Shown piece by piece: positions 1-64,000 of a DNA stretch of 64,000 nt. Within the stretch, counting starts at the first letter, position 1. Every line of letters begins with the position of its first letter. This DNA comes from Holdemania massiliensis AP2 (GTDB taxonomy: Bacteria; Bacillota_I; Bacilli_A; Erysipelotrichales; Erysipelotrichaceae). The notes beneath the pieces were generated by a model. That model was not told the DNA's origin, ran no database searches, and was given only the letters and a program-made list of their open reading frames with translations. The DNA is taken from NCBI RefSeq assembly GCF_000327285.1, contig NZ_HE998570.1, positions 161,732 through 225,731 on the forward strand. Reading direction: 5' to 3'. Made by a program: the position numbers and the translations under genes.

Positions 1-144
1 AAGCACTTTTGAATCCCTATCTATGATATACTAAAGTCAGTCAAAAATATTTAAATGAGTATACGCGCGTTTGATCCGTATTTAAAAGACGGGCACGATT
101 GCAACTTAAATTCAGTACAGGAAAAGCGTGATTAAAAAGGGGGA

Positions 145-906
145 ATGATGATGAAGAAAGGGAAGAAAATCAAAGTGCTGCTTCTGATCTTTGTCCTGTT
201 GATCCCTGTTTTAATGAAAGCGGCAGAGCGGCGGATACTCTGGAACACCCGTTCTTTCAGCGCGTATATCAGCAATTATTATCAAACGTCGATTGTCGTT
301 GAAAAGTTTAAAGTCCGACATTTCTTTGAACGTTATACGGATGTTGAATATGTTGCCTATACATCTCAATATCCTGAAAATAAGTGGATCGATTCCATGC
401 AGATCGACTGGCAGGATAAGAGTCTATATCAACCAAGAGAGTATTTAAAGGATCATTTGCTGAATCCGGCAGCTTGTGTCCAGCAGGCTGAATCATTGAC
501 CGTAAAAGTTCGGCCGGAAATTCAGAGCATATTTAGTGATTATGCGCTCAAGCTGTATGTCCAGCCGATTTATTGTGATCACTTCGAGGACCTGTTCCAG
601 GATACAAAATTTGAGTGCTGTATGAAAATTTATATAGCCTTAGAAAATGCTCATTTTTTCTCTGATGAATCCTTTGCTTCTGAAATGAAGCAATTTAAGG
701 AATGGATCGAATGGGGGAAGGAAACGAACAATCGCCAGAAAATCATAGTGGACTATGTAATCTATAGTGTGGACGATCTGGACAGGATACAGAACGATTA
801 TTTCCTGATGCTGAAAACGTATGAGAATACTGCTTATAAAGCGTTTTATGATAAAGCGGATTTGGGTTTTATTGATTTTGAAGTGAGCCGTGTATTGAAG
901 CCGTAA
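145..906 (+). CDS. membrane-anchored or secreted protein of unknown function
   Basis: I do not recognise a family. The protein is about 250 residues with a basic start (several Lys) followed by a hydrophobic stretch at about residues 9-27 and no later membrane segment, so it is probably anchored by its N-terminus or secreted, with the bulk outside the cell. The remainder is polar and rich in aromatic residues (Tyr, Phe), without repeats or Cys pairs. Three ATG codons lie in a row at 145, 148 and 151 behind an A-G-rich ribosome binding site (about 134-143); the third gives the best spacing. It stands alone, with an extended -10-like sequence at 24-32 far upstream and the amylase gene downstream. 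Function unknown. Confidence 0.65.
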   Translation: MMMKKGKKIKVLLLIFVLLIPVLMKAAERRILWNTRSFSAYISNYYQTSIVVEKFKVRHFFERYTDVEYVAYTSQYPENKWIDSMQIDWQDKSLYQPREYLKDHLLNPAACVQQAESLTVKVRPEIQSIFSDYALKLYVQPIYCDHFEDLFQDTKFECCMKIYIALENAHFFSDESFASEMKQFKEWIEWGKETNNRQKIIVDYVIYSVDDLDRIQNDYFLMLKTYENTAYKAFYDKADLGFIDFEVSRVLKP

Positions 907-1080
907 AAAGAAAAAAAGCGAAATTGAGGCAATACACGTCCCCCCCTTTCTGATCCCTCGTTTCAGCAATCGCAAGTAAAAAAAGAAACGCTAAAGGCTT
1001 TCTTACGATTCTATGAACTGTGAATCTGCCGCAGTGATTTATGATAAAGTAAGCTTATTCTACGAAAGAAGGCGGACGGA

Positions 1081-2550
1081 TTGAAAAATAAAACACTGCT
1101 GCAGGCGTTTGAGTGGTATCTGCCGGAGGATCAGCAGCATTGGAAGCGTTGTGCGGCGATGGCGAAAAGCTGGGCGGAACTGGGCTTTACCGGGGTCTGG
1201 CTGCCGCCGGCTTATAAAGGAACCGGTGGGAAAAGTGATGTCGGTTATGGCGTGTATGATACCTATGATCTGGGAGAATTTGATCAGAAAGGGACCATCG
1301 CTACGAAATATGGAACAAAGACAGAATATCTGGAAGCCGTGGCAGCTCTGCATCAGGCGAAAATGGAAGTCTATACCGATATTGTGCTCAATCATCGAAT
1401 GGGAGCGGACAGTCAGGAGGAAGTGCTGGCAGTACAGGATGCGGTGGAGAACCGGACGCAGACGATTGCTGACCCGCGTCCGATTCAAGCCTGGACAAAG
1501 TTTACGTTTCCAGGCCGTAAAGGGAAATATTCCGACTTCACCTGGAACTGGAGTCATTTTGACGGAACCGATTGGGACAGCGATTGGAAATACAGCGGGA
1601 TTTTCCGTTTTGTCGGAAAACAATGGGATCAGGAAACGGATGGTGAAAACGGCAATTACGACTACCTGATGGGTGCTGATCTGGATCTATCCAATCCAGA
1701 GGTGATTGCCGAACTGGATCGCTGGGGACGTTGGTATTATGATACGGTCAAGATGGATGGCTTTCGTTTGGATGCCGTGAAGCACATGGATTTTACATTC
1801 TATACACATTGGCTTGAGGAGCTGCGCCGTTACAGCGGCCGTTCGTTAATGGCGGTGGGCGAATACTGGAGCTGGGAGCTGGATAAGCTGCGGCACTATC
1901 TTGATGTCTGTGGACATTGCATGCAGTTGTTCGATGTTCCTTTGCACTATCAGTTTGTTCGGGCAGCGACCAGCAATGCTCAGTTCGATATGCGGGAAAT
2001 TCTGAATTCGACGCTGGTTCAGTCCGAGCCGGAGTCCGCGGTTACATTTGTGGATAATCATGACACCCAGCCTTCCCAAGCACTGGCCTCCTGGGTTCCG
2101 CCCTGGTTTAAGCCGTTGGCGTATGCGCTGATTTTGTTTCGCAAGGAAGGGGTCCCCTGCGTTTTCTATGGCGATTTAGTTGGAATTCCGCATGATCGCA
2201 TTGCCCCGGTGATGGGCTTAAAGCGCATGATCCAGGCCCGTAAAGATTATGCCTATGGGCAGCAGCGGGATTATTTTGATGATCCCAACATCATTGGCTG
2301 GACCCTTTCTGGGGAAGCGGATCATCCCCATTCTGGCATGGCCGTAATCATGAGTGATGCCCCCGGCGGGACAAAGTGGATGGAAGTCGGAAAGGCGCTG
2401 GCCGGCAGTACCCTGCGGGACATGTTGATGAATCAGACGGATACCGTTGTACTGGATGAAAATGGCGGCGGTTGTTTTCCGGTCGGCGGCGGCAGCGTGA
2501 GCGTATGGGTGCTGGACGAAGCTTACGACGCCCTGACGCTGAAATTATAA
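1081..2550 (+). CDS. cytoplasmic alpha-amylase, GH13 family
   Basis: Hydrolyses alpha-1,4 glucans or maltodextrins. The four conserved GH13 regions are visible: DIVLNH at about 100-105, GFRLDAVKH with the nucleophile D231, the acid/base Glu in GEYW (E261), and FVDNHD with D328. N-terminal LLQAFEWYLP and overall length (489 aa) match the GH13_5 group of intracellular and liquefying bacterial alpha-amylases. There is no signal peptide, so it should act in the cytoplasm on imported or stored glucan. The start is TTG at 1081 behind AAGGCGGA; no ATG gives a full N-terminal barrel strand. It appears to be transcribed alone; no glycogen or maltose transport genes are adjacent. Confidence 0.93.
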   Translation: MKNKTLLQAFEWYLPEDQQHWKRCAAMAKSWAELGFTGVWLPPAYKGTGGKSDVGYGVYDTYDLGEFDQKGTIATKYGTKTEYLEAVAALHQAKMEVYTDIVLNHRMGADSQEEVLAVQDAVENRTQTIADPRPIQAWTKFTFPGRKGKYSDFTWNWSHFDGTDWDSDWKYSGIFRFVGKQWDQETDGENGNYDYLMGADLDLSNPEVIAELDRWGRWYYDTVKMDGFRLDAVKHMDFTFYTHWLEELRRYSGRSLMAVGEYWSWELDKLRHYLDVCGHCMQLFDVPLHYQFVRAATSNAQFDMREILNSTLVQSEPESAVTFVDNHDTQPSQALASWVPPWFKPLAYALILFRKEGVPCVFYGDLVGIPHDRIAPVMGLKRMIQARKDYAYGQQRDYFDDPNIIGWTLSGEADHPHSGMAVIMSDAPGGTKWMEVGKALAGSTLRDMLMNQTDTVVLDENGGGCFPVGGGSVSVWVLDEAYDALTLKL

Positions 2551-2692
2551 ACAACGAAGAAGCAAAAAGGTTTGGATATAAAATCAGAATTCAGGATCAG
2601 AAGCTGAGAAATCCGCTTGGTGAAAACGGGCGGTCATGATATTCTAAAAACAGAAGGACGCCTGGATCAGCCGGGCGCAGGAGGAAGTCTGA

Positions 2693-3766
2693 ATGAATCA
2701 AGCAGAAGCTGCACGCGAAGCCATGGCCGAATGGCTGGCCGATGAACACGAGCTGGGAAAGCTGCCCGCACAGATCGAGCTGACCGATGAATTTGATCTG
2801 CACGATCTTCACTATTACGTTTTCCGTTATCAGCCAGAGTCCGCAAATACCGATTGGCTGCTGGGCGTTGCGGGTGGTTATGAAAAGGACGAGTTGGAAC
2901 ATTGCGGACATGTATTCAGTGAAATGGAAGTCTATAACCCGGAAACAGCAGTGGATCAGGCAATTCAGCTGGTTGAACAGGTTCGTGCCTACTATATGAA
3001 GGAAGCAGAGGAACAGACCGAAGGCAACGGACCGTTTGCGGGTTTTGTCCTGTTAAGCGAAGCGGCCTGGGATCCGCAAAAGCTGGCGGCAGACCTGCGC
3101 AGGGATTGGCAGATTGAGGCTGCGGACTTACCGAAGGACAGCAGCGAGCCGTTGGTTTTTGAAGTGGAAGGCATGACGGCGGCGATCAGTTTGATGCCGG
3201 CTCCGATTCCAGATCAGGAAGCAGAACGCAATGCTGAAACGAATTATCTGTGGCCGCAGGCCGTGGAAATGACGAAGCAGCATCAGGCACATCTGTTAGT
3301 CGCGGTTTTAGGCCAGGAACAAACCGCCATTGAAAAGGCCTCCTTGTTTACAAAGCTGTGCGCCAGCTGCTGCCGACAGGCCGCGGCGCTGGGGGTCTAC
3401 ACATCCGGCACCGTTTTTCAGCCGGAAATGTATTTGGAAGTGGCCATGATGATGAACGATGACGAACTGCCATTATTGGATTGGATTTACTTTGGTCTGT
3501 ACCGCAGTGAAAAAGGCATGTGTGCCTATACCTATGGCATGCGGATGTTTGGAAAACTTGAAATGGAAGTGCTGGACAGTGCTGCTTCACCACAGGAGCT
3601 GCGTGATTTCCTCTATGCGATCGCTGGATATGTGCTGGATCAGGATGTAACGCTTAATGATGGCGAAACGATTGGCTTCAGCGCTGAAGAAAAACTGCCG
3701 ATCACTTGTGCTGAAGGCCGTTCCCTGGATCAGAAGATGCTGCAAATCGGCTATCAGCCGGCTTGA
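2693..3766 (+). CDS. DUF4261 domain protein
   Basis: A 357-residue soluble protein with no signal peptide or membrane segment. From about residue 113 on (GFVLLSEAAWD, then a Leu-rich helix and an acidic core) it resembles the DUF4261 family of Firmicutes, whose biochemical role is unknown. The N-terminal 110 residues form a separate acidic segment. ATG at 2693 follows a good AGGAGG site. It lies downstream of the amylase gene with a 142-base gap and no clear terminator, so co-transcription is possible. Family assignment is from memory of the sequence pattern and is moderately sure; function is not known. Confidence 0.75.
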   Translation: MNQAEAAREAMAEWLADEHELGKLPAQIELTDEFDLHDLHYYVFRYQPESANTDWLLGVAGGYEKDELEHCGHVFSEMEVYNPETAVDQAIQLVEQVRAYYMKEAEEQTEGNGPFAGFVLLSEAAWDPQKLAADLRRDWQIEAADLPKDSSEPLVFEVEGMTAAISLMPAPIPDQEAERNAETNYLWPQAVEMTKQHQAHLLVAVLGQEQTAIEKASLFTKLCASCCRQAAALGVYTSGTVFQPEMYLEVAMMMNDDELPLLDWIYFGLYRSEKGMCAYTYGMRMFGKLEMEVLDSAASPQELRDFLYAIAGYVLDQDVTLNDGETIGFSAEEKLPITCAEGRSLDQKMLQIGYQPA

Positions 3767-3986
3767 TCTGCCAGTTTTGGTTTAGATTGAAAAAAATAAT
3801 TAAAGTTCAAATAAAATAAAACGCTTATCAGTCTCGGAGAAAAACAGGAGCTCAGAGAGAGGATAAACGTTTTCTTATGCAGTAAATTTGAATAGAAAAT
3901 GAAGTTCATAAAAACTGGAAAAATGACCCGAGCATCAAGTCTTAAATAAAGCTCAGTTTCTTCATGGATGGAGAATGAAAGGGAAC

Positions 3987-4847
3987 TTATAAAAGATTCA
4001 GGTTTTCCAGCTGCTCCTGTTCATTTTCTTTTATAATGAGGTCGATACACTCGGCCACCGAAGAAACGATGGTCTTCGCTTTGGCCTGAATGTCCGGGCG
4101 GGCATGGCTCATGCAGTAGCTGTGCGGGATCATCGCAAACATTTCAAAATCATTCTCGGAATCCCCGACGACGGCAACCTCATCCAATCCAATACCGGTC
4201 AGTGCCGCGATCTTGGCAATACCGGTGCCTTTGTTAGCGCCATCCTTTAAAATGACAATCGAATAGGGACTGGTCTGAATGATTTGATACCGGCCGAAGA
4301 ACTTCCGTTTTAACATGTCCTTATAATAATCAACGCCCACTTCCTGCTGGAAGTGACAGAAACAGGCAGTGATGTGCGTGTGATGCGGATCGCGGATATA
4401 CTCGGCGATGGATTGATCTAAGACGCGGCGGCAGTCGCGGATTCGCTGCTTGGGATTGAGCTTGTATTCCATGGCCTGCTCTCCAAACGGATCCTCAAAA
4501 ATATAGTCATTTTCCTGGGTTACCACAAGAAAGCGATGCTCATAAGCACTGTCGGAAAAAACATCCAGCAGCGTGTCAATCTCATCGTGATCGAAATCAG
4601 TCTGATAAATAAACTGGCCGTTCAGGCGGATCGAAGCGCCGCAGATGCCGACCGTATCGAAAACCAAGTCAGCACCGTAATGCTGAGGCAGAAAGTTCAC
4701 GGAGCGTCCGGTGGCAATCGCGAACCGCACGCCCGATTCCTGCAGTCTGCGGATCGCCGCGCGGTTTTCCTCGCTGACGCCGCGGGTCAGTACCGGCGGG
4801 ATGTATAACAACGTGCCGTCCAGATCGGAGAATAAGATCTTGATCAC
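3987..4847 (-). CDS. HAD-superfamily Cof-type sugar/nucleotide phosphatase
   Basis: Predicted Mg-dependent phosphatase of the Cof (HAD IIB) family acting on sugar phosphates, FMN or similar metabolites. The catalytic DxD is in FSDLDGTLL (D8 and D10 from the GTG start), the cap domain occupies roughly residues 85-190, and motif IV is VVGDSENDFEMF near the C-terminus. The start chosen is GTG at 4847, seven bases after AGAGGTGAT; an upstream GTG lies inside that ribosome binding site and is not credible. It is a clear paralogue of the HAD gene at 60783-61598: both begin with G-[VI]-S-[ED]-E/D-N-R after motif I and end with SYCM-x-HA. Substrate unknown. Confidence 0.9.
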   Translation of the reverse strand: MIKILFSDLDGTLLYIPPVLTRGVSEENRAAIRRLQESGVRFAIATGRSVNFLPQHYGADLVFDTVGICGASIRLNGQFIYQTDFDHDEIDTLLDVFSDSAYEHRFLVVTQENDYIFEDPFGEQAMEYKLNPKQRIRDCRRVLDQSIAEYIRDPHHTHITACFCHFQQEVGVDYYKDMLKRKFFGRYQIIQTSPYSIVILKDGANKGTGIAKIAALTGIGLDEVAVVGDSENDFEMFAMIPHSYCMSHARPDIQAKAKTIVSSVAECIDLIIKENEQEQLENLNLL

Positions 4848-4938
4848 AAATATCACCTCTTATTCTATTATATCAGGAATTGATCTGATTTCTTTTCCGC
4901 TTTGTTAAATATGCCGAAAAAAGAAGGAAAAGAGCGAA

Positions 4939-5484
4939 TTATTGATCCAAAACGCAGCGCGCATATTTGGAACGTTTGTTTTCCTGATAGGTCAGTCCGG
5001 CCTGTTCAAGCAGATTGAGGAAAAAAGCTTTGCCGACCTGCGGATCCCCGGTGACTTCAAATTCGATTTCATAATCGCTGCGGCCGTTGATCAGGCTGTG
5101 ATCCATACATAATTCACCGCAGGGATAAATCCGCAGATGCCGATGCGTGGTCATGGCACCGCAGACATGCACCGGCAGGGTAAGCCCCAGCGATTGAAAC
5201 AAAGTACGGATTTCGGGATGCTGAAAGGCTTCCGGGCTGTTTTCCGGCAGCTCCATTTCAATTTCCCGCACGCCCTCAGCCTGAGGAATCTTCATCGTAA
5301 AAACATGCTTGCCCTGAACGTCGCGGATGCGCATGGCAATCCGCTTCAAGGTGGAGCTGGGCGTGCAGTCATAATACACATTGGTCTGGATCAGGACGCG
5401 GTCTACGCCCACCTGATCCCGCAGCTGATTGAACTCCTGCTCGCTGACCAACATTTTATATTCAATTTCAAGATTTTCATTCAT
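4939..5484 (-). CDS. CYTH domain phosphohydrolase (triphosphate tunnel metalloenzyme)
   Basis: The N-terminal signature E-x-E-x-K (E6, E8, K10 in LEIEYKML) identifies a CYTH/triphosphate tunnel metalloenzyme, a family that hydrolyses inorganic triphosphate, thiamine triphosphate or related compounds, or makes cAMP. The length (181 aa) and alternating charged strands fit the eight-stranded tunnel. Firmicute members of this type (YjbK-like) are often linked to (p)ppGpp or stress genes; no such neighbour is present here. ATG at 5484 is preferred, with AGAGGTGAAC upstream; the in-frame GTG at 5496 sits inside the binding site. It runs in the same direction as the Cof phosphatase 91 bases downstream. 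Confidence 0.9.
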   Translation of the reverse strand: MNENLEIEYKMLVSEQEFNQLRDQVGVDRVLIQTNVYYDCTPSSTLKRIAMRIRDVQGKHVFTMKIPQAEGVREIEMELPENSPEAFQHPEIRTLFQSLGLTLPVHVCGAMTTHRHLRIYPCGELCMDHSLINGRSDYEIEFEVTGDPQVGKAFFLNLLEQAGLTYQENKRSKYARCVLDQ

Positions 5485-5579
5485 TGGAAAGTTCACCTCT
5501 TCCCTGTATGATATAATAAGGGAGCAGAAAAAGAAAGGAAAACCACCGTGATCGAATACGGGTGGTGCTAGGAAACCTC

Positions 5580-6293
5580 ATGAGTCAACGACCGGCTTTG
5601 ATCTGGGATTTTGATGGAACCCTTGCTTATCAAGAAGGAAAGTGGTCGGGTGCGATGATCGCCGCGATGGATGAGCTTGCCTGCGGTCATGGCTTAACAT
5701 TAAGCGATGTCCGGCCCTTGATGAGCAGCGGATTTCCCTGGGATCAGCCGGATCGGCTGCATCCTGAATTGTGTGATCCTCAAGCGTGGTGGGATTTTCT
5801 TGAAACGTATCTGGTACGGGTAGCGGTCGCATTGGGAGTTCAGCCTGAGCTTGCTGGAAAGATTGCGAAACGGGTGCATGCCGTGCAGGCTGACAGCCGT
5901 TCCTATCACCTGTATCCGGATACCCTGTCAACGCTTGTCAGCCTGAAAGAACAAGGATATCGAATGGTTATTCTGTCCAATCATGTTCCGGAGCTGCCGC
6001 AGATTGTGCAGGATCTGGGATTGACGGAGCTGTTTGCGGCTGTTCTGGGATCGGCGCAGACGGCTGTGGAAAAACCGCATCCGCAGGCTTTTGCGCTGGC
6101 CAGGGAAGCCTTGGGAAACCCGGCATCCGCTGTGATGATCGGCGATAATCCGAGAGCGGATGGCTGGGGTGCTTATCAAGTGGGGATTCAGCCGCTGATC
6201 GTGCATGGTTCTTCCGCGACACCGTTTTGGCAATGCGATCAGCTGAGTGAAATTGAAGCCTTGCTGAACTGTAAAGTTTCAAATACGGAATAA
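5580..6293 (+). CDS. HAD-family phosphatase (phosphoglycolate phosphatase-like)
   Basis: A 237-residue HAD hydrolase with the nucleophile motif LIWDFDGTL (D10, D12), an alpha-helical cap in the first third, motif II in VILSNH, the conserved Lys in VEKPHPQAF and the acidic motif in MIGDNPRADGWGA. This arrangement is typical of HAD I phosphatases such as Gph or PpaX; the substrate cannot be told from sequence. The start is ATG at 5580 with AGGA six bases upstream; a GTG 18 bases earlier lacks a binding site. It is divergent from the CYTH gene and is followed by NAD kinase after 149 bases. Confidence 0.88.
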   Translation: MSQRPALIWDFDGTLAYQEGKWSGAMIAAMDELACGHGLTLSDVRPLMSSGFPWDQPDRLHPELCDPQAWWDFLETYLVRVAVALGVQPELAGKIAKRVHAVQADSRSYHLYPDTLSTLVSLKEQGYRMVILSNHVPELPQIVQDLGLTELFAAVLGSAQTAVEKPHPQAFALAREALGNPASAVMIGDNPRADGWGAYQVGIQPLIVHGSSATPFWQCDQLSEIEALLNCKVSNTE

Positions 6294-6442
6294 GAAGAAA
6301 GCGGTTGTTTTTGTGAAGTCCTCATAGAGAAACATTTGGGGAGAAAGACGACCTGAAAAGCAAACCACAGCCAGGGCTGAGCTTAGACCGACTGAGTTTA
6401 CTGTCTGAAAAAAAAGAAACAGCGAAGAAAGCGAGAGAGAAT

Positions 6443-7228
6443 ATGAAGCAAACATTTGCGGTCGTTCATCGGCCGGATGAAACCTCCCGGCAGCTCAAAA
6501 ACGAGCTGGCTGCGAAGCTGAGCGAAAAAGGCTGGGCAGAAGATGAAAAACAGCCGGATCTGGTTTTTGCGATCGGTGGGGACGGAACCTTTTTGTATGC
6601 CGTTCACGAATATCTGGATCAGCTGGAAAGCGTCAAATTTGTCGGGATTCACAGCGGAACCCTCGGGTTTTTCTGTGATTACCGCTGTGACGAAATGGAT
6701 CTGTGCGTTCAGGATGTTACGCATCGAAGTCCGCAATGTGAATCTGCTCGGCTGCTTCAGGTGACGGTTCGCGGTGAGAATCAGGAAAAAACGGTCTACG
6801 CCTTAAATGAAATGCGGATTGAAAACGTAACGAAAACGCAGTTAATGGACATTGACATCAACGGTTCGTTTTTTGAAACCTTCCGCGGAACGGGTCTGTG
6901 TTTGTGTACGCAGATCGGCTCTACCGCGTATAATCGTTCGTTAGGCGGCGCTGTGATCGAAAGTGGTCTTCCGCTTTTGCAGCTCAGTGAAATTACCGGG
7001 ATTCATCATCGGGCTTACCGGTCCCTGGCTTCGCCGCTGATCCTGCGGCCGGAGTCGGTGATTCGGCTGCGTTCTGCCAGCTTTGAAGGGGCCTTTCTCT
7101 GTTATGATCATCTGTGCTTTAATTTAAATGCGGAAACGGAAATTGAAGTGCTGCAAAGTCAGAAACAGGTTCAGATTGCACGCTATCGAGATTTGGCCTA
7201 TCTGCAGCGGCTGAGAATTTTGTTTTAA
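6443..7228 (+). CDS. nadK: NAD kinase
   Basis: Phosphorylates NAD to NADP in the cytoplasm. The NADK signature GGDGTF is at residues 45-50; the NE motif (YALNEMRIE) and the GSTAYNRSLGG loop are both present, and 261 residues is the usual length for the short Firmicute enzyme. One detail is unusual: just before the GSTAY loop the sequence reads FRGTGLCLC, where many homologues I recall have FRGDG. ATG at 6443 follows GAGAGAGAAT. It is essential in most bacteria; the gene stands between a HAD phosphatase and the sulfatase operon and has no visible terminator, though two imperfect hairpins lie downstream. Confidence 0.95.
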   Translation: MKQTFAVVHRPDETSRQLKNELAAKLSEKGWAEDEKQPDLVFAIGGDGTFLYAVHEYLDQLESVKFVGIHSGTLGFFCDYRCDEMDLCVQDVTHRSPQCESARLLQVTVRGENQEKTVYALNEMRIENVTKTQLMDIDINGSFFETFRGTGLCLCTQIGSTAYNRSLGGAVIESGLPLLQLSEITGIHHRAYRSLASPLILRPESVIRLRSASFEGAFLCYDHLCFNLNAETEIEVLQSQKQVQIARYRDLAYLQRLRILF

Positions 7229-7279
7229 TCTGAAAAATTAAGCTGGGATCGATGCGATCAAGCGTTCAATAAGAATTAG

Positions 7280-7369
7280 GATTCTTTCCCCTCGATCGGT
7301 GGGAAGAGGAATCACGAAAAACAACAGGAAGGGCAGTGGCGGGCAACGAGATATTGCTAACCCCCACTG
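7280..7369. other. two adjacent imperfect inverted repeats
   Basis: The first pairs GATTC-TTCCC (7280-7290) with GGGAA-GAATC (7301-7313) with small bulges. The second pairs CAGTGG, GGG and CAA (7334-7346) with TTG, CCC and CCACTG (7354-7369), a twelve-pair stem with two bulges. Neither is followed by a T run, so they are not typical terminators. They fill the gap between nadK and the sulfatase gene. They could be structured leader RNA or the remains of a REP-like or IS200/IS605-end hairpin. Confidence 0.5.
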
Positions 7370-7451
7370 ACATGAAGTCAATCAACGTGTCGAAAGACGG
7401 AGCGTACTCTGTTCAATGATTGAGCGTGAGTGGAAACAAGGAGGAAAAGTG

Positions 7452-8858
7452 ATGCAGCCCAATGTAATTATGATTTTAATCGACGACCTGGGATGGATGG
7501 ACTTAAGCTGCCAGGGCAGTTCCTTTTACGAAACGCCGAATATCGACAAGCTGTGTGCGGAAGGGATGGCTTTTGATCAGGCTTATGCGGCCTGTCCGGT
7601 TTGTTCTCCCAGCCGCGCCAGTATCTTAACTGGAAAATATCCGGCACGCTTAAAAGTAACCGATTGGATTGATCATGAAAACTATCATCCATGCCGGGGC
7701 AAGCTGATTGACGCCCCCTATGTGAAAGAGCTGCCGCTCAGTGAATTCTCGCTGGCCAAGGCATTTCAGGAAGCGGGTTATCAAACCTGGCATGTGGGAA
7801 AATGGCACCTAGGGAAAGCCGCCACTTATCCGCAGTTCCATGGCTTTGATGTCAACCTCGGCGGAAGCTGGTGGGGACATCCGAAGAAAGGCTATTTCAG
7901 TCCGTACCACATGGAAAATCTCAGTGATGGTCCGGAAGGGGAATATCTGACGGATCGGATCAGCTCCGAGGCAATTTCGCTGATTCAGCAGCGGGATCGG
8001 CAGCGTCCGTTTTTCCTGAATCTCTGGCATTATGCGGTCCATACGCCGCTGCAGGCCAAAGCCGAGGATATTGCCTATTTTGAAGCGAAGGCAAAGCGCA
8101 TGGGTCTGGATCAGCAGGAGCCGTTTGAAATTGGGGAAGCCTTTCCGATCATGCAGAAAAAGAACCAGCGTGTTACCCGCCGGATCATCCAATCCGATCC
8201 GGTTTATGCAGCGATGATCAAGTCCTTGGATGATGGAGTAGGCCGCCTGATGGAAACACTGAAAGCGGAGGCGCTGGATGAAAATACGATCGTGATCTTT
8301 ACGTCCGACAATGGCGGTCTGGCCACGGCAGAACATTCCCCAACCTGTAATTTTCCACTATCCGAAGGCAAGGGTTGGATGTTTGAAGGCGCGGTGCGGG
8401 AACCTTTATTCTTCCGCTGGCCGGGGAAAATCGCGGCGGGCAGCGTAAGTCATGCGTTAGCGACGAGTCCGGATTTTTACCCGACCTTGCTGGAGCTGTG
8501 CGGTCTGCCGCTGCGCCCTGAGCAGCATAAAGACGGCATGAGTCTGGCACCGGTGCTGCTTCATCCAGAAACGAAATTGGACCGCGGGCCGATTTTCTGG
8601 CATTATCCGCACTATGGCAATCAGGGCGGAACGCCGGGATCTTCGCTGCGCTGCGGAAAATGGAAATATATTGAATTTTATGAAGATCAAAGCGTGTGGC
8701 TGTTTGATCTGGAACAGGACATTTCGGAAGTTCATAATGCAGCGGCGGAACATCCCGATTTAGTGAGTCAGTTCCACATCCTGCTGCATAACTGGCTGGA
8801 CGAAGTGGATGCAGAATATCCAAAGGAGAATTCAAATGCAGAACAAGACATGGCGTGA
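7452..8858 (+). CDS. cytoplasmic type I sulfatase (Cys-type)
   Basis: Hydrolyses sulfate esters. The maturation site C-x-P-S-R is present as CSPSR (C51), where Cys is converted to formylglycine by an anaerobic sulfatase-maturing enzyme that must be encoded elsewhere. N-terminal metal ligands lie in ILIDDLGW (D11, D12) and further metal/sulfate residues in HVGKWHLG and FTSDNGG. The protein has no signal peptide, so the substrate must be internal, for example an imported sulfated sugar. I chose ATG at 7452 because AGGAGG lies seven bases upstream; an ATG at 7416 has no binding site. The 3' end overlaps the Nudix gene by 23 bases, indicating an operon with Nudix and MsrA. Confidence 0.92.
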   Translation: MQPNVIMILIDDLGWMDLSCQGSSFYETPNIDKLCAEGMAFDQAYAACPVCSPSRASILTGKYPARLKVTDWIDHENYHPCRGKLIDAPYVKELPLSEFSLAKAFQEAGYQTWHVGKWHLGKAATYPQFHGFDVNLGGSWWGHPKKGYFSPYHMENLSDGPEGEYLTDRISSEAISLIQQRDRQRPFFLNLWHYAVHTPLQAKAEDIAYFEAKAKRMGLDQQEPFEIGEAFPIMQKKNQRVTRRIIQSDPVYAAMIKSLDDGVGRLMETLKAEALDENTIVIFTSDNGGLATAEHSPTCNFPLSEGKGWMFEGAVREPLFFRWPGKIAAGSVSHALATSPDFYPTLLELCGLPLRPEQHKDGMSLAPVLLHPETKLDRGPIFWHYPHYGNQGGTPGSSLRCGKWKYIEFYEDQSVWLFDLEQDISEVHNAAAEHPDLVSQFHILLHNWLDEVDAEYPKENSNAEQDMA

Positions 8859-9435
8859 TGCGATCCGCAGTTATATCCCGTTCAATGAGCAGGAAAAAAC
8901 CGACAAGGAACAGTTTTTGAACTATCTTGACATGGATAACGTTTTGACCCGGGAAAATGAGGAAGCGCATGTTTCTTCCTCGGCCTGGGTGATGAACGAA
9001 GCGATGGATCAGGTTTTAATGGCGTATCATAACATTTATCAGTCGTATTCCTGGCTGGGCGGACATGCCGACGGGGAATCGGATCTGTTTGCGGTGGCGC
9101 TGCGGGAGGCCAAGGAAGAAAGCGGGATCACGGAGCTGACGCCGTTTTCTCGGGAAATCCTGGCGCTGGATGTCCTGCCGGTACCCGCGCACACGAAACA
9201 TGGCAAGCCGGTCAAGGCGCATGATCATCTCAACGTGACCTATCTGTTTATTGCGCCGACGGATCAGAAACTGACCGTCAAAGCGGATGAAAACAGCGCT
9301 GTGGCCTGGATTCCAGTCGAGGATCTGCCGCAGGTGGTCAGTGAAGCACTGATGCTGCCGGTTTATGCCAAGCTCATCCGCCGGGCACGGCAGTGGAAAG
9401 TGGAAAAAGAACAGGGAAAGGAAGCGGAAGAATGA
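8836..9435 (+). CDS. Nudix hydrolase
   Basis: A 199-residue Nudix enzyme: the Nudix box spans about residues 75-98, opening with GGHADGE and closing with REAKEESGI, which supplies the metal-binding glutamates. Such proteins hydrolyse nucleoside diphosphates linked to another group; the N-terminal 50 residues, with a predicted helix, resemble the larger Nudix proteins of Firmicutes without a firm substrate. ATG at 8836 follows AAGGAG and lies inside the end of the sulfatase gene, in another frame. Its stop codon overlaps the ATG of msrA (ATGA), so translation is probably coupled. Confidence 0.9.
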   Translation: MQNKTWRDAIRSYIPFNEQEKTDKEQFLNYLDMDNVLTRENEEAHVSSSAWVMNEAMDQVLMAYHNIYQSYSWLGGHADGESDLFAVALREAKEESGITELTPFSREILALDVLPVPAHTKHGKPVKAHDHLNVTYLFIAPTDQKLTVKADENSAVAWIPVEDLPQVVSEALMLPVYAKLIRRARQWKVEKEQGKEAEE

Positions 9436-9935
9436 AGGAAATCGTTGTCGCCGGCGGGTGCTTCTGGGGCGTTCAGGAGTATTACCGACGCTTAAAAGGC
9501 GTTGTTAAAACCCGTGTCGGTTATGCTCAGGGAACTTTGGAAAATCCCGTCTATGATCAGGTAAAGCGGCAGATCAGCGGTCATGCGGAATGCGTGTGGA
9601 TTCAGTATGATGAAAATGAGCTCTCTCTGCCGCAGCTGCTGGATCACTTATTCAGAATCATCGATCCGACTTCGCTGAACCGACAGGGCAACGATGTGGG
9701 AACTTCCTATCGTACCGGCATTTATCCGGACAATGAGGAAGACTGGATTACTGCGAGACAGTTTGTGGCTGAACGGCAGAAGTTCTATGATCGTCCAATT
9801 GTCACTGAGGTGCAGCGGTTAGTCCGCTTTTATGACGCTGAAGAAGAACATCAGGACTATCTCGTGCACCATCCGCACGGCTATTGCCACGTTGATTTCT
9901 CACGGATCCTTCCGCAGGAGAGGAAAGCGAAATAA
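9432..9935 (+). CDS. msrA: peptide methionine-S-sulfoxide reductase
   Basis: Repairs the S-form of methionine sulfoxide in proteins. The catalytic GCFWG motif is at residues 9-13 (Cys10), followed by the typical GYAQG and the HAE/D-x-W block (SGHAECVWI). It has the normal 167-residue length and a cytoplasmic location. Near the C-terminus, EEEHQDYL and HPHGYCHVD match the family, the latter with a candidate resolving Cys. The start overlaps the Nudix stop by four bases (ATGA). A role in oxidative damage repair together with the Nudix enzyme is plausible, but the link to the sulfatase is not explained. Confidence 0.95.
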   Translation: MKEIVVAGGCFWGVQEYYRRLKGVVKTRVGYAQGTLENPVYDQVKRQISGHAECVWIQYDENELSLPQLLDHLFRIIDPTSLNRQGNDVGTSYRTGIYPDNEEDWITARQFVAERQKFYDRPIVTEVQRLVRFYDAEEEHQDYLVHHPHGYCHVDFSRILPQERKAK

Positions 9936-10016
9936 GGCCGGACGCACGTTGGAGCTTACAGGAACTTAAAGGAAAACGAAGATCAAAAGGAATTGCAAAT
10001 CCGAAGGAGGACGAAG

Positions 10017-10091
10017 ATGGGCTGCTTGTTGCGAAGCGGACAGAATTCACCAGTGGGGAGGATGCAGTTCCTTTTATTTCAGGAAAAATAA
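10017..10091 (+). CDS. possible 24-residue small protein
   Basis: A short reading frame starts with ATG at 10017, six bases after a full AAGGAGG site (10004-10010), and ends at TAA 10091. It encodes 24 residues, slightly basic and with a hydrophobic C-terminal half (QFLLFQE). It lies in the otherwise empty 262-base gap between msrA and the C_GCAxxG_C_C gene. It might be a leader peptide, a small protein or a chance frame; only the strong binding site argues for it. Confidence 0.3.
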   Translation: MGCLLRSGQNSPVGRMQFLLFQEK

Positions 10092-10197
10092 ACTTGGAAG
10101 ATGGAATTGCCTTAGTTTTCTGTCATAGCGTCAGGAATTTTCCTTTTCAAAGTACAGGAACTTCGGTATCATTAAGAAAAAGCAGGAGGAATGGGAA

Positions 10198-10641
10198 ATG
10201 TTGAAAGAACAGGCGCTTCACTATTATGAACAGGGATATAATTGTGCGGAAAGCTTGGTTTATGGAACCAATGCCGCGCTGAAACTCAATCTGGATGAAA
10301 ATGCCTGTCATCTGATGGCGGGGCTAGGCGGCGGGCTGCAGGTTGGCGATGTCTGCGGAGCCCTGACCGGCGCTGTCTGCGCGTTGGGATGTTTGATTGT
10401 CAAAACCAAAGCGCATGATTGTCCAGAATTAAAACCCCTGACCCAAGCCGTTGTCGAACAGGTGCGGACGCGCTTGGGATCGTTGCGCTGTGATGAAATT
10501 AAGCCGCGTCTTTTTCGACCGGAACGCCGTTGTGCAGCGACGGTTGAAAACTGTGCGGATGTTCTGGAAGCGGTTCTAATGGAAGCTGGAATCCTGACTA
10601 AAAATGGGCAGAATCCAGACCAGACAACAGATCAGCTTTGA
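10198..10641 (+). CDS. C_GCAxxG_C_C family redox protein
   Basis: A 147-residue protein with the spaced cysteine pattern of the C_GCAxxG_C_C family: YNCAES (C16), then DVCGALTG (C53) followed by C61 and C65, and a later Cys near the end. Members are small, probably redox-active or metal-binding proteins, sometimes fused to or next to oxidoreductases; no activity is proven. ATG at 10198 follows AGGAGGAATGG. It is the first gene of a likely operon with the membrane protein at 10677, the macro-like gene at 11005 and the vWA gene at 12097. Confidence 0.85.
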   Translation: MLKEQALHYYEQGYNCAESLVYGTNAALKLNLDENACHLMAGLGGGLQVGDVCGALTGAVCALGCLIVKTKAHDCPELKPLTQAVVEQVRTRLGSLRCDEIKPRLFRPERRCAATVENCADVLEAVLMEAGILTKNGQNPDQTTDQL

Positions 10642-10676
10642 TCGAAACACCGAATTTCAAGAGAGGGAGAAAAACA

Positions 10677-11000
10677 ATGCGCATTCAAGTTCATTTGCCT
10701 TATTTGCTTCTCATGCTGCTTAACTTTACTCTGCTTCCGCTATTGATTCGCAATACCGGCATGGCGATGGTCATGATGCTGGTGGGCATGCCTTTGATCA
10801 CGCTGATCATCGCGGCTGCCCATGCCCGCAAAGCAGGGGCCGTAACGGCTTTTGCATTGGTTACAGGTCTGCTTTTTCTGCCTGCGATCTTCCTATTCTT
10901 TAATGAAAGTGCCTGGATTTATTGCCCGGCTTACGCGCTGATCGCGTTGCTTGGCGGAGAGCTTGGAAAACGAAGAACTTCGATCAGCGAAAGTGAGTGA
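10677..11000 (+). CDS. small integral membrane protein
   Basis: A 107-residue, strongly hydrophobic protein with about four membrane segments: roughly residues 7-22, 29-47, 53-73 and 78-96, ending with a short charged tail. I recognise no family. ATG at 10677 follows AGAGGGAGAA; a TTG 39 bases upstream overlaps the preceding gene and is less likely. It ends four bases before the start of the macro-like gene, so the two are probably translationally coupled. A membrane partner for the cytosolic macro-like and vWA proteins is conceivable but is inference only. Confidence 0.65.
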   Translation: MRIQVHLPYLLLMLLNFTLLPLLIRNTGMAMVMMLVGMPLITLIIAAAHARKAGAVTAFALVTGLLFLPAIFLFFNESAWIYCPAYALIALLGGELGKRRTSISESE

Positions 11001-11004
11001 AAGG

Positions 11005-12021
11005 ATGCCGTTTGAGATTGTAAGCAAGGAGTCAGGGCTGATCCATGCGGATGCCCTTATCCAGTATGCAGGTCCTTTTGATCAGCATGACAGGAAAATA
11101 GAACAAAACGTAGGCAGGACTCAGCGGCTTAAACAGGCTGACGCGCCGCTTCTGATTTTTGTATGGGAACAAAGCGATCCATGCAACCAAGGCGAGACGC
11201 TTGCGCAAAGCTATAAACAAGCGTTAATGGAAGCCGCGGAGGAAAACTGTGCCTCGGTGGTAATTCCTTTTCCTGAGCTTGAATTGAGCTCAGAAGCTCA
11301 GGCTATAATCCTGCGAAGACTGATTGGAACGATCAACGAATTTCTGATGAATCATGAAATGAGTGTGACATTGGCCGTTGACCGCCGGCAGACCTGGGAG
11401 CTTTCTGCTTCTTTGCTGACGTCAATTCAAAGCTATATTGACGAACGCTATATCAGCGATCTGTCCATGTTCTCAACGGGGCAGATGTTTGCAAAAATGA
11501 AAAACTTCATCGCTCCTCTGGAGGAGGAGCAGGAAGAGGAAACGGTTCAGGATGGATGGGAATTGAATGAAACCATTCTGAGCGATATGGAGCCCGAAAC
11601 AAACGAACAGGATTTTCAGCGGATCGGGAAAACTATAAAACCCCGGTCATTAAGCCAGCTGCTTGCTCAACGGGAAGCGTCTTTTTCCCAGTCACTGCTG
11701 CGGCTGATTGATGAAAAAGGAAAGACCGATCCTCAGGTTTATAAAGGCGCTAACATTGACCGCCGATTGTTTTCAAAAATCAGGACTGAGAAAGATTACC
11801 GTCCAAGCAAAACCACCGCGCTGGCCTTAGCGATAGCACTGGAACTGAATTTAGACGAGATAAAAGATTTAATCGGACGGGCAGGCTACGCGCTGACCCA
11901 TGCCAGTAAGCTGGATATCATTGTCGAATACTTTGTGGTACAGGAAATCTATGATATCACGCAGATTAACGAAGTGCTGTTTGCCTTGGATCAGCCGTTG
12001 TTGGGCGGCCGTTCCTTTTAA
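11005..12021 (+). CDS. macro-domain-family protein with degenerate macro fold and conserved C-terminal helical domain
   Basis: The protein has 338 residues. Its C-terminal part (about 215-338: ANIDRRLFSKIR, TTALALAIALELNLDE, then IIVEYF and ALDQPLLG) matches the helical, helix-turn-helix-like tail of a Firmicute family that normally carries a full N-terminal macro (ADP-ribose-binding) domain. Here the N-terminus starts like a macro domain (MPFEIV, then ADALIQYA where DAIVNAAN is usual) but the NAAN element, the Gly-rich loop and the later GS-x-G loop are missing or unrecognisable. ADP-ribose binding is therefore doubtful. ATG at 11005 matches the usual family start (MPF). The vWA gene follows, a pairing I recall from relatives. 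A regulatory or adaptor role is inference. Confidence 0.7.
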   Translation: MPFEIVSKESGLIHADALIQYAGPFDQHDRKIEQNVGRTQRLKQADAPLLIFVWEQSDPCNQGETLAQSYKQALMEAAEENCASVVIPFPELELSSEAQAIILRRLIGTINEFLMNHEMSVTLAVDRRQTWELSASLLTSIQSYIDERYISDLSMFSTGQMFAKMKNFIAPLEEEQEEETVQDGWELNETILSDMEPETNEQDFQRIGKTIKPRSLSQLLAQREASFSQSLLRLIDEKGKTDPQVYKGANIDRRLFSKIRTEKDYRPSKTTALALAIALELNLDEIKDLIGRAGYALTHASKLDIIVEYFVVQEIYDITQINEVLFALDQPLLGGRSF

Positions 12022-12096
12022 TGATCATTGTCGCTTTGAATGCGACCTTTGCGGATTCGTTTCAGGTTAAACTGAAAGCACAAAGGAGGCAAGACG

Positions 12097-12747
12097 ATGA
12101 AAGCGGCGACAGAAATTGTTTTTATTTTAGACCGCAGCGGAAGCATGGCAGGATTGGAAAGCGATACGATTGGAGGGTTTAACGCACTCATTGAAAAGCA
12201 GAAACGACAGGGAAGTGCGGCACGGATCTCGCTGATTTTATTTGATGATCAGACTGATGTAGTTTTAGATCGAGTTCCGATCATGCAGGTGGGAGCCTTG
12301 AGCGAGGATGAATATTATGTCCGCGGCTGTACTGCTTTACTGGATGCGGTGGGCAAATCCGTGACGCATATTTCCGGACTGCATCAGTCCATGAAAAAAG
12401 AGAACCGACCGGAAAAGACGCTGTTCATTATCACCACGGATGGAATGGAAAATTCCAGCCAGGAATATTCCCTATCTCAGGTTAAAAATCTGATTGAAAA
12501 ACAGAAAGAGCGGTATCATTGGGAGTTTCTCTTTCTGGGCGCGAATATTGACGCGGTCAAGACTGCGGACTCAATGGGGATTCGTGCGAATCGTTCAGCG
12601 AATTTCCATGCGGATGAGAAAGGACTCATGAAAAAATTTAAAGCAATCGATTCGGCAATATCAAAAATTCAGGGTATGGAAGAACTAGATGACGATTGGG
12701 CTGCAGAACTGAATGCGGATTATGATCAGCGTAAGAAAGGTGAATAA
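12097..12747 (+). CDS. vWA domain protein (TerY-like)
   Basis: A 216-residue cytosolic von Willebrand factor A domain. The metal-binding MIDAS motif D-x-S-x-S is complete (D12, S14, S16 in LDRSGSM), with the Thr of RGCTALLDA and the Asp of ITTDGMEN completing it. It resembles TerY-like vWA proteins of tellurium/stress clusters and the Firmicute vWA proteins paired with macro/HTH proteins. No signal peptide or anchor is present. ATG at 12097 follows AAAGGAGG. It lies 75 bases after the macro-like gene in the same direction and is closed by a terminator at 12776-12808. Confidence 0.9.
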   Translation: MKAATEIVFILDRSGSMAGLESDTIGGFNALIEKQKRQGSAARISLILFDDQTDVVLDRVPIMQVGALSEDEYYVRGCTALLDAVGKSVTHISGLHQSMKKENRPEKTLFIITTDGMENSSQEYSLSQVKNLIEKQKERYHWEFLFLGANIDAVKTADSMGIRANRSANFHADEKGLMKKFKAIDSAISKIQGMEELDDDWAAELNADYDQRKKGE

Positions 12748-12775
12748 TATTCCCTGCAGTGAAACGATTGAAAAT

Positions 12776-12808
12776 GAAAAAACGGCAGATTGACGCTGCC
12801 GTTTTCTT
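12776..12808. terminator. bidirectional rho-independent terminator
   Basis: Stem AAAACGGCAG / CTGCCGTTTT with a seven-base loop, an A run on the left and T run on the right. It serves the vWA gene (+) and the aldehyde dehydrogenase gene (-). Confidence 0.88.
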
Positions 12809-12833
12809 GTGATTAAAGCATGAAGAGAGATGT

Positions 12834-14198
12834 TTACTTCATGAATTGGCGAAGCAGTTTGGATTTCCAGGGAGCAACTGGCTGATACCGGACAGGCAGA
12901 TCCATCCAGGTTGACTTGTCCACGATGCTTTTGGTATGGGAGAAAGCTTTAAAGCTGGAAAATCCATGATAGCCACCCATGCCGCTCTGTCCCACGCCGC
13001 CAAACGGCATCGCGGAGGTTGCCAGATGAATAATCGTATCATTGATGCAGCCGCCCCCAAACGAACATTCACGCAGGAAGCGATCCTGATGTTTTTGGTT
13101 TTCACTGAACAGATAGGCTGCCAGCGGTTTTTCCCGCTGTTCGATAAACCGCAGCGCTTCGCTGAAATGGGTGTAGGAGAGAATCGGCAGAATCGGGCCG
13201 AAGATTTCTTCCTGCATTAAAATGGAATCCGGTTCCGGTTCATCGACCAGCGTTGGCATCAGTTTGTGCTGATTCCAAAGACCGCCGCATAAGATTGGCT
13301 GACCAGCCAACGCTGCGGATAAGCGTTGTTCATGTTTTTCGTTGATAATCCGCGGATAATTCTCATTCAATGTTGGATTTGTACCGTACTGACGGTGGAT
13401 CTCAGAGCGCAGAGCTTCAATCAACGGCGCTTTGACCCGCTGATCCACCAGAATGTAGTCCGGGGCCACGCAGGTTTGACCAGCATTGAGCAGTTTGCCG
13501 AAAACAATCCGCCGGGCAGCCCGCTGAATATCGGCTGAAGCATCCACCAGGCAAGGGCTCTTGCCGCCTAACTCCAGCGTCACCGGGGTCAGCCACTTGG
13601 CCGCCTGTTCCATCACCAGCCGGCCAACCTGAACGCCGCCAGTGAAAAAGATCGTATCAAAGCGCTGTTGAAGCAATTCGGAATTTTCTTCCCGGCCGCC
13701 TTCAATGACAGCGATGTAGTTTTCATCATAGATGGTGCCTAACAGCTCAGCGATCAGGTGTGAGGTTGCCGGGGCATACGCGGAGGGCTTGACAATCGCA
13801 CAGTTGCCGGCAGCAATCGCTCCAATCAACGGACTCAAAGTCAGCTGGAAAGGGTAATTCCAGGGCGCCATGATTAACGCGACGCCATACGGCTCGGCCA
13901 GGGTAAAGCTGACCGCCGGAAATTGGGCGAGCGGCGTCGGCACACGTTTGGGTTTCATCCACTGTTTTAAGTGTTTTTTGGCATAATTTAATTCTTCAAG
14001 GACGATCCCGATTTCGCTCATATAGGATTCAAAATTGGACTTGCCCAGATCTTGTTTCAGGGCTTCCATGATTTCCAGTTCATGATCCCGAATCACACGC
14101 TGTAATAAGGTCAGCGCTTCATAACGAAACGCATAGCTCAGCGTCGCATGGGTCTTAAAGTAAGTTCGCTGGTTTTCGACACAGGTTTTAATTTCCAT
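12834..14198 (-). CDS. NAD(P)-dependent aldehyde dehydrogenase, class 3 type
   Basis: Oxidises aldehydes to carboxylic acids. The catalytic Cys is C243 in NAGQTCVAP, the general base Glu is E209 in LELGGKSP, and the oxyanion Asn is in APWNYP (N114); FFTGG marks the nucleotide-binding fold. The 454-residue length and lack of an N-terminal extension match the class 3 / YwdH group, which takes fatty and aromatic aldehydes. ATG at 14198 follows AGGAGGATAG. It appears monocistronic, with the shared terminator at 12776-12808 downstream. A C-terminal amphipathic basic stretch could favour membrane contact, which is inference. Confidence 0.93.
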   Translation of the reverse strand: MEIKTCVENQRTYFKTHATLSYAFRYEALTLLQRVIRDHELEIMEALKQDLGKSNFESYMSEIGIVLEELNYAKKHLKQWMKPKRVPTPLAQFPAVSFTLAEPYGVALIMAPWNYPFQLTLSPLIGAIAAGNCAIVKPSAYAPATSHLIAELLGTIYDENYIAVIEGGREENSELLQQRFDTIFFTGGVQVGRLVMEQAAKWLTPVTLELGGKSPCLVDASADIQRAARRIVFGKLLNAGQTCVAPDYILVDQRVKAPLIEALRSEIHRQYGTNPTLNENYPRIINEKHEQRLSAALAGQPILCGGLWNQHKLMPTLVDEPEPDSILMQEEIFGPILPILSYTHFSEALRFIEQREKPLAAYLFSENQKHQDRFLRECSFGGGCINDTIIHLATSAMPFGGVGQSGMGGYHGFSSFKAFSHTKSIVDKSTWMDLPVRYQPVAPWKSKLLRQFMK

Positions 14199-14380
14199 GA
14201 TGTCTATCCTCCTGTTTCTCTTATTGTATCACGAAGTTGGAAATGACAGGTGAAAGAAATGGAAGATCATTGCAATCGGAGAATGGCAGACAGGCAGAAT
14301 TTTCATCGAAGCGTGCGTTCACTATGGGGCAGGGACAGATTGTATCACCCATTTTGCAGATCGATAGTTAGCGGAAAGAG

Positions 14381-14404
14381 AAAAACTCCGAGGCTTCGGA
14401 GTTT
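14381..14404 (-). terminator. rho-independent terminator of the flavoprotein gene
   Basis: On the minus strand, AACTCCGA pairs with TCGGAGTT across a four-base loop and is followed by a T run. It lies just downstream of the flavoprotein stop codon at 14424. Confidence 0.85.
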
Positions 14405-14423
14405 CGCTTAAAAATCAATAGAA

Positions 14424-16181
14424 TTAGATTGCTTCTTCGTTGAGATAGTCCACAACGGACTTGCCGCATTCCCGTCCCAGTGTAATGCACATGCCGATGG
14501 AGGCTCCAAACAGCGGAGTGAAATAATCTTCCCCAAAGCGGCCGCCTGAGCAGTTGCCGGTCGCAAACAGACCTGGAACCGGATTAAACTGATCACCCAG
14601 TACCTTCTGGTCGCCGTCGACGATCAAGCCGCCCATGGTACACATCAGATTGCCAATACTGCTGTCATGATCGATGACCTGCAGGAAGAAAGGCCCCTGT
14701 TCAATCGGGAACATCAGGCTTGGTTCCCGACCGTAATCCTGATCCTTTCCTTCTTTGCATAACGCGTTATACCGTTCAATTGAAGTCAGAATATTCTGTT
14801 TTACTTTTTCATCGGCATCAATGAAGCTGACCAGCTCTTCCAGGCTCTCCGCACCATACCAGAAGGATGTCGGATCTTCGACCTGAACACCGGCAGATCC
14901 AGCTTGAACGGCTTCATCCATGGCCTTCTGGACATTGCTTAAGAAAGCGTCTGTCGGATCTTTGGTGCCGTGATTCGGTGCTACATATTTCAGATGTTCC
15001 GGCAGTTGGGAATCATAGACCGCATAGAAACGATCGCGGTTCATATGCAGTACCGGCTTGTTGCGGAACTCAATCGGACCCCAATATTCATTCATAAAGC
15101 GCTTGCCTTTGGCGTTCATCCACATTCCCTGTGGGTGACCGATGCTCAATGCCAGACCTGGCTTGCCGCCGATCCAAGGAGTACGGCCGTCCATTGTCGC
15201 AATCGTATGCTCCAGCTTGCCGCCGGCCCAATAGCCCATGGCGATTCCGGAACCATCGCGGTCCATGCGCATGTTGCTTAGCTGATCGCCTTCCTGCATT
15301 TCGTCAATCAGATCCGCTAACAGATCCTGCATCATATCGTCATTACTGCCAAAACCGCCGGTCGCCAAAACGACAGCTTTCGCCTTGTAACAGACATAGC
15401 GGTCGCCGTTTTTCGCAACGCAGCCGGTCGTTTTTCCGCTCTCATCCTGAAGCAGATACTGCGCTTTGGTATTGAAGATGACCTGACCGTGACCGGATTC
15501 TTCAATTTTTGCATGGTTGCGCTTATGGATATCGGTCATTTTCAAATCGCCGTACAAATCAATGGAAGAAGACCAGAACTTATGAACCCCGATCTGTCCC
15601 AGCATGTGTTCACGGTTGTTTTCATTCAAAGGCCAGTATTGGGTGGAAGTGGTTGCCATTTCTTCCTCGCTTGCCAGTTCGGTAATAAACCAATCGCAGG
15701 CTTCACCGCTGTGCTGGGCATATTTCATGACCAGATCAGGCTGGCCGCCGTTGTTAGTGTTGATCTGCCAGTTGTTGTAGAAGTCAACCGGATCGACAGC
15801 TTCGACGCCTTTGTTCAGGAGATACTGGCTGTTGATGCAGCCGGCAGCATTGCCCATGGCCTGATAAATGTCGGCATCCTGATTTTCAATCAGAATCACA
15901 TCGACGCCGCTTTCTGCAACCTGACGGACCGCGGCAATACCGGCGTGTCCCGAACCGATAACCAGAACGGTAGTTTCAACGGTTTCCGCAATTTCGCTCT
16001 GTGCGACCGGCGCCATCGGAATGCGCCATGAACCTGCGGAAGGGGTAGTGGAAGAACTGTCCGGCGTCGGCGTAGCCGTTGGTTCCTGGGTGGAACAGCC
16101 GCTCAATAATCCAGCTGCGGCAAGGGAAGCGGTCGTAGCCAGCGTTCCTTTGATGAAATCTCGACGTGAAATTTTAGTCAT
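14424..16181 (-). CDS. Tat-exported lipoprotein FAD-dependent reductase (fumarate reductase flavoprotein-like)
   Basis: The N-terminus combines a twin-arginine motif (SRRDFIKG, residues 5-12) with a lipobox (LLSGC, C29), then a Thr/Ser/Pro-rich linker, so the folded flavoprotein is exported and tethered to the outer face of the membrane. The FAD-binding Rossmann motif GSGHAG is at 76-81. The rest follows the fumarate reductase/succinate dehydrogenase flavoprotein family (FAD_binding_2), including TGGFG and a C-terminal ATGNCSGG. No FMN-binding domain is fused. Such proteins reduce extracellular acceptors such as fumarate, urocanate or other enoates; the acceptor here is unknown. A LytTR two-component system is encoded directly upstream and could control it. 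Confidence 0.9.
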   Translation of the reverse strand: MTKISRRDFIKGTLATTASLAAAGLLSGCSTQEPTATPTPDSSSTTPSAGSWRIPMAPVAQSEIAETVETTVLVIGSGHAGIAAVRQVAESGVDVILIENQDADIYQAMGNAAGCINSQYLLNKGVEAVDPVDFYNNWQINTNNGGQPDLVMKYAQHSGEACDWFITELASEEEMATTSTQYWPLNENNREHMLGQIGVHKFWSSSIDLYGDLKMTDIHKRNHAKIEESGHGQVIFNTKAQYLLQDESGKTTGCVAKNGDRYVCYKAKAVVLATGGFGSNDDMMQDLLADLIDEMQEGDQLSNMRMDRDGSGIAMGYWAGGKLEHTIATMDGRTPWIGGKPGLALSIGHPQGMWMNAKGKRFMNEYWGPIEFRNKPVLHMNRDRFYAVYDSQLPEHLKYVAPNHGTKDPTDAFLSNVQKAMDEAVQAGSAGVQVEDPTSFWYGAESLEELVSFIDADEKVKQNILTSIERYNALCKEGKDQDYGREPSLMFPIEQGPFFLQVIDHDSSIGNLMCTMGGLIVDGDQKVLGDQFNPVPGLFATGNCSGGRFGEDYFTPLFGASIGMCITLGRECGKSVVDYLNEEAI

Positions 16182-16208
16182 ACTCTCTCCCTCGTTTCTT
16201 GTGCCGAC

Positions 16209-16217
16209 ATTATAGCA
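16209..16217 (-). promoter_or_regulatory. extended -10 promoter of the flavoprotein gene
   Basis: On the minus strand the sequence reads TGCTATAAT, a perfect -10 hexamer with the TGN extension, about 28 bases upstream of the flavoprotein ATG. No good -35 is visible, as is common for extended -10 promoters. It shows the gene can be transcribed apart from the two-component genes. Confidence 0.55.
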
Positions 16218-16235
16218 GAGAGGAAACTAAAAAAT

Positions 16236-16259
16236 TCACAATGCGACTAACTGGTCGCA
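16236..16259 (-). terminator. weak terminator after the histidine kinase gene
   Basis: On the minus strand TGCGAC pairs with GTCGCA over a six-base loop, followed within a few bases by a T-rich stretch (ATTTTTTAG). The stem is short and the T run displaced, so read-through into the flavoprotein gene is likely. Confidence 0.4.
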
Positions 16260-16267
16260 GATCTGCC

Positions 16268-17575
16268 TTAACTGGGCATCGGAATCAGCAGCGTGAGCTG
16301 AAATTGCCCGTCCTTTTGGTGCAGCGCCAGGGCTCCGCCATATTTTTCTGCCGTCGCCTTCATGCTTTGCAAGCCGAAGCCATGATTTTCTTTTGCCGCT
16401 TTGGTTGTAGGGGGCAGCAACCGATCAGACTGATCTTGATATTCTAAAGTCGTTTGCGAAACACAGGGATTGGTTACCTGTATCCGAACCAGCTGATCAT
16501 GCCGCTGAATTGTCAGACGGATACGCCGCTGGGCTTGCGGCAAGACTTCAACCGCTTCCATCGCATTGTCCAGAGCGTTGCCCAAACAGGCCGCCAGATC
16601 TACCGGATCCATAAATGAAAGGAGGGAGCCTTCGATCATAGGGACACAGGTGATTTGTTTTTGCCGGCACTGTTCCAGCTTGACGCCTAAAATCATATCC
16701 AAGGTTTCATCCCCTGTTTGAATACAAGTCTCATAAGGTTGAATCTCAGCCTGCAGCGTTTGCAGGGAAGCATGAATCTGTTGGCTGGAGGCGCCGCCTT
16801 CCAAAACCGTCAGGATATTTTTAAGATCATGATATTTCTGGTTGACCTGATCCATCTGGATTTTTACAAACCGGACCTGATCATATTGCTGCCGCAGCAG
16901 CCGATTGCGCTGCTGCAGTTCCAATCGTTGTTTTTGTTCACTCAGCATGTTGACGTTCATGATCATCAACGTCAATCCGACAAGTGTTGTCACGGTAATC
17001 ATAATCGGAATTTCAACACTGAGATCTTCATTGCTCAAAGGCAGAAACAGGATAATTCCACGGACAAACAAATACGGCAGAGTGGACAGGATCAGCAGCG
17101 GAAGCTGTTTCCAGGGAATCTCTGCTTTTTGTTGGCGAAAGAGAAAAAACTGGACGACATATCCGGGCAACAGGCGAAGTGCGTCGAGGATGAGATTGGC
17201 CGTCAGATTATGCAGCAGAGAAGCATCCACAAACCAATCGGTTTGAAAAACTTTCATCACGAAAAAGGAAGCCAGTGTGGCCGTCGCGTTAAAGAACAGA
17301 AAACTGACAAGGGCATAGTAAACACAGGCGGAATAGGATCGTTCGCTATACTGTCTTACTGCCAGGGTCAGAATCAAAATTCTGAGGATCATCGGCAGAT
17401 AGAAGCCGAAGATTGTCCATTCAGAAACGAACAGGGAGCTCAGCAGCGCACAGCCTGCGAACATCAGCGCATCCCGAAAAGAAAGCTTTTTCCGCAGCGG
17501 GGCTAACAACAGGCCGGTCAGAATTAACGTGTTGAGTTCGCTGATCAGCGAGCTGATTTGAAATTCAATTCTCAT
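16268..17575 (-). CDS. sensor histidine kinase, AgrC-like GHKL family
   Basis: A membrane kinase with about six N-terminal membrane segments (residues 1-200), a coiled-coil linker rich in Gln and Arg (about 205-235), the phospho-acceptor in KYHDLKN, and a GHKL ATPase domain (N-box GNALDNAMEAVE, G-box HGFGLQSMKA). This is the quorum/peptide or cell-envelope sensing type that pairs with LytTR regulators. Its start overlaps the stop of the response regulator gene by four bases (ATGA), so the two are translated as a unit with the regulator first. The signal is unknown; no AgrD-like peptide or AgrB gene is seen nearby. The downstream flavoprotein gene is the nearest candidate target. Confidence 0.92.
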   Translation of the reverse strand: MRIEFQISSLISELNTLILTGLLLAPLRKKLSFRDALMFAGCALLSSLFVSEWTIFGFYLPMILRILILTLAVRQYSERSYSACVYYALVSFLFFNATATLASFFVMKVFQTDWFVDASLLHNLTANLILDALRLLPGYVVQFFLFRQQKAEIPWKQLPLLILSTLPYLFVRGIILFLPLSNEDLSVEIPIMITVTTLVGLTLMIMNVNMLSEQKQRLELQQRNRLLRQQYDQVRFVKIQMDQVNQKYHDLKNILTVLEGGASSQQIHASLQTLQAEIQPYETCIQTGDETLDMILGVKLEQCRQKQITCVPMIEGSLLSFMDPVDLAACLGNALDNAMEAVEVLPQAQRRIRLTIQRHDQLVRIQVTNPCVSQTTLEYQDQSDRLLPPTTKAAKENHGFGLQSMKATAEKYGGALALHQKDGQFQLTLLIPMPS

Positions 17576-18279
17576 AGCCAGCTGCCTGCCGCTTCCGCTA
17601 ATGCTTCCATAAAGGCTTTGCGGCGATGCTTTGACAGCGGCAGCCGGTCTTGGCTGACGATCACATCACTGCCCTGGACCCCGCTGACCTGGTTTAAGTT
17701 CACCAGAAATGCCGAGTGAATTCTGAAAAAACGTGCTCCGGCTAATTGTTTTTCTAAATTCTGCAGACTGTCGCTGATGGTCAGCTGCCTTTGACGACAA
17801 TGCAGGACTACTTTATGATTCACTGCTTCCGCATACTTGAGGGTTGTCGGATCCACAACAGCCAGCCCCTCGGTTGTCCTGACCTTCAGCGGCCGGCCCC
17901 CTTGTTTTTTCAAGTGGGATAACGCTAAGCGCAAGGTTTGAGTTAAAGCCGCCGGACGAACCGGCTTGATCAGATAATCCATAGCCCGTACGGCATATCC
18001 GTCGAGGGCGTACTGAGCCAGACTGGTGACAAAGATGAGAATGACCTGATCGTCAAACTGACGGATCTGACGGGCGGCTTCCATTCCGGAGATTTCAGCC
18101 ATCTGGATGTCCAGCAGCAGGATATCCAGCGGATGGGGATACTTTTGAAGCAGCTCGGAACCATCGCTGAATGTCTGTATCTGAAATTCTTCATTCAGCT
18201 GTTGTTCCGCTTGGCGCAGGGCAGCAACAAGCTGATCCCGTTCAGCAGGGATATCCTCGGCAATCGCAATGTGAATCAT
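17572..18279 (-). CDS. LytTR-family response regulator
   Basis: The receiver domain occupies residues 1-120, with acidic residues E8 and D9, the phosphorylation site D57 in LLLDIQM, and K105 in LIKP. A LytTR DNA-binding domain follows (about 135-233: VRTTEGLAVVD, FRIHSAFLVNL, LPLSKHRRKAF). ATG at 18279 is chosen because GGAGGAT lies just upstream; the reading frame is open further 5' but without a binding site. It forms an operon with the GHKL kinase. LytTR regulators bind short direct repeats; I could not locate a convincing pair in this window. Confidence 0.93.
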   Translation of the reverse strand: MIHIAIAEDIPAERDQLVAALRQAEQQLNEEFQIQTFSDGSELLQKYPHPLDILLLDIQMAEISGMEAARQIRQFDDQVILIFVTSLAQYALDGYAVRAMDYLIKPVRPAALTQTLRLALSHLKKQGGRPLKVRTTEGLAVVDPTTLKYAEAVNHKVVLHCRQRQLTISDSLQNLEKQLAGARFFRIHSAFLVNLNQVSGVQGSDVIVSQDRLPLSKHRRKAFMEALAEAAGSWL

Positions 18280-18343
18280 GGCTGATCCTCCTTCCTGTCT
18301 TTTTCTTATTTTAGCATGGAAATTTGCCGGAGAGCGCGTAAAA

Positions 18344-18376
18344 ATGACAAAAGACTTCACCGGGTCGGCGAAGTCT
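18344..18376 (-). terminator. rho-independent terminator of the PRD regulator gene
   Basis: On the minus strand AGACTTCGCC pairs with GGTGAAGTCT around a five-base loop, followed by TTTTGTCATTTTT. It lies 20 bases after the regulator stop codon. Confidence 0.85.
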
Positions 18377-18396
18377 GAAGAATCTTGAAAACGAGT

Positions 18397-20292
18397 TCAG
18401 TCCGAGTGAATTTCCAGAAAGTCCATGAGTTCTTTGCGGGAACGGCACAGGATCATCTTTTTATAACAGCTTTCATCAATCAGAATGTCAAAAATGAGGT
18501 TGTAGATCTTGGAGGACTGTTCATCATCGTTGGAGCTTAAGATCAACAAGACTAAATTGACTCGGGAATCATACCAGCGAATCGGCTCATCGCTGTAATA
18601 ATAGACGACTTTGGTCGTCAGCGCCGCTTTTTCTAACGAATGAGGAACGGCAAAACGATTGAAGAACGCCGTGGAAGATAACGCTTCCCGCTGCCGGACA
18701 GAATCCATAAACTGATCGTCAATCACACCCATCTGCTGAAGCTGTTTGTCAAAGAAGGCGAGGATTTCACCTTCGTTAGTCAGGCCATGATTGCAGAAAA
18801 ACAACTGGTCATCGAAGAAGCGAAGCAGATTCTGGCGCAGCCGACGGCGTTTCTGAACTTTCATGAATTCGAGGTTTTTCTTTTCAATGCGATGAATTTC
18901 GATAGGCGATAAAATCGGACTGATCTGAATTAGGTCGTTGAGATTCTTTTCGGTCCTGACCGTGGAAAGATAAAAATCCGCATGATCCTGATCTGTGATT
19001 TCTGACAGGCTGGATACTATTTTTATAATATCGAGAGTACAGCTTAACTTTTCCGTGAGCTGCTGGACCATTAGCTTGCGCAGTTCATGATATTGCGGAC
19101 AGATGCAGATCACGCGAGGAAGATCGTAAGTCGGAACATAGGTGGCGATGGATCCGAGATAAATCGCGATCAGTCCAATTTCATCTCCGGGAATGATCAC
19201 ATCAAATGTTTTTTCCAGCTGATAGGCCAGATAAACCGCAACATCGTAAATGAAGGGATGGGAAGTCCGCAGCGACGTCGCGAAATCATTGTGGAAAAAA
19301 TTTTGATGGCGGCAGCGCAGCAGCAGAAAGTGGACGTGCAGTATAAAATTATCAAAGACCGCGGAGTAGTCCAGTTCCAGCTGGAAATGACGGAAGGTTT
19401 TATCCAGGAGTTTCCGAATTTGACCGCGAAAGGATTCGTTTTGGAGAATCTGTTCGTTTTCTTCCGGGAAGGATCCGGTAATAAAGGCAAGAATCGTAGC
19501 TTTATCGGCTTCGGTAAACGTCAGTTTCAGCTGATTTTCCAGCTGTCCGCAAACCGAATCGACAAATCGGGTAAGGCGTGGGGAACAGGAAAGGATTAAC
19601 TTGTTTTCTTCGGCTTCACTGCGGTCGCTGGGATATCCGTTAAGCATTCGCTGGACACAGACGGCAATGCAGATGATGATGTTTTTGATATAGATGTCAT
19701 CAATCTGAACATTCAGTTCTTCCAATGTTTGATGGATCATCTGTGCCAGCTCCGCTAAGCTGAACGGTGAAAAGTAATCGTCAAAGTTCACGAGCGTAGT
19801 CGCGAGCGAATTGGCTTCGGCAAAGAAGAAATGGGAAAGCATCCGACGCTTGTCGGTTTCTTTTCCCTGACAGCTCAACCATTCGCCATGCCGCTGCAGA
19901 CTTAAGGAGAAACTGTGAAATTTCGGCATAATTCGCTTAATCAGACCATAGATCGTCGATTCGCTGACATAGTATTCCTGCGCCAAATCATAAATCGATG
20001 CTTCTTTGCATTCGAGCAGGGATAAAATCAGCTGTTTTTCCAACTGTTGGTCATCGTCCACCCGGCAGTCCTGAATCTGTTGAAGAACCGCCGGTTCTTC
20101 ACTCAGCGAATAACCTTCTTTACTGGACAGGATGATCGGCTGACCGGCAATCTGGTTGATCGCTTTGACTTCATAACGAAGCGTTCGCGGTGAGACATTC
20201 AGCAGCTGGCTGAACTGCTGACCCGGAATCGGCTTTTGATATTCCCGCAATAGACGCAGTGCCAGATATTGCCGCTGAGAAAGTTCAATCAT
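18397..20292 (-). CDS. PRD-containing transcriptional regulator with C-terminal EIIA domain (LicR/MtlR type)
   Basis: A 631-residue PTS-controlled activator. Order: N-terminal helix-turn-helix (about 1-60), a second Mga-type HTH (about 85-135), PRD1 and PRD2 (about 175-395), a IIB-like segment (ICICPQYHELR, about 396-480), and an EIIA_2 domain with the phospho-acceptor H551 in FAVPHSLEK. PRD2 keeps the His-rich HVHFLLLR; the matching position of PRD1 lacks His (ICIAVCVQR). Phosphorylation by HPr and EII would tune activity. Its target is not certain: the beta-glucoside PTS genes starting at 22.8 kb are the nearest candidates, separated by the AT-rich ATPase cassette. ATG at 20292 follows GGGGAGGG. 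Confidence 0.92.
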   Translation of the reverse strand: MIELSQRQYLALRLLREYQKPIPGQQFSQLLNVSPRTLRYEVKAINQIAGQPIILSSKEGYSLSEEPAVLQQIQDCRVDDDQQLEKQLILSLLECKEASIYDLAQEYYVSESTIYGLIKRIMPKFHSFSLSLQRHGEWLSCQGKETDKRRMLSHFFFAEANSLATTLVNFDDYFSPFSLAELAQMIHQTLEELNVQIDDIYIKNIIICIAVCVQRMLNGYPSDRSEAEENKLILSCSPRLTRFVDSVCGQLENQLKLTFTEADKATILAFITGSFPEENEQILQNESFRGQIRKLLDKTFRHFQLELDYSAVFDNFILHVHFLLLRCRHQNFFHNDFATSLRTSHPFIYDVAVYLAYQLEKTFDVIIPGDEIGLIAIYLGSIATYVPTYDLPRVICICPQYHELRKLMVQQLTEKLSCTLDIIKIVSSLSEITDQDHADFYLSTVRTEKNLNDLIQISPILSPIEIHRIEKKNLEFMKVQKRRRLRQNLLRFFDDQLFFCNHGLTNEGEILAFFDKQLQQMGVIDDQFMDSVRQREALSSTAFFNRFAVPHSLEKAALTTKVVYYYSDEPIRWYDSRVNLVLLILSSNDDEQSSKIYNLIFDILIDESCYKKMILCRSRKELMDFLEIHSD

Positions 20293-20407
20293 GATTTTCC
20301 CTCCCCTGCTTGTTCAATATCATTATTATCAAAATCCTTACTAAAACACAAGGAAAGGTGAAATTTAAAATTTGCCAGGATCGCGGCAAGTTTTTAATCG
20401 GCATTTG

Positions 20408-20421
20408 ATGGGCAGGATTTC
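20408..20421 (+). repeat. direct repeat, left copy flanking the ATPase/TOPRIM-like cassette
   Basis: ATGGGCAGGATTTC occurs here and again at 22598-22611, on the far side of the two-gene cassette, in the same orientation. Similarity continues a few bases further (aGGAATC versus cGGAGATTC). Confidence 0.5.
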
Positions 20422-20532
20422 AGGAATCGCAAAAGGCGAATCAGATTCAGTCTGCAGTGTTCTAAATTCAGGTTTGATTTGAGGAAATAAAACAGGGCCG
20501 ATCGACTTGCATTTGAAAAAATATGAAATAAA

Positions 20533-20571
20533 TACAAAATGTACTTTTAATACAAATTTATGTTGTATAAT
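20533..20571 (+). promoter_or_regulatory. promoter with overlapping operator-like dyads for the ATPase gene
   Basis: A perfect -10 hexamer TATAAT lies at 20566-20571, 17 bases before the ATG at 20589, so any leader is very short. Two inverted repeats overlap the core promoter: TACA-AAA-TGTA at 20533-20543 and ATACAA-N7-TTGTAT at 20550-20568. They share the TACA/TGTA half-site, which suggests a repressor binding site; no regulator gene is part of the cassette. Confidence 0.5.
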
Positions 20572-20588
20572 AATAACGAGGTGAGAGC

Positions 20589-21911
20589 ATGCGTTATTAC
20601 TTAGCCCGTTTTAAAGTCGCTGGAATTAAAAACTTAGATCAGAGGATTCAACTGGATTTCTGTGATAAAACCTTAAGATCCCATTTGGATTGGAGTCAAT
20701 CCAATATCAAGGCTATTTATGGGTCTAATGGTTCTGGAAAGTCCGCGATTATGAATGCCATGGCCATTTATAAAGAACTGGTCATGAACAGTAATTATCT
20801 CTATGATCATGAAACGACGTTATTTCTGAGTGAAATCATCAATAAGAAAACTCGAAAGCTGCAGATGGAGGTGACATTTTTAATTCTGAACGCTCAGGCG
20901 CAGATACAGACCATTCTTATCCATTCTATTTGTCTGAAACAAACGGGTTTTAAAGATTTTGTGATTGCTGAGGAACAGTTAAAAAAGCATACAGGTCAAA
21001 CCCTGGATACTGGAAAAACACAAACCTTATACCATGTTGAAGAGGGAAGTCTGAAGTCTTCAGATTTTAAAGAAATTGAATCTTTGAAAACAATGACCGC
21101 CAATTTAATGAAAAAACAAACAATTCCGGCTATTTTAATTCAACATACGATTGAAAATAAGGCGCAGATTCCTTTATCAACGTTCATAAAAAACATTCTT
21201 TCTGTTTATTTTTTTGCAGAAGCGCTGCATATTGAACTTTCCACTTCTGATCTGCATCGTGGCTGGATTCGGCAAAAACAAAAACAGCTCAGCGATTGGA
21301 CGCTTGATGATCTGCGGGAAGAAACAAGCTCAGCTTCATTTGAGTTTAATACGGAAGATGATGTGATCCCAATTCCCGCCTATCCTCAATATCAGCGGCA
21401 AATCCAACGACTCGCAGAGTTTATTCAGATCTTTAAGATGGATTTGCTTGGTATTGAAAATGAATGCAAAGAAGTTCAGGGAAATCTTGTTATTACAAAG
21501 TATTTGGTCTATAAAGACTTTAGAATCGCCAGTGAATTTGAAAGCACCGGAATCAAAAAGCTGATCACTTTATTTAATGCTTTTAAGCGTTTCATGAACG
21601 GCGATCTTGTCTTTATTGATGAACTGGATGCGAATCTGCATGATGTTTATCTCTGTCGTTTACTGGATTATTTTTGTGCTTATGGAAAAGGACAGCTCTG
21701 TTTTACAACGCATAATCTTGGACCGATGGAAGTATTAAGCAAACGGAAACATTCGATTGACTTCTTGTCTGATAATTCTGAAATTATTTCCTGGAAGAAG
21801 AAAGGGAATTATTCTGTGATTAATTTATATCGAAATGGAATGATTGATAATTCCCCCTTTAATATCGAACCTTTTGATTTTCTTGGCTTGTTTGAGGATG
21901 AGGATCAGTGA
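20589..21911 (+). CDS. AAA/ABC-type ATPase, RloA-like (putative defence protein)
   Basis: A 440-residue SMC/ABC-like ATPase of the RloA/AAA_15-21 group. Walker A is GSNGSGKS (45-52), the signature-like helix is ESTGIKKL, Walker B is VFIDELD (D344, E345) and the H-loop is TTHN (H375); the middle (about 80-300) is a helical insert. Proteins of this type power anti-phage modules in which a partner nuclease or TOPRIM-like protein is the effector. The start at 20589 follows GAGGTGAG. The stop overlaps the GTG of the next gene, so the two are coupled. The DNA is visibly more AT-rich than its surroundings, suggesting acquisition by transfer. Defence is inference from family and gene pair. Confidence 0.82.
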   Translation: MRYYLARFKVAGIKNLDQRIQLDFCDKTLRSHLDWSQSNIKAIYGSNGSGKSAIMNAMAIYKELVMNSNYLYDHETTLFLSEIINKKTRKLQMEVTFLILNAQAQIQTILIHSICLKQTGFKDFVIAEEQLKKHTGQTLDTGKTQTLYHVEEGSLKSSDFKEIESLKTMTANLMKKQTIPAILIQHTIENKAQIPLSTFIKNILSVYFFAEALHIELSTSDLHRGWIRQKQKQLSDWTLDDLREETSSASFEFNTEDDVIPIPAYPQYQRQIQRLAEFIQIFKMDLLGIENECKEVQGNLVITKYLVYKDFRIASEFESTGIKKLITLFNAFKRFMNGDLVFIDELDANLHDVYLCRLLDYFCAYGKGQLCFTTHNLGPMEVLSKRKHSIDFLSDNSEIISWKKKGNYSVINLYRNGMIDNSPFNIEPFDFLGLFEDEDQ

Positions 21912-22429
21912 AACAACTTTTAATATTTTGTGTCGAAAGTCAGGATGCACATCATGACAGTGACGGCTTGTATATAAAACAGGCGCTGAATCATTTTTAT
22001 CAGTTTGATCAGCACAAAACGATTCTGCGGTTTATCTATATGAATGGAAAATACAACTACGCCAAAAGACAAATTCAAGTCCAATTGAAAAAATTTATGG
22101 ATCAATTAGCAGCCGAGGATCAGGCTTATGTCTTTTATGTGTGTGATAAAGATGAAGAACTTCCCAGTGATTTTCGCCATGCTTCACAGATTCAGGCTTA
22201 TTGCCAGCAAAAGGGATATTTTCTGATTTGGATGAATCGAAATATCGAGGAAGTTTTCTGGGGAAGGAAAGTGGAAAATGGAAACAAAGTCAAAGAAGCC
22301 ATTCGTTTTAAAACTTCTGGGCGAATTCAATCCCTGCCTGAATCCGTATTCATGAATGAAAATGCTCAGCGCAGAACAACAAGTAATTTCCTGTTGGTTC
22401 TTGATCCCTGGCTAAAACGGAAGAATTGA
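21908..22429 (+). CDS. small TOPRIM-like protein, divergent RloB-like partner
   Basis: A 173-residue protein coupled to the ATPase gene (GTG at 21908 overlaps its TGA). The order hydrophobic strand-Glu (LLIFCVE, E10), then YVFYVCDKDE with D80-x-D82, then NRNIEEVFWG (110-119) mirrors RloB-type and other TOPRIM-like folds, where Glu and DxD bind metal and an NPCFE-like element follows. Identity to any named family is weak, and I assign it by motif order only. If correct, it would be the nucleolytic or RNA-acting effector of the pair. A basic C-terminus (WLKRKN) is present. Like the ATPase gene, it is AT-rich. Confidence 0.6.
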   Translation: MKQLLIFCVESQDAHHDSDGLYIKQALNHFYQFDQHKTILRFIYMNGKYNYAKRQIQVQLKKFMDQLAAEDQAYVFYVCDKDEELPSDFRHASQIQAYCQQKGYFLIWMNRNIEEVFWGRKVENGNKVKEAIRFKTSGRIQSLPESVFMNENAQRRTTSNFLLVLDPWLKRKN

Positions 22430-24236
<1,807 letters not shown>

Positions 24237-24267
24237 CGAAAAAAGAAAGCAGAGAGGAAAGAAGCGG

Positions 24268-25629
24268 ATGGCTAAAAAAGAACTGGATCTGCTGCGGGAC
24301 AAGCCGTCCTCGGCAATCCTGAAATTTGCGGTGCCGATGCTGATCGGCGCCTTGTTTCAACAAGCATACAGTCTGGTTGACACCATCGTTGTCGGCAATT
24401 TTATCAACAGTGATGCGCTTGCGGCGGTGGGGACCAGCGGAGTTATTATGAACATCGTGACGATGGCCGGCATGGGTCTGGCGGTGGGCACCTCAGTGGT
24501 TACGGCCCAATATTTTGGTGCCCAGAAACTGAAAGAAGTCAAAACGGCAATTCATACGTCGCTGATCGTGTTTGTAGCGCTGGGCCTGGCGGGCGGTATG
24601 CTGGGGTTATTGATCATGAATCCAATGCTGCAGCTGATGAACACCCCGGCTGAAATGATGTCGTATGCTTTGTCTTATCTGGGTGTGATCTTTATCGGTG
24701 TCGTGTTTGTCATGCTTTACAACATGTTCAATCAGGTGTCGACTGCCCTGGGAGATTCCAAAACACCGATGCTGATGCTGCTGATCGCCAGTGCCATCAA
24801 CGTAGTGCTCGATTTGGTGTTTACGCTGGGCCTGCATTGGGGTACGGCTGGGGTTGCGGCGGCGACCGTCTTGGGTCAGGGATTTGCCGCCTTGTCCTGC
24901 TGGCGGCTGATTCAGAAACGTCTGGATCAGATGAAAACCGAACCTCCGGCTTGGTTTGACAAGCAGATGTTCAAGTCGATCTGTGCGATCGGTCTGCCTG
25001 CGGTAGCCCAAAATGCGATCTCAGCCTCCGGGATGCTGGCGGTGCAAAGTCTTCTGAACAGCTTCGGCAGTGTAACGGTTGCGGCCTATACCGCCGCGAA
25101 TAAGGTCGATGGCATCGCAATGTCGCCGATGGTTTCGCTGGGGACGGCAATTTCGACCTATGCCGCGCAGAACATCGGAGCGCAGCAGTATGATCGGATC
25201 AAAACCGGGCTGCGCTTCACAGTATTCTTTGCCTTCATCTGCTGCTTAGTCACAGGCGTGCTGATCTATGGGGCTTCGGATGCGATTCTTGGCTTATTTG
25301 TCAGCAGCGGGGCTAGTCGGGAACTGTTCGACATCGGTGCGGAATATCTGCATGTCGCGGTCTTCAGTTACTTCGTCATGGCCGTCATGTTTATTTTAAC
25401 CGGTGTTCTTAAAGGTGCGGGGGATGCCAAACTGGTGTTTCTCTGCTCCATTACGGATCTTCTGATGCGGGCGGGCTTCGCCTATGCTCTGGTTGGCATC
25501 TTAGGCCGCTATGCTTTATGGCTGAGTTATCCGTTTGGCTGGTTCTGTTCCATCGTGATCGCCTGGCCGCGCTATCTGTCTGGGAAATGGAAGAAAAACA
25601 AAATTGTTGCAGAAGGAGCGGCATCATGA
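24268..25629 (+). CDS. MATE-family efflux transporter
   Basis: A 453-residue integral membrane protein with about twelve membrane segments in two related halves, each opening with a MATE-type element (SLVDTIVVGNF in the first; AYTAANKVDG in the second). These are cation-coupled exporters of drugs and aromatic metabolites. It sits 31 bases after the GH1 gene and overlaps the DUF3284 gene by four bases, so it belongs to the beta-glucoside operon. Export of an aglycone freed by the GH1 enzyme is a reasonable hypothesis from position alone. A second MATE gene at 55630 is only distantly similar. Confidence 0.93.
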   Translation: MAKKELDLLRDKPSSAILKFAVPMLIGALFQQAYSLVDTIVVGNFINSDALAAVGTSGVIMNIVTMAGMGLAVGTSVVTAQYFGAQKLKEVKTAIHTSLIVFVALGLAGGMLGLLIMNPMLQLMNTPAEMMSYALSYLGVIFIGVVFVMLYNMFNQVSTALGDSKTPMLMLLIASAINVVLDLVFTLGLHWGTAGVAAATVLGQGFAALSCWRLIQKRLDQMKTEPPAWFDKQMFKSICAIGLPAVAQNAISASGMLAVQSLLNSFGSVTVAAYTAANKVDGIAMSPMVSLGTAISTYAAQNIGAQQYDRIKTGLRFTVFFAFICCLVTGVLIYGASDAILGLFVSSGASRELFDIGAEYLHVAVFSYFVMAVMFILTGVLKGAGDAKLVFLCSITDLLMRAGFAYALVGILGRYALWLSYPFGWFCSIVIAWPRYLSGKWKKNKIVAEGAAS

Positions 25630-26090
25630 AGAATACATTTCATCTGAAAGTCAAAGGCGCAGAAATCTTTGATTACTTCATCGCGGTCTTGCTTCAGGAT
25701 GTTTTAGCTTATACCGGACGGACGGTTACGCCCGCACAGCTGAAGGCGGGTTTCACGTATCAGAAAAATATTTCCAACAATCCGAAAAAGCCGCGGATCG
25801 CCTCGGTACGGCTGACAGAGTACAGTTATCCACAGCATTACGCTGTTGTTTACACACGCGAAAATCTGCGGAGAACCGCCGTGTATGATGTGATCGAGGA
25901 AGCCCGCGGCAGCCGTTTCATCATGACCCAGCAGACGGAAAAGCAGGTGCGGGGGGAGGACGGCAAACTTGTGTGGAAGGTGATAGATCCTGCCGACAAG
26001 GAAAAACAACCGTCGCTGATGATGCGTTTGCGGATGATGGCCGCAGCTCGGCAGATCCGCCGCACCGTGAAAAGGCCGGCGGTGGTCTGA
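25626..26090 (+). CDS. DUF3284 domain protein
   Basis: A 154-residue soluble protein resembling DUF3284, a family commonly found inside cellobiose/beta-glucoside PTS operons of Firmicutes. The N-terminal VKGAEIFDYFIAVLLQD, the FTYQKN strand and the YAVVYT/YDV strands fit the pattern; the fold may be START-like, with function unknown. The ATG at 25626 overlaps the MATE stop codon (ATGA). A basic C-terminal tail (RRTVKRP) follows. It is the last gene before a short gap carrying a new promoter for the PTS genes. Confidence 0.75.
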   Translation: MKNTFHLKVKGAEIFDYFIAVLLQDVLAYTGRTVTPAQLKAGFTYQKNISNNPKKPRIASVRLTEYSYPQHYAVVYTRENLRRTAVYDVIEEARGSRFIMTQQTEKQVRGEDGKLVWKVIDPADKEKQPSLMMRLRMMAAARQIRRTVKRPAVV

Positions 26091-26143
26091 GCGAAGCTAT
26101 CACAGTCCTCCAAAATAAGCGTGCTGCTTTGCGGGTCAACGCC

Positions 26144-26159
26144 TGCCGCCTAGGCGGCA
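26144..26159. repeat. perfect 16-base GC-rich palindrome
   Basis: TGCCGCCTAGGCGGCA is a perfect palindrome 55 bases after the DUF3284 stop and 10 bases before the -35 of the PTS promoter. It lacks a T run and is not a normal terminator; it could be an operator or the stem of a weak terminator. Confidence 0.5.
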
Positions 26160-26168
26160 AACCTTAAA

Positions 26169-26197
26169 TTGCGGCGCCCCTTCACTCCCGCTATACT
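26169..26197 (+). promoter_or_regulatory. promoter of the lactose/cellobiose-family PTS genes
   Basis: TTGCGG (26169-26174), a 17-base spacer and TATACT (26192-26197) form a good sigma-A-type promoter about 90 bases before the PTS IIC start. It would let the PTS genes be expressed separately from the GH1-MATE-DUF3284 group. Confidence 0.6.
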
Positions 26198-26221
26198 GAA
26201 GTCAAGAATACGGGAGAAAGG

Positions 26222-26290
26222 ATGGAGGTGCTGACATTTCAAATGTTTTTTGAGAAACTCATGGATCTTGAGGAAAGGGGAAGCTCATGA
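26222..26290 (+). CDS. possible 22-residue leader peptide coupled to PTS IIC
   Basis: A short frame from ATG 26222 to TGA 26290 lies between the promoter and the PTS IIC gene and overlaps the IIC start by four bases (ATGA), the usual arrangement for translational coupling. It encodes 22 residues (starts MEVLTFQMFF). A GGAGAAAGG stretch precedes it closely. It may be chance, but the exact overlap with the IIC start is notable. Confidence 0.3.
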   Translation: MEVLTFQMFFEKLMDLEERGSS

Positions 26291-27564
26291 ATAATTTCTT
26301 AGACAAACTCGATCATGCTTTATCACCGATCGCTGATGTACTCTCCAACAACAAATTTCTACGTTCGATTGCCAATGGTCTGATCTGCCTGATGCCGCTG
26401 ACGATGGTCGCTGCGATATTCAGTATTTTGGAGGCTTTGCCGAAAGTCGCGTCGTTTTTACCGCAATGGAGCGAAGCCGTGGATGCGGCCTTGCTTGTTC
26501 CCTACAATGTCATCTTTGGCTTAATGGCGCTGATTGTTTCGTTCACGGTCGCTTATCAGCATTCTAAAAACTATGAAGATTCCGACAGCATGATGAACGG
26601 ATTGCTTTCACTGCTGTGCTTCGTGCTGATGGCGTCGACCTATGAAAACATGGCCTTCTCCGCTCAGTATTTCGGTTATGCCGGAATCTTTGCGGCGGTG
26701 CTGACCGCGCTGGTTTCCGTTGAGCTTTATCATTTCTTAGTGAAACACAACCTGCGCATCCGCATGCCGGACTCCGTTCCGCCGCTTGTCAGCAAGTCGT
26801 TTGAAGCGCTGATCCCGCTGATGATTCTGGTCGCGGTGTTCTATGGCGGCAACTGCCTGGTGGTCAGTCTGAGCGGCCATTCCATTCCAGCCTTAATTCA
26901 GTCGCTGGTCACGCCGGCGATCCAGGGTTCCGATTCGATTTGGTACCAGGCTGTTCTGCACTTCTTAATGCAGCTGTTCTTCTGGCTGGGAATGCATGGC
27001 TGGGCGATTACGGCCGGTTTCTCGATGCCGATTTCCAATGCGCTGTTGGCGGAACAGTCAGCGGCGTATGCTTCAGGAACAGCGATTGCCGATCTGCCGT
27101 ACTTCACGACCGGCGGCGTCAACATGTGCAACGTCTTTTACTTTATCCCGCTGATCCTGATGTTTGCCTGCAAAGCCAAGCGCAATAAGGCAATTGGGCG
27201 GATGACTTTCATTCCAACTTTGTTCAACATTTCTGAACCGATGACTTTCGGTATTCCCATCGTCTTGAATCCAATTCTTGGTATTCCGTTTATTTTGTAC
27301 CAGCCGATCATCGTTTCGATCAACATGGCAGCCGTCAAATATGGTTTCATGAACCGCTCTGCGATGTCCGGAATCGCCGCTTTGCCGCAGCCATTCTCAA
27401 CCTTTGTTGCCTGTTATGGAGACTTCCGTGTATTTCTGGTCTTTGCGGTGATGTTGATTGTGGCAATCGCAATCTGGTACCCGTTCTTAATGATCTGGGA
27501 TCGAAAATGTCTGCGTGAGGAACAGGAAGCGATGGCTTTAGGTGAGATTGAAAACGCAGCTTAA
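26287..27564 (+). CDS. celB: PTS system lactose/cellobiose-family IIC component
   Basis: The membrane channel of a lactose/cellobiose (Lac-family) PTS, 425 residues. It starts with the typical FLDKLDHALSPIADVL, followed by about ten membrane segments, and contains the EPMTFGIPIVLNP signature of this family. Some length is missing in the central loops compared with cellobiose CelB proteins, so substrate cannot be assigned. ATG at 26287 follows GAGGAAAGGGG. IIB and IIA follow directly. The neighbouring 6-phospho-beta-glucosidase and DUF3284 genes make an aryl- or alkyl-beta-glucoside or beta-linked disaccharide the likely substrate. The gene symbol follows family usage. Confidence 0.9.
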   Translation: MNNFLDKLDHALSPIADVLSNNKFLRSIANGLICLMPLTMVAAIFSILEALPKVASFLPQWSEAVDAALLVPYNVIFGLMALIVSFTVAYQHSKNYEDSDSMMNGLLSLLCFVLMASTYENMAFSAQYFGYAGIFAAVLTALVSVELYHFLVKHNLRIRMPDSVPPLVSKSFEALIPLMILVAVFYGGNCLVVSLSGHSIPALIQSLVTPAIQGSDSIWYQAVLHFLMQLFFWLGMHGWAITAGFSMPISNALLAEQSAAYASGTAIADLPYFTTGGVNMCNVFYFIPLILMFACKAKRNKAIGRMTFIPTLFNISEPMTFGIPIVLNPILGIPFILYQPIIVSINMAAVKYGFMNRSAMSGIAALPQPFSTFVACYGDFRVFLVFAVMLIVAIAIWYPFLMIWDRKCLREEQEAMALGEIENAA

Positions 27565-27579
27565 AGAAAGAGGAACTTT

Positions 27580-27882
27580 ATGAAAATAATACGTTTGTTC
27601 TGTGCCAACGGTTTTACGACGGAAATGATGACCAAAAAAATGCAGCAGGCGGCGGACAAGCTCGGTCTGGAGTATGAGATCAAGGCGTTTCCGTATGCCA
27701 AGGTCCGGGATGAAGGACCGAAAGCGGACGTCATCTTACTGGGACCGCAGATCCGGTACAATTTGAAACATGTCCAACAGGATTATCCGAATACCCCGGT
27801 GATTTTGATGGATATGCGCTTATACGCCGCCATGGATGGCGAAGCGATGATTAAACAAGTCCAGGCACTTTTGGAAGCGTAA
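27580..27882 (+). CDS. celA: PTS system lactose/cellobiose-family IIB component
   Basis: A 100-residue cytosolic phosphocarrier. The phospho-cysteine is C8 in LFCANGFTT, the position typical of cellobiose IIB, and the PTPase-like loop and LLGPQIRYN strand follow. It lies 15 bases after the IIC gene, with its own AAAGAGG site, and receives phosphate from the IIA protein encoded next. Family and length are clear; sugar specificity is not set by this subunit. Confidence 0.92.
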   Translation: MKIIRLFCANGFTTEMMTKKMQQAADKLGLEYEIKAFPYAKVRDEGPKADVILLGPQIRYNLKHVQQDYPNTPVILMDMRLYAAMDGEAMIKQVQALLEA

Positions 27883-27908
27883 AAGCGTCTGCGGAAGGAG
27901 GAAAACGA

Positions 27909-28226
27909 ATGGAACAGGGATTGGCAAAGGTCAGCTGTGAAATTATCGCTAAAGTAGGAACCGCCAAAGGTTTGTTTGTGGAAGCGATTGAATTGGCTGC
28001 GGCGGGACAGCTGGAAAACGCCCGCGCTCATCTGGCAGAGGGTGAACAGATCTTTAATCAGGGACATCAGGCACATGGAGAGCTTTTGTCGCAATTTGCA
28101 GCCGGGACTGAGGTTCATGTCGACCTCCTTCTTGTCCATGCCGAATGTCAGATGATGAGTGCTGAAGATTTTAAAGTCATTGCCGAGGAAGTCATCGGTA
28201 TTTTAGAAAGCCGGGCAAACGCATGA
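27909..28226 (+). CDS. celC: PTS system lactose/cellobiose-family IIA component
   Basis: A 105-residue trimeric helical-bundle phosphocarrier. The active His is H77 in LLLVHAECQMM; homologues usually read VHAQDHLM, so the second part of the motif has drifted but the phospho-His is kept. GTAKGLFVEAIELA and HLAEGEQIF match the family helices. ATG at 27909 follows GGAAGGAGG. Its end overlaps the next small gene by four bases. Confidence 0.93.
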   Translation: MEQGLAKVSCEIIAKVGTAKGLFVEAIELAAAGQLENARAHLAEGEQIFNQGHQAHGELLSQFAAGTEVHVDLLLVHAECQMMSAEDFKVIAEEVIGILESRANA

Positions 28227-28471
28227 AGATCAATGTGGAAACCGGCAAGCGCGCGGCGATGGACGCCATTGTTGAGGCTTTGCAGCAACCGCCGCTGAAC
28301 GCCATTTACTGCGGTAAGGACAAAATTAATCCGATCGCGCTGGTGTTTGAGGTACAGGCGCAGGATACGCAGGCTGTGATTCATCAGGCTGAAAAAATGA
28401 TCAAAGCCCGTTTGGGCAAATCAGTTGCGTTCCGTGTCGTCACGCACGGAAGTCTGCTTTATTACGGGTAA
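28223..28471 (+). CDS. small protein of unknown function at the end of the PTS operon
   Basis: An 82-residue protein coupled to the IIA gene by a four-base overlap (ATGA). It has mixed alpha/beta character (helix at 8-20, strands near IALVFEV and AFRVVTHG), one Cys (in IYCGKD) and no membrane segment. I recognise no family; the position suggests an accessory role in PTS function or in sugar processing. A terminator follows at once. Confidence 0.7.
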   Translation: MKINVETGKRAAMDAIVEALQQPPLNAIYCGKDKINPIALVFEVQAQDTQAVIHQAEKMIKARLGKSVAFRVVTHGSLLYYG

Positions 28472-28482
28472 GTGTAAGGAAA

Positions 28483-28515
28483 GATGAATGGAAACCTCCC
28501 TCCGTTCATCTTTTC
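28483..28515 (+). terminator. rho-independent terminator of the PTS operon
   Basis: GATGAATGGA pairs with TCCGTTCATC (one G-T pair) over an eight-base loop, followed by TTTTC. It separates the PTS operon from the reductase gene. Confidence 0.85.
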
Positions 28516-28655
28516 AAAAGAGCGGGTTCAGGCAGAATCAAAGCGATTCCACAGAATCTTAAGCCCGCTGCCTAATTTAAGGATCATGATGATTCTCACT
28601 GCGCGCTATTTTCTGCGAAAACAGCTGCGCATCAAAAAAAGAAAGAAGGAGCGTT

Positions 28656-30677
28656 ATGCAAACTCATTTTCCAAAATTATTCACACCGCTGCGGGTGCGC
28701 GGCATTATGTTCCCCAACCGGATATTCCTTTCGCCGCAGGGACATTCGCCGAAGCATCGTCATCCATCCTCCTATGATTCCCTCTACGATGCCGGGATGT
28801 TGTTCTTTGACAAATCCCAGGGCGGCTTTGGCGGCTGTACGATTGCCACAGGGCCGGTTCAGGCTGACGGTCGTTATGAAAAATATGCCCGCGATCAAAT
28901 CCGCGAGCTGATGTCGATGGCTGCGCAGACCGGGGCTAAGGTCGCTGCCGGGGTGATGCCGTTTGCTTTCCATCCAGATAAAATTCCGCCGATCACCGAC
29001 ATTGAGCCCAACTATGCGAAGATCGAGGGCGGTACGCCGAAAGGTCAGCCAAGCAGCGGCAACCAGCCAATGCTGCCGAATTATCGAGCTTCCAAAGGTA
29101 TGTGGGATGGCTATCCGTGTGAAGAGATGCCGGAAGCCATGATCCTGGAATCCATCGAAACAGCCTGCCGCAGTGCTAAGGCCGCTCGTGAATTTGGTTT
29201 TGATTACGTCGAGGTCGGCGGCTTTGCCCATGGCAGTGCAATCGCTTCGTTTCTGTCAGCGAAGGAAAATCACCGAACGGATAAGTTTGGCGGTTCCATG
29301 GAGAATCGCTGCCGATATCCGCTGATGTTATTGCGGGCAGTACGGGAAGCGATCGGCGAGGACATGCCGATGGCCATCACGATTTCCAGTCAGCTGTATG
29401 ACCAGCGCAGTGTCGATCTGTCGCATACGGAAGAGGAAATGATGGAATTTCTGAAACGGGCGCAGGGAATTCTGGATCTGGTTATCATCTCTTCCGGTAT
29501 GGATACGACCAACCTGTGGAATGAAAATGTCTTTCATTGCGGAACGATTTTCCAGAAGAAAGATTTTACCGTTGAATTCTCAAAGCGGATGAAAAAGGAA
29601 GCACCGCAGCTGATCGCGATTCCCCGCGGCGGCATTAACACGGTGCAGCTGGCGGAAGAAGTGCTGGCTGAGGGCTGGGGTGATGCGGTCTGCGTCGGCC
29701 GTTCCTTTGTAGCCGATCCCAACTGGCCGAAGAAAGCGATGGAAGGCCGGGAAGAGGATATTGTACCGTGTCTGCGCTGTGATTATTGCTATCACAGTGC
29801 GACAGATCACATGAATTTGTTCTGTTCCGTCAATCCGCGGCTGTTCCGGGAACGGCGGGTACCGCAGGAAATCACTCCGGCCAAAAATATGAAAAAGGTC
29901 GTTGTCATCGGCGGCGGACCGGGCGGATGCAAGGCGGCGCTGACTGCGGCAGAGCGCGGACATGAGGTCATCCTGATTGAAAAAAGCGATGCGGTCGGCG
30001 GACAGCTGAAGCATGCCCCGTTTGATAATCATAAGGAAGATCTCGATAATTATAAGAAATATCTTCAGGTGCAGATTGCCAAGTCCAAGGTTCAGGTGAT
30101 GTTCAATACCATCGCAACCCCGGAAATGGTAAAAGCGATGAATCCGGACGCACTGGTGATTGCGGTTGGGGCAGAACCGGTTCAGCCGCGCATCCCGGGG
30201 ATTGAAAAGGCACAGGAGGCAACGTCGCTCTACACGCACATGGAAGAAATTGGACAGCGTGTCGCGATCATCGGCGGCGGTACCATCGGTGCGGAAATGG
30301 CGTTGACGTTAGCGGAAAAAGGGCATGATGTAACCGTCATTGAGATGAATGACGAATTGGCTGCCCAAGGGCATTTCTTCTACAAAATCGGACTGAAGCA
30401 TGCGATTCTTGATGTAAAGGAAAACTTTCATGCCCTGTTAAAGACCCGTTGTTTGGAAGTGCTGGACACGGGTGTGAAAGTTGTCGATGACAAGGGGCAG
30501 GAACAGATCGTAAATGCGGATACGGTGATCTATGCTGTGGGCATGAAGTCTAAGCGTGAAGAAGCGCTGGCCTTCTACGGCATTACTCCGCAGACGGCCT
30601 TGATCGGTGACTGCAAACACGTCGGCCGTGTTATGGAGGCTACCCATGACGGATATTTCTTTGCGATGAGTTTGTAG
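28656..30677 (+). CDS. NADH:flavin oxidoreductase / enoate reductase (2,4-dienoyl-CoA reductase, BaiCD-like)
   Basis: A 673-residue three-domain flavoenzyme. Residues 1-365 form an old-yellow-enzyme FMN barrel (LFTPLRVRGIMFPNR, later AIPRGGI). A [4Fe-4S] cluster is bound by C372, C375, C378 and C390. Then comes a FAD/NAD(P)H-binding module (VVVIGGGPGG; second Rossmann AIIGGGTIGAEMA). Relatives reduce double bonds in enoyl-CoAs, cinnamates, other enoates or bile-acid intermediates (BaiCD/BaiH). The substrate is unknown. It lies after the beta-glucoside PTS operon, beyond a terminator, so it could process released aglycones, but this is inference. ATG at 28656 follows AAGAAGGAG. A strong terminator follows at 30701. 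Confidence 0.93.
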   Translation: MQTHFPKLFTPLRVRGIMFPNRIFLSPQGHSPKHRHPSSYDSLYDAGMLFFDKSQGGFGGCTIATGPVQADGRYEKYARDQIRELMSMAAQTGAKVAAGVMPFAFHPDKIPPITDIEPNYAKIEGGTPKGQPSSGNQPMLPNYRASKGMWDGYPCEEMPEAMILESIETACRSAKAAREFGFDYVEVGGFAHGSAIASFLSAKENHRTDKFGGSMENRCRYPLMLLRAVREAIGEDMPMAITISSQLYDQRSVDLSHTEEEMMEFLKRAQGILDLVIISSGMDTTNLWNENVFHCGTIFQKKDFTVEFSKRMKKEAPQLIAIPRGGINTVQLAEEVLAEGWGDAVCVGRSFVADPNWPKKAMEGREEDIVPCLRCDYCYHSATDHMNLFCSVNPRLFRERRVPQEITPAKNMKKVVVIGGGPGGCKAALTAAERGHEVILIEKSDAVGGQLKHAPFDNHKEDLDNYKKYLQVQIAKSKVQVMFNTIATPEMVKAMNPDALVIAVGAEPVQPRIPGIEKAQEATSLYTHMEEIGQRVAIIGGGTIGAEMALTLAEKGHDVTVIEMNDELAAQGHFFYKIGLKHAILDVKENFHALLKTRCLEVLDTGVKVVDDKGQEQIVNADTVIYAVGMKSKREEALAFYGITPQTALIGDCKHVGRVMEATHDGYFFAMSL

Positions 30678-30700
30678 CAAAGCCTGAAAACAAAGTCAGA

Positions 30701-30761
30701 AAAAAATCGCTGTGGCAGGAAGAGCGGAGTTGCGCTGAACTTCCTTTCCGGCGATTTTTTT
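30701..30761. terminator. bidirectional rho-independent terminator
   Basis: AAAAAATCGC pairs with GCGATTTTTT, with an inner GGAAG/CTTCC stem, giving A and T runs on both sides. It ends the reductase gene (+) and lies downstream of rodA (-). Confidence 0.85.
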
Positions 30762-30875
30762 GTCTGTTGGGAAAGTATTATTCGAGTGGATAGAGAAAAA
30801 TATGTGAAAACAAGCAAAAATACGTACTATATAAGATATCACTGCTTTTAGCGATCCATAATGTTTATCCGGAGT

Positions 30876-32072
30876 TTAGTGCATCAGCCGGCTCTTGGTT
30901 TCCGAGCTCATCTGGAAGACAATGGCCAGCGGTATCATGTAGGACAGCATACTCGATCCGCCATAGGAAATAAACGGCAGCGTGATCCCGGTGATGGGGA
31001 ACAGACCGGTGATCATGCCCATGTTGACCAGCTGCTGGAACAATAACATTCCGATCATGCCGGCAACCATATACCGTTCTCTTGGCTGATCATATTTCGT
31101 CGCGATACTGATCAATTTCAGATCAAAGGTTGTCAGCAGAGCGACAACGGAGGTTGTGCCGAGAAATCCGAAGTTCTGACCGATAACGGAGAAAATAAAG
31201 TCCGTCTGCGGTTCTGGGAAACGAATCAGCACTTCGCGGAAGCCATGGCCGGTCAAGCCGGAAGAGCCGATTGTCAGCAGTGAAGTATAAAGCTGATTGC
31301 CCCAGGTATTGATGTATTTCTCCGTTTCCAGCCAACCGTAGATACGGCGCATTTTATACCCTCCGCCAAGGATGGAGGACAGAACATTCGGATAAAATTT
31401 AAACATCAGGATCAAGCCGCCGAAGCCGATTATCAGACAGGCAGCACCCAGCCAAACCCACTCCCGGCGCACCCCGGACACAGCCAGCATGACCAGAATA
31501 CTGACGATGATGACTAATGGAATACCGGTATCTGGTTCTAAGAAAATTAAAATCAGCGGCGGAACGGAAATTTTTCCAACCTTCCAGAATAACTGAAAGT
31601 CACTGGCAAAAGACATCTCAGTTTTGCCCAGATTGTGCTCATGGATAATGTTGGCAACCATGATGATCAGAACAATTTTCATAAACTCACTGGGCTGGAA
31701 GGTACCCAGGCCAGGGATCTGATACCACGCTGTTGTGCCGTTGACGGGTCGGATGAAACGATCCGGCAGATCAATTAAATATTTATCCACCAGCAGGATG
31801 GCCAGCAGAACCATCAAAATCCAGTAAAAGATCTTAATGCCGGTAAATAACCGATCACTACCAAACCGGGTCAGAAACGCCAGCATCAGAAATCCGATCG
31901 CATACCACATGCCCTGCTTGGCCCACAGATAGGTACCCTGCAGCCGGGTCGCCATGATCGGATCCGCGCAATAGATTGCCAGCAAGGACACACAGGTCAT
32001 GGCCAGAAGCAGAAACATCAAGGTCCGGTCGATATGAAACTTCTTATGGATGCGTTCCGGCTGTTGGCTCAT
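30876..32072 (-). CDS. rodA: SEDS peptidoglycan glycosyltransferase RodA
   Basis: A polytopic protein with about ten membrane segments that polymerises lipid II in the elongation machinery. Family signatures include PVNGTTAWYQIPGLGTFQPSE (split here as the NGTTAWYQIP and QPSEFMKI motifs) and the C-terminal PFISYGGSSML. The 398-residue length fits RodA rather than FtsW, and no division genes are near. ATG at 32072 overlaps the stop of the upstream GNAT gene by four bases, so the two are translated together. Its partner PBP2 is not in this window. Confidence 0.93.
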   Translation of the reverse strand: MSQQPERIHKKFHIDRTLMFLLLAMTCVSLLAIYCADPIMATRLQGTYLWAKQGMWYAIGFLMLAFLTRFGSDRLFTGIKIFYWILMVLLAILLVDKYLIDLPDRFIRPVNGTTAWYQIPGLGTFQPSEFMKIVLIIMVANIIHEHNLGKTEMSFASDFQLFWKVGKISVPPLILIFLEPDTGIPLVIIVSILVMLAVSGVRREWVWLGAACLIIGFGGLILMFKFYPNVLSSILGGGYKMRRIYGWLETEKYINTWGNQLYTSLLTIGSSGLTGHGFREVLIRFPEPQTDFIFSVIGQNFGFLGTTSVVALLTTFDLKLISIATKYDQPRERYMVAGMIGMLLFQQLVNMGMITGLFPITGITLPFISYGGSSMLSYMIPLAIVFQMSSETKSRLMH

Positions 32073-32503
32073 AGCGCTTTCTCCATCGTTACATGCTTGA
32101 TGCCGGCCTCATAAAAGGGCTCGGACACGGTTGTATAGCCCAGCGACGAATAAAAGCCTTCAACCTGCGCTTGGGCGTGCACGACGATCTTCTTAAATTT
32201 TGCCAGATGCGGATCGTTCTCTACCTCCCGCATCATCAAAGCTCCGATATGCTGCATACGGTAAGGCTTTAAGACAGCTACGCGGCCCAGGTGAATTTCG
32301 TCTTTGAAATCCAATCCCCGGCAGCAGGCAATCGCTTCGCCTTCCTCATTTTCCACCAGCCAGTGCATCGCGGTGTCGTCGTCCTGATCCTGTTCAATAT
32401 GCAGGTCAACTTGTTGTTCTATAACAAAGACTTCAGTCCGGATTCTGACAATCCGAAAGAAATCAGCCTGTGTTTCAGCAAACTTGGTTTTCATGAAAGT
32501 CAA
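32069..32503 (-). CDS. GNAT-family N-acetyltransferase, ElaA-like
   Basis: A 144-residue acetyltransferase with the acetyl-CoA loop RMQHIGALMMRE and the ElaA-type opening (FFRIVRIRTEVFVIEQQ). The substrate is unknown. The likely start is TTG at 32503, five bases after AAGGAG; an ATG at 32494 is also possible, at a longer distance. It is coupled to rodA by a four-base overlap and divergent from the PTS IICB-like gene. Confidence 0.85.
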   Translation of the reverse strand: MTFMKTKFAETQADFFRIVRIRTEVFVIEQQVDLHIEQDQDDDTAMHWLVENEEGEAIACCRGLDFKDEIHLGRVAVLKPYRMQHIGALMMREVENDPHLAKFKKIVVHAQAQVEGFYSSLGYTTVSEPFYEAGIKHVTMEKAL

Positions 32504-32564
32504 ACCACTCCTTTCATTTGAATCTAACGTATAATAATGGTATCATAATAGGCGAGGTGATGGT

Positions 32565-34100
32565 ATGAGAAGATGGCATTCTTTATTAGAAATCATTCAA
32601 TTTCCATTGAAAATGCTGTTTGTGGCAATCATCCTGACGGGGCTTGGAACCTTGATTACCAACCAGAGCTTATCGGTTTTCTGGTCGGTTAATGATCGCA
32701 ATATCCTGCTGCTGGCAGATCTGTTCAAACGGACCGGCAGTTTTATTATTATCAATTTTCCTTTCTTTGTCATGATAAAGTTTTTAGCGACAAAAAGCAA
32801 TTCATCCGTGCCGATTATGATCGGAATTACCGGATATGTGCTGGTCTTAGTGATCACGATGTTGTTTCAGCCCTCTGGACTGCCAACCTCGGCTTCTTCA
32901 GCCATTCTGGGATTAAGTTATTCTTCATCCTTATTTGACCGGACACGATATCCGTTACAGACGGGGTTCTTTGCGTGCGCAGCCGTTGTGCTGGCCTCGC
33001 GGATTGCCTATTCCAAATCACGGACGAAGTCGATATACGGGTTCTTCTCTTTTGTCGACCGGGATACCTGGGGCTTGATCTTAACTTTGGTTCTGTGTCT
33101 GATCACCGGTTTTGCGCTGGTCTGGATCTGGCCGATTGTGCTCAGTCTTCTCAATACGATTTTTGAGTTCATCGCTACGGATATTACCAATCCGATGAAC
33201 TTGTTTGTTTACGGCGTTATGGATCGGATTTTAGCGGATCTGAATCTGGGAGCGCTGATGCGGAATCTGTTCTGGTTTGGCGAACAGGGCGGGACGTGGA
33301 TCAATAATTTAGGCGTAAACTATACAGGAGATGTCGGCATCTGGACGGCGCAGATGAACAGTTTAATTACGCCAAGCGGAGTAGGCCGGCTGATCACGCC
33401 GTATTATGTTCTGAATCTGTTTGCGGTTCCGGGCATGCTGATCGGTTTCTATACGATGTTTACAGATAAGATGGAAAAACGGCGGATTCGTCTGTTCTTC
33501 TTAGTTGCGATTCTAGTGTCGTTAGTGACAGGAACGCTGCTGCCATTGGAATTGTATCTTCTGATCCTGACGCCGCTGTTATTTGTGTTCCATTTGATAG
33601 TTACCGGGGCATTGTTTGGAATCTTCCAGTCGATGAGCGTGACCTTGGGATTCAGTTATGCCGGAAGTACCGTGACGGCTATGCCGGGAACGCTGTTTGA
33701 TTTTATGCTGTATGTCCGCAATCCGAATATGCAGCACACGATTCAGATGATCTTCGTCGTTGGTGTGATTCTGTTTGTTCTCTACTTGGCATTTACCCGC
33801 TTTTACTTTAAGTATTTGGCGTTGGACTTGTTCAATACTGGTGCCAGCAAGCGAAGAGTAGAAGGCTTCATTCTGGCGGTCGGCGGCTTGGAAAACATCA
33901 AAATGATGCACTCTTCTCCTACCCGCTTAACGATTCAGGTTGTCGATTCCTCGCTGATCAATTTCTCTCAGATTCAGCGTCTGGGCGCCAGCCGCGTTGT
34001 AGAAAGCCGCGCGGGCTATTCGGTAAATTTCGGAGCCGGCAGCACAATCATAAAAAATGAAATCAACAAGCGCATCAAGGAAATGAAGCGCAGCGCATAA
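32565..34100 (+). CDS. PTS IIC-like membrane protein with a C-terminal IIB-like domain lacking the active Cys
   Basis: A 511-residue protein with about ten membrane segments (1-430) resembling glucose-superfamily PTS IIC proteins, followed by a short IIB-like domain (about 432-505: ILAVGGLENIK, then PTRLTI, then QRLGASRVVES and NFGAG). In true IIB domains a phospho-Cys stands two residues before T-R-L (as in C-x-T-R-L); here that position is Ser451 (HSSPTRL). The protein therefore probably cannot transfer phosphate to sugar. It may be a facilitator, a sensor or part of a non-PTS transporter. ATG at 32565 follows GCGAGGTGATG. No other PTS gene is adjacent; a terminator follows at 34111. Confidence 0.78.
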   Translation: MRRWHSLLEIIQFPLKMLFVAIILTGLGTLITNQSLSVFWSVNDRNILLLADLFKRTGSFIIINFPFFVMIKFLATKSNSSVPIMIGITGYVLVLVITMLFQPSGLPTSASSAILGLSYSSSLFDRTRYPLQTGFFACAAVVLASRIAYSKSRTKSIYGFFSFVDRDTWGLILTLVLCLITGFALVWIWPIVLSLLNTIFEFIATDITNPMNLFVYGVMDRILADLNLGALMRNLFWFGEQGGTWINNLGVNYTGDVGIWTAQMNSLITPSGVGRLITPYYVLNLFAVPGMLIGFYTMFTDKMEKRRIRLFFLVAILVSLVTGTLLPLELYLLILTPLLFVFHLIVTGALFGIFQSMSVTLGFSYAGSTVTAMPGTLFDFMLYVRNPNMQHTIQMIFVVGVILFVLYLAFTRFYFKYLALDLFNTGASKRRVEGFILAVGGLENIKMMHSSPTRLTIQVVDSSLINFSQIQRLGASRVVESRAGYSVNFGAGSTIIKNEINKRIKEMKRSA

Positions 34101-34110
34101 AGAAATGAAC

Positions 34111-34163
34111 AACTGAGATATAAGTCAAAGGATACAATGACGGATCTCAGTTTCTTTATTTTT
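34111..34163 (+). terminator. rho-independent terminator
   Basis: AACTGAGAT pairs perfectly with ATCTCAGTT (34144-34152) and is followed by TCTTTATTTTTTC. It ends the PTS IICB-like gene. Confidence 0.85.
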
Positions 34164-34186
34164 TCAGATAGAAAGGGGTTGTTTCG

Positions 34187-34798
34187 GTGAACTATTACAT
34201 TTCAGATCTCCATTTCTTCCATGCCAATGCTTTAAATTTTGATAAACGGCCATTTTCCACTGTGGATGAAATGAATGATTACATCGTCCAACATTGGAAT
34301 AAAAAGGTTACCAATAATGATGTCGTTTATATTCTGGGCGATGTATCTCTGCTTCATGGTAAGGAAAAACTGATTGAACTGGTAGCTATTTTGAAGGGGA
34401 AAAAAGTATTAATTCAAGGTAATCATGACATTTTGAAAGATTATCGTTATAAACAGCTTTTTTATGAAATCCATGATTATCAAGAAATAACGGATCATAT
34501 TAAAGGGCAGTCCTATAATCTGGTGTTAAGTCATTATCCAATTCTAATGTGGAAAAATCAGCACCGCGGGTCGATTTTACTTTATGGTCATACACATAAT
34601 TCTGTGGAAGATCGTTTTTTCCAAAACTGCATTGCACAAATGAATGAGCGGGACGATCTGAATTTATTCGCTCAAGGCGGAACACCTATGTTAGCCATCA
34701 ATGTTGGTTGCATGCACCCTTGGATTGCTTACGAGCCAAGAACATTAGAAGAAATTTTAGAAGGCTACAATCAAGTAATTCAACATCCTGAAGAATAA
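34187..34798 (+). CDS. calcineurin-like metallophosphoesterase
   Basis: A 203-residue protein with the full set of metallophosphoesterase motifs: SDLHF (D7, H9), LGDVS, QGNHD, LSHYP and GHTH. Members bind two metal ions and cut phosphomonoesters or diesters; this compact type resembles uncharacterised phosphoesterases that open with YYISDLHFFH. The start is GTG at 34187 behind GAAAGGGG. It lies between two terminators, so it forms its own transcription unit. Substrate unknown. Confidence 0.9.
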   Translation: MNYYISDLHFFHANALNFDKRPFSTVDEMNDYIVQHWNKKVTNNDVVYILGDVSLLHGKEKLIELVAILKGKKVLIQGNHDILKDYRYKQLFYEIHDYQEITDHIKGQSYNLVLSHYPILMWKNQHRGSILLYGHTHNSVEDRFFQNCIAQMNERDDLNLFAQGGTPMLAINVGCMHPWIAYEPRTLEEILEGYNQVIQHPEE

Positions 34799-34877
34799 AT
34801 CGTATTGATGTAGTCAAAGCCTAGGTTAACAGTCTGGTTGAATGGAAATTAATAAACAAAACGAATTAGAGTAAAAG

Positions 34878-34919
34878 AAAAGCTGAGAAAGGACAAAGCA
34901 CAGAAAATCTCAGCTTTTT
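34878..34919 (+). terminator. rho-independent terminator of the metallophosphoesterase gene
   Basis: AAAAGCTGAGA pairs with TCTCAGCTTTT over a 19-base loop and continues into a T run. Confidence 0.82.
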
Positions 34920-35025
34920 ATATTGCCTTTGTAAAAAAGATAAGGTGACAGGTATTTCGAGAATAGCACTGTACTTTTACATGTTAGAAAAAAATCAGTA
35001 TAATGAAAAAAAGGAGGAGTACCTT

Positions 35026-35244
35026 GTGGCAAGAGAGATCAGCAAAGAGAAAAAGAAAATCTTGGGTCCGATGATTCGTTTAGAACGTCAAAAGCTTAGA
35101 TTGACGAGAAAACAGATCATTACCGACGGCCAGGATGGTCAGATTTGTTCAGCCACAATATTATATCGTCTTGAAAAGGGAAGGGTAATCCAAGAATCTG
35201 ATGTTTATTTTAATTTATTTCATCCAAAATGTAGGATAATATAA
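35026..35244 (+). CDS. short HTH protein, possibly a truncated Rgg/PlcR-type regulator
   Basis: A 72-residue basic protein whose middle (MIRLERQKLRLTRKQI, then TILYRLEKGRVI) reads as an XRE-type helix-turn-helix like the N-terminus of longer peptide-responsive regulators, which continue into TPR repeats. Here the frame ends soon after (DVYFNLFHPK, stop), where relatives would continue for hundreds of residues. I take it as either a truncated remnant or a stand-alone HTH protein. GTG at 35026 is chosen because AAGGAGG lies eight bases upstream. The DNA is AT-rich compared with its neighbours. The next gene is a small membrane protein. Confidence 0.5.
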   Translation: MAREISKEKKKILGPMIRLERQKLRLTRKQIITDGQDGQICSATILYRLEKGRVIQESDVYFNLFHPKCRII

Positions 35245-35263
35245 TGATAAGGGATGGTATATT

Positions 35264-35743
35264 ATGCTGGATACGATTAATAAAGAAATGAAATGTCATT
35301 TTATTTGCTGTCATAAAAAATTTATAATATTTATCTTTGTATTAGCAATAATATCTTTAACCATTTCTGTAAAATTGTATAATGCTGTTCAGTTAAAGCA
35401 AATAATTCAAAAATCAAATTATGTCAGTTTGTTGTATTTTGAAGAATCTCGATCAAAATTAAAGTATAGCGGTTTAGAATTTCGAAATACAGACGAATTG
35501 ATTGAGCTAAGTAATAGTTTTGACTTCACATTTTATCCAGCATTTTTTTTGCATCACAAGGCTGTTCACGAAGGTTCAGTAGAATCAGTAAAAATTTTTG
35601 CGAGTAATGGAACTTATACTTGGAATATTGAAATATTCTCAGATAATACAATTTTAATCAATTATAAATATTATGCATCTGGAATTATTTTTAATAAAAA
35701 GAGCGATTTAATTGACAGAGTAAAACTTTTATTTCTTGATTAA
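35264..35743 (+). CDS. small membrane-anchored protein of unknown function
   Basis: A 159-residue protein with a Cys/His/Lys-rich start, one membrane segment at about residues 20-37 and a soluble extracytoplasmic part rich in Phe, Tyr and Ser. I recognise no family. It is coded in AT-rich DNA unlike the flanking genes and follows the short HTH gene by 19 bases, so the pair probably arrived together. ATG at 35264 follows AAGGGATGG at a slightly long distance. Confidence 0.55.
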   Translation: MLDTINKEMKCHFICCHKKFIIFIFVLAIISLTISVKLYNAVQLKQIIQKSNYVSLLYFEESRSKLKYSGLEFRNTDELIELSNSFDFTFYPAFFLHHKAVHEGSVESVKIFASNGTYTWNIEIFSDNTILINYKYYASGIIFNKKSDLIDRVKLLFLD

Positions 35744-35799
35744 AAAGAGAGAAATAATCGGTAATTGATAATGGATAAGCATTCCGTTACTTGTAGTAT

Positions 35800-35837
35800 G
35801 GATGGAATTGGGTTGAATACTTGGCTCCCATCCTTTT
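35800..35837 (+). terminator. weak terminator after the small membrane protein gene
   Basis: GGATGG pairs with CCATCC over a 22-base loop and is followed by TTTTG; a short T run makes it weak. Confidence 0.35.
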
Positions 35838-35940
35838 GATGATAGCTTCTTATCTTTTGGTAAAAAGTGGCTGGGTATGCAAATTTATTAGGACAATCAA
35901 ATGACTTTTATTTCCGCAGAGAAACTGGGATGACTTTGGG

Positions 35941-35969
35941 TTGCATTCCTTGATTCTCCATGCTAGAAT
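35941..35969 (+). promoter_or_regulatory. promoter of the ABC-F leader
   Basis: TTGCAT (35941-35946), a 17-base spacer and TAGAAT (35964-35969) form a good sigma-A-type promoter 31 bases before the ATG of the 32-codon leader frame. Confidence 0.6.
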
Positions 35970-35999
35970 AGCCTCGTCTAAAAGAGGAGGCGAAACACG

Positions 36000-36098
36000 A
36001 TGCTTTTTGAACAACGTATCATTCTTACAAGAACCATGAGCTCCGTGCAAATCGAGTCGATGAAGCATTGTGCGGAGCTGAAACAGGAAATCTTCTGA
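36000..36098 (+). CDS. 32-residue leader peptide upstream of the ABC-F gene
   Basis: A short frame from ATG 36000 to TGA 36098, with a strong GAGGAGG site (35984-35990) nine bases upstream and a promoter just before it. It encodes 32 residues (starts MLFEQRIILTRT) unlike any family I know. Its place between promoter and tandem terminator hairpins in front of an ABC-F gene is the layout of ribosome-mediated attenuation, where drug-stalled ribosomes on the leader allow read-through. Confidence 0.55.
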   Translation: MLFEQRIILTRTMSSVQIESMKHCAELKQEIF

Positions 36099-36189
36099 TT
36101 TTCTATCATTCTTCATCTGTCATTGGGAAAACTGGAATTAAGTAAGGATTTCATGTTTTTGTCATAGGCAGAGAGAAAGAGAGCTTGCA

Positions 36190-36228
36190 GGTCACAGATG
36201 CTTTATCTGTGGCCTTTGTTGTTTTTTT
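36190..36228 (+). terminator. first attenuator-like hairpin of the ABC-F leader
   Basis: GGTCACAGAT (36190-36199) pairs with ATCTGTGGCC (36205-36214), one G-T pair, followed by TTTGTTGTTTTTTT. An upstream CATCTGT (36114-36120) is complementary to ACAGATG (36194-36200) and could compete with the stem. Confidence 0.7.
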
Positions 36229-36277
36229 GAAGCAGAGGTCAGGGAAGAAAGGATTCCCATTACCGCTGCTTTTTTTG
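36229..36277 (+). terminator. second attenuator-like hairpin of the ABC-F leader
   Basis: AAGCAG (36230-36235) pairs with CTGCTT (36266-36271) around an inner GGGAA/TTCCC stem (36242-36258), and a run of T follows. Confidence 0.6.
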
Positions 36278-36295
36278 TTTTTCTACGACGTACTC

Positions 36296-36329
36296 ATTCT
36301 TGTTTTGGATTCGATGAGAAAACAAGAAT
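36296..36329 (+). promoter_or_regulatory. third hairpin just upstream of the ABC-F start
   Basis: ATTCTTGTTTT pairs perfectly with AAAACAAGAAT over a 12-base loop, ending 28 bases before the ATG. It has no T run, so it may be an operator or a structure affecting translation of the ABC-F mRNA. Confidence 0.45.
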
Positions 36330-36357
36330 TCCATAAAATAGAAAGTAGGATTAGATT

Positions 36358-37902
36358 ATGAGTTATTGTAGTGTTTCTCATTTAACACACCAGTTTGATG
36401 AGAAAAAATTATATCAGGACGCGACGTTTGAATTATTGAAAGATGAACATTGCGGAATCGTTGGACCTAATGGTGCGGGGAAAAGCACACTTATGAAAAT
36501 CTTAACGGGATTGATCAGTCCAGACCAGGGAGAGATTCGATGGCAGCCAGGCATCACCTTGGGTGCTTTAAATCAACAGGCGTGGACAGATCAGGCAGAA
36601 TTAACAATTTTGGAATTTTTGCGAACGGCTTTTGAACCGCTGTGGCAATGGGAAGAACAGATGAACCAAGCCTATTTCAAAGCGGCTTCAGAAGCAAGCG
36701 AAGCTTGGCTGAAAAAAGCGGGGCGGCTGCAGGAACAGCTGAATGCGGCAGGTTTTTATGAAATTGAAGTGATAATAGAAAAAACGATAACCGGATTGGG
36801 ATTGGATCAGATCGGAGTGCAAAAACGACTGTCCCAGCTCAGCGGCGGTCAGCGTGCTAAAGTCATTTTGGCGCAGCTGATTCTTAGAAACCCCGACGTG
36901 CTGCTGTTGGACGAACCGACCAACTATCTGGACCACGAGCATGTCGTATGGTTGGCGGAGGTGCTGCGGCAGCGCGAGGGGGCCTTTCTGGTTATCACGC
37001 ATGATTTCGCCTTTCTGCAGCAGATTGCGACTTCCATTCTAAATGTAGAATGGGGACAGATTACCAAATATTATGGAAGCTATACTTCCTTTCTGCAGCA
37101 GAAAGAACATCGTCAAAAGGAATATCGCCGACAATATGAAGCGCAGCAGGTAAAAATCAAAAAGACGGAGGAGTATATCCGCCGCAATATCGCTGGCGTG
37201 AATACCCGAATTGCTCAGGGAAGGCGCAAACAGTTGGAACGGATGGAACGGCTAACGCCGCCGGATACAGTTGCCCATCTGCATTTTGATTTTCCCTATA
37301 CCGCATGCGGACAGGGAGTTTTGCTGGCAACAGCCGGTCTGAGTGTGGGATATGACCATCCTTTGCTTCCACCTTTGGATCTAACGGTTCAGGCAGGGGA
37401 AAAATGGGTGATAACTGGATTTAATGGAATTGGGAAAACGACATTGTTAAAAACCTTGATCGGGGAATTGCCGCCGCTGGCGCAAAAAGTACAGCGCTCT
37501 GAACAGATTCAGATCAATTACTTCTCTCAAATGCTGAGCTGGCCGGATCCCAAGCAAAGTGCACTGGCGATGTTCTCCGATCAGTTTCCGCATAAAACGC
37601 TACAGGAACTGCGTTTTCAGCTTGCTCAATGCCGGATTACGCATGAATTGGCCATGCGTCCCCTGGAAACTTTAAGCGGCGGGGAACAAGCCAGGGTTAA
37701 GCTGTGTTTGACTTTGCAAAAAGAAGGCAGTCTTTTAATCCTGGATGAGCCGACGCAGCATTTGGATAATCAGGTTAAAAAGGCTTTAAAGGAAGCGCTG
37801 CAGCGTTATCCGGGTGCGATGATTCTGGTGTGTCATGAAGCCGGGTTCTATGCGGAATGGATTGATAAACAGCTGTCGCTAAGCCGCTTGCTTCGCAGAT
37901 AA
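36358..37902 (+). CDS. ABC-F family ATPase (ribosome-associated, possible antibiotic resistance factor)
   Basis: A 514-residue protein with two ABC ATPase domains and no membrane segments. The first domain has Walker A GPNGAGKST (36-44), signature LSGGQ and Walker B LLLDEPTNYLD; the second has GFNGIGKTT, LSGGEQ and LILDEPTQHLD. The basic linker between them (about 245-310, Lys/Arg/Gln-rich) is the region that enters the ribosome in ABC-F proteins. The family includes housekeeping translation factors and antibiotic resistance (ARE) proteins; the attenuation-like leader favours an inducible, resistance-type role. Specificity cannot be read from sequence. Confidence 0.92.
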   Translation: MSYCSVSHLTHQFDEKKLYQDATFELLKDEHCGIVGPNGAGKSTLMKILTGLISPDQGEIRWQPGITLGALNQQAWTDQAELTILEFLRTAFEPLWQWEEQMNQAYFKAASEASEAWLKKAGRLQEQLNAAGFYEIEVIIEKTITGLGLDQIGVQKRLSQLSGGQRAKVILAQLILRNPDVLLLDEPTNYLDHEHVVWLAEVLRQREGAFLVITHDFAFLQQIATSILNVEWGQITKYYGSYTSFLQQKEHRQKEYRRQYEAQQVKIKKTEEYIRRNIAGVNTRIAQGRRKQLERMERLTPPDTVAHLHFDFPYTACGQGVLLATAGLSVGYDHPLLPPLDLTVQAGEKWVITGFNGIGKTTLLKTLIGELPPLAQKVQRSEQIQINYFSQMLSWPDPKQSALAMFSDQFPHKTLQELRFQLAQCRITHELAMRPLETLSGGEQARVKLCLTLQKEGSLLILDEPTQHLDNQVKKALKEALQRYPGAMILVCHEAGFYAEWIDKQLSLSRLLRR

Positions 37903-37982
37903 TAAATCAGATCCTGTATTCATCGCAATCGTAAGTCGACAAGAAGCAGGATAGAACCGCAGTATTGGAAAGAAAGAAATAT

Positions 37983-38022
37983 AAAAAGAAAAATATTTAA
38001 CTAATATTATATTTTTCTTTTT
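37983..38022. terminator. AT-only bidirectional inverted repeat
   Basis: AAAAAGAAAAATAT pairs perfectly over 14 bases with ATATTTTTCTTTTT. It lies 80 bases after the ABC-F stop and has almost no G-C pairs, so it would be a weak or unusual terminator. Confidence 0.5.
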
Positions 38023-38084
38023 GAAGATGATATTTTTCTGATAATCCGATATAATAGATTCAGGATATCAAAGGGGGCATTGTA

Positions 38085-39944
38085 ATGAAAGAAATTCTCA
38101 CTGCAAAAGAAGCGGCCGCACTTTGGAATGTTACTCCGCGGGCTGTCACCACGCTTTGTAAAGAAGGTAAAATTGAAAATGCCAGAAAAGAAAAAGGGAT
38201 ATGGATTATTCCAGCTGATGTGAAAAGACCCCTGGACAGAAGGCTTAAAACCGGGGCATATCGCAAAGCTGCCCATTCTGAAAAATTACCGCTGCCTATC
38301 GGCGTATCTGATTATCGTTTAGCCTCTTCAAACTATTACTATGTAGATAAAACGATGATGATTAAGGATTTTATCGACGAACGTCCAATGGTTTCACTTT
38401 TTACACGCCCGCGCCGATTTGGAAAAACGTTGAATATGGATATGCTGAGAACCTTTTTTGAGAAGACTGAAAAAGATACTTCTGTTTATTTTAAGTCGAT
38501 GAAAATTTGGCACTGCGGGAAAAAATATCGTGATGTTCAGGGCAAATATCCCGTTATTTTTCTCAGCTTCAAAGATGTAAAGCGCAATACTTGGGAAGAA
38601 ACCTATGAACATCTGACCCTTTTGATCAGTGAAGAGTTTCAGCGGCACAATGTGTTGATTTCCAGTGATCAGTGCAGCGATTATGATAAGGACTTTTACC
38701 AACAAATTGTTTCCCGCAAAGCGGGGGAAACCGATTATATATCGGCCCTGAAAGTCCTATCTTCCATGCTTTATAAGCACTATGGGGAAGCGGCAGTGAT
38801 CATTATTGATGAATATGATACGCCGATTCAACAAGGCTATTTAGCAGGGTATTACGAACCTGTCGTTTCCTTTATGCGCAATTTCTTTTCGAGTGGGCTT
38901 AAAGATAATCGTAATCTTGCCTATGGCTTTATGACAGGAATTCTTCGTGTAGCGAAAGAAAGTATTTTCAGCGGCTTAAATAACCTTGTGGTCAATTCTG
39001 TTTTGGACAAGAAGTACAGTGAATACTTTGGTTTTACAAAACCTGAAGTAGAAGCCATGGCAGCCTATTACCAAGCGGAGGATAAGCTGCCGGAACTGTG
39101 CGCTTGGTACGACGGTTATCGGTTTGGTGAAACGGAAATTTTTAATCCCTGGTCAGTGATTAACTATTTTAATAATGCATGTGAAGCCAGAGCTTATTGG
39201 GTATCAACCAGTGGGAATGACATTATTGGAGAAGTTCTGGATCATGCGGATTCAACAGTTTTTGATCAGATGGCAGAACTGCTGCAGGGAAAATCAATTC
39301 TCACCTATGTGGATACCAGCGTTATTTATCCTCAAATCAAGAATAATCCTTCGTCAATTTACAGTTTCTTATTGGTTTCAGGTTATTTAAAGGCCATCGA
39401 AAGCAAGTCGTTTGGTATGGGAAATATGTGTCAGGTGGCACTGCCGAACCAAGAGATTCGTTTTGTTTACCAAAGTGAGATATTAAATCAGTTTTCGGAA
39501 CTCATTCCGCAATCGACGTCGATTGCGGTTCAACAGGCAATCTATGCGGGCGATGCAGAAAGTCTGCGGGAGCATTTAAGTAAATTGCTGAAGACCTCTG
39601 TAAGCTATTATGATACGGCAAAGGAAACCTTTTATCATGGACTTATGCTCGGATTGCTTGCCACGCTGGATAATCGGTATCAAGTGTTATCCAATAAAGA
39701 ATCAGGTCTGGGCCGTTATGATCTATGTCTGTTTCCAAAACAGGCAAAATTGCCGGGGATTCTTATCGAGTTAAAGGCAGCTCAGCACAGCACTGCAGAA
39801 GAGTTAAAAAAAATGGCCAATGAAGCACTGGATCAGATTAAGAAGAAACAATACGATCAGCAGCTTCAGGATGCGGGCGTTCATGAGATCATTCTCTTTG
39901 GAGCTGCCTTCAGCGGCAAACTTGTGGAGATTATTTCCGCGTAG
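38085..39944 (+). CDS. HTH / AAA-ATPase-like / PD-(D/E)XK nuclease-fold protein
   Basis: A 619-residue protein with three parts. Residues 1-50 look like a MerR/excisionase-type helix-turn-helix (LTAKEAAALWNVTPRAV, then GIWIIPAD). Residues about 65-400 are an AAA-ATPase_like domain with a loose P-loop RPRRFGKT (K114) and Walker B IIIDEYD (D242, E243). The C-terminus (about 510-615) is a PD-(D/E)XK nuclease-fold domain with D546 in GRYDLCLF and E562-L-K564 in ILIELKA. Such AAA/PDDEXK proteins are very common and often multicopy in gut bacteria; their role (mobile-element related or defence) is unknown. ATG at 38085 follows AAAGGGGG; a -10 TATAAT lies at 38050-38055. Confidence 0.88.
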   Translation: MKEILTAKEAAALWNVTPRAVTTLCKEGKIENARKEKGIWIIPADVKRPLDRRLKTGAYRKAAHSEKLPLPIGVSDYRLASSNYYYVDKTMMIKDFIDERPMVSLFTRPRRFGKTLNMDMLRTFFEKTEKDTSVYFKSMKIWHCGKKYRDVQGKYPVIFLSFKDVKRNTWEETYEHLTLLISEEFQRHNVLISSDQCSDYDKDFYQQIVSRKAGETDYISALKVLSSMLYKHYGEAAVIIIDEYDTPIQQGYLAGYYEPVVSFMRNFFSSGLKDNRNLAYGFMTGILRVAKESIFSGLNNLVVNSVLDKKYSEYFGFTKPEVEAMAAYYQAEDKLPELCAWYDGYRFGETEIFNPWSVINYFNNACEARAYWVSTSGNDIIGEVLDHADSTVFDQMAELLQGKSILTYVDTSVIYPQIKNNPSSIYSFLLVSGYLKAIESKSFGMGNMCQVALPNQEIRFVYQSEILNQFSELIPQSTSIAVQQAIYAGDAESLREHLSKLLKTSVSYYDTAKETFYHGLMLGLLATLDNRYQVLSNKESGLGRYDLCLFPKQAKLPGILIELKAAQHSTAEELKKMANEALDQIKKKQYDQQLQDAGVHEIILFGAAFSGKLVEIISA

Positions 39945-39946
39945 AC

Positions 39947-39980
39947 AAAAGACACCCTGAAAACCAGCGTGTCTTTTTTT
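39947..39980. terminator. bidirectional rho-independent terminator
   Basis: AAAAGACAC pairs with GTGTCTTTT (T run to 39980) around a 13-base loop. It separates the AAA/PDDEXK gene (+) from the convergent DJ-1 family gene (-). Confidence 0.8.
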
Positions 39981-39989
39981 AGGAAGCAA

Positions 39990-40523
39990 TCAATAGTAAA
40001 TCTGTTTCTGTATCAATTCTTTTTGAGCTGAACCCTGCAGTTTCTCAATGATCGCAAACGCGAAGTCAATCGTGGCCGCCGCGCTGCGCCCGGTGATCAG
40101 GTTGCCGTCGGTGACGGTGTACTGATCAACATAAGTGCCGCCGAAGTCTTCGTTCATGCTGGTAAAGCAAGTGTAGCGTTTTCCCTTTAACAAGCCCAGA
40201 TGTCCCAGGATTGTCGGGGCAGCACAAATCGCGGCAATCGGCTTATCCAGTTCTTTGAATTTCAGAATGATTTGTTTTACTTGTTCGCTTTCTTCCAGCA
40301 AGACATAATGCGGCCCGCCCGGCAGAAGCAGGCAGTCGTAATTTTCCGGCTGAAGTTCATCCAGAGCAAGCAGACCGCAGATCGGCAGGTCATGCTTGCC
40401 GGATGTCTTTTCACCGCTGATTCCAAACAGATCGGCTTCCAGACCGCTGCGTTTCAACAACGCCAGCGTACCGATGGCTTCGATCTCCTCATAGCCCTTT
40501 CCTAAAATCGTACAAATTCGCAT
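39990..40523 (-). CDS. DJ-1/PfpI family protein
   Basis: A 177-residue protein of the DJ-1/ThiJ/PfpI superfamily. The nucleophilic Cys is in the elbow AAICAAPTIL, the paired Glu is in GYEEIEA near the N-terminus, and LLLPGG is the usual strand-loop. Members act as chaperones, glyoxalase/deglycase-like enzymes or regulators; this YajL/DJ-1-like length does not settle which. ATG at 40523 follows GGAGGTGCGG; the open frame upstream would run into the divergent mutS gene and is not used. A TATAAT at 40545-40550 (minus strand) is probably its -10. Confidence 0.9.
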   Translation of the reverse strand: MRICTILGKGYEEIEAIGTLALLKRSGLEADLFGISGEKTSGKHDLPICGLLALDELQPENYDCLLLPGGPHYVLLEESEQVKQIILKFKELDKPIAAICAAPTILGHLGLLKGKRYTCFTSMNEDFGGTYVDQYTVTDGNLITGRSAAATIDFAFAIIEKLQGSAQKELIQKQIYY

Positions 40524-40564
40524 ATCCGCACCTCCATTTTCCTTATTATAAACCCAAAACTCCC

Positions 40565-40593
40565 CTGACCCGCAGAAAAAATAATGGTATAAT
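40565..40593 (+). promoter_or_regulatory. promoter of mutS
   Basis: CTGACC (40565-40570), a 17-base spacer and TATAAT (40588-40593), with a TGG extension directly before the -10, lie 28 bases upstream of the mutS ATG. Confidence 0.65.
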
Positions 40594-40621
40594 AAGAACA
40601 GTTTTTTTAGAGGTGAAGAAT

Positions 40622-43153
40622 ATGGAACAATATACGCCGATGATGCAGCAGTATCTGGAGGTGAAAAAGAACTATCAGGACGCCCTGGTTTTTTATCGTC
40701 TGGGGGACTTTTATGAAATGTTTTTTGAGGATGCCAAGATCGCATCCTGTGAGCTGGATTTGGTTCTGACCGGCAGGAATGCCGGCGTAAAGGATCGTGT
40801 GCCGATGTGCGGCGTGCCTTTTCATGCCGTGACGGGATATATTCAGCGGTTAGTTCAAAAAGGCTATAAAGTAGCGATTGTGGAACAGATGGAAGATCCG
40901 GCACTGGCCAAAGGATTAGTCAAACGCGATGTCATCAAAGTCGTCACGCCGGGAACGGTGATTGATGAATTATTCGATGAACGCTCCAGTATTTATCTGG
41001 CGGCGGTTGTCGATTATCAATATGGGCTGGCGCTGTCGATCTGTGAAATGTCGACCGGAGAAACTACTGTTACCCACATTCCGCGCAACATTCTTCATTT
41101 GCAGCAGACCTTATTAAAAAACAACATTCGGGAGATTGTTGTCAAAGAAGGCTTCGATGAGAAATTCATCCGCGGTGTCCGCGACCTGTCGGCCGTGGCG
41201 ATTTCCTATTGCGGTGAGGATCAGATCGGCGAGGACTATCTGCCCTTATGCGAAGAGGTCACGGAAGCGCCGCAGCGGGAAGCTTATGGCGTGATGCTGA
41301 ACTATCTGATTGAAACGCAGAAACGGATGATGCACCATTTACAGACCGTCGAGATCGAGAATGAAAACGATGTGCTGTATATGGACTTCTCGACGCAGCA
41401 GAATCTGGAACTGGTCGTCCCGCTGCGCACCCAAAGCAAGTCGGAAACGCTGTGGTCGTTTCTCGATCATTGCCAAAGCGCGATGGGCTCCCGGCTGCTG
41501 AAAAAATGGATTGAACGGCCGTTAGTCGATAAAAAGAAAATCCTGTTTCGGCAGGATCGGCTTGATTATTTAATGAAAAACTATCTGGTTCGTGAGGATC
41601 TTAAGGATAAGCTGAATCAGATTTATGATATGGAACGGCTGATCGCCCGGGTTGCCTACGGCTCGGCGAATGCGATTGACTGCCAGCGCCTGCAGAAAAC
41701 GCTCAGTCAGGTTCCGGATATCCTCGCTTTGTTTCAAGACGCTCCGGTATTTCAGGAATATCAGGATATCGATTGCTGCCTGCCGCTGACTGAGCTGTTG
41801 GACGGGGCGTTTGTGGAAAATCCGCCGGTGTCGGTGAAAGAAGGCGGGATGTTTGCGGAAGGCTTCAGCGAACAGCTGGACGAATACCGCAGCGCCCAGA
41901 AGGATGGGAAAAACTGGATTCTTCAGCAGGAAAACTATGAACGGGAACGGACTGGAATCAAGACGCTGAAAATCGGGTATAACCGGGTTTTCGGTTATTA
42001 TATTGAAGTGTCCAAAGGTGCGGTGGCGCAGGTGAAGGAAGAGTACGGCTATGTCCGCAAGCAGACGCTGACCAATGCCGAGCGTTACATTACCTCTGAA
42101 CTGAAAGAAAAGGAAGATGCGATTCTGCATGCGGAAGAACGCTCCATCCGCTTGGAAACCGAGCTGTTTGCCAACCTGCTGGAACAGATTCGCAGTTATT
42201 TGCCAAAGCTGCAGAAGCTGGCTTTGATGCTGGCGAACATGGATGTTTATTATGCCCTTTCATCCATCAGCGCGGACAACGGTTATGTTCGCCCGGTGTT
42301 TACGGAGGATCCGCTGAAAATTGAAGAAGGCCGGCATCCGATTCTGGAGAAGATCAGCACCAACCGCTATGTATCCAACAGTTTGGCGATGGATAAAGAA
42401 AAACAGATCTTGATCATTACCGGTCCGAATATGGGCGGCAAAAGCACCTATATGCGGCAGGTGGCGCTGATCATCCTGATGGCGCAGATCGGCTGCTTTG
42501 TTCCGGCGAAGAAATGTGAAATGCCGATTTTCGATAAGATTTTCACCCGCATCGGAGCGAGCGACGATATCCTGTCCGGACAATCGACGTTTATGGTGGA
42601 AATGACGGAGGCCAATAACGCGTTATCGCAGGCAACCGAGCATTCTCTCATCCTGTTTGATGAGATCGGACGCGGTACTTCCACCTATGACGGCATGGCG
42701 CTGGCGCAGGCGATGATTGAATACATCGCTGTGTGCATTCATGCGAAAACCTTGTTCTCCACCCATTATCACGAGCTGACCTCGTTGGATGAAAGTCTGC
42801 CGGTGGTGAAGAACGTGCATGTAGAGGTTCATGAAGACAACGGTCACGTCACATTTATGTACCGGGTGAAGCAGGGCAAGGCGGATCGTTCCTATGGGAT
42901 CAACGTAGCCCGCCTGGCGAAACTGCCGGATGCCGTACTGGATCGGGCCAGTGATTTGTTAGCTGAATATGAATCCAAGAAGCGGGTGGTTCAGCAGTCG
43001 CTGGGGATTGTGGAAATGGTCAAGGCGCCGGTGAAAGAACAGGGCGTTCTGGATAAGCTGGAGATGGTGGATCCCAATCAGCTCTCTCCGCTTCAGGCCC
43101 TGCAGATGATTATGGATTTAAAGCAGGAATTAAGCGAAGCGCAGAAAGCGTAG
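40622..43153 (+). CDS. mutS: DNA mismatch repair protein MutS
   Basis: Recognises mismatches and starts repair with MutL. The N-terminal mismatch-reading motif F-Y-E is in GDFYEMFFEDA, and the P-loop GPNMGGKST is at 601-609, followed by FDEIGRGTSTYDG and FSTHYHEL. The length (843 aa) is normal for MutS1. ATG at 40622 follows AGAGGTG; a GTG three codons earlier overlaps that site. The gene begins a run with a small membrane protein, mutL, miaA and tcdA. It is divergent from the DJ-1 family gene. Confidence 0.97.
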   Translation: MEQYTPMMQQYLEVKKNYQDALVFYRLGDFYEMFFEDAKIASCELDLVLTGRNAGVKDRVPMCGVPFHAVTGYIQRLVQKGYKVAIVEQMEDPALAKGLVKRDVIKVVTPGTVIDELFDERSSIYLAAVVDYQYGLALSICEMSTGETTVTHIPRNILHLQQTLLKNNIREIVVKEGFDEKFIRGVRDLSAVAISYCGEDQIGEDYLPLCEEVTEAPQREAYGVMLNYLIETQKRMMHHLQTVEIENENDVLYMDFSTQQNLELVVPLRTQSKSETLWSFLDHCQSAMGSRLLKKWIERPLVDKKKILFRQDRLDYLMKNYLVREDLKDKLNQIYDMERLIARVAYGSANAIDCQRLQKTLSQVPDILALFQDAPVFQEYQDIDCCLPLTELLDGAFVENPPVSVKEGGMFAEGFSEQLDEYRSAQKDGKNWILQQENYERERTGIKTLKIGYNRVFGYYIEVSKGAVAQVKEEYGYVRKQTLTNAERYITSELKEKEDAILHAEERSIRLETELFANLLEQIRSYLPKLQKLALMLANMDVYYALSSISADNGYVRPVFTEDPLKIEEGRHPILEKISTNRYVSNSLAMDKEKQILIITGPNMGGKSTYMRQVALIILMAQIGCFVPAKKCEMPIFDKIFTRIGASDDILSGQSTFMVEMTEANNALSQATEHSLILFDEIGRGTSTYDGMALAQAMIEYIAVCIHAKTLFSTHYHELTSLDESLPVVKNVHVEVHEDNGHVTFMYRVKQGKADRSYGINVARLAKLPDAVLDRASDLLAEYESKKRVVQQSLGIVEMVKAPVKEQGVLDKLEMVDPNQLSPLQALQMIMDLKQELSEAQKA

Positions 43154-43238
43154 CTGTTCTTGCTTAGCCCTTTTCCTTCATTGCACAATGCGCTAAAGAT
43201 CAGGGCATCCGATTGAAGAAAACGGAAATGAGGAAATC

Positions 43239-43607
43239 ATGGATATTTTTAGAATGATCTGTCTGGCGCTCAGCCAGGGTTTAATTCTCGGACTTCTTGC
43301 AGGCTTGCTTCGCCAACAGTGGCGGCATCGGAAAAATCCTGATTTTCATTACACGCCGAAGCAGCTGGAACAAGGCCGAAAGCGATGGAAAACGGGATCG
43401 AAAATACTCACCTATACGACATTTGGAATGTTGATGCTGGGATTTATCTGGTGCCTATATTTCCTGGTGCTGGCACTGGTGGATCCGGGGCAGGCTGAAT
43501 ATGCGAATAATCTTTCGGAAATGATCGTCGGTTTGTTGACGATTATTTCAATCGGCTTTGCGTTTTATGAATTTCTGCGGCAGGGGCAGCAGAAGGAAGC
43601 GGAATAA
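43239..43607 (+). CDS. small membrane protein between mutS and mutL
   Basis: A 122-residue protein with three predicted membrane segments (about 8-24, 57-80 and 93-112) and a basic loop between the first two (RQQWRHRKNP, then KQLEQGRKRWK). I recognise no family. It lies 85 bases after mutS and 35 before mutL, in the same direction, with GAGGAAATC as binding site, so it is part of the mismatch repair transcription unit without an obvious role there. Confidence 0.7.
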   Translation: MDIFRMICLALSQGLILGLLAGLLRQQWRHRKNPDFHYTPKQLEQGRKRWKTGSKILTYTTFGMLMLGFIWCLYFLVLALVDPGQAEYANNLSEMIVGLLTIISIGFAFYEFLRQGQQKEAE

Positions 43608-43642
43608 ATCCAACAAGAAAAAGAACAGGAAGGTGAATAACG

Positions 43643-45634
43643 ATGGCAAAAATACAGCAGCTGGATGCGCATTTAACCAATATGATCGCCGCGGGAGAGG
43701 TTGTCGAGCGGCCGATGGGCGTGATCAAAGAGCTGGTTGAAAATGCGCTGGATGCGCAGGCGACGCGGATTGAAGTCAATATCAATCAGGGCGGCACAGA
43801 GTTGATGGAAGTGATCGATAATGGGATTGGCATGGATCGGGAAGACGCCTGTCTGTGTTTTGAGCGGCATGCGACCAGTAAGATCAAAACGACCGAGGAT
43901 TTGTGGGCGATTCACACGCTGGGTTTTCGCGGGGAAGCGCTGCCTTCCATTGCTTCGGTATCCAACCTCACGTTGTTGACGAATAACGGTGAAGATTCCA
44001 CCCGCGTGGAAATTCGCTATGGTCAGCGTCAGTCCGCCCGCCCTTATCCCTGCAACCAGGGAACGCAGATCACGGTCAGCGGTCTGTTTCAGAAAACGCC
44101 GGCCCGGCTTAAGCACCTCAAGTCGATCCCATATGAAACTTCACTGATCCTGGATGTGATCCAGAAGTTTGCGCTGAGCTATCCGCAGGTTGCTTTCCGG
44201 CTTGTTCACGATGGCAAGGAAGTCTTCCGCAGCGCCGGCAGCGGCAGCCTGCTGGAAGTCATGGCGATCATCTACGGCCGTGATCTGGCACGTCAATGCA
44301 TTGAGGTTGAAGGACAGGATTTTGACTATACCGTTCGTGGGCTGATGGCGCTGCCTTCCCAAACCCGCGCCAGCCGGAATTACATGACCGTCTTCATCAA
44401 CCGCCGGATGATCCGCTCTTACCGGATCCAAAAAGCGATTCTGGAAGCGTATAAAAATTATATTCCGCAGGATCGGTATCCGATCGTCGTGCTGGATATC
44501 GAGATGGACAGCCATCTGTGCGACGTCAATGTCCATCCATCCAAATGGGAAATCCGGCTTTCCAAGGAGCAGCAGCTGGAATTTTTAATCCGGGATACGC
44601 TGACCCGCACCTTGCGGGAGCACATGCAGGCGCCGGAAGTGATGCGGATTGATACGCCGCGCGAGAAAGTGGAAATGCCGCAGCTGTTTGAAGTTCCTGC
44701 CGAGAGTGTCAAAGATCAGGTTCGGGAAGATTCCGTTGAAGCCAAAGAATGGCGGCGGCAGGCCGAAGTGATGAACGAGCAGCGACAGCGCGAATCGATC
44801 GCCGCGTCGCTTTCCCGGGAAATATCACAGCCTCAGCCCCTGACGGCAGGAAAGGATAAGGAAGAAATTCTGCCTGAGGATTTAAAAGGCGAAGTGATGG
44901 CGAAGCTTCCGGATTTCAGCGCAGGAAGTCCGGTTAAAAAAAATACGGCTTCGGTTACGGAGACTTTGTCCGATCAGGAACCGGTCAGCGAACCGCTTGA
45001 TCCGCGGGTGAGTCAGACAGAAGCAACGGAAGAAACCTTGCAGACAGTTCCGCGCAAAACCTTTCCGCAGATGCAGGTATTGGCCCAGATGCACGGCAAA
45101 TACATCCTTGCGCAGGATGAGCATGCCTTATATATTATTGATCAGCATGCCGCCCAGGAACGGGTGCATTTTGAAGAAGTTCAGCAGCGTTTTTTGGAGC
45201 AGGAGCCGGTGATGCAGGATTTGCTTGTGCCGATCATTTTGGAAGGCAGCGCTTCTGTTGCCGCACGGCTGCAGGAAATGAACGAACTGCTGGAACCGAT
45301 GCACATCCATCTGGAAAACTTTGGGCAGAACAGTCTGATCTGCCGACAGCTGCCGGCTTGGATGAGTGAAATTGATGAACAGGCCTTTCTGCAGGATGTT
45401 CTTGATTTGTGGAAGGATGGCCGGGAAGTCCGAGCTGAAGATCTGCAGCGGCATCGTCTGGCAACCATCGCCTGCCATCATTCAATTCGGTTCAACCGTG
45501 TGCTGTCGTTAGGGGAAATGCAGGAGGTTATCGAACAGCTGGCGCGCTGCGAACAGCCTTACCATTGTCCGCATGGCCGCCCCACTTTCATTACGATTAC
45601 CGAAAAACAATTGATTAAGGAGTTCCAGCGATGA
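43643..45634 (+). CDS. mutL: DNA mismatch repair protein MutL
   Basis: Links mismatch recognition to strand excision. The N-terminal GHKL ATPase has ENALDA, GIGM and GFRGEALPSI; the linker (about 340-480) is poorly conserved and acidic. The C-terminal domain carries the endonuclease motif DQHAAQE-R-x4-E starting at D500, expected in bacteria without MutH. The length (663 aa) is normal. It starts 9 bases after AGGAAGGTG and overlaps miaA by four bases. Confidence 0.97.
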   Translation: MAKIQQLDAHLTNMIAAGEVVERPMGVIKELVENALDAQATRIEVNINQGGTELMEVIDNGIGMDREDACLCFERHATSKIKTTEDLWAIHTLGFRGEALPSIASVSNLTLLTNNGEDSTRVEIRYGQRQSARPYPCNQGTQITVSGLFQKTPARLKHLKSIPYETSLILDVIQKFALSYPQVAFRLVHDGKEVFRSAGSGSLLEVMAIIYGRDLARQCIEVEGQDFDYTVRGLMALPSQTRASRNYMTVFINRRMIRSYRIQKAILEAYKNYIPQDRYPIVVLDIEMDSHLCDVNVHPSKWEIRLSKEQQLEFLIRDTLTRTLREHMQAPEVMRIDTPREKVEMPQLFEVPAESVKDQVREDSVEAKEWRRQAEVMNEQRQRESIAASLSREISQPQPLTAGKDKEEILPEDLKGEVMAKLPDFSAGSPVKKNTASVTETLSDQEPVSEPLDPRVSQTEATEETLQTVPRKTFPQMQVLAQMHGKYILAQDEHALYIIDQHAAQERVHFEEVQQRFLEQEPVMQDLLVPIILEGSASVAARLQEMNELLEPMHIHLENFGQNSLICRQLPAWMSEIDEQAFLQDVLDLWKDGREVRAEDLQRHRLATIACHHSIRFNRVLSLGEMQEVIEQLARCEQPYHCPHGRPTFITITEKQLIKEFQR

Positions 45635-46566
45635 AAAAAGTGCTCGTCCTCGTCGGTCCGACGGCCGTAGGCAAAACCGCCTTGTCGATCGAACTCGCTC
45701 AACGCTTTCAAGGTGAAATCATCAGCGGCGATTCCATTCAGGTGTACCGTGGTTTGGACATCGGCTCTGGGAAAGTCACGGAAGCGGAAAAACAGGGGAT
45801 TCCGCATTATCTGATCGACATTCTGAGTCCCAAGGAAAAGACAAGCGTCGCTGATTTTCAGCGGGAAGCGCGGGCCGCGATGGAAGCAATCAGCGCGAAA
45901 GGGAAGCTGCCGATGATTGTTGGCGGAACGGGCTTGTATATTAAGGCCGCGCTGTATGACTATCAGTTTCAGCCTCAGGATCCGCGCGCTGAACAGCTCA
46001 GCGAACAGCTGGAGCAGCGGTCCGAAGAGGAACTTTATGCTTGGCTTTTGCAGGTGGATTCCAAGACCGCGGCCCAGATCCATCCGCATAACAAACGACG
46101 TCTGATTCGGGCGTTGGTCATTCATGAATTGGCCGAAGCGCCGAAGAGCGAGCTGGAAAGTCGGCAGGAACACAAACCGATTTATGACGCTCTGATCTGC
46201 GGATTGACGTGCGAACGGCAGGCGCTGATTCAGCGGATTGAAAAACGCGTTGACGGCATGATTGCGGAGGGTTTGATTGAGGAAATCCGCGGCTTGTTGG
46301 AACAAGGCGTCAGCTTTGATGATCAGTCGATGCAGGGCATCGGCTACAAGGAATGGCGCGGCTACTTTGAAGGAAAAGAAACAGTCAGTCAGGCTCGTGA
46401 ACAGATCTTAACCCATACCCGCCAGTTTTCCCGCCGGCAGATGACTTGGTTCACCCGGCAAACGCCGATCCGCTGGTTCCAGATGGATCAGTCGGGCCAA
46501 AAGGAACAGCTGATTGCGGAGATTGAGGCCTGGCTGAAGGAGGATGAAGCATGGAAACGCCGTTAG
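45631..46566 (+). CDS. miaA: tRNA dimethylallyltransferase
   Basis: Adds a dimethylallyl group to A37 of tRNAs that read UNN codons. The P-loop GPTAVGKT is at residues 9-16, followed by the substrate motifs SGDSIQVYRGLDIGS (IISGDS then QVYRGLDIG) and the GGTGLY loop; QSMQGIGYKE is also typical. The 311-residue length is normal. The start overlaps the mutL stop by four bases, the usual mutL-miaA linkage in Firmicutes. Its 3' end overlaps tcdA by 16 bases. Confidence 0.97.
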   Translation: MKKVLVLVGPTAVGKTALSIELAQRFQGEIISGDSIQVYRGLDIGSGKVTEAEKQGIPHYLIDILSPKEKTSVADFQREARAAMEAISAKGKLPMIVGGTGLYIKAALYDYQFQPQDPRAEQLSEQLEQRSEEELYAWLLQVDSKTAAQIHPHNKRRLIRALVIHELAEAPKSELESRQEHKPIYDALICGLTCERQALIQRIEKRVDGMIAEGLIEEIRGLLEQGVSFDDQSMQGIGYKEWRGYFEGKETVSQAREQILTHTRQFSRRQMTWFTRQTPIRWFQMDQSGQKEQLIAEIEAWLKEDEAWKRR

Positions 46567-47273
46567 AGAGATTGGAACTGTTGGTCGGCGAAGCAGCGAT
46601 CCAACGATTGAAGCAGGCCTGCGTGCTGATTGTCGGGATCGGCGGCGTCGGCGGCTATGCCGCGGAAGCGTTAGGCCGCAGCGGAATTGGGAAATTGATT
46701 TTAGTCGATGCCGATACAGTTGCGCCAAGCAATCTGAACCGTCAGATCATCGCGACGCTGGATACGCTGAATCAGTCCAAAACCGAAGTGATGGCCGCGC
46801 GGATCCGCAGTTTTGCCCCGGAGTGTGAAGTGGTAGCGATGAATGAATTTTTTAATGAACAGAGTGAAAGCTTGTTCGATCAGAAAATGGATTATGTCAT
46901 CGACGCGATTGATACACTTTCCAGCAAGCTGACCTTAATCGAAATGGCTCATCGCCATGGCGTACCCTGCATCAGTTCGCTGGGGATGGCCAACCGCTTT
47001 GATCCGACGCAGCTGACCGTTACGACGTTAGATAAAACCTGCAATGATCCACTTGCCCGCGCTTTGCGGCAGATGGTCAGGAAGCGGGGATTTACCGCGA
47101 AGATCCCGGTTGTTTGGTCGAAAGAGCTGCCGTACACTCAGAATCGGCTGATCCATGCCGAAGGGAAAACCTTAAAGCAAAAATATCCGCCGGCCAGCAC
47201 AATCTTTGTGCCTGCCGCCGCGGGTCTGAGCTGTGCCTCGGTCGTTTTTCAGGCCTTGATCGAGAAAATCTAA
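46551..47273 (+). CDS. tcdA: tRNA threonylcarbamoyladenosine dehydratase, ThiF/E1-like
   Basis: A 240-residue E1-like enzyme of the TcdA/CsdL group, which cyclises t6A37 in tRNA using ATP. The nucleotide-binding loop is GIGGVGGYAAEAL, followed by the family motif DADTVAPSNLNRQ and a DAIDTL strand. The opening RLELLVGEAAIQRL is typical. Its pairing with miaA places two tRNA position-37 modification genes together. ATG at 46551 follows AAGGAGGATG inside the end of miaA. A strong bidirectional terminator follows. Confidence 0.93.
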   Translation: METPLERLELLVGEAAIQRLKQACVLIVGIGGVGGYAAEALGRSGIGKLILVDADTVAPSNLNRQIIATLDTLNQSKTEVMAARIRSFAPECEVVAMNEFFNEQSESLFDQKMDYVIDAIDTLSSKLTLIEMAHRHGVPCISSLGMANRFDPTQLTVTTLDKTCNDPLARALRQMVRKRGFTAKIPVVWSKELPYTQNRLIHAEGKTLKQKYPPASTIFVPAAAGLSCASVVFQALIEKI

Positions 47274-47376
47274 AATACAGAATGAAACATGATTCAGTGT
47301 GTTTTATGCAACTGCCTGTCTGAAGGGCTTCAAAGCGGTCAGGGCAAGCATCTTAATAATAAAGATAAGAAGATCG

Positions 47377-47414
47377 AAAAAGTCCCGTGCTAACGCTGCG
47401 TAACGGGACTTTTT
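47377..47414. terminator. bidirectional rho-independent terminator
   Basis: AAAAAGTCCCGT pairs perfectly with ACGGGACTTTTT over a 14-base loop. It lies between the convergent tcdA (+) and MBL-hydrolase (-) genes. Confidence 0.9.
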
Positions 47415-47475
47415 AACTTACAGTCAGATCAGAATCGGAGAATGAGAATTTTTTAGAACTGTTGAAAAATCATGC

Positions 47476-48465
47476 TCAGCGCAGGCTCTCCATGCAATAT
47501 TTGAAATAACTGGACTGGAAAATCATCTTACCATAGATTACTTTCTTCTTTCCACCTTTTATCATTTCTTCCTGAAAATCAGAGTGCTCCGGATTTTCCA
47601 GCACCTGTTCCAGGGTTTCCAGAAGATTCACTAAAACGATACTGGGCTGATCCAACGGTCCATGTCCGGGATAAACAAAATCGATTTCACTCCGGCGGGC
47701 GATGATGTTCATGAGCGCATCGCGCATGGCTGTGACCGTGCAGTATCGGGCGTAGGGATGATCGGGGGAAGTACCATAGGCATGGGTATAATCACCCGCA
47801 AATAAAATTTTATTTTGCTTATCCAGAAAGGCGCTCATACCCGTTGCATGTCCAGGCAGAAACATGAGTTCAATCTCAGTCCCGCCGCCCAAATCGAAAG
47901 TCGTTCCGTTGGGAACCCCGATAATTTTAAAATCATGATAACCGATTAAATCAGCCCGATCAAATTGGGTATAAATACAATTTCCTTCGGCATCGAAGAG
48001 CCGGTCCCAGGCATGCGGTGTTTTGATTTTTTCTAAATTGAGGACTTCATATTCGTGACAATAAACCTCATCAAACTGAAAGTCACCAAGCGCATGATCA
48101 CTGTGGGCATGCGTATTCACAACGATCAGCGGCATTCCACCGGTAATTTCATTGACCAGACCTTTCAGATCACCCGCGCCAAAACCGGTATCGATCAGCA
48201 TGGCTTTCTCACGGCCCAGAATTAAATAGATCCAGGGATTGCCCGCTCCGTCTAAACTCTCAGTAAAAATAGCATAGACATTCTTGCGGAATTGGTATAC
48301 TTCGGCGTATGGATTGATCGGATAGACACGGCGGGTTTTGCTTTGTTCCCGAAGCAGTTTCTCATACGGCCATTTGATCGGATTTTCCGGTTCCCGATAG
48401 CGCAGCCGCCGGCTTTTTAACTGAGCTTGTACAGGATGATGAAGCTCCAAGGATTCAAAGGCCAT
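47476..48465 (-). CDS. metallo-beta-lactamase-fold hydrolase
   Basis: A 329-residue MBL-fold enzyme. The zinc motif H-x-H-x-D-H is THAHSDHALGD (H119, H121, D123, H124), with further ligands in LPGHATGM and YPGHGPLD. The protein has an N-terminal extension of about 60 residues before the fold and no signal peptide. Activity could be as an esterase, lactonase or thioesterase; it is not class B beta-lactamase. It starts two bases after the ChbG/YdjC gene stop with an AAGGAGG site and is the last gene of the mannose-family PTS locus, which suggests a role in processing the imported sugar. Confidence 0.9.
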   Translation of the reverse strand: MAFESLELHHPVQAQLKSRRLRYREPENPIKWPYEKLLREQSKTRRVYPINPYAEVYQFRKNVYAIFTESLDGAGNPWIYLILGREKAMLIDTGFGAGDLKGLVNEITGGMPLIVVNTHAHSDHALGDFQFDEVYCHEYEVLNLEKIKTPHAWDRLFDAEGNCIYTQFDRADLIGYHDFKIIGVPNGTTFDLGGGTEIELMFLPGHATGMSAFLDKQNKILFAGDYTHAYGTSPDHPYARYCTVTAMRDALMNIIARRSEIDFVYPGHGPLDQPSIVLVNLLETLEQVLENPEHSDFQEEMIKGGKKKVIYGKMIFQSSYFKYCMESLR

Positions 48466-48467
48466 GA

Positions 48468-49334
48468 TCAGACCTCCTTGCCGGATTGAACAGCCAGATC
48501 ACTGCCGATTACTTTCAGATGATTCTGATAATCGTGCCGGTCATATAGCGCATCCCGCAACGATACGAGCTCGATCTTTGAGTCCCTGATCCAAGCCTTC
48601 AGCTCCGGTGCGCACAAGGCCCAAACATCGCGCGGCCGGCAGGCGGTAAACGAGGACTCCTGCACGATGTAATCATCCAGAAATCCTGGATGCCAGGCTG
48701 TGATGTAAGCTCCTTCCCAAGCGGGATTCACGGTTTCCTTATACCAACGGACAGGATTGTAATCCGCAAACAGACTGCAGTCTTCCTTGCCGCAGCCGAT
48801 ATACTTGCGGCGATCACCGACCGTAATGATCCGCGCCTGCTGAAATTGTGTCGGTTCGTTCAAAGCAACGCCGTCACGAACGTTATAAATATAATCATAA
48901 GGAATACCGTATTCCTCACAGATGATTTTCTTGGCTTCATCCAACGGCCCTGTTCCGTGCAGCCGCGTGGAATCCGGAGCCCGTCCCAGCAGTCGGATGC
49001 AGCGTTCCACCTCAGCCCGCAGTTCAATCAGCGCCTCATGAAAATCAACGGTTTCTTTTGCTTTGGGATCATGGCGGAATTTAAACCGGCCTTCGGCATT
49101 GACCATAGACGGAACAAGTTTCGGATCGGCGGCCGGAACACCCCAGTAATGACCGCTGTGCCAGCCAACCGAAATCCACGGGTAAGCTTTAATTCGCTCA
49201 ATCGCGTCTTCCACACCGGGCGTGTCCAGCATCAGATCCACGGTGGTGACAATGCCTTCTTCAATCGCTTTGATCGTTCCGTCATTGTAGGTGGGGGTAT
49301 AGCCATAATCATCGGCTTTGACAATTAATTTCAT
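48468..49334 (-). CDS. ChbG/YdjC-family carbohydrate deacetylase
   Basis: A 288-residue member of the YdjC family, metal-dependent deacetylases that remove N-acetyl groups from chitooligosaccharides or their phosphates (ChbG). The metal-binding N-terminus VKADDYGYT (D8, D9) and the His-rich WHSGHYWG motif are present, and later THLGHPGF-like AWHPGFLDD supplies another His. The length and cytoplasmic location fit. ATG at 49334 follows AAGGAGGAG. It follows the mannose-type PTS genes, after a terminator-like hairpin, and precedes the MBL gene. A substrate carrying an N-acyl sugar is therefore likely. Confidence 0.88.
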   Translation of the reverse strand: MKLIVKADDYGYTPTYNDGTIKAIEEGIVTTVDLMLDTPGVEDAIERIKAYPWISVGWHSGHYWGVPAADPKLVPSMVNAEGRFKFRHDPKAKETVDFHEALIELRAEVERCIRLLGRAPDSTRLHGTGPLDEAKKIICEEYGIPYDYIYNVRDGVALNEPTQFQQARIITVGDRRKYIGCGKEDCSLFADYNPVRWYKETVNPAWEGAYITAWHPGFLDDYIVQESSFTACRPRDVWALCAPELKAWIRDSKIELVSLRDALYDRHDYQNHLKVIGSDLAVQSGKEV

Positions 49335-49354
49335 CGAGCTCCTCCTTATTTTAG

Positions 49355-49393
49355 AAAAGGAAGGAAGCTGCGCAAGGCAGCCCGCTTCCTTTT
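49355..49393 (-). terminator. internal terminator-like hairpin between IID and the deacetylase gene
   Basis: On the minus strand GGAAG...GCTGC pairs with GCAGC...CTTCC, imperfectly in the middle, followed by TTTTCT. It probably reduces, rather than stops, expression of the deacetylase and MBL genes relative to the PTS genes. Confidence 0.55.
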
Positions 49394-49419
49394 CAAACCT
49401 GAAACAGAATATTTGACAG

Positions 49420-50253
49420 TTATATTAAGATACCGGTAAAGTAGCCTAGGACAGAAATTAAGAACATGGCGACCATAATCCGCATTGCACGCCCTTTTTT
49501 GTACTTGATCAGCCAGTAGATTAAAACCGTGGACAGGATCGTCAGCAAGCCTGGAAGAATACTGTCAATGACGCTCTGGATACTGGTGGTGCTGCCGCTG
49601 GCTGTAATCGCCAATCCGGTCTGCACATTCGCCGTACTGGCAACGACAGCGCCGATCACGATAATGCCCAGCATCTCAATCGCATTGACTGCGCGGTCTT
49701 TGAGATCGCTGTCCATCAGCTTTTCAGCACCGCTGATCCCCATTTTGACACCGGTTTTAAATAAGAACCAGACCAGCGGGATATTGATTCCGAAGAACAC
49801 GGCTACACCCAGAATGGCTCCCAACGGGGAACCGTCGGCACTCAGACTGATCCCGATGGAGAGCAGAATCGGGATCAATAAGCCTTGAATTAAAGAATCA
49901 CCGATACCGGCGAAGGGACCGGCCAGCGCCTGTTTGATACTCTGGATCAATTCATTGTCAATGGAATTGTTTTTTGCCCGTTCGATTTCCAACCCCAGAA
50001 CCACGCCTGGGACAATCGCCCCTAAATTCGGCTGTGTATTATAGAATACAGCATGATTTTTAATCAGTTCTTTCTGTTTTTCCGGATCTCCGGGATAGAG
50101 ATCCTCACGAATCTTAATAAACATGTTGGCCATGCCCGGCATCATCATGCGTTCAAAGGTGAAGCAGACACCGGCGACGTTATAATGCGCTAACAGAACT
50201 TTTCTCAGCCATCGATTATCATTGGCTAATTGATCTAATTTTGGATTAGACAT
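49420..50253 (-). CDS. PTS system mannose/fructose/sorbose-family IID component
   Basis: A 277-residue membrane component of a mannose-type PTS. It opens with a soluble helical part (NVAGVCFTFERMMMPGM and HAVFYNTQPNLG, both typical of IID) followed by several membrane segments including GPFAGIGDSLIQG, the family signature. Together with IIC it forms the channel. Its start overlaps the IIC gene by eight bases. Sugars of this family include mannose, GlcNAc, galactosamine and sorbose; the specificity here is unknown. Confidence 0.92.
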   Translation of the reverse strand: MSNPKLDQLANDNRWLRKVLLAHYNVAGVCFTFERMMMPGMANMFIKIREDLYPGDPEKQKELIKNHAVFYNTQPNLGAIVPGVVLGLEIERAKNNSIDNELIQSIKQALAGPFAGIGDSLIQGLLIPILLSIGISLSADGSPLGAILGVAVFFGINIPLVWFLFKTGVKMGISGAEKLMDSDLKDRAVNAIEMLGIIVIGAVVASTANVQTGLAITASGSTTSIQSVIDSILPGLLTILSTVLIYWLIKYKKGRAMRIMVAMFLISVLGYFTGILI

Positions 50254-51007
50254 GTTCAGCCTCCTTCTTTGTTCCCGTACAGATAAATAACAGATAAGCC
50301 AGAACGCCGGCGATGATCGTTACGGTAATGGTATCTAAGCCCATCACTTTAAACAGAACGAATCCGAAAACAAAATATAAGAATTGAATGTTCTTTTTGA
50401 TGAGGCCGGTCAGAAGCATACCGAAGCCTAAAACCGCGCCCATCTTTGTAAAGATTTTCATTGAGCCCAACAACCATGCCGGGATCAGTTCCGCGTATTG
50501 CAGGATGACGGTGGAACCCAGAACATTCATACCAAAAATGATAATGAAGTTGACGGCTGTGGATAAGATTAAACCGTAATAATAAGTGATGTATGCCTTG
50601 TCAAATTTCCCCTCGTCGATCTTTCGGTCAGCGGAGTGCAGAAAGTAGGTGTTTAAGGTTCTTAGAAACTGGGTAATAAAAGTTTCAAGCATGCTGAATG
50701 GAACACAGAGTGTGACGGCAAATTCAGCGTCGGCGCCGGAAATGATCGCCAGCGGCAGCGCAAACCAGATACAGCGGGTAATCGACGGCATGGATTGGAT
50801 ACCGCCTACGGCAATCACGCCGATATACATCGCCTGCAGTACAGAACCGATGATCATCGCCTGTTTGATATTGCCCATGACGATGCCGATGATCAGGGCA
50901 ACGATCAGCGGCTTGCCGGTAAACTGGTCAATAAAGCCGCCTCGCCAGAATGGAAGTCCGTAGATACTGGACGCAACGGCCAGCAGTAAAGCCTGAAATA
51001 CTGTCAT
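50246..51007 (-). CDS. PTS system mannose/fructose/sorbose-family IIC component
   Basis: A 253-residue integral membrane protein with about seven to eight segments. Family marks include the GIVMGNIKQAMIIGSVLQ stretch (read as GNIKQAMIIG then QAMYIGV) and a C-terminal TITVTIIAG. It is the substrate channel with IID. ATG at 51007 follows AAGGAGGGG, and it lies 25 bases after the IIB gene. The amino acid pattern resembles AgaC/SorA-type components rather than ManY, which hints at an amino sugar; this is inference. Confidence 0.9.
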   Translation of the reverse strand: MTVFQALLLAVASSIYGLPFWRGGFIDQFTGKPLIVALIIGIVMGNIKQAMIIGSVLQAMYIGVIAVGGIQSMPSITRCIWFALPLAIISGADAEFAVTLCVPFSMLETFITQFLRTLNTYFLHSADRKIDEGKFDKAYITYYYGLILSTAVNFIIIFGMNVLGSTVILQYAELIPAWLLGSMKIFTKMGAVLGFGMLLTGLIKKNIQFLYFVFGFVLFKVMGLDTITVTIIAGVLAYLLFICTGTKKEAEHV

Positions 51008-51032
51008 AATGAATTTTCCCCTCCTTGGTTGC

Positions 51033-51515
51033 TCAGTAATTCATTTTTATGCTATCCCACTCGGTGCATGGTGAAGTGGGGATCAGCCTGAACCAAATAT
51101 GGACGCCGTCTTCACTCATCTGTTTGACGGCGCTGATTTCCTGCGGCGTCAGATAGGCATATTTTGTTACGGCGGTCCGATCCTGACCGGCTGCTAGTGA
51201 TGCAATGTTCAGATCTTTCGGAAGATCTTCCACAGCTTCCAGCAGGCGCTGCATCACTAAAGGTGTTTTCATCAGAATCAACGTGCTGACTTCATTGTCA
51301 ACGGCTTTTCTGGCGGCTGAAATCGCTTGGTCGAAAGTCAGCGCTTCAGCGGTGATGTTGGACGGCACAGCTTTCTCAAAAATTCGTTTGAGAAAAGGGT
51401 TGGTCGCCGTAAAGTCGTCAATGACCAGGATGTGCTGGATGGCGTAAAGCTTGACGATTTGAGTTACACATTGGCCATGTATCAGCCGGTCGTCACTGCG
51501 TATCAGCTTGATCAT
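51033..51515 (-). CDS. PTS system mannose/fructose/sorbose-family IIB component
   Basis: A 160-residue cytosolic phosphocarrier. The active His is H13 in SDDRLIHGQ, the invariant mannose-family IIB motif, and the rest (LVIDDFTATNP, ILMKTPLVM) follows the family. It accepts phosphate from a IIA protein; that gene is not in this operon but is encoded divergently at 55069-55485. It begins 15 bases after the ceramidase-like gene with AAAAGGAG as binding site. Confidence 0.93.
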   Translation of the reverse strand: MIKLIRSDDRLIHGQCVTQIVKLYAIQHILVIDDFTATNPFLKRIFEKAVPSNITAEALTFDQAISAARKAVDNEVSTLILMKTPLVMQRLLEAVEDLPKDLNIASLAAGQDRTAVTKYAYLTPQEISAVKQMSEDGVHIWFRLIPTSPCTEWDSIKMNY

Positions 51516-51530
51516 AATTCGTTTCTCCTT

Positions 51531-52751
51531 TTATAAAATAGCAATGATTTTGTTGATATAATTTTCGACTTCTTCCGCCGGAATTCCGGAACTGATCGTT
51601 TCAAACGTTAAACCGTAATATTCCTTCGGGAATAAATAGCTGCCGCGGCCATTGGTGTAGCCGAAAATCAGGCAACATTTAGCGGGACTTAAACGTTTGA
51701 TTTCCTTTCCGAATTTAGACGCCAGCTCGCAGGGACTGACGACAATTTCAATGTCCTTCAGCCGAAGGGTGTCGGCAAACCAGTCAGCCCGGGCTTCATC
51801 CATCGTTAGTTTTCGGCGAAGTCCGCTCATCATGGAATTTAAAATCTTCCGCCGGTCAAAATCCTGACAAGTTTTTAATTCTTCTTCGTTGGCGTCAATG
51901 ATTCTCTGTACTTCCTTGTGGTCAATCGGATACCGGACATGATGTTCAGTCGAGGCAATCCGTTCAAATTCCAGCTCCAGTTTTTCATTCACTTCGATTT
52001 TACTGATTTCCTCGGCCATGCCCTGGGCAACGCGCTGCAGTTCATTGAAATCATTGCCCTGACGGGTGGCGCGGGTACTGCAGTCGCCGGCCGCGCCGAC
52101 GATCATGGCTGGCGCATAACCTTTTCTCTCTTTCAGCAAGCGGCGGACATTGCCGGCAAATTCCGCGGTCAGTAAAGCGTTGTCAGGGGTAATCACCGTA
52201 GAATGGACCGCCCAGTTGCAGATTGCCGCGACAACCTGATTCTGAGCATTGCGGAATTCAACCAGAATGACTTCGTTGTCAGCCAGCTCCCCATAGATGA
52301 TCCGGCTTCCGTAATATCCCGGAATGACCTTGCGTCCCATCCAGCATTCTACCTCTTCTAGTTGTGCTGAACACTCTTGATAGCCGCGGACAGCCAAGTC
52401 TAAAACATGGTCATGATATTCCTGATTGAACTGGCCGCTTTTTGCTGATTGCATGTGATCGCGGACAGATTGATGATTATGCGTCGCGGAGATTAGAACC
52501 AGTTTGGGATCCTGGTTAAATTGTGCTTGCAGCCGTTCTCGGATTTCACTGACGATTTCATCCTCGACATGGAGCCAGTCAGTGCTGAACAAAAACAACT
52601 TCTGATCATTGAAGTCCAGCAATGTCGTTGTGACATAAATATCGTCATGTACGCCTTGAGCGGGCAGATCCCGCAGCGGCGAATTATATCCGATCATATA
52701 AAACGGCTTATAGGTCGGGGTTAAACAATACTGCTCTGAATGCGCTTTCAT
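51531..52751 (-). CDS. neutral/alkaline ceramidase-like hydrolase
   Basis: A 406-residue protein resembling the N-terminal catalytic domain of neutral/alkaline ceramidases, zinc amidohydrolases that split an N-acyl bond. Matching blocks: ISATHNHQS (H91, H93), NWAVHSTVI (H183) and GAAGDCST (catalytic Ser position S225, usual form NVGD-x-SPN). The C-terminal Ig-like domain of true ceramidases is absent, and there is no signal peptide, so it acts in the cytosol. Placed first in a PTS operon with a deacetylase, it more likely acts on an N-acylated sugar or sugar derivative than on ceramide. ATG at 52751 follows AGGAGG at ten bases. Confidence 0.78.
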   Translation of the reverse strand: MKAHSEQYCLTPTYKPFYMIGYNSPLRDLPAQGVHDDIYVTTTLLDFNDQKLFLFSTDWLHVEDEIVSEIRERLQAQFNQDPKLVLISATHNHQSVRDHMQSAKSGQFNQEYHDHVLDLAVRGYQECSAQLEEVECWMGRKVIPGYYGSRIIYGELADNEVILVEFRNAQNQVVAAICNWAVHSTVITPDNALLTAEFAGNVRRLLKERKGYAPAMIVGAAGDCSTRATRQGNDFNELQRVAQGMAEEISKIEVNEKLELEFERIASTEHHVRYPIDHKEVQRIIDANEEELKTCQDFDRRKILNSMMSGLRRKLTMDEARADWFADTLRLKDIEIVVSPCELASKFGKEIKRLSPAKCCLIFGYTNGRGSYLFPKEYYGLTFETISSGIPAEEVENYINKIIAIL

Positions 52752-52773
52752 TTTTTCTACTCCTCCTGATTGC

Positions 52774-52802
52774 ATCATAGCATTCAGGAAAAGGGAACTC
52801 AA
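52774..52802 (-). promoter_or_regulatory. promoter of the ceramidase-PTS operon
   Basis: On the minus strand TTGAGT, a 17-base spacer and TATGAT form a sigma-A-type promoter about 22 bases before the ceramidase-like ATG. Its -35 overlaps the palindrome at 52798-52816. Confidence 0.6.
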
Positions 52803-52816
52803 TTTGTCAAATTGAG
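52798..52816. promoter_or_regulatory. perfect 9-1-9 palindrome overlapping the -35, putative operator
   Basis: CTCAATTTG-T-CAAATTGAG is a perfect inverted repeat lying between the regulator stop codon and the operon promoter, covering the -35. Position and symmetry suggest the binding site of a regulator, most simply the PRD protein encoded just upstream. Confidence 0.6.
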
Positions 52817-52831
52817 GGGTATTGACCGCAA

Positions 52832-54778
52832 TTATTTGTTAATGATACGGATTAAGGTAGCATAATCGATACGATGATCTTTATCCAAAACTAAGCCTTT
52901 TTCCTTGATTAATTTTTGGATTTTGACGCAGATGTATTGGGAATACAGTACATGATTGTTCCTGACGTTGTATAAAACGATTATGGAACAAAGCTGTTTT
53001 TTCCATTTGACCGGTTTGTCGAGGACCAAAACCTTGATGAAGGTTTTTCCAACCAGATCCTGAGTCGTATTGAGGACAATCAATTGATTATCCCAAACCG
53101 GACTGATGATGGATTCCATCTGCTGACAACGCCGGACAAACTGCTGAGCGTTGGGAATATCGGCCAGAATCTCCGTTTCAATTTGATGATAGACGGCCTC
53201 CCGTGTTGCAGCGTTTTGCAGATAGGTAATATCTTCAGCTTGAAAATACCGGCTGATTTCCAGTGAGTAAAAAGGATTATTCATCTTATGGATGTAGATT
53301 TTCTTATCCTGCGCAATGTTATAGGTCGGCATGCGCAGCACCCTTTCCGGATCCAGATCAAATTCCTGCTTACTGATGTCGGTAATGATAAAATCACAGC
53401 TTTTATCGGCCAGACACAGATATTCCAGGTAGTCCATCGGAATGTATTCAATCGCAAAGACCGTGTTCAGCTTGCGCAAAGCATGACATAAATAGCGGGA
53501 ATAGGATAGTCCATCTTTGGAAATGACAAAGACCGTGCGATGAATCTGCTTGTTGATTTCACTGAGCAGAATGCTGAAAACCGGATAAAAGCGATAAATA
53601 TCATAGATATTGAAGAATAAAGAATCCGCTTTTTTCAAATGTTCAAACAGAACCAGGCAAAAATTATTTAAATAGACGTCCAGCCGATATTTGGAAACCG
53701 CATCGACATCCACATGGAGTTTCATTTGTTCACGGAGTAAAAACGTGGTCATGGCCAGCCGGAATTCCGATTCAAAAAGCGGCAGGGAATAAGCTTCCAG
53801 ATGAAAGACGGCCTTTAGGTGATGCATGCAGGATTGAATCGTTTTTTCAAAGCCTAGTTTTTGATTCAGCAGAGCGGCTGATTCGACGTCCAGGGTACGG
53901 TAACAGTTCAGCAGAATCGCGACCGAAAGAATTTCATTCTCCGTATACTGAACATTATAGATCGTGCCTACTTGTGTCAGAATGGAAAGAGCTAACGGAT
54001 AACCCTGAGGAATGATATGTTTGTGAACTTCGATCACTTCCGGACTGAAGATAATTTGTTTTTCATAGCGACGACGCAGTGTGTTCATTAAAACCATGAA
54101 TATCAACTTGTCCAGATCACGGTAAGGAATGAGAAATTCTGCCTGCTTCAGTTGATTCAGGACGACTGTACGGACACATTGATACGCTTCATCTTGAATA
54201 AAAAGGTGAATCATACGGCAGTCCTGATCAAGATGCACATGATTATCATAATTCTTGAGAATACGGAATTCATTGATCAGCAGATTGCGTTTATTCCACT
54301 CATTGCCGCAGACACGAAGTCCGTTGTTGGTGTGATTCTCCAGCTGCAGATCAAATTGACGCAGCATCTTTTTAATTTCAATCATGTCTTGATTGATAAC
54401 GGAAGCGGAACAGTTGCAGGTCTGAGCGAAATCACTGATCGTCATTTTTTCGTCGTTGGTCAGAAGCTGGCGGAGAAGAAAATGAATCCGTTCTTTCTGT
54501 TCGGTCGCAAAGAAATGCCGGGCATGCGTCGTAGTCAGAAATTTGCGGCGGAAGCGCTGGAATTGATCAGAATCCAAAATTTCAATCTGATATCCGCGAG
54601 ACAGACAGGAGGCAATGGTAAAGCCCTCATTCTCAAGCTGATCGTTAAGCAGTTCGATTTCTTTTTTCAGTGTATTCAGGCTCTGGCCGCATTCTTTTCC
54701 CAGCACGTGGCCGGAAACCGGTCCTTCCGTTAGAATCAGCAGATTCAGAAGCCGAATCTGTTTCTCAAATAAAATCAT
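52832..54778 (-). CDS. PRD-type transcriptional regulator with a degenerate EIIA-like tail
   Basis: A 648-residue regulator related to that at 18397-20292. Order: N-terminal helix-turn-helix (1-60), second HTH (about 85-140, with FAQTCNCSASVINQDMIE), PRD-like helical domains (about 190-400), a IIB-like segment (about 410-500) and a C-terminal EIIA_2-like domain. In that last domain the P-H that carries the phospho-His in the paralogue aligns with N-T-T (VLNTTQDLVGK), so this tail probably cannot be phosphorylated. It is likely the regulator of the adjacent mannose-type PTS operon. ATG at 54778 follows AGGAGTACG. It is divergent from the IIA gene. Confidence 0.85.
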   Translation of the reverse strand: MILFEKQIRLLNLLILTEGPVSGHVLGKECGQSLNTLKKEIELLNDQLENEGFTIASCLSRGYQIEILDSDQFQRFRRKFLTTTHARHFFATEQKERIHFLLRQLLTNDEKMTISDFAQTCNCSASVINQDMIEIKKMLRQFDLQLENHTNNGLRVCGNEWNKRNLLINEFRILKNYDNHVHLDQDCRMIHLFIQDEAYQCVRTVVLNQLKQAEFLIPYRDLDKLIFMVLMNTLRRRYEKQIIFSPEVIEVHKHIIPQGYPLALSILTQVGTIYNVQYTENEILSVAILLNCYRTLDVESAALLNQKLGFEKTIQSCMHHLKAVFHLEAYSLPLFESEFRLAMTTFLLREQMKLHVDVDAVSKYRLDVYLNNFCLVLFEHLKKADSLFFNIYDIYRFYPVFSILLSEINKQIHRTVFVISKDGLSYSRYLCHALRKLNTVFAIEYIPMDYLEYLCLADKSCDFIITDISKQEFDLDPERVLRMPTYNIAQDKKIYIHKMNNPFYSLEISRYFQAEDITYLQNAATREAVYHQIETEILADIPNAQQFVRRCQQMESIISPVWDNQLIVLNTTQDLVGKTFIKVLVLDKPVKWKKQLCSIIVLYNVRNNHVLYSQYICVKIQKLIKEKGLVLDKDHRIDYATLIRIINK

Positions 54779-54906
54779 GATGGCGTACTCCTATCTAGAA
54801 TTGTAATGTTTTCTTGTTATATTCTAACGCGCTGAGCTCAGGAAAACAATTCAGGAGAAAGGCATAATACATTTGCAGAGTGTTGAGAAAACCTTAAAAT
54901 TCAGGA

Positions 54907-54936
54907 TTGACAATCTGAAAATCGACGGGCTATAAT
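54907..54936 (+). promoter_or_regulatory. promoter of the divergent PTS IIA gene
   Basis: TTGACA (54907-54912), an 18-base spacer and TATAAT (54931-54936) form an excellent sigma-A promoter. The -35 sits inside a small palindrome GATTG-A-CAATC (54905-54915). A 132-base leader follows before the IIA start, with a hairpin near 54951-54982 and a T8 run at 55005-55012. Confidence 0.75.
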
Positions 54937-55068
54937 CAAAACAGATCCCCAGAAGTGATAATCTTGTTATCGAAGTCACTTCAACACCCCATGAGTTCTT
55001 TCTGTTTTTTTTCGATGATCATGAAGATCCGTTCCTTCCTGGCGGACGTGAAAAGAAAGGAACTTTTT

Positions 55069-55485
55069 ATGTTAGCAATTTTTATCTGTTCGCATTCTGA
55101 CTTTTCAACCGGATTGAAGAAATCCGCAGAGATGATCGCCGGTCCCCTGGACTTCGTTGAAGCGTTTTCCTTATGGGAAGGAGAGTCATTAGAATCTTTG
55201 GCTGCTCAAATCAGAGAAAAATATGACTTTTATCATAGTCAGCAGATACCGGTGGTCTGTCTTTGTGATTTGGAAAACGCAACGCCGTATAATGCCTGCA
55301 TTTGGGCGCTGAGCGATACTCACTGCCGGATTTTCGCCGGTGCGAATCTGCCGTTAGTGCTGGAATTGGCGCTGGGACGGGATATGGCTGAGAATCTCGA
55401 TGAGTTTCTGGATCAATGTTTGCGATCTGCCCAAGGAGCGCTGAATGCCATCGGAGTTCAGGATTTTTTAACGGCCAATGATTAA
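55069..55485 (+). CDS. PTS system mannose-family IIA component
   Basis: A 138-residue cytosolic phosphocarrier of the EIIA-Man fold. The N-terminal IFICSHSDFSTGL carries the phospho-His H9 (usual form THG-x-A-x-G), followed by helices and the strands VVCLCDLE and RIFAGANLPLVLEL typical of the family. It is separated from IIB, IIC and IID, lying on the other side of the PRD regulator gene and transcribed divergently with its own promoter. ATG at 55069 is used because GAAAGGAAC lies upstream; the frame is open further 5' within the leader without a binding site. A terminator follows. Confidence 0.88.
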   Translation: MLAIFICSHSDFSTGLKKSAEMIAGPLDFVEAFSLWEGESLESLAAQIREKYDFYHSQQIPVVCLCDLENATPYNACIWALSDTHCRIFAGANLPLVLELALGRDMAENLDEFLDQCLRSAQGALNAIGVQDFLTAND

Positions 55486-55491
55486 ACAAAG

Positions 55492-55513
55492 AACTGCTGC
55501 GGCAGTTTTTTTT
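55492..55513 (+). terminator. rho-independent terminator of the IIA gene
   Basis: AACTGC pairs with GCAGTT over a four-base loop and runs into a long T tract, starting seven bases after the IIA stop codon. Confidence 0.88.
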
Positions 55514-55629
55514 TTGCGAAATTGCGCTGAGCAGACCTCAAACTTTGGAATTAAGTTAAAATCGTGGTTGATTATAATGAAGCTGGGTGTTGAGAAAAAC
55601 AGAAGGAAAATTAAAGGAGGCGCATCTTT

Positions 55630-57009
55630 TTGCATGGCGGAAAACAATTAAAGAAAAGCAGCGTGGATTTAACGCAGGGATCGATCTGGAAACAACTTTT
55701 ACTGTTTGCCCTTCCGATCTTTGTCGGACAGTTGTTTCAGAATTTATACAACAGTGTGGATTCGCTGGTCGTCGGCAACTTCGTTGGAAAAACAGCGCTG
55801 GCGGCGGTTAGTTCAACCAATGATATCTCTCATTTTCTTGTGGGCTTTTTTACCGGACTGGCTTCCGGCGGCGGTGTTTTCTTCGCTCAGATGTTTGGTA
55901 AAAAGGATTATCAAAAGCTGAGCGACGGAATTCATACAACGATTTTGTTTGCCTTTCTCTTCGGTTTCGTCATGGCTGGGGTTGGCTACTGGCTCTCACC
56001 GCAGCTGCTGCAGCTGATCAGCTGTCCGCCGGACGTGTATGCCAGCGCTTTGGAATATCTTCGGATATATCTGATTGGAATTCTCTTTACCGCCATTTAT
56101 AATGTCGGCGCCGGAATTTTAAGAGCGGTCGGGGATTCCAGCAGTCCGTTTTATTATTTGTTAATTTCCAGTATGACCAACATTGTGCTTGATCTTCTGT
56201 TTGTCTGCGGATTTAACATGGGCGTGGCCGGCGTTGGCTGGGCGACAACTTTAGCTCAGTTGGTTTCCGTAATTCTGGTCTTAAGAAAAATGATTAAGAC
56301 GCATGATGTTTACAAATTAGAAATTCGGAAATTACGGTTAAATCAGCCGATTTTGGCGGAGGTTTTAAGGCTGGGAATTCCAGCGGGCATTCAGACCAGC
56401 ATCACGTCGATTTCCAATATGTTCGTGCAGCGCTACACGAATGGTTTCGGTTCTTCCGCCATGGCGGGAATCGGAGTAGCAAAAAAAGTGGAGAAATTTG
56501 CCGGATTGTCCTGCAGCTCGCTGGGCGTGGCCATCACTACCTTTATTGGTCAGAATTATGGAGCGGACAAGAAAAAACGAGCGGTGGAGGGGATTCGGAT
56601 CAGCGTTTGGATTTCGGTGATTATGGTAGGACTGACCAGCCTTGCCTTGTTCATACTGGCGCCGGGAATTGCGGTAATCTTTAACCGGGATGCAGAGGTG
56701 GTCGCTTATGCCTCAGCGATGATTCGGGTAATCATGCCATTTTATCTGTTCAATGCGATGTATAACATTTTTTCCGGAGTTGTCCGCGGTTTTGGCAAAT
56801 CAAAGTCTGTAATGCTGTGCGTTATCTTAGGTCTGGTTGGCTGCCGACAGCTGTGGCTGGCGGTCAGTATGAGTATCAAATCCGATGTCTTTAATGTTTA
56901 TTTTAGTTATCCAGCAGGTTGGATTGGCGCCTCAATTCTTGTCTATCTTTACTATTATTTCAATATCAGGCGAACCGTTGTTGCTGAAATTCAACATTCA
57001 GACGCATGA
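55630..57009 (+). CDS. MATE-family efflux transporter
   Basis: A 459-residue exporter with about twelve membrane segments. The first half has FVGQLFQNLYNSVDSLVVGNF (split as GQLFQNLYN and SLVVGNFVG) and GILRAVGDSS; the second half has NGFGSSAMAG and FSGVVRGFG, typical of NorM/YeeO-like MATE proteins in Firmicutes. The substrate is unknown. The start is TTG at 55630, nine bases after AAAGGAGG; the nearby ATG in another frame stops at once. It is transcribed alone, with a TATAAT at 55573-55578 upstream and a terminator at 57016. Confidence 0.92.
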   Translation: MHGGKQLKKSSVDLTQGSIWKQLLLFALPIFVGQLFQNLYNSVDSLVVGNFVGKTALAAVSSTNDISHFLVGFFTGLASGGGVFFAQMFGKKDYQKLSDGIHTTILFAFLFGFVMAGVGYWLSPQLLQLISCPPDVYASALEYLRIYLIGILFTAIYNVGAGILRAVGDSSSPFYYLLISSMTNIVLDLLFVCGFNMGVAGVGWATTLAQLVSVILVLRKMIKTHDVYKLEIRKLRLNQPILAEVLRLGIPAGIQTSITSISNMFVQRYTNGFGSSAMAGIGVAKKVEKFAGLSCSSLGVAITTFIGQNYGADKKKRAVEGIRISVWISVIMVGLTSLALFILAPGIAVIFNRDAEVVAYASAMIRVIMPFYLFNAMYNIFSGVVRGFGKSKSVMLCVILGLVGCRQLWLAVSMSIKSDVFNVYFSYPAGWIGASILVYLYYYFNIRRTVVAEIQHSDA

Positions 57010-57015
57010 ATCAGT

Positions 57016-57045
57016 GCCGTCGGGAGATTGCCCGGCGGCGTTTTT
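57016..57045 (+). terminator. rho-independent terminator of the MATE gene
   Basis: GCCGTCGGG pairs with CCCGGCGGC (one G-T pair) over a six-base loop, followed by GTTTTT. Confidence 0.9.
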
Positions 57046-57172
57046 CGGCAGGGAAGGGACAATCAAGAAGAATGAAAAATTAAAAAATTCTTAAAATGAA
57101 ATGAAATTACTGGAATGAGTGTACTCTTTTGCTTCGGTTTCCGATATAATACCACCATTGAGGGGGATATAA

Positions 57173-58618
57173 ATGAAGCAAATTAAAAAGCTGGCCCGCC
57201 GCGGGATGTTCCGCACGCTGGGCCTGTTGGGCGCCATTTTCTTAGGCGCGGCAGTTTTCCTAGGGCTGCTGAGTGCCGGTCAGGGAATCGAAGCCATGTT
57301 GATTATGATCTTAACGATGGGACTGATGTTCTTGCTTATTTTTCTGATCTTCGGTCTTGTCGGCGTGGTGCCGTATGCACGAGTTGGAAAAATGGTGAAA
57401 CGTCAGTGTGAAGAACTGGGGATTGAACTGGATGAAGATCAGGAATTTGAAGCGGTTACCAAGGAAATCTCGATGAGCAAAAACTGGCTGGTCAGTGGTT
57501 TATACGGATCCAATTTCGCGCTGCACCGCCGCAGCATCGACCATGTCGAGGAAACAAGCTATTATCAGAAAGGCCGGACTTATCCGATGATTCTGCTGTA
57601 TGTTGGGCCAAAGAAGAAATATAAGATTATCTGCAGCCGCAAAGGTGATTTTGAGCGGGTTACCGATGCTTTGGATCAGTGGTTTCCGCCGCTGGATACA
57701 CCGGACGGCGCTGAGGCGTTTGCCAAAACAGAGGATATCCGCGCAGAGGAGGATCGTCAGGGCCGCCGCGATCGGATTATGCAGCAGGAACAGGGAATGG
57801 GCGGCAAGAAAACCGTCGCGGCGATAATCGTGATCGTCGGAATGGTAATCGCTTTCTCGGTTGTCTATAACCTTTTGCCTTCCCGCACAGCAGCGCCGAA
57901 GACAACGCCGAATATCGCCGGAAACGCTCCGCAGACATCCAAACCGACCGCAGGAAAGGTGTATGATTATATTGCGTCGATTCAGGACGAACAGTTCCAG
58001 CAGGTCGCAAAAGGATTGATTGCTGAAACGGAGGGGGATGCGGATCTAGTTGAGCCGCTGATTCTTTCTGAGGAAAACAATCAGACTTATTTTGCGGTTT
58101 ATAATGGAACACCGTATTTCTTTTATGGCGAAATGGTTGTCTATGATGAGAATGGTGAGCGGATTGGAACGCTGGAAATTCCGCTGGCTAAACCGTTTGA
58201 ATATTGTTTTCTGAACGGCTATGCCGAAGGGGAAGCCGACAGTTACGATTTTACGGCGGCAGAGTTCTATTCCTTAAGCTACGCGGGAACCCATGTCCGC
58301 TATCAGTTTTCACTCAACAATGACGACACTTCCGATTGGAGCGAAATTTTACTGGCAACAGAAAACATGAATGAAGCCAGTGTTCAGGAAATCTGTGAAG
58401 CGGAGTATTACTCCAACGTCCTTTCCCGGATTGCAATGGAGGAGCTGTTTTTCTTTGATGAGAATGAGCTCAGTTATATCAACGACAATGAAGAAGAAGG
58501 ACTGGATCGGGCCGCAGCGAAGTATCGGGCGGTATTGGATATTGATCGCGGCGTGATTGAGTGGTATTCTATTAACAACGGATCGGAGACGGCGTTGTCT
58601 TCGATAACGATGAAATAA
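57173..58618 (+). CDS. multi-domain membrane protein of unknown function
   Basis: A 481-residue protein. Two N-terminal membrane segments (about 16-35 and 42-67) are followed by a cytoplasmic domain (about 70-190, with VGPKKKYKIICSRKG resembling a PH-like strand pattern), a third membrane segment (about 218-236), and an extracellular C-terminal part of about 240 acidic residues with many Tyr. I do not recognise a family. ATG at 57173 follows GAGGGGG, with a -10 TATAAT at 57145-57150. A BI-1 family gene follows within 13 bases, so the two probably form an operon of membrane proteins. Confidence 0.75.
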   Translation: MKQIKKLARRGMFRTLGLLGAIFLGAAVFLGLLSAGQGIEAMLIMILTMGLMFLLIFLIFGLVGVVPYARVGKMVKRQCEELGIELDEDQEFEAVTKEISMSKNWLVSGLYGSNFALHRRSIDHVEETSYYQKGRTYPMILLYVGPKKKYKIICSRKGDFERVTDALDQWFPPLDTPDGAEAFAKTEDIRAEEDRQGRRDRIMQQEQGMGGKKTVAAIIVIVGMVIAFSVVYNLLPSRTAAPKTTPNIAGNAPQTSKPTAGKVYDYIASIQDEQFQQVAKGLIAETEGDADLVEPLILSEENNQTYFAVYNGTPYFFYGEMVVYDENGERIGTLEIPLAKPFEYCFLNGYAEGEADSYDFTAAEFYSLSYAGTHVRYQFSLNNDDTSDWSEILLATENMNEASVQEICEAEYYSNVLSRIAMEELFFFDENELSYINDNEEEGLDRAAAKYRAVLDIDRGVIEWYSINNGSETALSSITMK

Positions 58619-58631
58619 AGGAGGAATTATT

Positions 58632-59330
58632 ATGGATCATCAGGAAGTTGTTTCGTCCTTAGGCGGAGTCAGCCTTTCGCAGCATCTTACGCATACGTTT
58701 TTATGGATGACCGCGGGTCTGGCGGTCACTGCTGTGGTGGCGTTTGTTACCTTGTTCAGTGGTTTGTGGATGACGATTTATTCGTTTTCCCTGGCACCGT
58801 TTGTCTTACTGATTGCCCAGCTGGGCGTGGTTATTTTTCTGACCGGCAAGCTGGCTAAAATGCAGCCGTCGACGGCCAAGATCTTGTTTCTTGCGTATTC
58901 GGCGCTGACTGGCGTCACCTTCTCGATTCTGCCGCTGGCCTATGGACTAAGCACAATGTTTATTGCTTTTGGCTTCACCGCGCTGATGTTTGGAAGCATG
59001 GCGGTCATCGGCATGACGACCAAGCGGGACTTAAGCGGATTGGGGCCGATTCTGATGGCGGGCCTGATCACGATGATTGTGATTACGATTGTCGGCTGGT
59101 TCATCAATCTGGATGCCATTTCGATGGTGATGAACTATATCATGATCGGACTGTTCCTGGGTTTGACTGCTTACGATATGCAGAAGATGAGAGCGATGTA
59201 TTATGCCTGTGAATCCGAGCCGGAAATGCTGGATAAGATTTCCATCTATTCCGCGCTGGATCTGTATCTCGACTTCATTAATATTTTCCTGTATGTGCTG
59301 AGAATCTTAGGCCGCAGCTCTAAAAACTAA
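58632..59330 (+). CDS. Bax inhibitor-1 family membrane protein
   Basis: A 232-residue protein with seven membrane segments, belonging to the BI-1/YccA/YbhL family (calcium-leak type channels; the bacterial role is unclear, with YccA-type members affecting the FtsH protease). Family marks include TFLWMTAGLAVTA, the central YSALTGVTFS and the C-terminal SIYSALDLYLDFINIFLYVLRI (split here as SALDLYLDFIN then FLYVLRILG), with the pH-sensing Asp pair. ATG at 58632 follows AAAGGAGG, 13 bases after the upstream gene. A strong terminator follows. Confidence 0.93.
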   Translation: MDHQEVVSSLGGVSLSQHLTHTFLWMTAGLAVTAVVAFVTLFSGLWMTIYSFSLAPFVLLIAQLGVVIFLTGKLAKMQPSTAKILFLAYSALTGVTFSILPLAYGLSTMFIAFGFTALMFGSMAVIGMTTKRDLSGLGPILMAGLITMIVITIVGWFINLDAISMVMNYIMIGLFLGLTAYDMQKMRAMYYACESEPEMLDKISIYSALDLYLDFINIFLYVLRILGRSSKN

Positions 59331-59344
59331 GCGGAATCCGATTG

Positions 59345-59376
59345 AAACTGACTTGTGATCAAGTCAGTTTTTTTTG
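59345..59376 (+). terminator. rho-independent terminator of the BI-1 gene
   Basis: AAACTGACTTG pairs perfectly with CAAGTCAGTTT over a four-base loop, followed by T. Confidence 0.92.
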
Positions 59377-59440
59377 TCGCCGTCCGTTGGATTTTGGTGT
59401 AAAATGAAAGGGCATATTTCCAAAGAAAACAGAAGGTGGG

Positions 59441-60685
59441 ATGCACGTGAGAAAATGGGCGAAAGGTTTGGCGGCGTTTGCGCTGGTCTTGACGATTTTT
59501 CCGATTGGAACAGTCCGAGCGGAAGAAGAACTGACGCTGGATGGAGAATCAGCGATTTTGATAGATGCCGACAGCGGAGCGGTTCTGTATGAAAAAAATG
59601 CGGATGAACGGCATTATCCTGCCAGCATCACCAAGATTATGACAGTCTACCTTGCTTTAAGCCGCGGCAGTCTGGATCAGACATTGACGGCCACGGATAC
59701 CGCGATTGACAACATTGACCGGAAATCCAGTCACATCTGGTTAGACTATGGAGAAGAATTATCACTGAAGGATGCTTGTTATGCGGCGATTATGGCCAGT
59801 GCTAATGATGCAAGCAATGTTTTGGCCGAGGCTGTCGGAGGCTCGCAGAACGAATTTGCTGAAATGATGAATGAAGCCGCGGCGGCCGCCGGCTCGAAAA
59901 ACACACATTTTGCCAACGCGCATGGACTGCCGGATGAGGATCATTACACAACCGCCTACGATATGGCGATGATCACGCGGATGGCAATTCAAAATCCAGA
60001 TTTTGCGGAGATTTTCGGAACGGTTAAATATGAGATGCAGCCGACCAACAAACAGAAGGACGTCCGGTATTTTGCTTCCGGCAACGATATGCTGAAAAAG
60101 GGCGAATTTTTCTATGAATACGCAACGGGCGGCAAGATCGGCTGGACGGAGGATGCCGGCTATACGATTGTAACGACAGCGTCCAAAGACGGAGTAAACC
60201 TGATCGCCGTGGTGCTGAAAAATTCTAATAAGAACGCCCGGTATACCGATACTCGAACCTTGTTTGATTATGGCTTTGCGAATTACAAGCAGATTACCAT
60301 TCCCGCTTCCGCCTTTGAAGAAAAGACGATTGAAATAAAAAAACGCGGTCAGCTGTGGGCTACGGCAGCTTTTAAAATGAGCTATGACTTCAAGATCCTG
60401 GCTCAGAGCGGTGATGATGAAAGCCAGTACAGCGCCAGTGTCATCGTTGAAAATGAAAATGATCCTCAAACAATTCAGGCCTATGCGATTTTGAATAAAA
60501 ACGGCGTGGAGATCGCTCGTCAGGCTATGGAAAAAGAGCTGGCTGTCAATGATATCAGCTTTAAAGCTACGACCTGGCCGATTATTCAAAAGGGTCTGGA
60601 TCTGTTCAGCGTGGCGGTGTTCGCGCTCTTTATGGGCTTGTTTCTCATTGCAGCTTTTGGCCGGATGAGCCGTCGGCGTTCATAA
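59441..60685 (+). CDS. dacF: D-alanyl-D-alanine carboxypeptidase (DacF-like, peptidase S11)
   Basis: Trims the terminal D-Ala from peptidoglycan stem peptides outside the membrane. It has a signal peptide (1-27, ending VRA), the active serine motif S62-I-T-K65, the SAN motif at S120-A121-N122, and the third motif as K232-I233-G234 where KTG is usual. The penicillin-binding domain (about 30-270) is followed by a beta-rich C-terminal domain and a final membrane anchor (about 382-405) with a basic tail. The length of 414 residues is normal. ATG at 59441 follows AGAAGGTGGG. It is monocistronic. Confidence 0.92.
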   Translation: MHVRKWAKGLAAFALVLTIFPIGTVRAEEELTLDGESAILIDADSGAVLYEKNADERHYPASITKIMTVYLALSRGSLDQTLTATDTAIDNIDRKSSHIWLDYGEELSLKDACYAAIMASANDASNVLAEAVGGSQNEFAEMMNEAAAAAGSKNTHFANAHGLPDEDHYTTAYDMAMITRMAIQNPDFAEIFGTVKYEMQPTNKQKDVRYFASGNDMLKKGEFFYEYATGGKIGWTEDAGYTIVTTASKDGVNLIAVVLKNSNKNARYTDTRTLFDYGFANYKQITIPASAFEEKTIEIKKRGQLWATAAFKMSYDFKILAQSGDDESQYSASVIVENENDPQTIQAYAILNKNGVEIARQAMEKELAVNDISFKATTWPIIQKGLDLFSVAVFALFMGLFLIAAFGRMSRRRS

Positions 60686-60693
60686 TTTTAGAG

Positions 60694-60719
60694 AAAGAGG
60701 AAAACCTCTTTTTCTTTTA
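60694..60719 (+). terminator. rho-independent terminator of dacF
   Basis: AAAGAGG pairs with CCTCTTT over an AAAA loop, followed by TTCTTTTAT. Confidence 0.78.
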
Positions 60720-60782
60720 TGATAATTCAGGTACAATGAAAATCGCAAAGGGAAAAAGTTACGGAAGGAAAGGGGAAAACAA

Positions 60783-61598
60783 ATGCTGAAACTATTGGTT
60801 ACTGATCTGGATGGAACGCTTTTGAAAATCGGAAACGAGCTGTCGGCAGGGATCAGTGATGAAAATCGAGAGGCGTTGGAAGCTTTTGTGAAGGCTGGAG
60901 GGCATGTGGCGATTGCCAGCTCACGGGGAGCGGATGCCCAAGAAATGATCAGCGGCTTGCTGGGGATTCCGGTGGCGGCCATCGGGATGAATGGGTTTGT
61001 GGTCTTGGATGAAGAAGGTGAAAAGATCAGCGAGCACTGGATGTTGTTCTCGGACTTTGCGCAGCTGGCTGATTTTATCCAGACGCATCGGATTAACGGT
61101 TCGTTGATTACTCGCGGAGAGGATGGCGGTGCTTACGGCTTTGGCGGTGAACATGATTATCCGCAGCGCTTAACTCCGGGCAGTCCGGTAATCCGTCAGA
61201 ACTGGCGGCTGGAATTCGCCGATTTTGCCTACCGCTCCGGCCGCTGCTCAAAAATCAGTCTGTTTGTGGAACCCGGCCAGCATCGTGAGGCTTCGCGTCT
61301 GCTGCACCTGGCGTTTGACAGCCGGTTTGAAATTGCGGCGTCCGATGCGGATATGCTGGACGTCAGTCCGATTGGCATCAACAAGGGCAGCGGAATTCTG
61401 GAACTGGCGGAGGCGATGGGGATCTGCCGCGAGGAGATTGCGGTTGTCGGTGATAATGAAAACGATCTGTCCATGTTTAAAGTCATTCCGCTGAGCTATT
61501 GCATGGATCATGCCGCTTCCGCGATTCAAAGTCAGGCTTCCTGCTCAGTCGCCTCTGTCGCCGAGGCTTTGGCCCGGGCCCAACAGGCGGCAAAATAA
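60783..61598 (+). CDS. HAD-superfamily Cof-type phosphatase
   Basis: A 271-residue Cof-type HAD IIB phosphatase. Motif I is VTDLDGTLL (D7, D9), motif II is IASSRG, the cap domain spans about 85-185, and motif IV is VVGDNENDLSMF. Its ending (PLSYCMDHA) and opening (GISDENREAL) match the phosphatase at 3987-4847, showing the two are paralogues, although motif II differs (IATGR there). Substrate unknown, probably a sugar phosphate. ATG at 60783 follows GGAAAGGGG. Confidence 0.9.
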   Translation: MLKLLVTDLDGTLLKIGNELSAGISDENREALEAFVKAGGHVAIASSRGADAQEMISGLLGIPVAAIGMNGFVVLDEEGEKISEHWMLFSDFAQLADFIQTHRINGSLITRGEDGGAYGFGGEHDYPQRLTPGSPVIRQNWRLEFADFAYRSGRCSKISLFVEPGQHREASRLLHLAFDSRFEIAASDADMLDVSPIGINKGSGILELAEAMGICREEIAVVGDNENDLSMFKVIPLSYCMDHAASAIQSQASCSVASVAEALARAQQAAK

Positions 61599-61650
61599 TC
61601 CGGCAGTTCAAAAAGATTAAAATCGCTGGCAGTAAAAAATTTTGTGAATA

Positions 61651-61693
61651 AAAAAAACCGGACAACTTTCTTGAGAAAGCCATCCGGTTTTTA
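61651..61693. terminator. bidirectional rho-independent terminator
   Basis: AAACCGGA pairs with TCCGGTTT, with an inner ACTTTC/GAAAG stem and A and T runs on both sides. It lies between the HAD gene (+) and the CAP gene (-). Confidence 0.88.
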
Positions 61694-61699
61694 AGTGAA

Positions 61700-62734
61700 T
61701 TACTGATAGGCGATCGCGGCCCACATCTTGCCGGAATAACCGATCGCAATTTTGGTTGAGCTGCTGCTGAGAATGATTGAACGATGACCGGAGGAATTCA
61801 TCCACCAGTTAAATTTATCCTGAACGGTACTGCCCGAGTAAGTCAGAATTTCCAGCGGATGACTGTAAGAAACACCATATTCGTCAAACGCCGTTTTATA
61901 ATGGGAACCATCCGGGCGTTTATGCGAAACGTAACCCGCAGCCTCCGAAGCACGGACACCGATGGCTGCCTGCGCATTTTCATCACCCAGAGATAACGGA
62001 TCCAATCCGGCATCAGCACGGGCGTTGTTGATCAAATTCAACATGGATGTAATCGCGTCGCCGGCCACAATGCCGCTGGACTTCGGTTTCGGTTTTTCCT
62101 TCACCTGAACTCCCAGCGTTGCAGAACCGACATTGCCGGAAGCGTCAGCGATGGAGAAATAAACTTCATATTCACCGCTGATGGAAGCATCGACATAATT
62201 TTCAACCCACAGCTGCTGGATGTCTAACGGCTCCAGACTGTTGTCGGAAACCGATTCGACCCAGTCGAGCGGATTCCATTCTTCTTCGTATTCCAAGCGG
62301 ATGTGCGGATACTTGAGTTCAATGACAGGAGCCGTTGTATCCTGAATGTCCAGGGTCACTTCACGCGACAAGGTTGTCTGCAGACTGTTCTGCGCTGCGC
62401 TGTTGTTCAGCGTCAAATGAACCATGACATCCTGAGGACCTAATTTGCTTAGGTCTAACTGATCGATTTTAATTTCGGCATTCGTCAGATCAGCGGCCGG
62501 GGCCATCAGCGTTGTTGCTTCAGCCGGAACACTGACAGCGGCTTCCTGAAATAACGCTGTTTTAATTTTATCAGCGGCATTCAGGTCGTTAATTTCCAGA
62601 CGGATCGTTGGCTTGACGTCTGCTTCGGATTCACCCTCGGCTCGAATCGGAGAAGTGAGCGCCGCAGTGGTGAAGCATGTAAGCAAGGTAACGATCGTTA
62701 ATGAACTGGAAAGAGCTTTATGTTTTTGAGTCAT
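61700..62734 (-). CDS. secreted CAP/SCP-domain protein with Ig-like domain
   Basis: A 344-residue exported protein. It has a signal peptide (about 1-33, cut near RAEGE), an acidic N-terminal region, an Ig-like beta domain (about 145-230: TTAPVIELKY, then GEYEVYFSIADASGN), a short Pro/Lys linker (KEKPKPKSS) and a C-terminal CAP domain (about 240-344, with LNLINNARADAGL, YVSHKRPDG and SSGHRSIIL). Bacterial CAP proteins are secreted and of mostly unknown function, often cell-wall related; no LPXTG motif is present. ATG at 62734 follows AAGGAGG; the frame is open further upstream but without a binding site. Confidence 0.88.
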   Translation of the reverse strand: MTQKHKALSSSLTIVTLLTCFTTAALTSPIRAEGESEADVKPTIRLEINDLNAADKIKTALFQEAAVSVPAEATTLMAPAADLTNAEIKIDQLDLSKLGPQDVMVHLTLNNSAAQNSLQTTLSREVTLDIQDTTAPVIELKYPHIRLEYEEEWNPLDWVESVSDNSLEPLDIQQLWVENYVDASISGEYEVYFSIADASGNVGSATLGVQVKEKPKPKSSGIVAGDAITSMLNLINNARADAGLDPLSLGDENAQAAIGVRASEAAGYVSHKRPDGSHYKTAFDEYGVSYSHPLEILTYSGSTVQDKFNWWMNSSGHRSIILSSSSTKIAIGYSGKMWAAIAYQ

Positions 62735-62764
62735 AATTTCCTCCTTCGGTTCACGACCATGATT

Positions 62765-62793
62765 ATTGTATAATGAAATAATTTCGATGGCAA
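62765..62793 (-). promoter_or_regulatory. promoter of the CAP-protein gene
   Basis: On the minus strand TTGCCA, a 17-base spacer and TACAAT lie about 30 bases before the ATG at 62734. Confidence 0.6.
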
Positions 62794-63130
62794 ATTGAAT
62801 AAGGAAATTTTCACAGAATTCACATGAAAATCCCACATTTGAAGGCCTTTTTGTTAAAAATGGGAGAAAATTCCTTCGTTTTTCTTTTCAGGAAATTCAT
62901 AAAAATTTAAGAATTCCGTAGACACTTCTTCAAAAATGACTAGAAAAATACCTTTTTTCTGAGTTGGCTGCCAGACAAAATGACATTTTTGTCAGGTTTC
63001 TCATTTTGGATATCAATGGTAAACGATCTCAAAAAAGGTAAAAATATTATTTTTATTAACCTTCAATTTTCTTCTGACACCGCTTGCATTTTTGTTTCAG
63101 GCCGCAGTAAGAATACACTGAAAAAACACC

Positions 63131-63168
63131 GAAAAAAAAACCGGACGCCTATAGAAGACGTCAGGCGG
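63131..63168 (-). terminator. rho-independent terminator of rarA
   Basis: On the minus strand CCG and GACG pair with CGTC and CGG, with a three-base bulge, followed by nine T. It lies 46 bases after the rarA stop codon. Confidence 0.6.
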
Positions 63169-63213
63169 GCAGAGCAGCGGATCTGGAAAAGGAAAGCCTC
63201 AGAATCAGTCGAA

Positions 63214-64000
63214 TTATTTTCCGTGTTTTAATTCCGCCAGATTCTTAGATCGGGCATAACGCTTCAAGGATTCGTAGTTGGCCGCCAGCTGTTTTTCGTA
63301 GGCTGAGGAGGTCTGCGGCTGATAGAAGCGTTTTGTACGAAGGGCATCCGGCAGGTATTGTATTTTATGCCACAGATCCGGCCGATCATATGGGTATTTG
63401 TCTTCTTCCTTCATGCCGACCGGGGTAAACCGCAGATAAGCGGGAACTGGTGGATCGCTGGCTTCCGCTTCGGCCATTGCGGCCTGAATGGCCAGCTCCC
63501 CAGATTTAGACTTGGGGGAGAGCGCCAGGTCGATCACCGCGACGCCCAACGGTATCATGCCTTCCGGGAAACCGACGCGCTTAGCGGCATCAATCGCGGA
63601 AATTGTGCGCGCTACGGCAGCGGGATTGCCCAGCCCGATATCTTCATAAGCAATGACTAACAGGCGCCGTTCAATGGAATCCATGTCGCCGGCCTGAATC
63701 AGCCGGGCCAGATAATATAAAGAGGCGTCGACGTCACTGCCGCGGATGGCTTTCTGAAAGGCACTGACTGCGTCGTAATGACCGTCGCCGTCTTTGTCGA
63801 TGCCGCGAACCGGCCGCTGCACATACTGCCGCACCAGCTGAGGGCTGATCTGCGGTTCATCACTGGCAATCGCACACAGCTCCAGCACATTTAAAGCATA
63901 GCGGATATCGCCGCCGCAATAACTGGCGATCAGTTCTGCGGCCTCCGGTTCCAGGCTGACTTCACCGTTTAATCCTTTTTCACTGGCTGCCGCCCGATTG
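63214..64000 (-). CDS. rarA: replication-associated recombination protein RarA, C-terminal part (5' end outside window)
   Basis: The frame is open to the window edge, so the gene is partial at its 5' end. The visible 261 residues are the C-terminal half of RarA/MgsA, an AAA+ ATPase related to clamp loaders that acts at stalled replication forks. Recognisable blocks are the sensor-2 region GGDIRYALN, then FQKAIRGSDVDASLYYLARL, AYEDIGLGNP and the C-terminal RPDLWHKIQYLP (family ending with a YLPD motif). The Walker motifs lie outside the window. The stop at 63214 is followed by a terminator. Confidence 0.92.
   Translation of the reverse strand, partial: NRAAASEKGLNGEVSLEPEAAELIASYCGGDIRYALNVLELCAIASDEPQISPQLVRQYVQRPVRGIDKDGDGHYDAVSAFQKAIRGSDVDASLYYLARLIQAGDMDSIERRLLVIAYEDIGLGNPAAVARTISAIDAAKRVGFPEGMIPLGVAVIDLALSPKSKSGELAIQAAMAEAEASDPPVPAYLRFTPVGMKEEDKYPYDRPDLWHKIQYLPDALRTKRFYQPQTSSAYEKQLAANYESLKRYARSKNLAELKHGK

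Follow-up and report, generated by a model that had tools for sequence, protein, structure and literature searches.

A cytosolic ceramidase-fold hydrolase encoded with a mannose-type PTS in Holdemania massiliensis

We analysed a stretch of 64,000 nucleotides of Holdemania massiliensis AP2 (the window), in which the gene of a ceramidase-fold hydrolase (CER; 51531-52751, minus strand) is followed by genes of a mannose-type phosphotransferase system (man-PTS). By its modelled fold and active site, CER is an intact zinc hydrolase of the neutral ceramidase superfamily, and by its domain content it is not a secreted ceramidase. Relatives of CER adjoin sugar importers in several bacterial phyla. The best reading of these comparisons is that CER would work in the cytosol as a zinc acyl-hydrolase whose substrate is an acylated amino sugar, imported and probably phosphorylated, and that it probably trims acyl groups from imported sugars rather than from lipids. 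We tentatively propose, giving the idea close to an even chance, that the locus as a whole encodes a pathway, fed by the PTS, for an amino-sugar derivative that bears an acyl group, most likely an N-acyl group.

Organization of the locus

The open reading frames and their Pfam and NCBIfam matches place, in order of transcription on the minus strand, an Mga/MafR-type regulator, CER, PTS IIB, IIC and IID, a YdjC-family gene and a metallo-β-lactamase-fold (MBL) gene. The features of the region are as follows.

47476-48465, minus strand: metallo-β-lactamase-fold hydrolase (MBL; Lactamase_B PF00753, 1.2e-17; HxHxDH motif at residues 119-124)
48468-49334, minus strand: ChbG/YdjC-family deacetylase (YdjC PF04794, 2.5e-23)
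49351-49397, minus strand: terminator-like hairpin between IID and YdjC (hairpin scan)
49420-50253, minus strand: mannose-type PTS IID (EIID-AGA PF03613, 1.1e-70; tree)
50246-51007, minus strand: mannose-type PTS IIC (EII-Sor PF03609, 2.2e-47)
51033-51515, minus strand: mannose-type PTS IIB, active His13 (PTSIIB_sorb PF03830, 3.6e-32)
51531-52751, minus strand: CER, ceramidase-fold hydrolase, 406 amino acids, cytosolic, catalytic domain alone (PF04734, profile matches to 4wgk and 2zws, fold, active-site residues)
52774-52802, minus strand: promoter-like TTGAGT-17-TATGAT upstream of CER (motif scan)
52798-52816, no strand assigned: perfect 9+1+9 palindrome overlapping the promoter-like site upstream of CER
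52832-54778, minus strand: regulator of the Mga/AcpB-EbpR-MafR type (PF05043, PF08279; NF053736, 6.1e-14)
54955-55485, plus strand: PTS EIIA-man, divergent (PF03610, 3.1e-17, residues 42-154)
55630-57009, plus strand: MATE exporter gene (PF01554, 7.9e-60)

The original prediction, an earlier reading of this DNA, had the coordinates and gene names of CER, IIB, IIC, IID, YdjC and MBL right; it had overlooked the EIIA-man gene, the MATE gene and the regulator directly upstream of CER. The man-PTS is complete, comprising EIIA, IIB, IIC and IID with their active histidines, and EIIA is divergent from IIBCD. The probable start of EIIA is the ATG at 55069, with the NCBIfam match beginning at residue 39 and the active-site His47 (open reading frame numbering). 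CER starts with the ATG at 52751, preceded by an AGGAGG site. The regulator has a degenerate, weakly EIIA-like C-terminus and a homologue in related loci.

The palindrome upstream of CER reads CTCAATTTG-T-CAAATTGAG and is a possible operator of the CER-IIBCD transcript, a suggestion drawn from its symmetry and position; none of the related loci fetched, apart from the window's own, contained it. Promoter- and terminator-like sites in the region are weak hints, their count equalling the shuffled background. YdjC and MBL may form a separate or attenuated transcript because the terminator-like hairpin stands between IID and YdjC. A search of the region for Rfam RNAs found none.

The YdjC-family protein matched the EF_3048 structure 2i5i (1.8e-12) and scored 72 bits against the ChbG equivalog model, whose cut-off is 227. 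The MBL protein reached the cut-off of none of the specific subfamily models of NCBIfam; its homologues, 41-52% identical, occur repeatedly beside man-PTS and CER genes.

Fold and active site of CER

The Pfam model Ceramidase_alk (PF04734) matched CER with an E value of 2.2e-8 and 33.7 bits (cut-off 32.1), covering residues 18-203 only, and matched 27 of the 27 members of family set A1 (E up to 0.01). When a profile of the family was compared with the PDB, the sole confident matches were the neutral ceramidases 4wgk (7.9e-24) and 2zws (1.7e-23). An AlphaFold prediction of CER from 35 aligned sequences had a pLDDT of 95.2, compared with 33 for a single-sequence prediction. This model aligned with the Pseudomonas aeruginosa enzyme 2zws over 374 residues (Z 37.1, 18% identity) and with human ASAH2 (4wgk) with a Z of 35.1; the next unrelated row had a Z of 7, and VIA-align rows at this level and below are background. 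The whole length of CER was placed on residues 5-483 of 2zws, the catalytic domain, and the C-terminal Ig domain is therefore absent. The N-terminus holds no hydrophobic signal or membrane segment (maximum 19-residue hydropathy of 0.84). The lack of a signal peptide and of a C-terminal Ig domain, both asserted in the original prediction, is thus borne out, as are the GD-x-S and His blocks by which it had likened the gene to ceramidases; the active-site Arg, Glu and Tyr are there too.

The active-site residues of CER are H91, H93, R150, H183, S225, E342 and Y372. Counting along the printed profile alignment, human His194, His196, Arg257, His303, Glu540 and Tyr579 correspond to H91, H93, R150, H183, E342 and Y372, respectively. 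We take the zinc ligands of the human enzyme to be His194, His303, Glu540 and Tyr579. The pairing of Arg257 (motif NRS) with R150 (motif GSR/GNRN) required a slight shift of the printed alignment by hand, which we regard as natural given that 169 of the 173 family members retain R150; H91 and Y372 are retained in 171 and 172 of them. His196, Arg257, Tyr579 and Tyr591 have been named as catalytic in neutral ceramidase, with Ser354 positioning Arg257 (PMC6952831). CER thus shares with 2zws and ASAH2 the whole catalytic-domain fold, the zinc ligands and equivalents of His196, Arg257 and Ser354. It differs from them in its low identity of about 18%, its cytosolic form, its shorter domain (406 residues versus 479 in 2zws), its sugar-transporter neighbours and the replacement of the second catalytic tyrosine, Tyr591, by phenylalanine (F383), a position at which the family is mixed (Tyr in 104, Phe in 49).

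A pair of arginines, R227xxR230, is kept in PTS-linked members of the family and absent from ABC-linked alphaproteobacterial members, and is a possible phosphate site on the basis of this distribution. Firmicutes members that have no PTS next to them retain the pair as well; the pattern is weak evidence for a phosphate site because it tracks phylogeny as well as transporter type.

Linkage of the CER family to sugar importers

The host genome encodes eight members of the CER family, and at least one member occurs in 50 of 145 related genomes. Linkage was counted over 108 family members from relatives within the Erysipelotrichales. Genes for man-PTS lie in the same-strand run with 34 of these 108 homologues; the other 74 lie outside such runs, some of them on contigs that end nearby. 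Within 3 kb, a man-type IIC gene accompanies 33 members on the same strand and 3 on the opposite strand, and farther away the frequency is about 0-1% per kb. The association between CER and man-type IIC exceeds chance. Named-genome relatives were found by querying genome contigs with an alignment, a single-protein query having matched nothing. Among the 37 closest of these loci (L133-L169), 30 have a PTS of the mannose, β-glucoside or cellobiose type no farther than 6 kb away on the same strand; contig ends truncate several of the PTS-free loci. Absence of conserved linkage to mannose-type PTS genes had been set beforehand as refuting the original prediction; a survey of the family found the linkage conserved in both samples, across many genera and three PTS types. 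A literature search on ceramidases with PTS or in operons, and on PF04734 in bacteria, found nothing relevant, which is not proof of absence.

The linked genes fall into three types of cluster. Type I operons, which the window resembles, consist of a regulator, CER and man-PTS, often with MBL, YdjC, HAD, NIF3-like, MATE or MFS genes, and are found in Erysipelotrichaceae metagenome-assembled genomes (MAGs), Dielma fastidiosa, [Clostridium] asparagiforme and Lachnospiraceae. The combination of CER, MBL and PTS is present in D. fastidiosa and [C.] asparagiforme, and is joined by YdjC in Dielma and Erysipelotrichaceae MAGs. The MBL/YdjC/CER set accompanies no fewer than three separate IID lineages, which speaks for functional coupling and against one inherited arrangement; CER is optional in the module, as four loci (L236, L242, L245 and L246) have MBL without CER. 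Type II operons comprise a LysR gene, an Amidohydro_2 gene, two CER genes and a PTS of the β-glucoside or cellobiose type, in Oenococcus oeni, Enterococcus, Clostridium neonatale, Breznakia, Lucifera, Paenibacillus and Collinsella. In the first of the two CER genes H93 is replaced by F and H183 by Q, giving this copy the appearance of a degenerate partner to the second; S225 is usually lost too. The third type, in Alphaproteobacteria, combines LacI, NagB-like, SIS, NagA-like and CER genes with a sugar ABC transporter.

Three hints from gene neighbourhoods point to amino sugars. First, in Nitratireductor, Microvirga and Ponticoccus the neighbours of CER are NagA, NagB-like and PRK02947-family SIS genes and an ABC transporter. 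These clusters are like the window in placing a CER-family gene, annotated as ceramidase, beside a sugar transporter, and unlike it in that they import through an ABC system, lack R227 and R230 and carry NagA, whereas the window has a PTS and YdjC/MBL. Simple removal of N-acetyl groups is an unlikely role for CER in clusters that bear NagA, because NagA already deacetylates there. Second, other CER members in the Erysipelotrichaceae have NagA, NagB, NanE and PRK02947-family SIS genes nearby. Third, the PTSs most closely related to that of the window have NanE next to them. In the IID tree, the window's protein falls in a well-supported MBL-linked clade whose nearest outside rows are NanE-linked transporters; the joint MBL-linked and NanE-linked set has support of 97/91, and the inner split is weaker (86/65). 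These Erysipelotrichaceae transporters, putatively of ManNAc type, have NanE and sometimes a sulfatase as neighbours, whereas the window has CER, YdjC and MBL. The best NCBIfam model for IIC, AgaW (1.6e-26), fell far under its cut-off. The nearest relative of the window's PTS adjoins a BD-FAE-type esterase and a sulfatase, and some of the nearest transporter relatives have an SGSH-like sulfatase or an esterase adjacent, a pattern that would suit a transporter lineage for decorated hexosamines, with adjacent enzymes stripping the decorations.

SIS proteins accompany CER-like genes in several family clusters, a likeness to Streptomyces NagS, a SIS-family GlcNAc-6P dehydratase (PMC12680351). We rejected NagS-type dehydration for these SIS partners: the Firmicutes SIS homologues tested were inactive or negligibly active, without appreciable activity on GlcNAc-6P (PMC12680351). 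The window itself has no SIS gene.

Proposed pathway and alternatives

In the pathway that we propose, EIIA, IIB, IIC and IID of the man-type PTS would import and phosphorylate the sugar, judging from family membership. The zinc site of CER (H91, H183, E342 and Y372), with H93 and R150, would then cleave, in the cytosol, an acyl bond of the sugar phosphate, YdjC would take off an N-acetyl group, and the MBL enzyme might open or remove a further substituent. The MATE pump may export a released moiety, and the Mga/MafR-type protein would probably control the genes of the locus. The order of these steps is likewise provisional. The original prediction had the locus importing and de-acylating an N-acylated sugar derivative. 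Of this, the ceramidase-fold enzyme in the cytosol and its coupling to sugar import by a PTS stand, with recurrent linkage and a shared amino-sugar context; the N-acyl sugar substrate is plausible. A known parallel is the ChbG/YdjC chitooligosaccharide deacetylase with the chitobiose PTS, which the window resembles in having a YdjC-family deacetylase adjoining a PTS. The locus differs in that its PTS is of the mannose type and not the lactose/chitobiose type, it has no phospho-β-glucosidase and its YdjC falls below the ChbG equivalog cut-off.

The strongest alternative, which we consider unlikely, is that CER is an esterase (or lactonase) removing O-acyl or aryl-ester decorations from sugar phosphates that the PTS has imported, with no need for an amino sugar. 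The most widespread operons, in Oenococcus, Enterococcus, Clostridium, Collinsella, Lucifera and Paenibacillus, pair two CER genes and a β-glucoside- or cellobiose-type PTS with an Amidohydro_2 partner whose nearest solved relatives are aromatic-acid decarboxylases, and ester hydrolysis fits these type II operons equally well. In Agrobacterium, a CER homologue has a tannase and an EstA-type esterase in its neighbourhood, and the BD-FAE-type esterase and sulfatase beside the closest relative of the window's PTS are also consistent with ester substrates. However, the characterized enzymes of the neutral-ceramidase fold are amidases, so the N-acyl bond is likelier; amino sugars are also suggested by the NagA, NagB and NanE genes that accompany other branches, and the YdjC protein of the window belongs to an N-deacetylase family.

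We regard as improbable that what the locus takes up is a glycoside or a glycosylated toxic compound, from which the hydrolases free the sugar while MATE or MFS pumps expel the aglycone. MATE genes recur in related loci (L133, L135, L138, L239 and L246), and with MFS genes included the loci are L133, L134, L135, L138, L239, L242, L245 and L246; but MATE genes are common across bacterial genomes, this recurrence is a raw listing, and the module is without a glycosidase. Finally, the complete neutral-ceramidase fold and zinc site would suit a true lipid ceramidase (or N-acylethanolamine hydrolase) with PTS genes beside it by chance, a role that we rejected as very improbable on grounds of localization (no signal peptide or membrane segment), domain loss (no Ig domain) and neighbours (repeated linkage to three PTS types and to ABC sugar transporters), Tyr591 being replaced by Phe as well.

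A large branch of the neutral-ceramidase fold may be made up of enzymes that hydrolyse acyl-sugar phosphates inside the cell, are dedicated to import by PTSs of the mannose, glucoside and cellobiose types and carry Arg-x-x-Arg as a phosphate site; many Firmicutes and Collinsella would have an intact enzyme paired with a degenerate partner that lacks one zinc ligand. We hold this generalization to be somewhat on the doubtful side of even. If the CER family does act on sugars, the catabolism of amino sugars or acyl sugars has a new step that awaits assay, and the conserved operons offer direct test cases in the culturable D. fastidiosa, O. oeni, Enterococcus and Collinsella. In that case the present annotation would also mislead sphingolipid studies of the microbiome: the CER-family genes of many gut and environmental bacteria carry the label 'neutral/alkaline non-lysosomal ceramidase' or 'hypothetical'.

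Paired ceramidase-fold genes

Ceramidase-fold (CER) genes occur in pairs in the type II operons (LysR, an Amidohydro_2 gene, two CER genes and a beta-glucoside or cellobiose-type PTS) of fetched loci L102, L103, L131 and L140-L168. In the first gene of these pairs, CER-a, the zinc-ligand residue H183 is replaced by Q and H93 by F (window CER numbering), and Ser225 is mostly absent. Because of these losses, the sequences suggest that the pair adjoining the PTS comprises an enzyme and a pseudoenzyme.

Neighbours of mannose-type PTS genes

Window 47476-48465 (-): metallo-beta-lactamase (MBL)-fold family; homologues in L115, L041, L063, L239, L242, L245, L246
L133:11192-12055, L239:3758-4621, L243:10867-11700: DUF34/NIF3-family gene
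L248:11543-13021, L252:6094-7458: sulfatases, C-terminus SGSH-like

The MBL-fold family, which reached the cut-off for no named subfamily, repeatedly accompanies man-PTS, YdjC, NIF3-like and MATE genes, with CER present in some cases and absent in others. The DUF34/NIF3-family gene recurs in man-PTS operons of this kind. Man-PTS genes immediately adjoin the sulfatases, in L252 alongside NanE; import of sulfated amino sugars by these PTSs is possible.

Palindrome and other window genes

52798-52816: CTCAATTTG-T-CAAATTGAG, a perfect palindrome located upstream of CER
20589-22429 (+): low-GC two-gene island
32565-34100 (+): large membrane protein, 511 aa

The palindrome, a candidate operator, is confined to the window's locus among those fetched. 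The first gene of the island encodes an AAA ATPase, which PADLOC assigns to its AbiLi model at 9.7e-30; the second encodes a 173-aa protein with no Pfam or PADLOC match. Together they form a candidate phage-defence pair. No Pfam family matches the 511-aa protein, and on visual inspection alone its C-terminal part looks similar to a PTS IIB-like domain.
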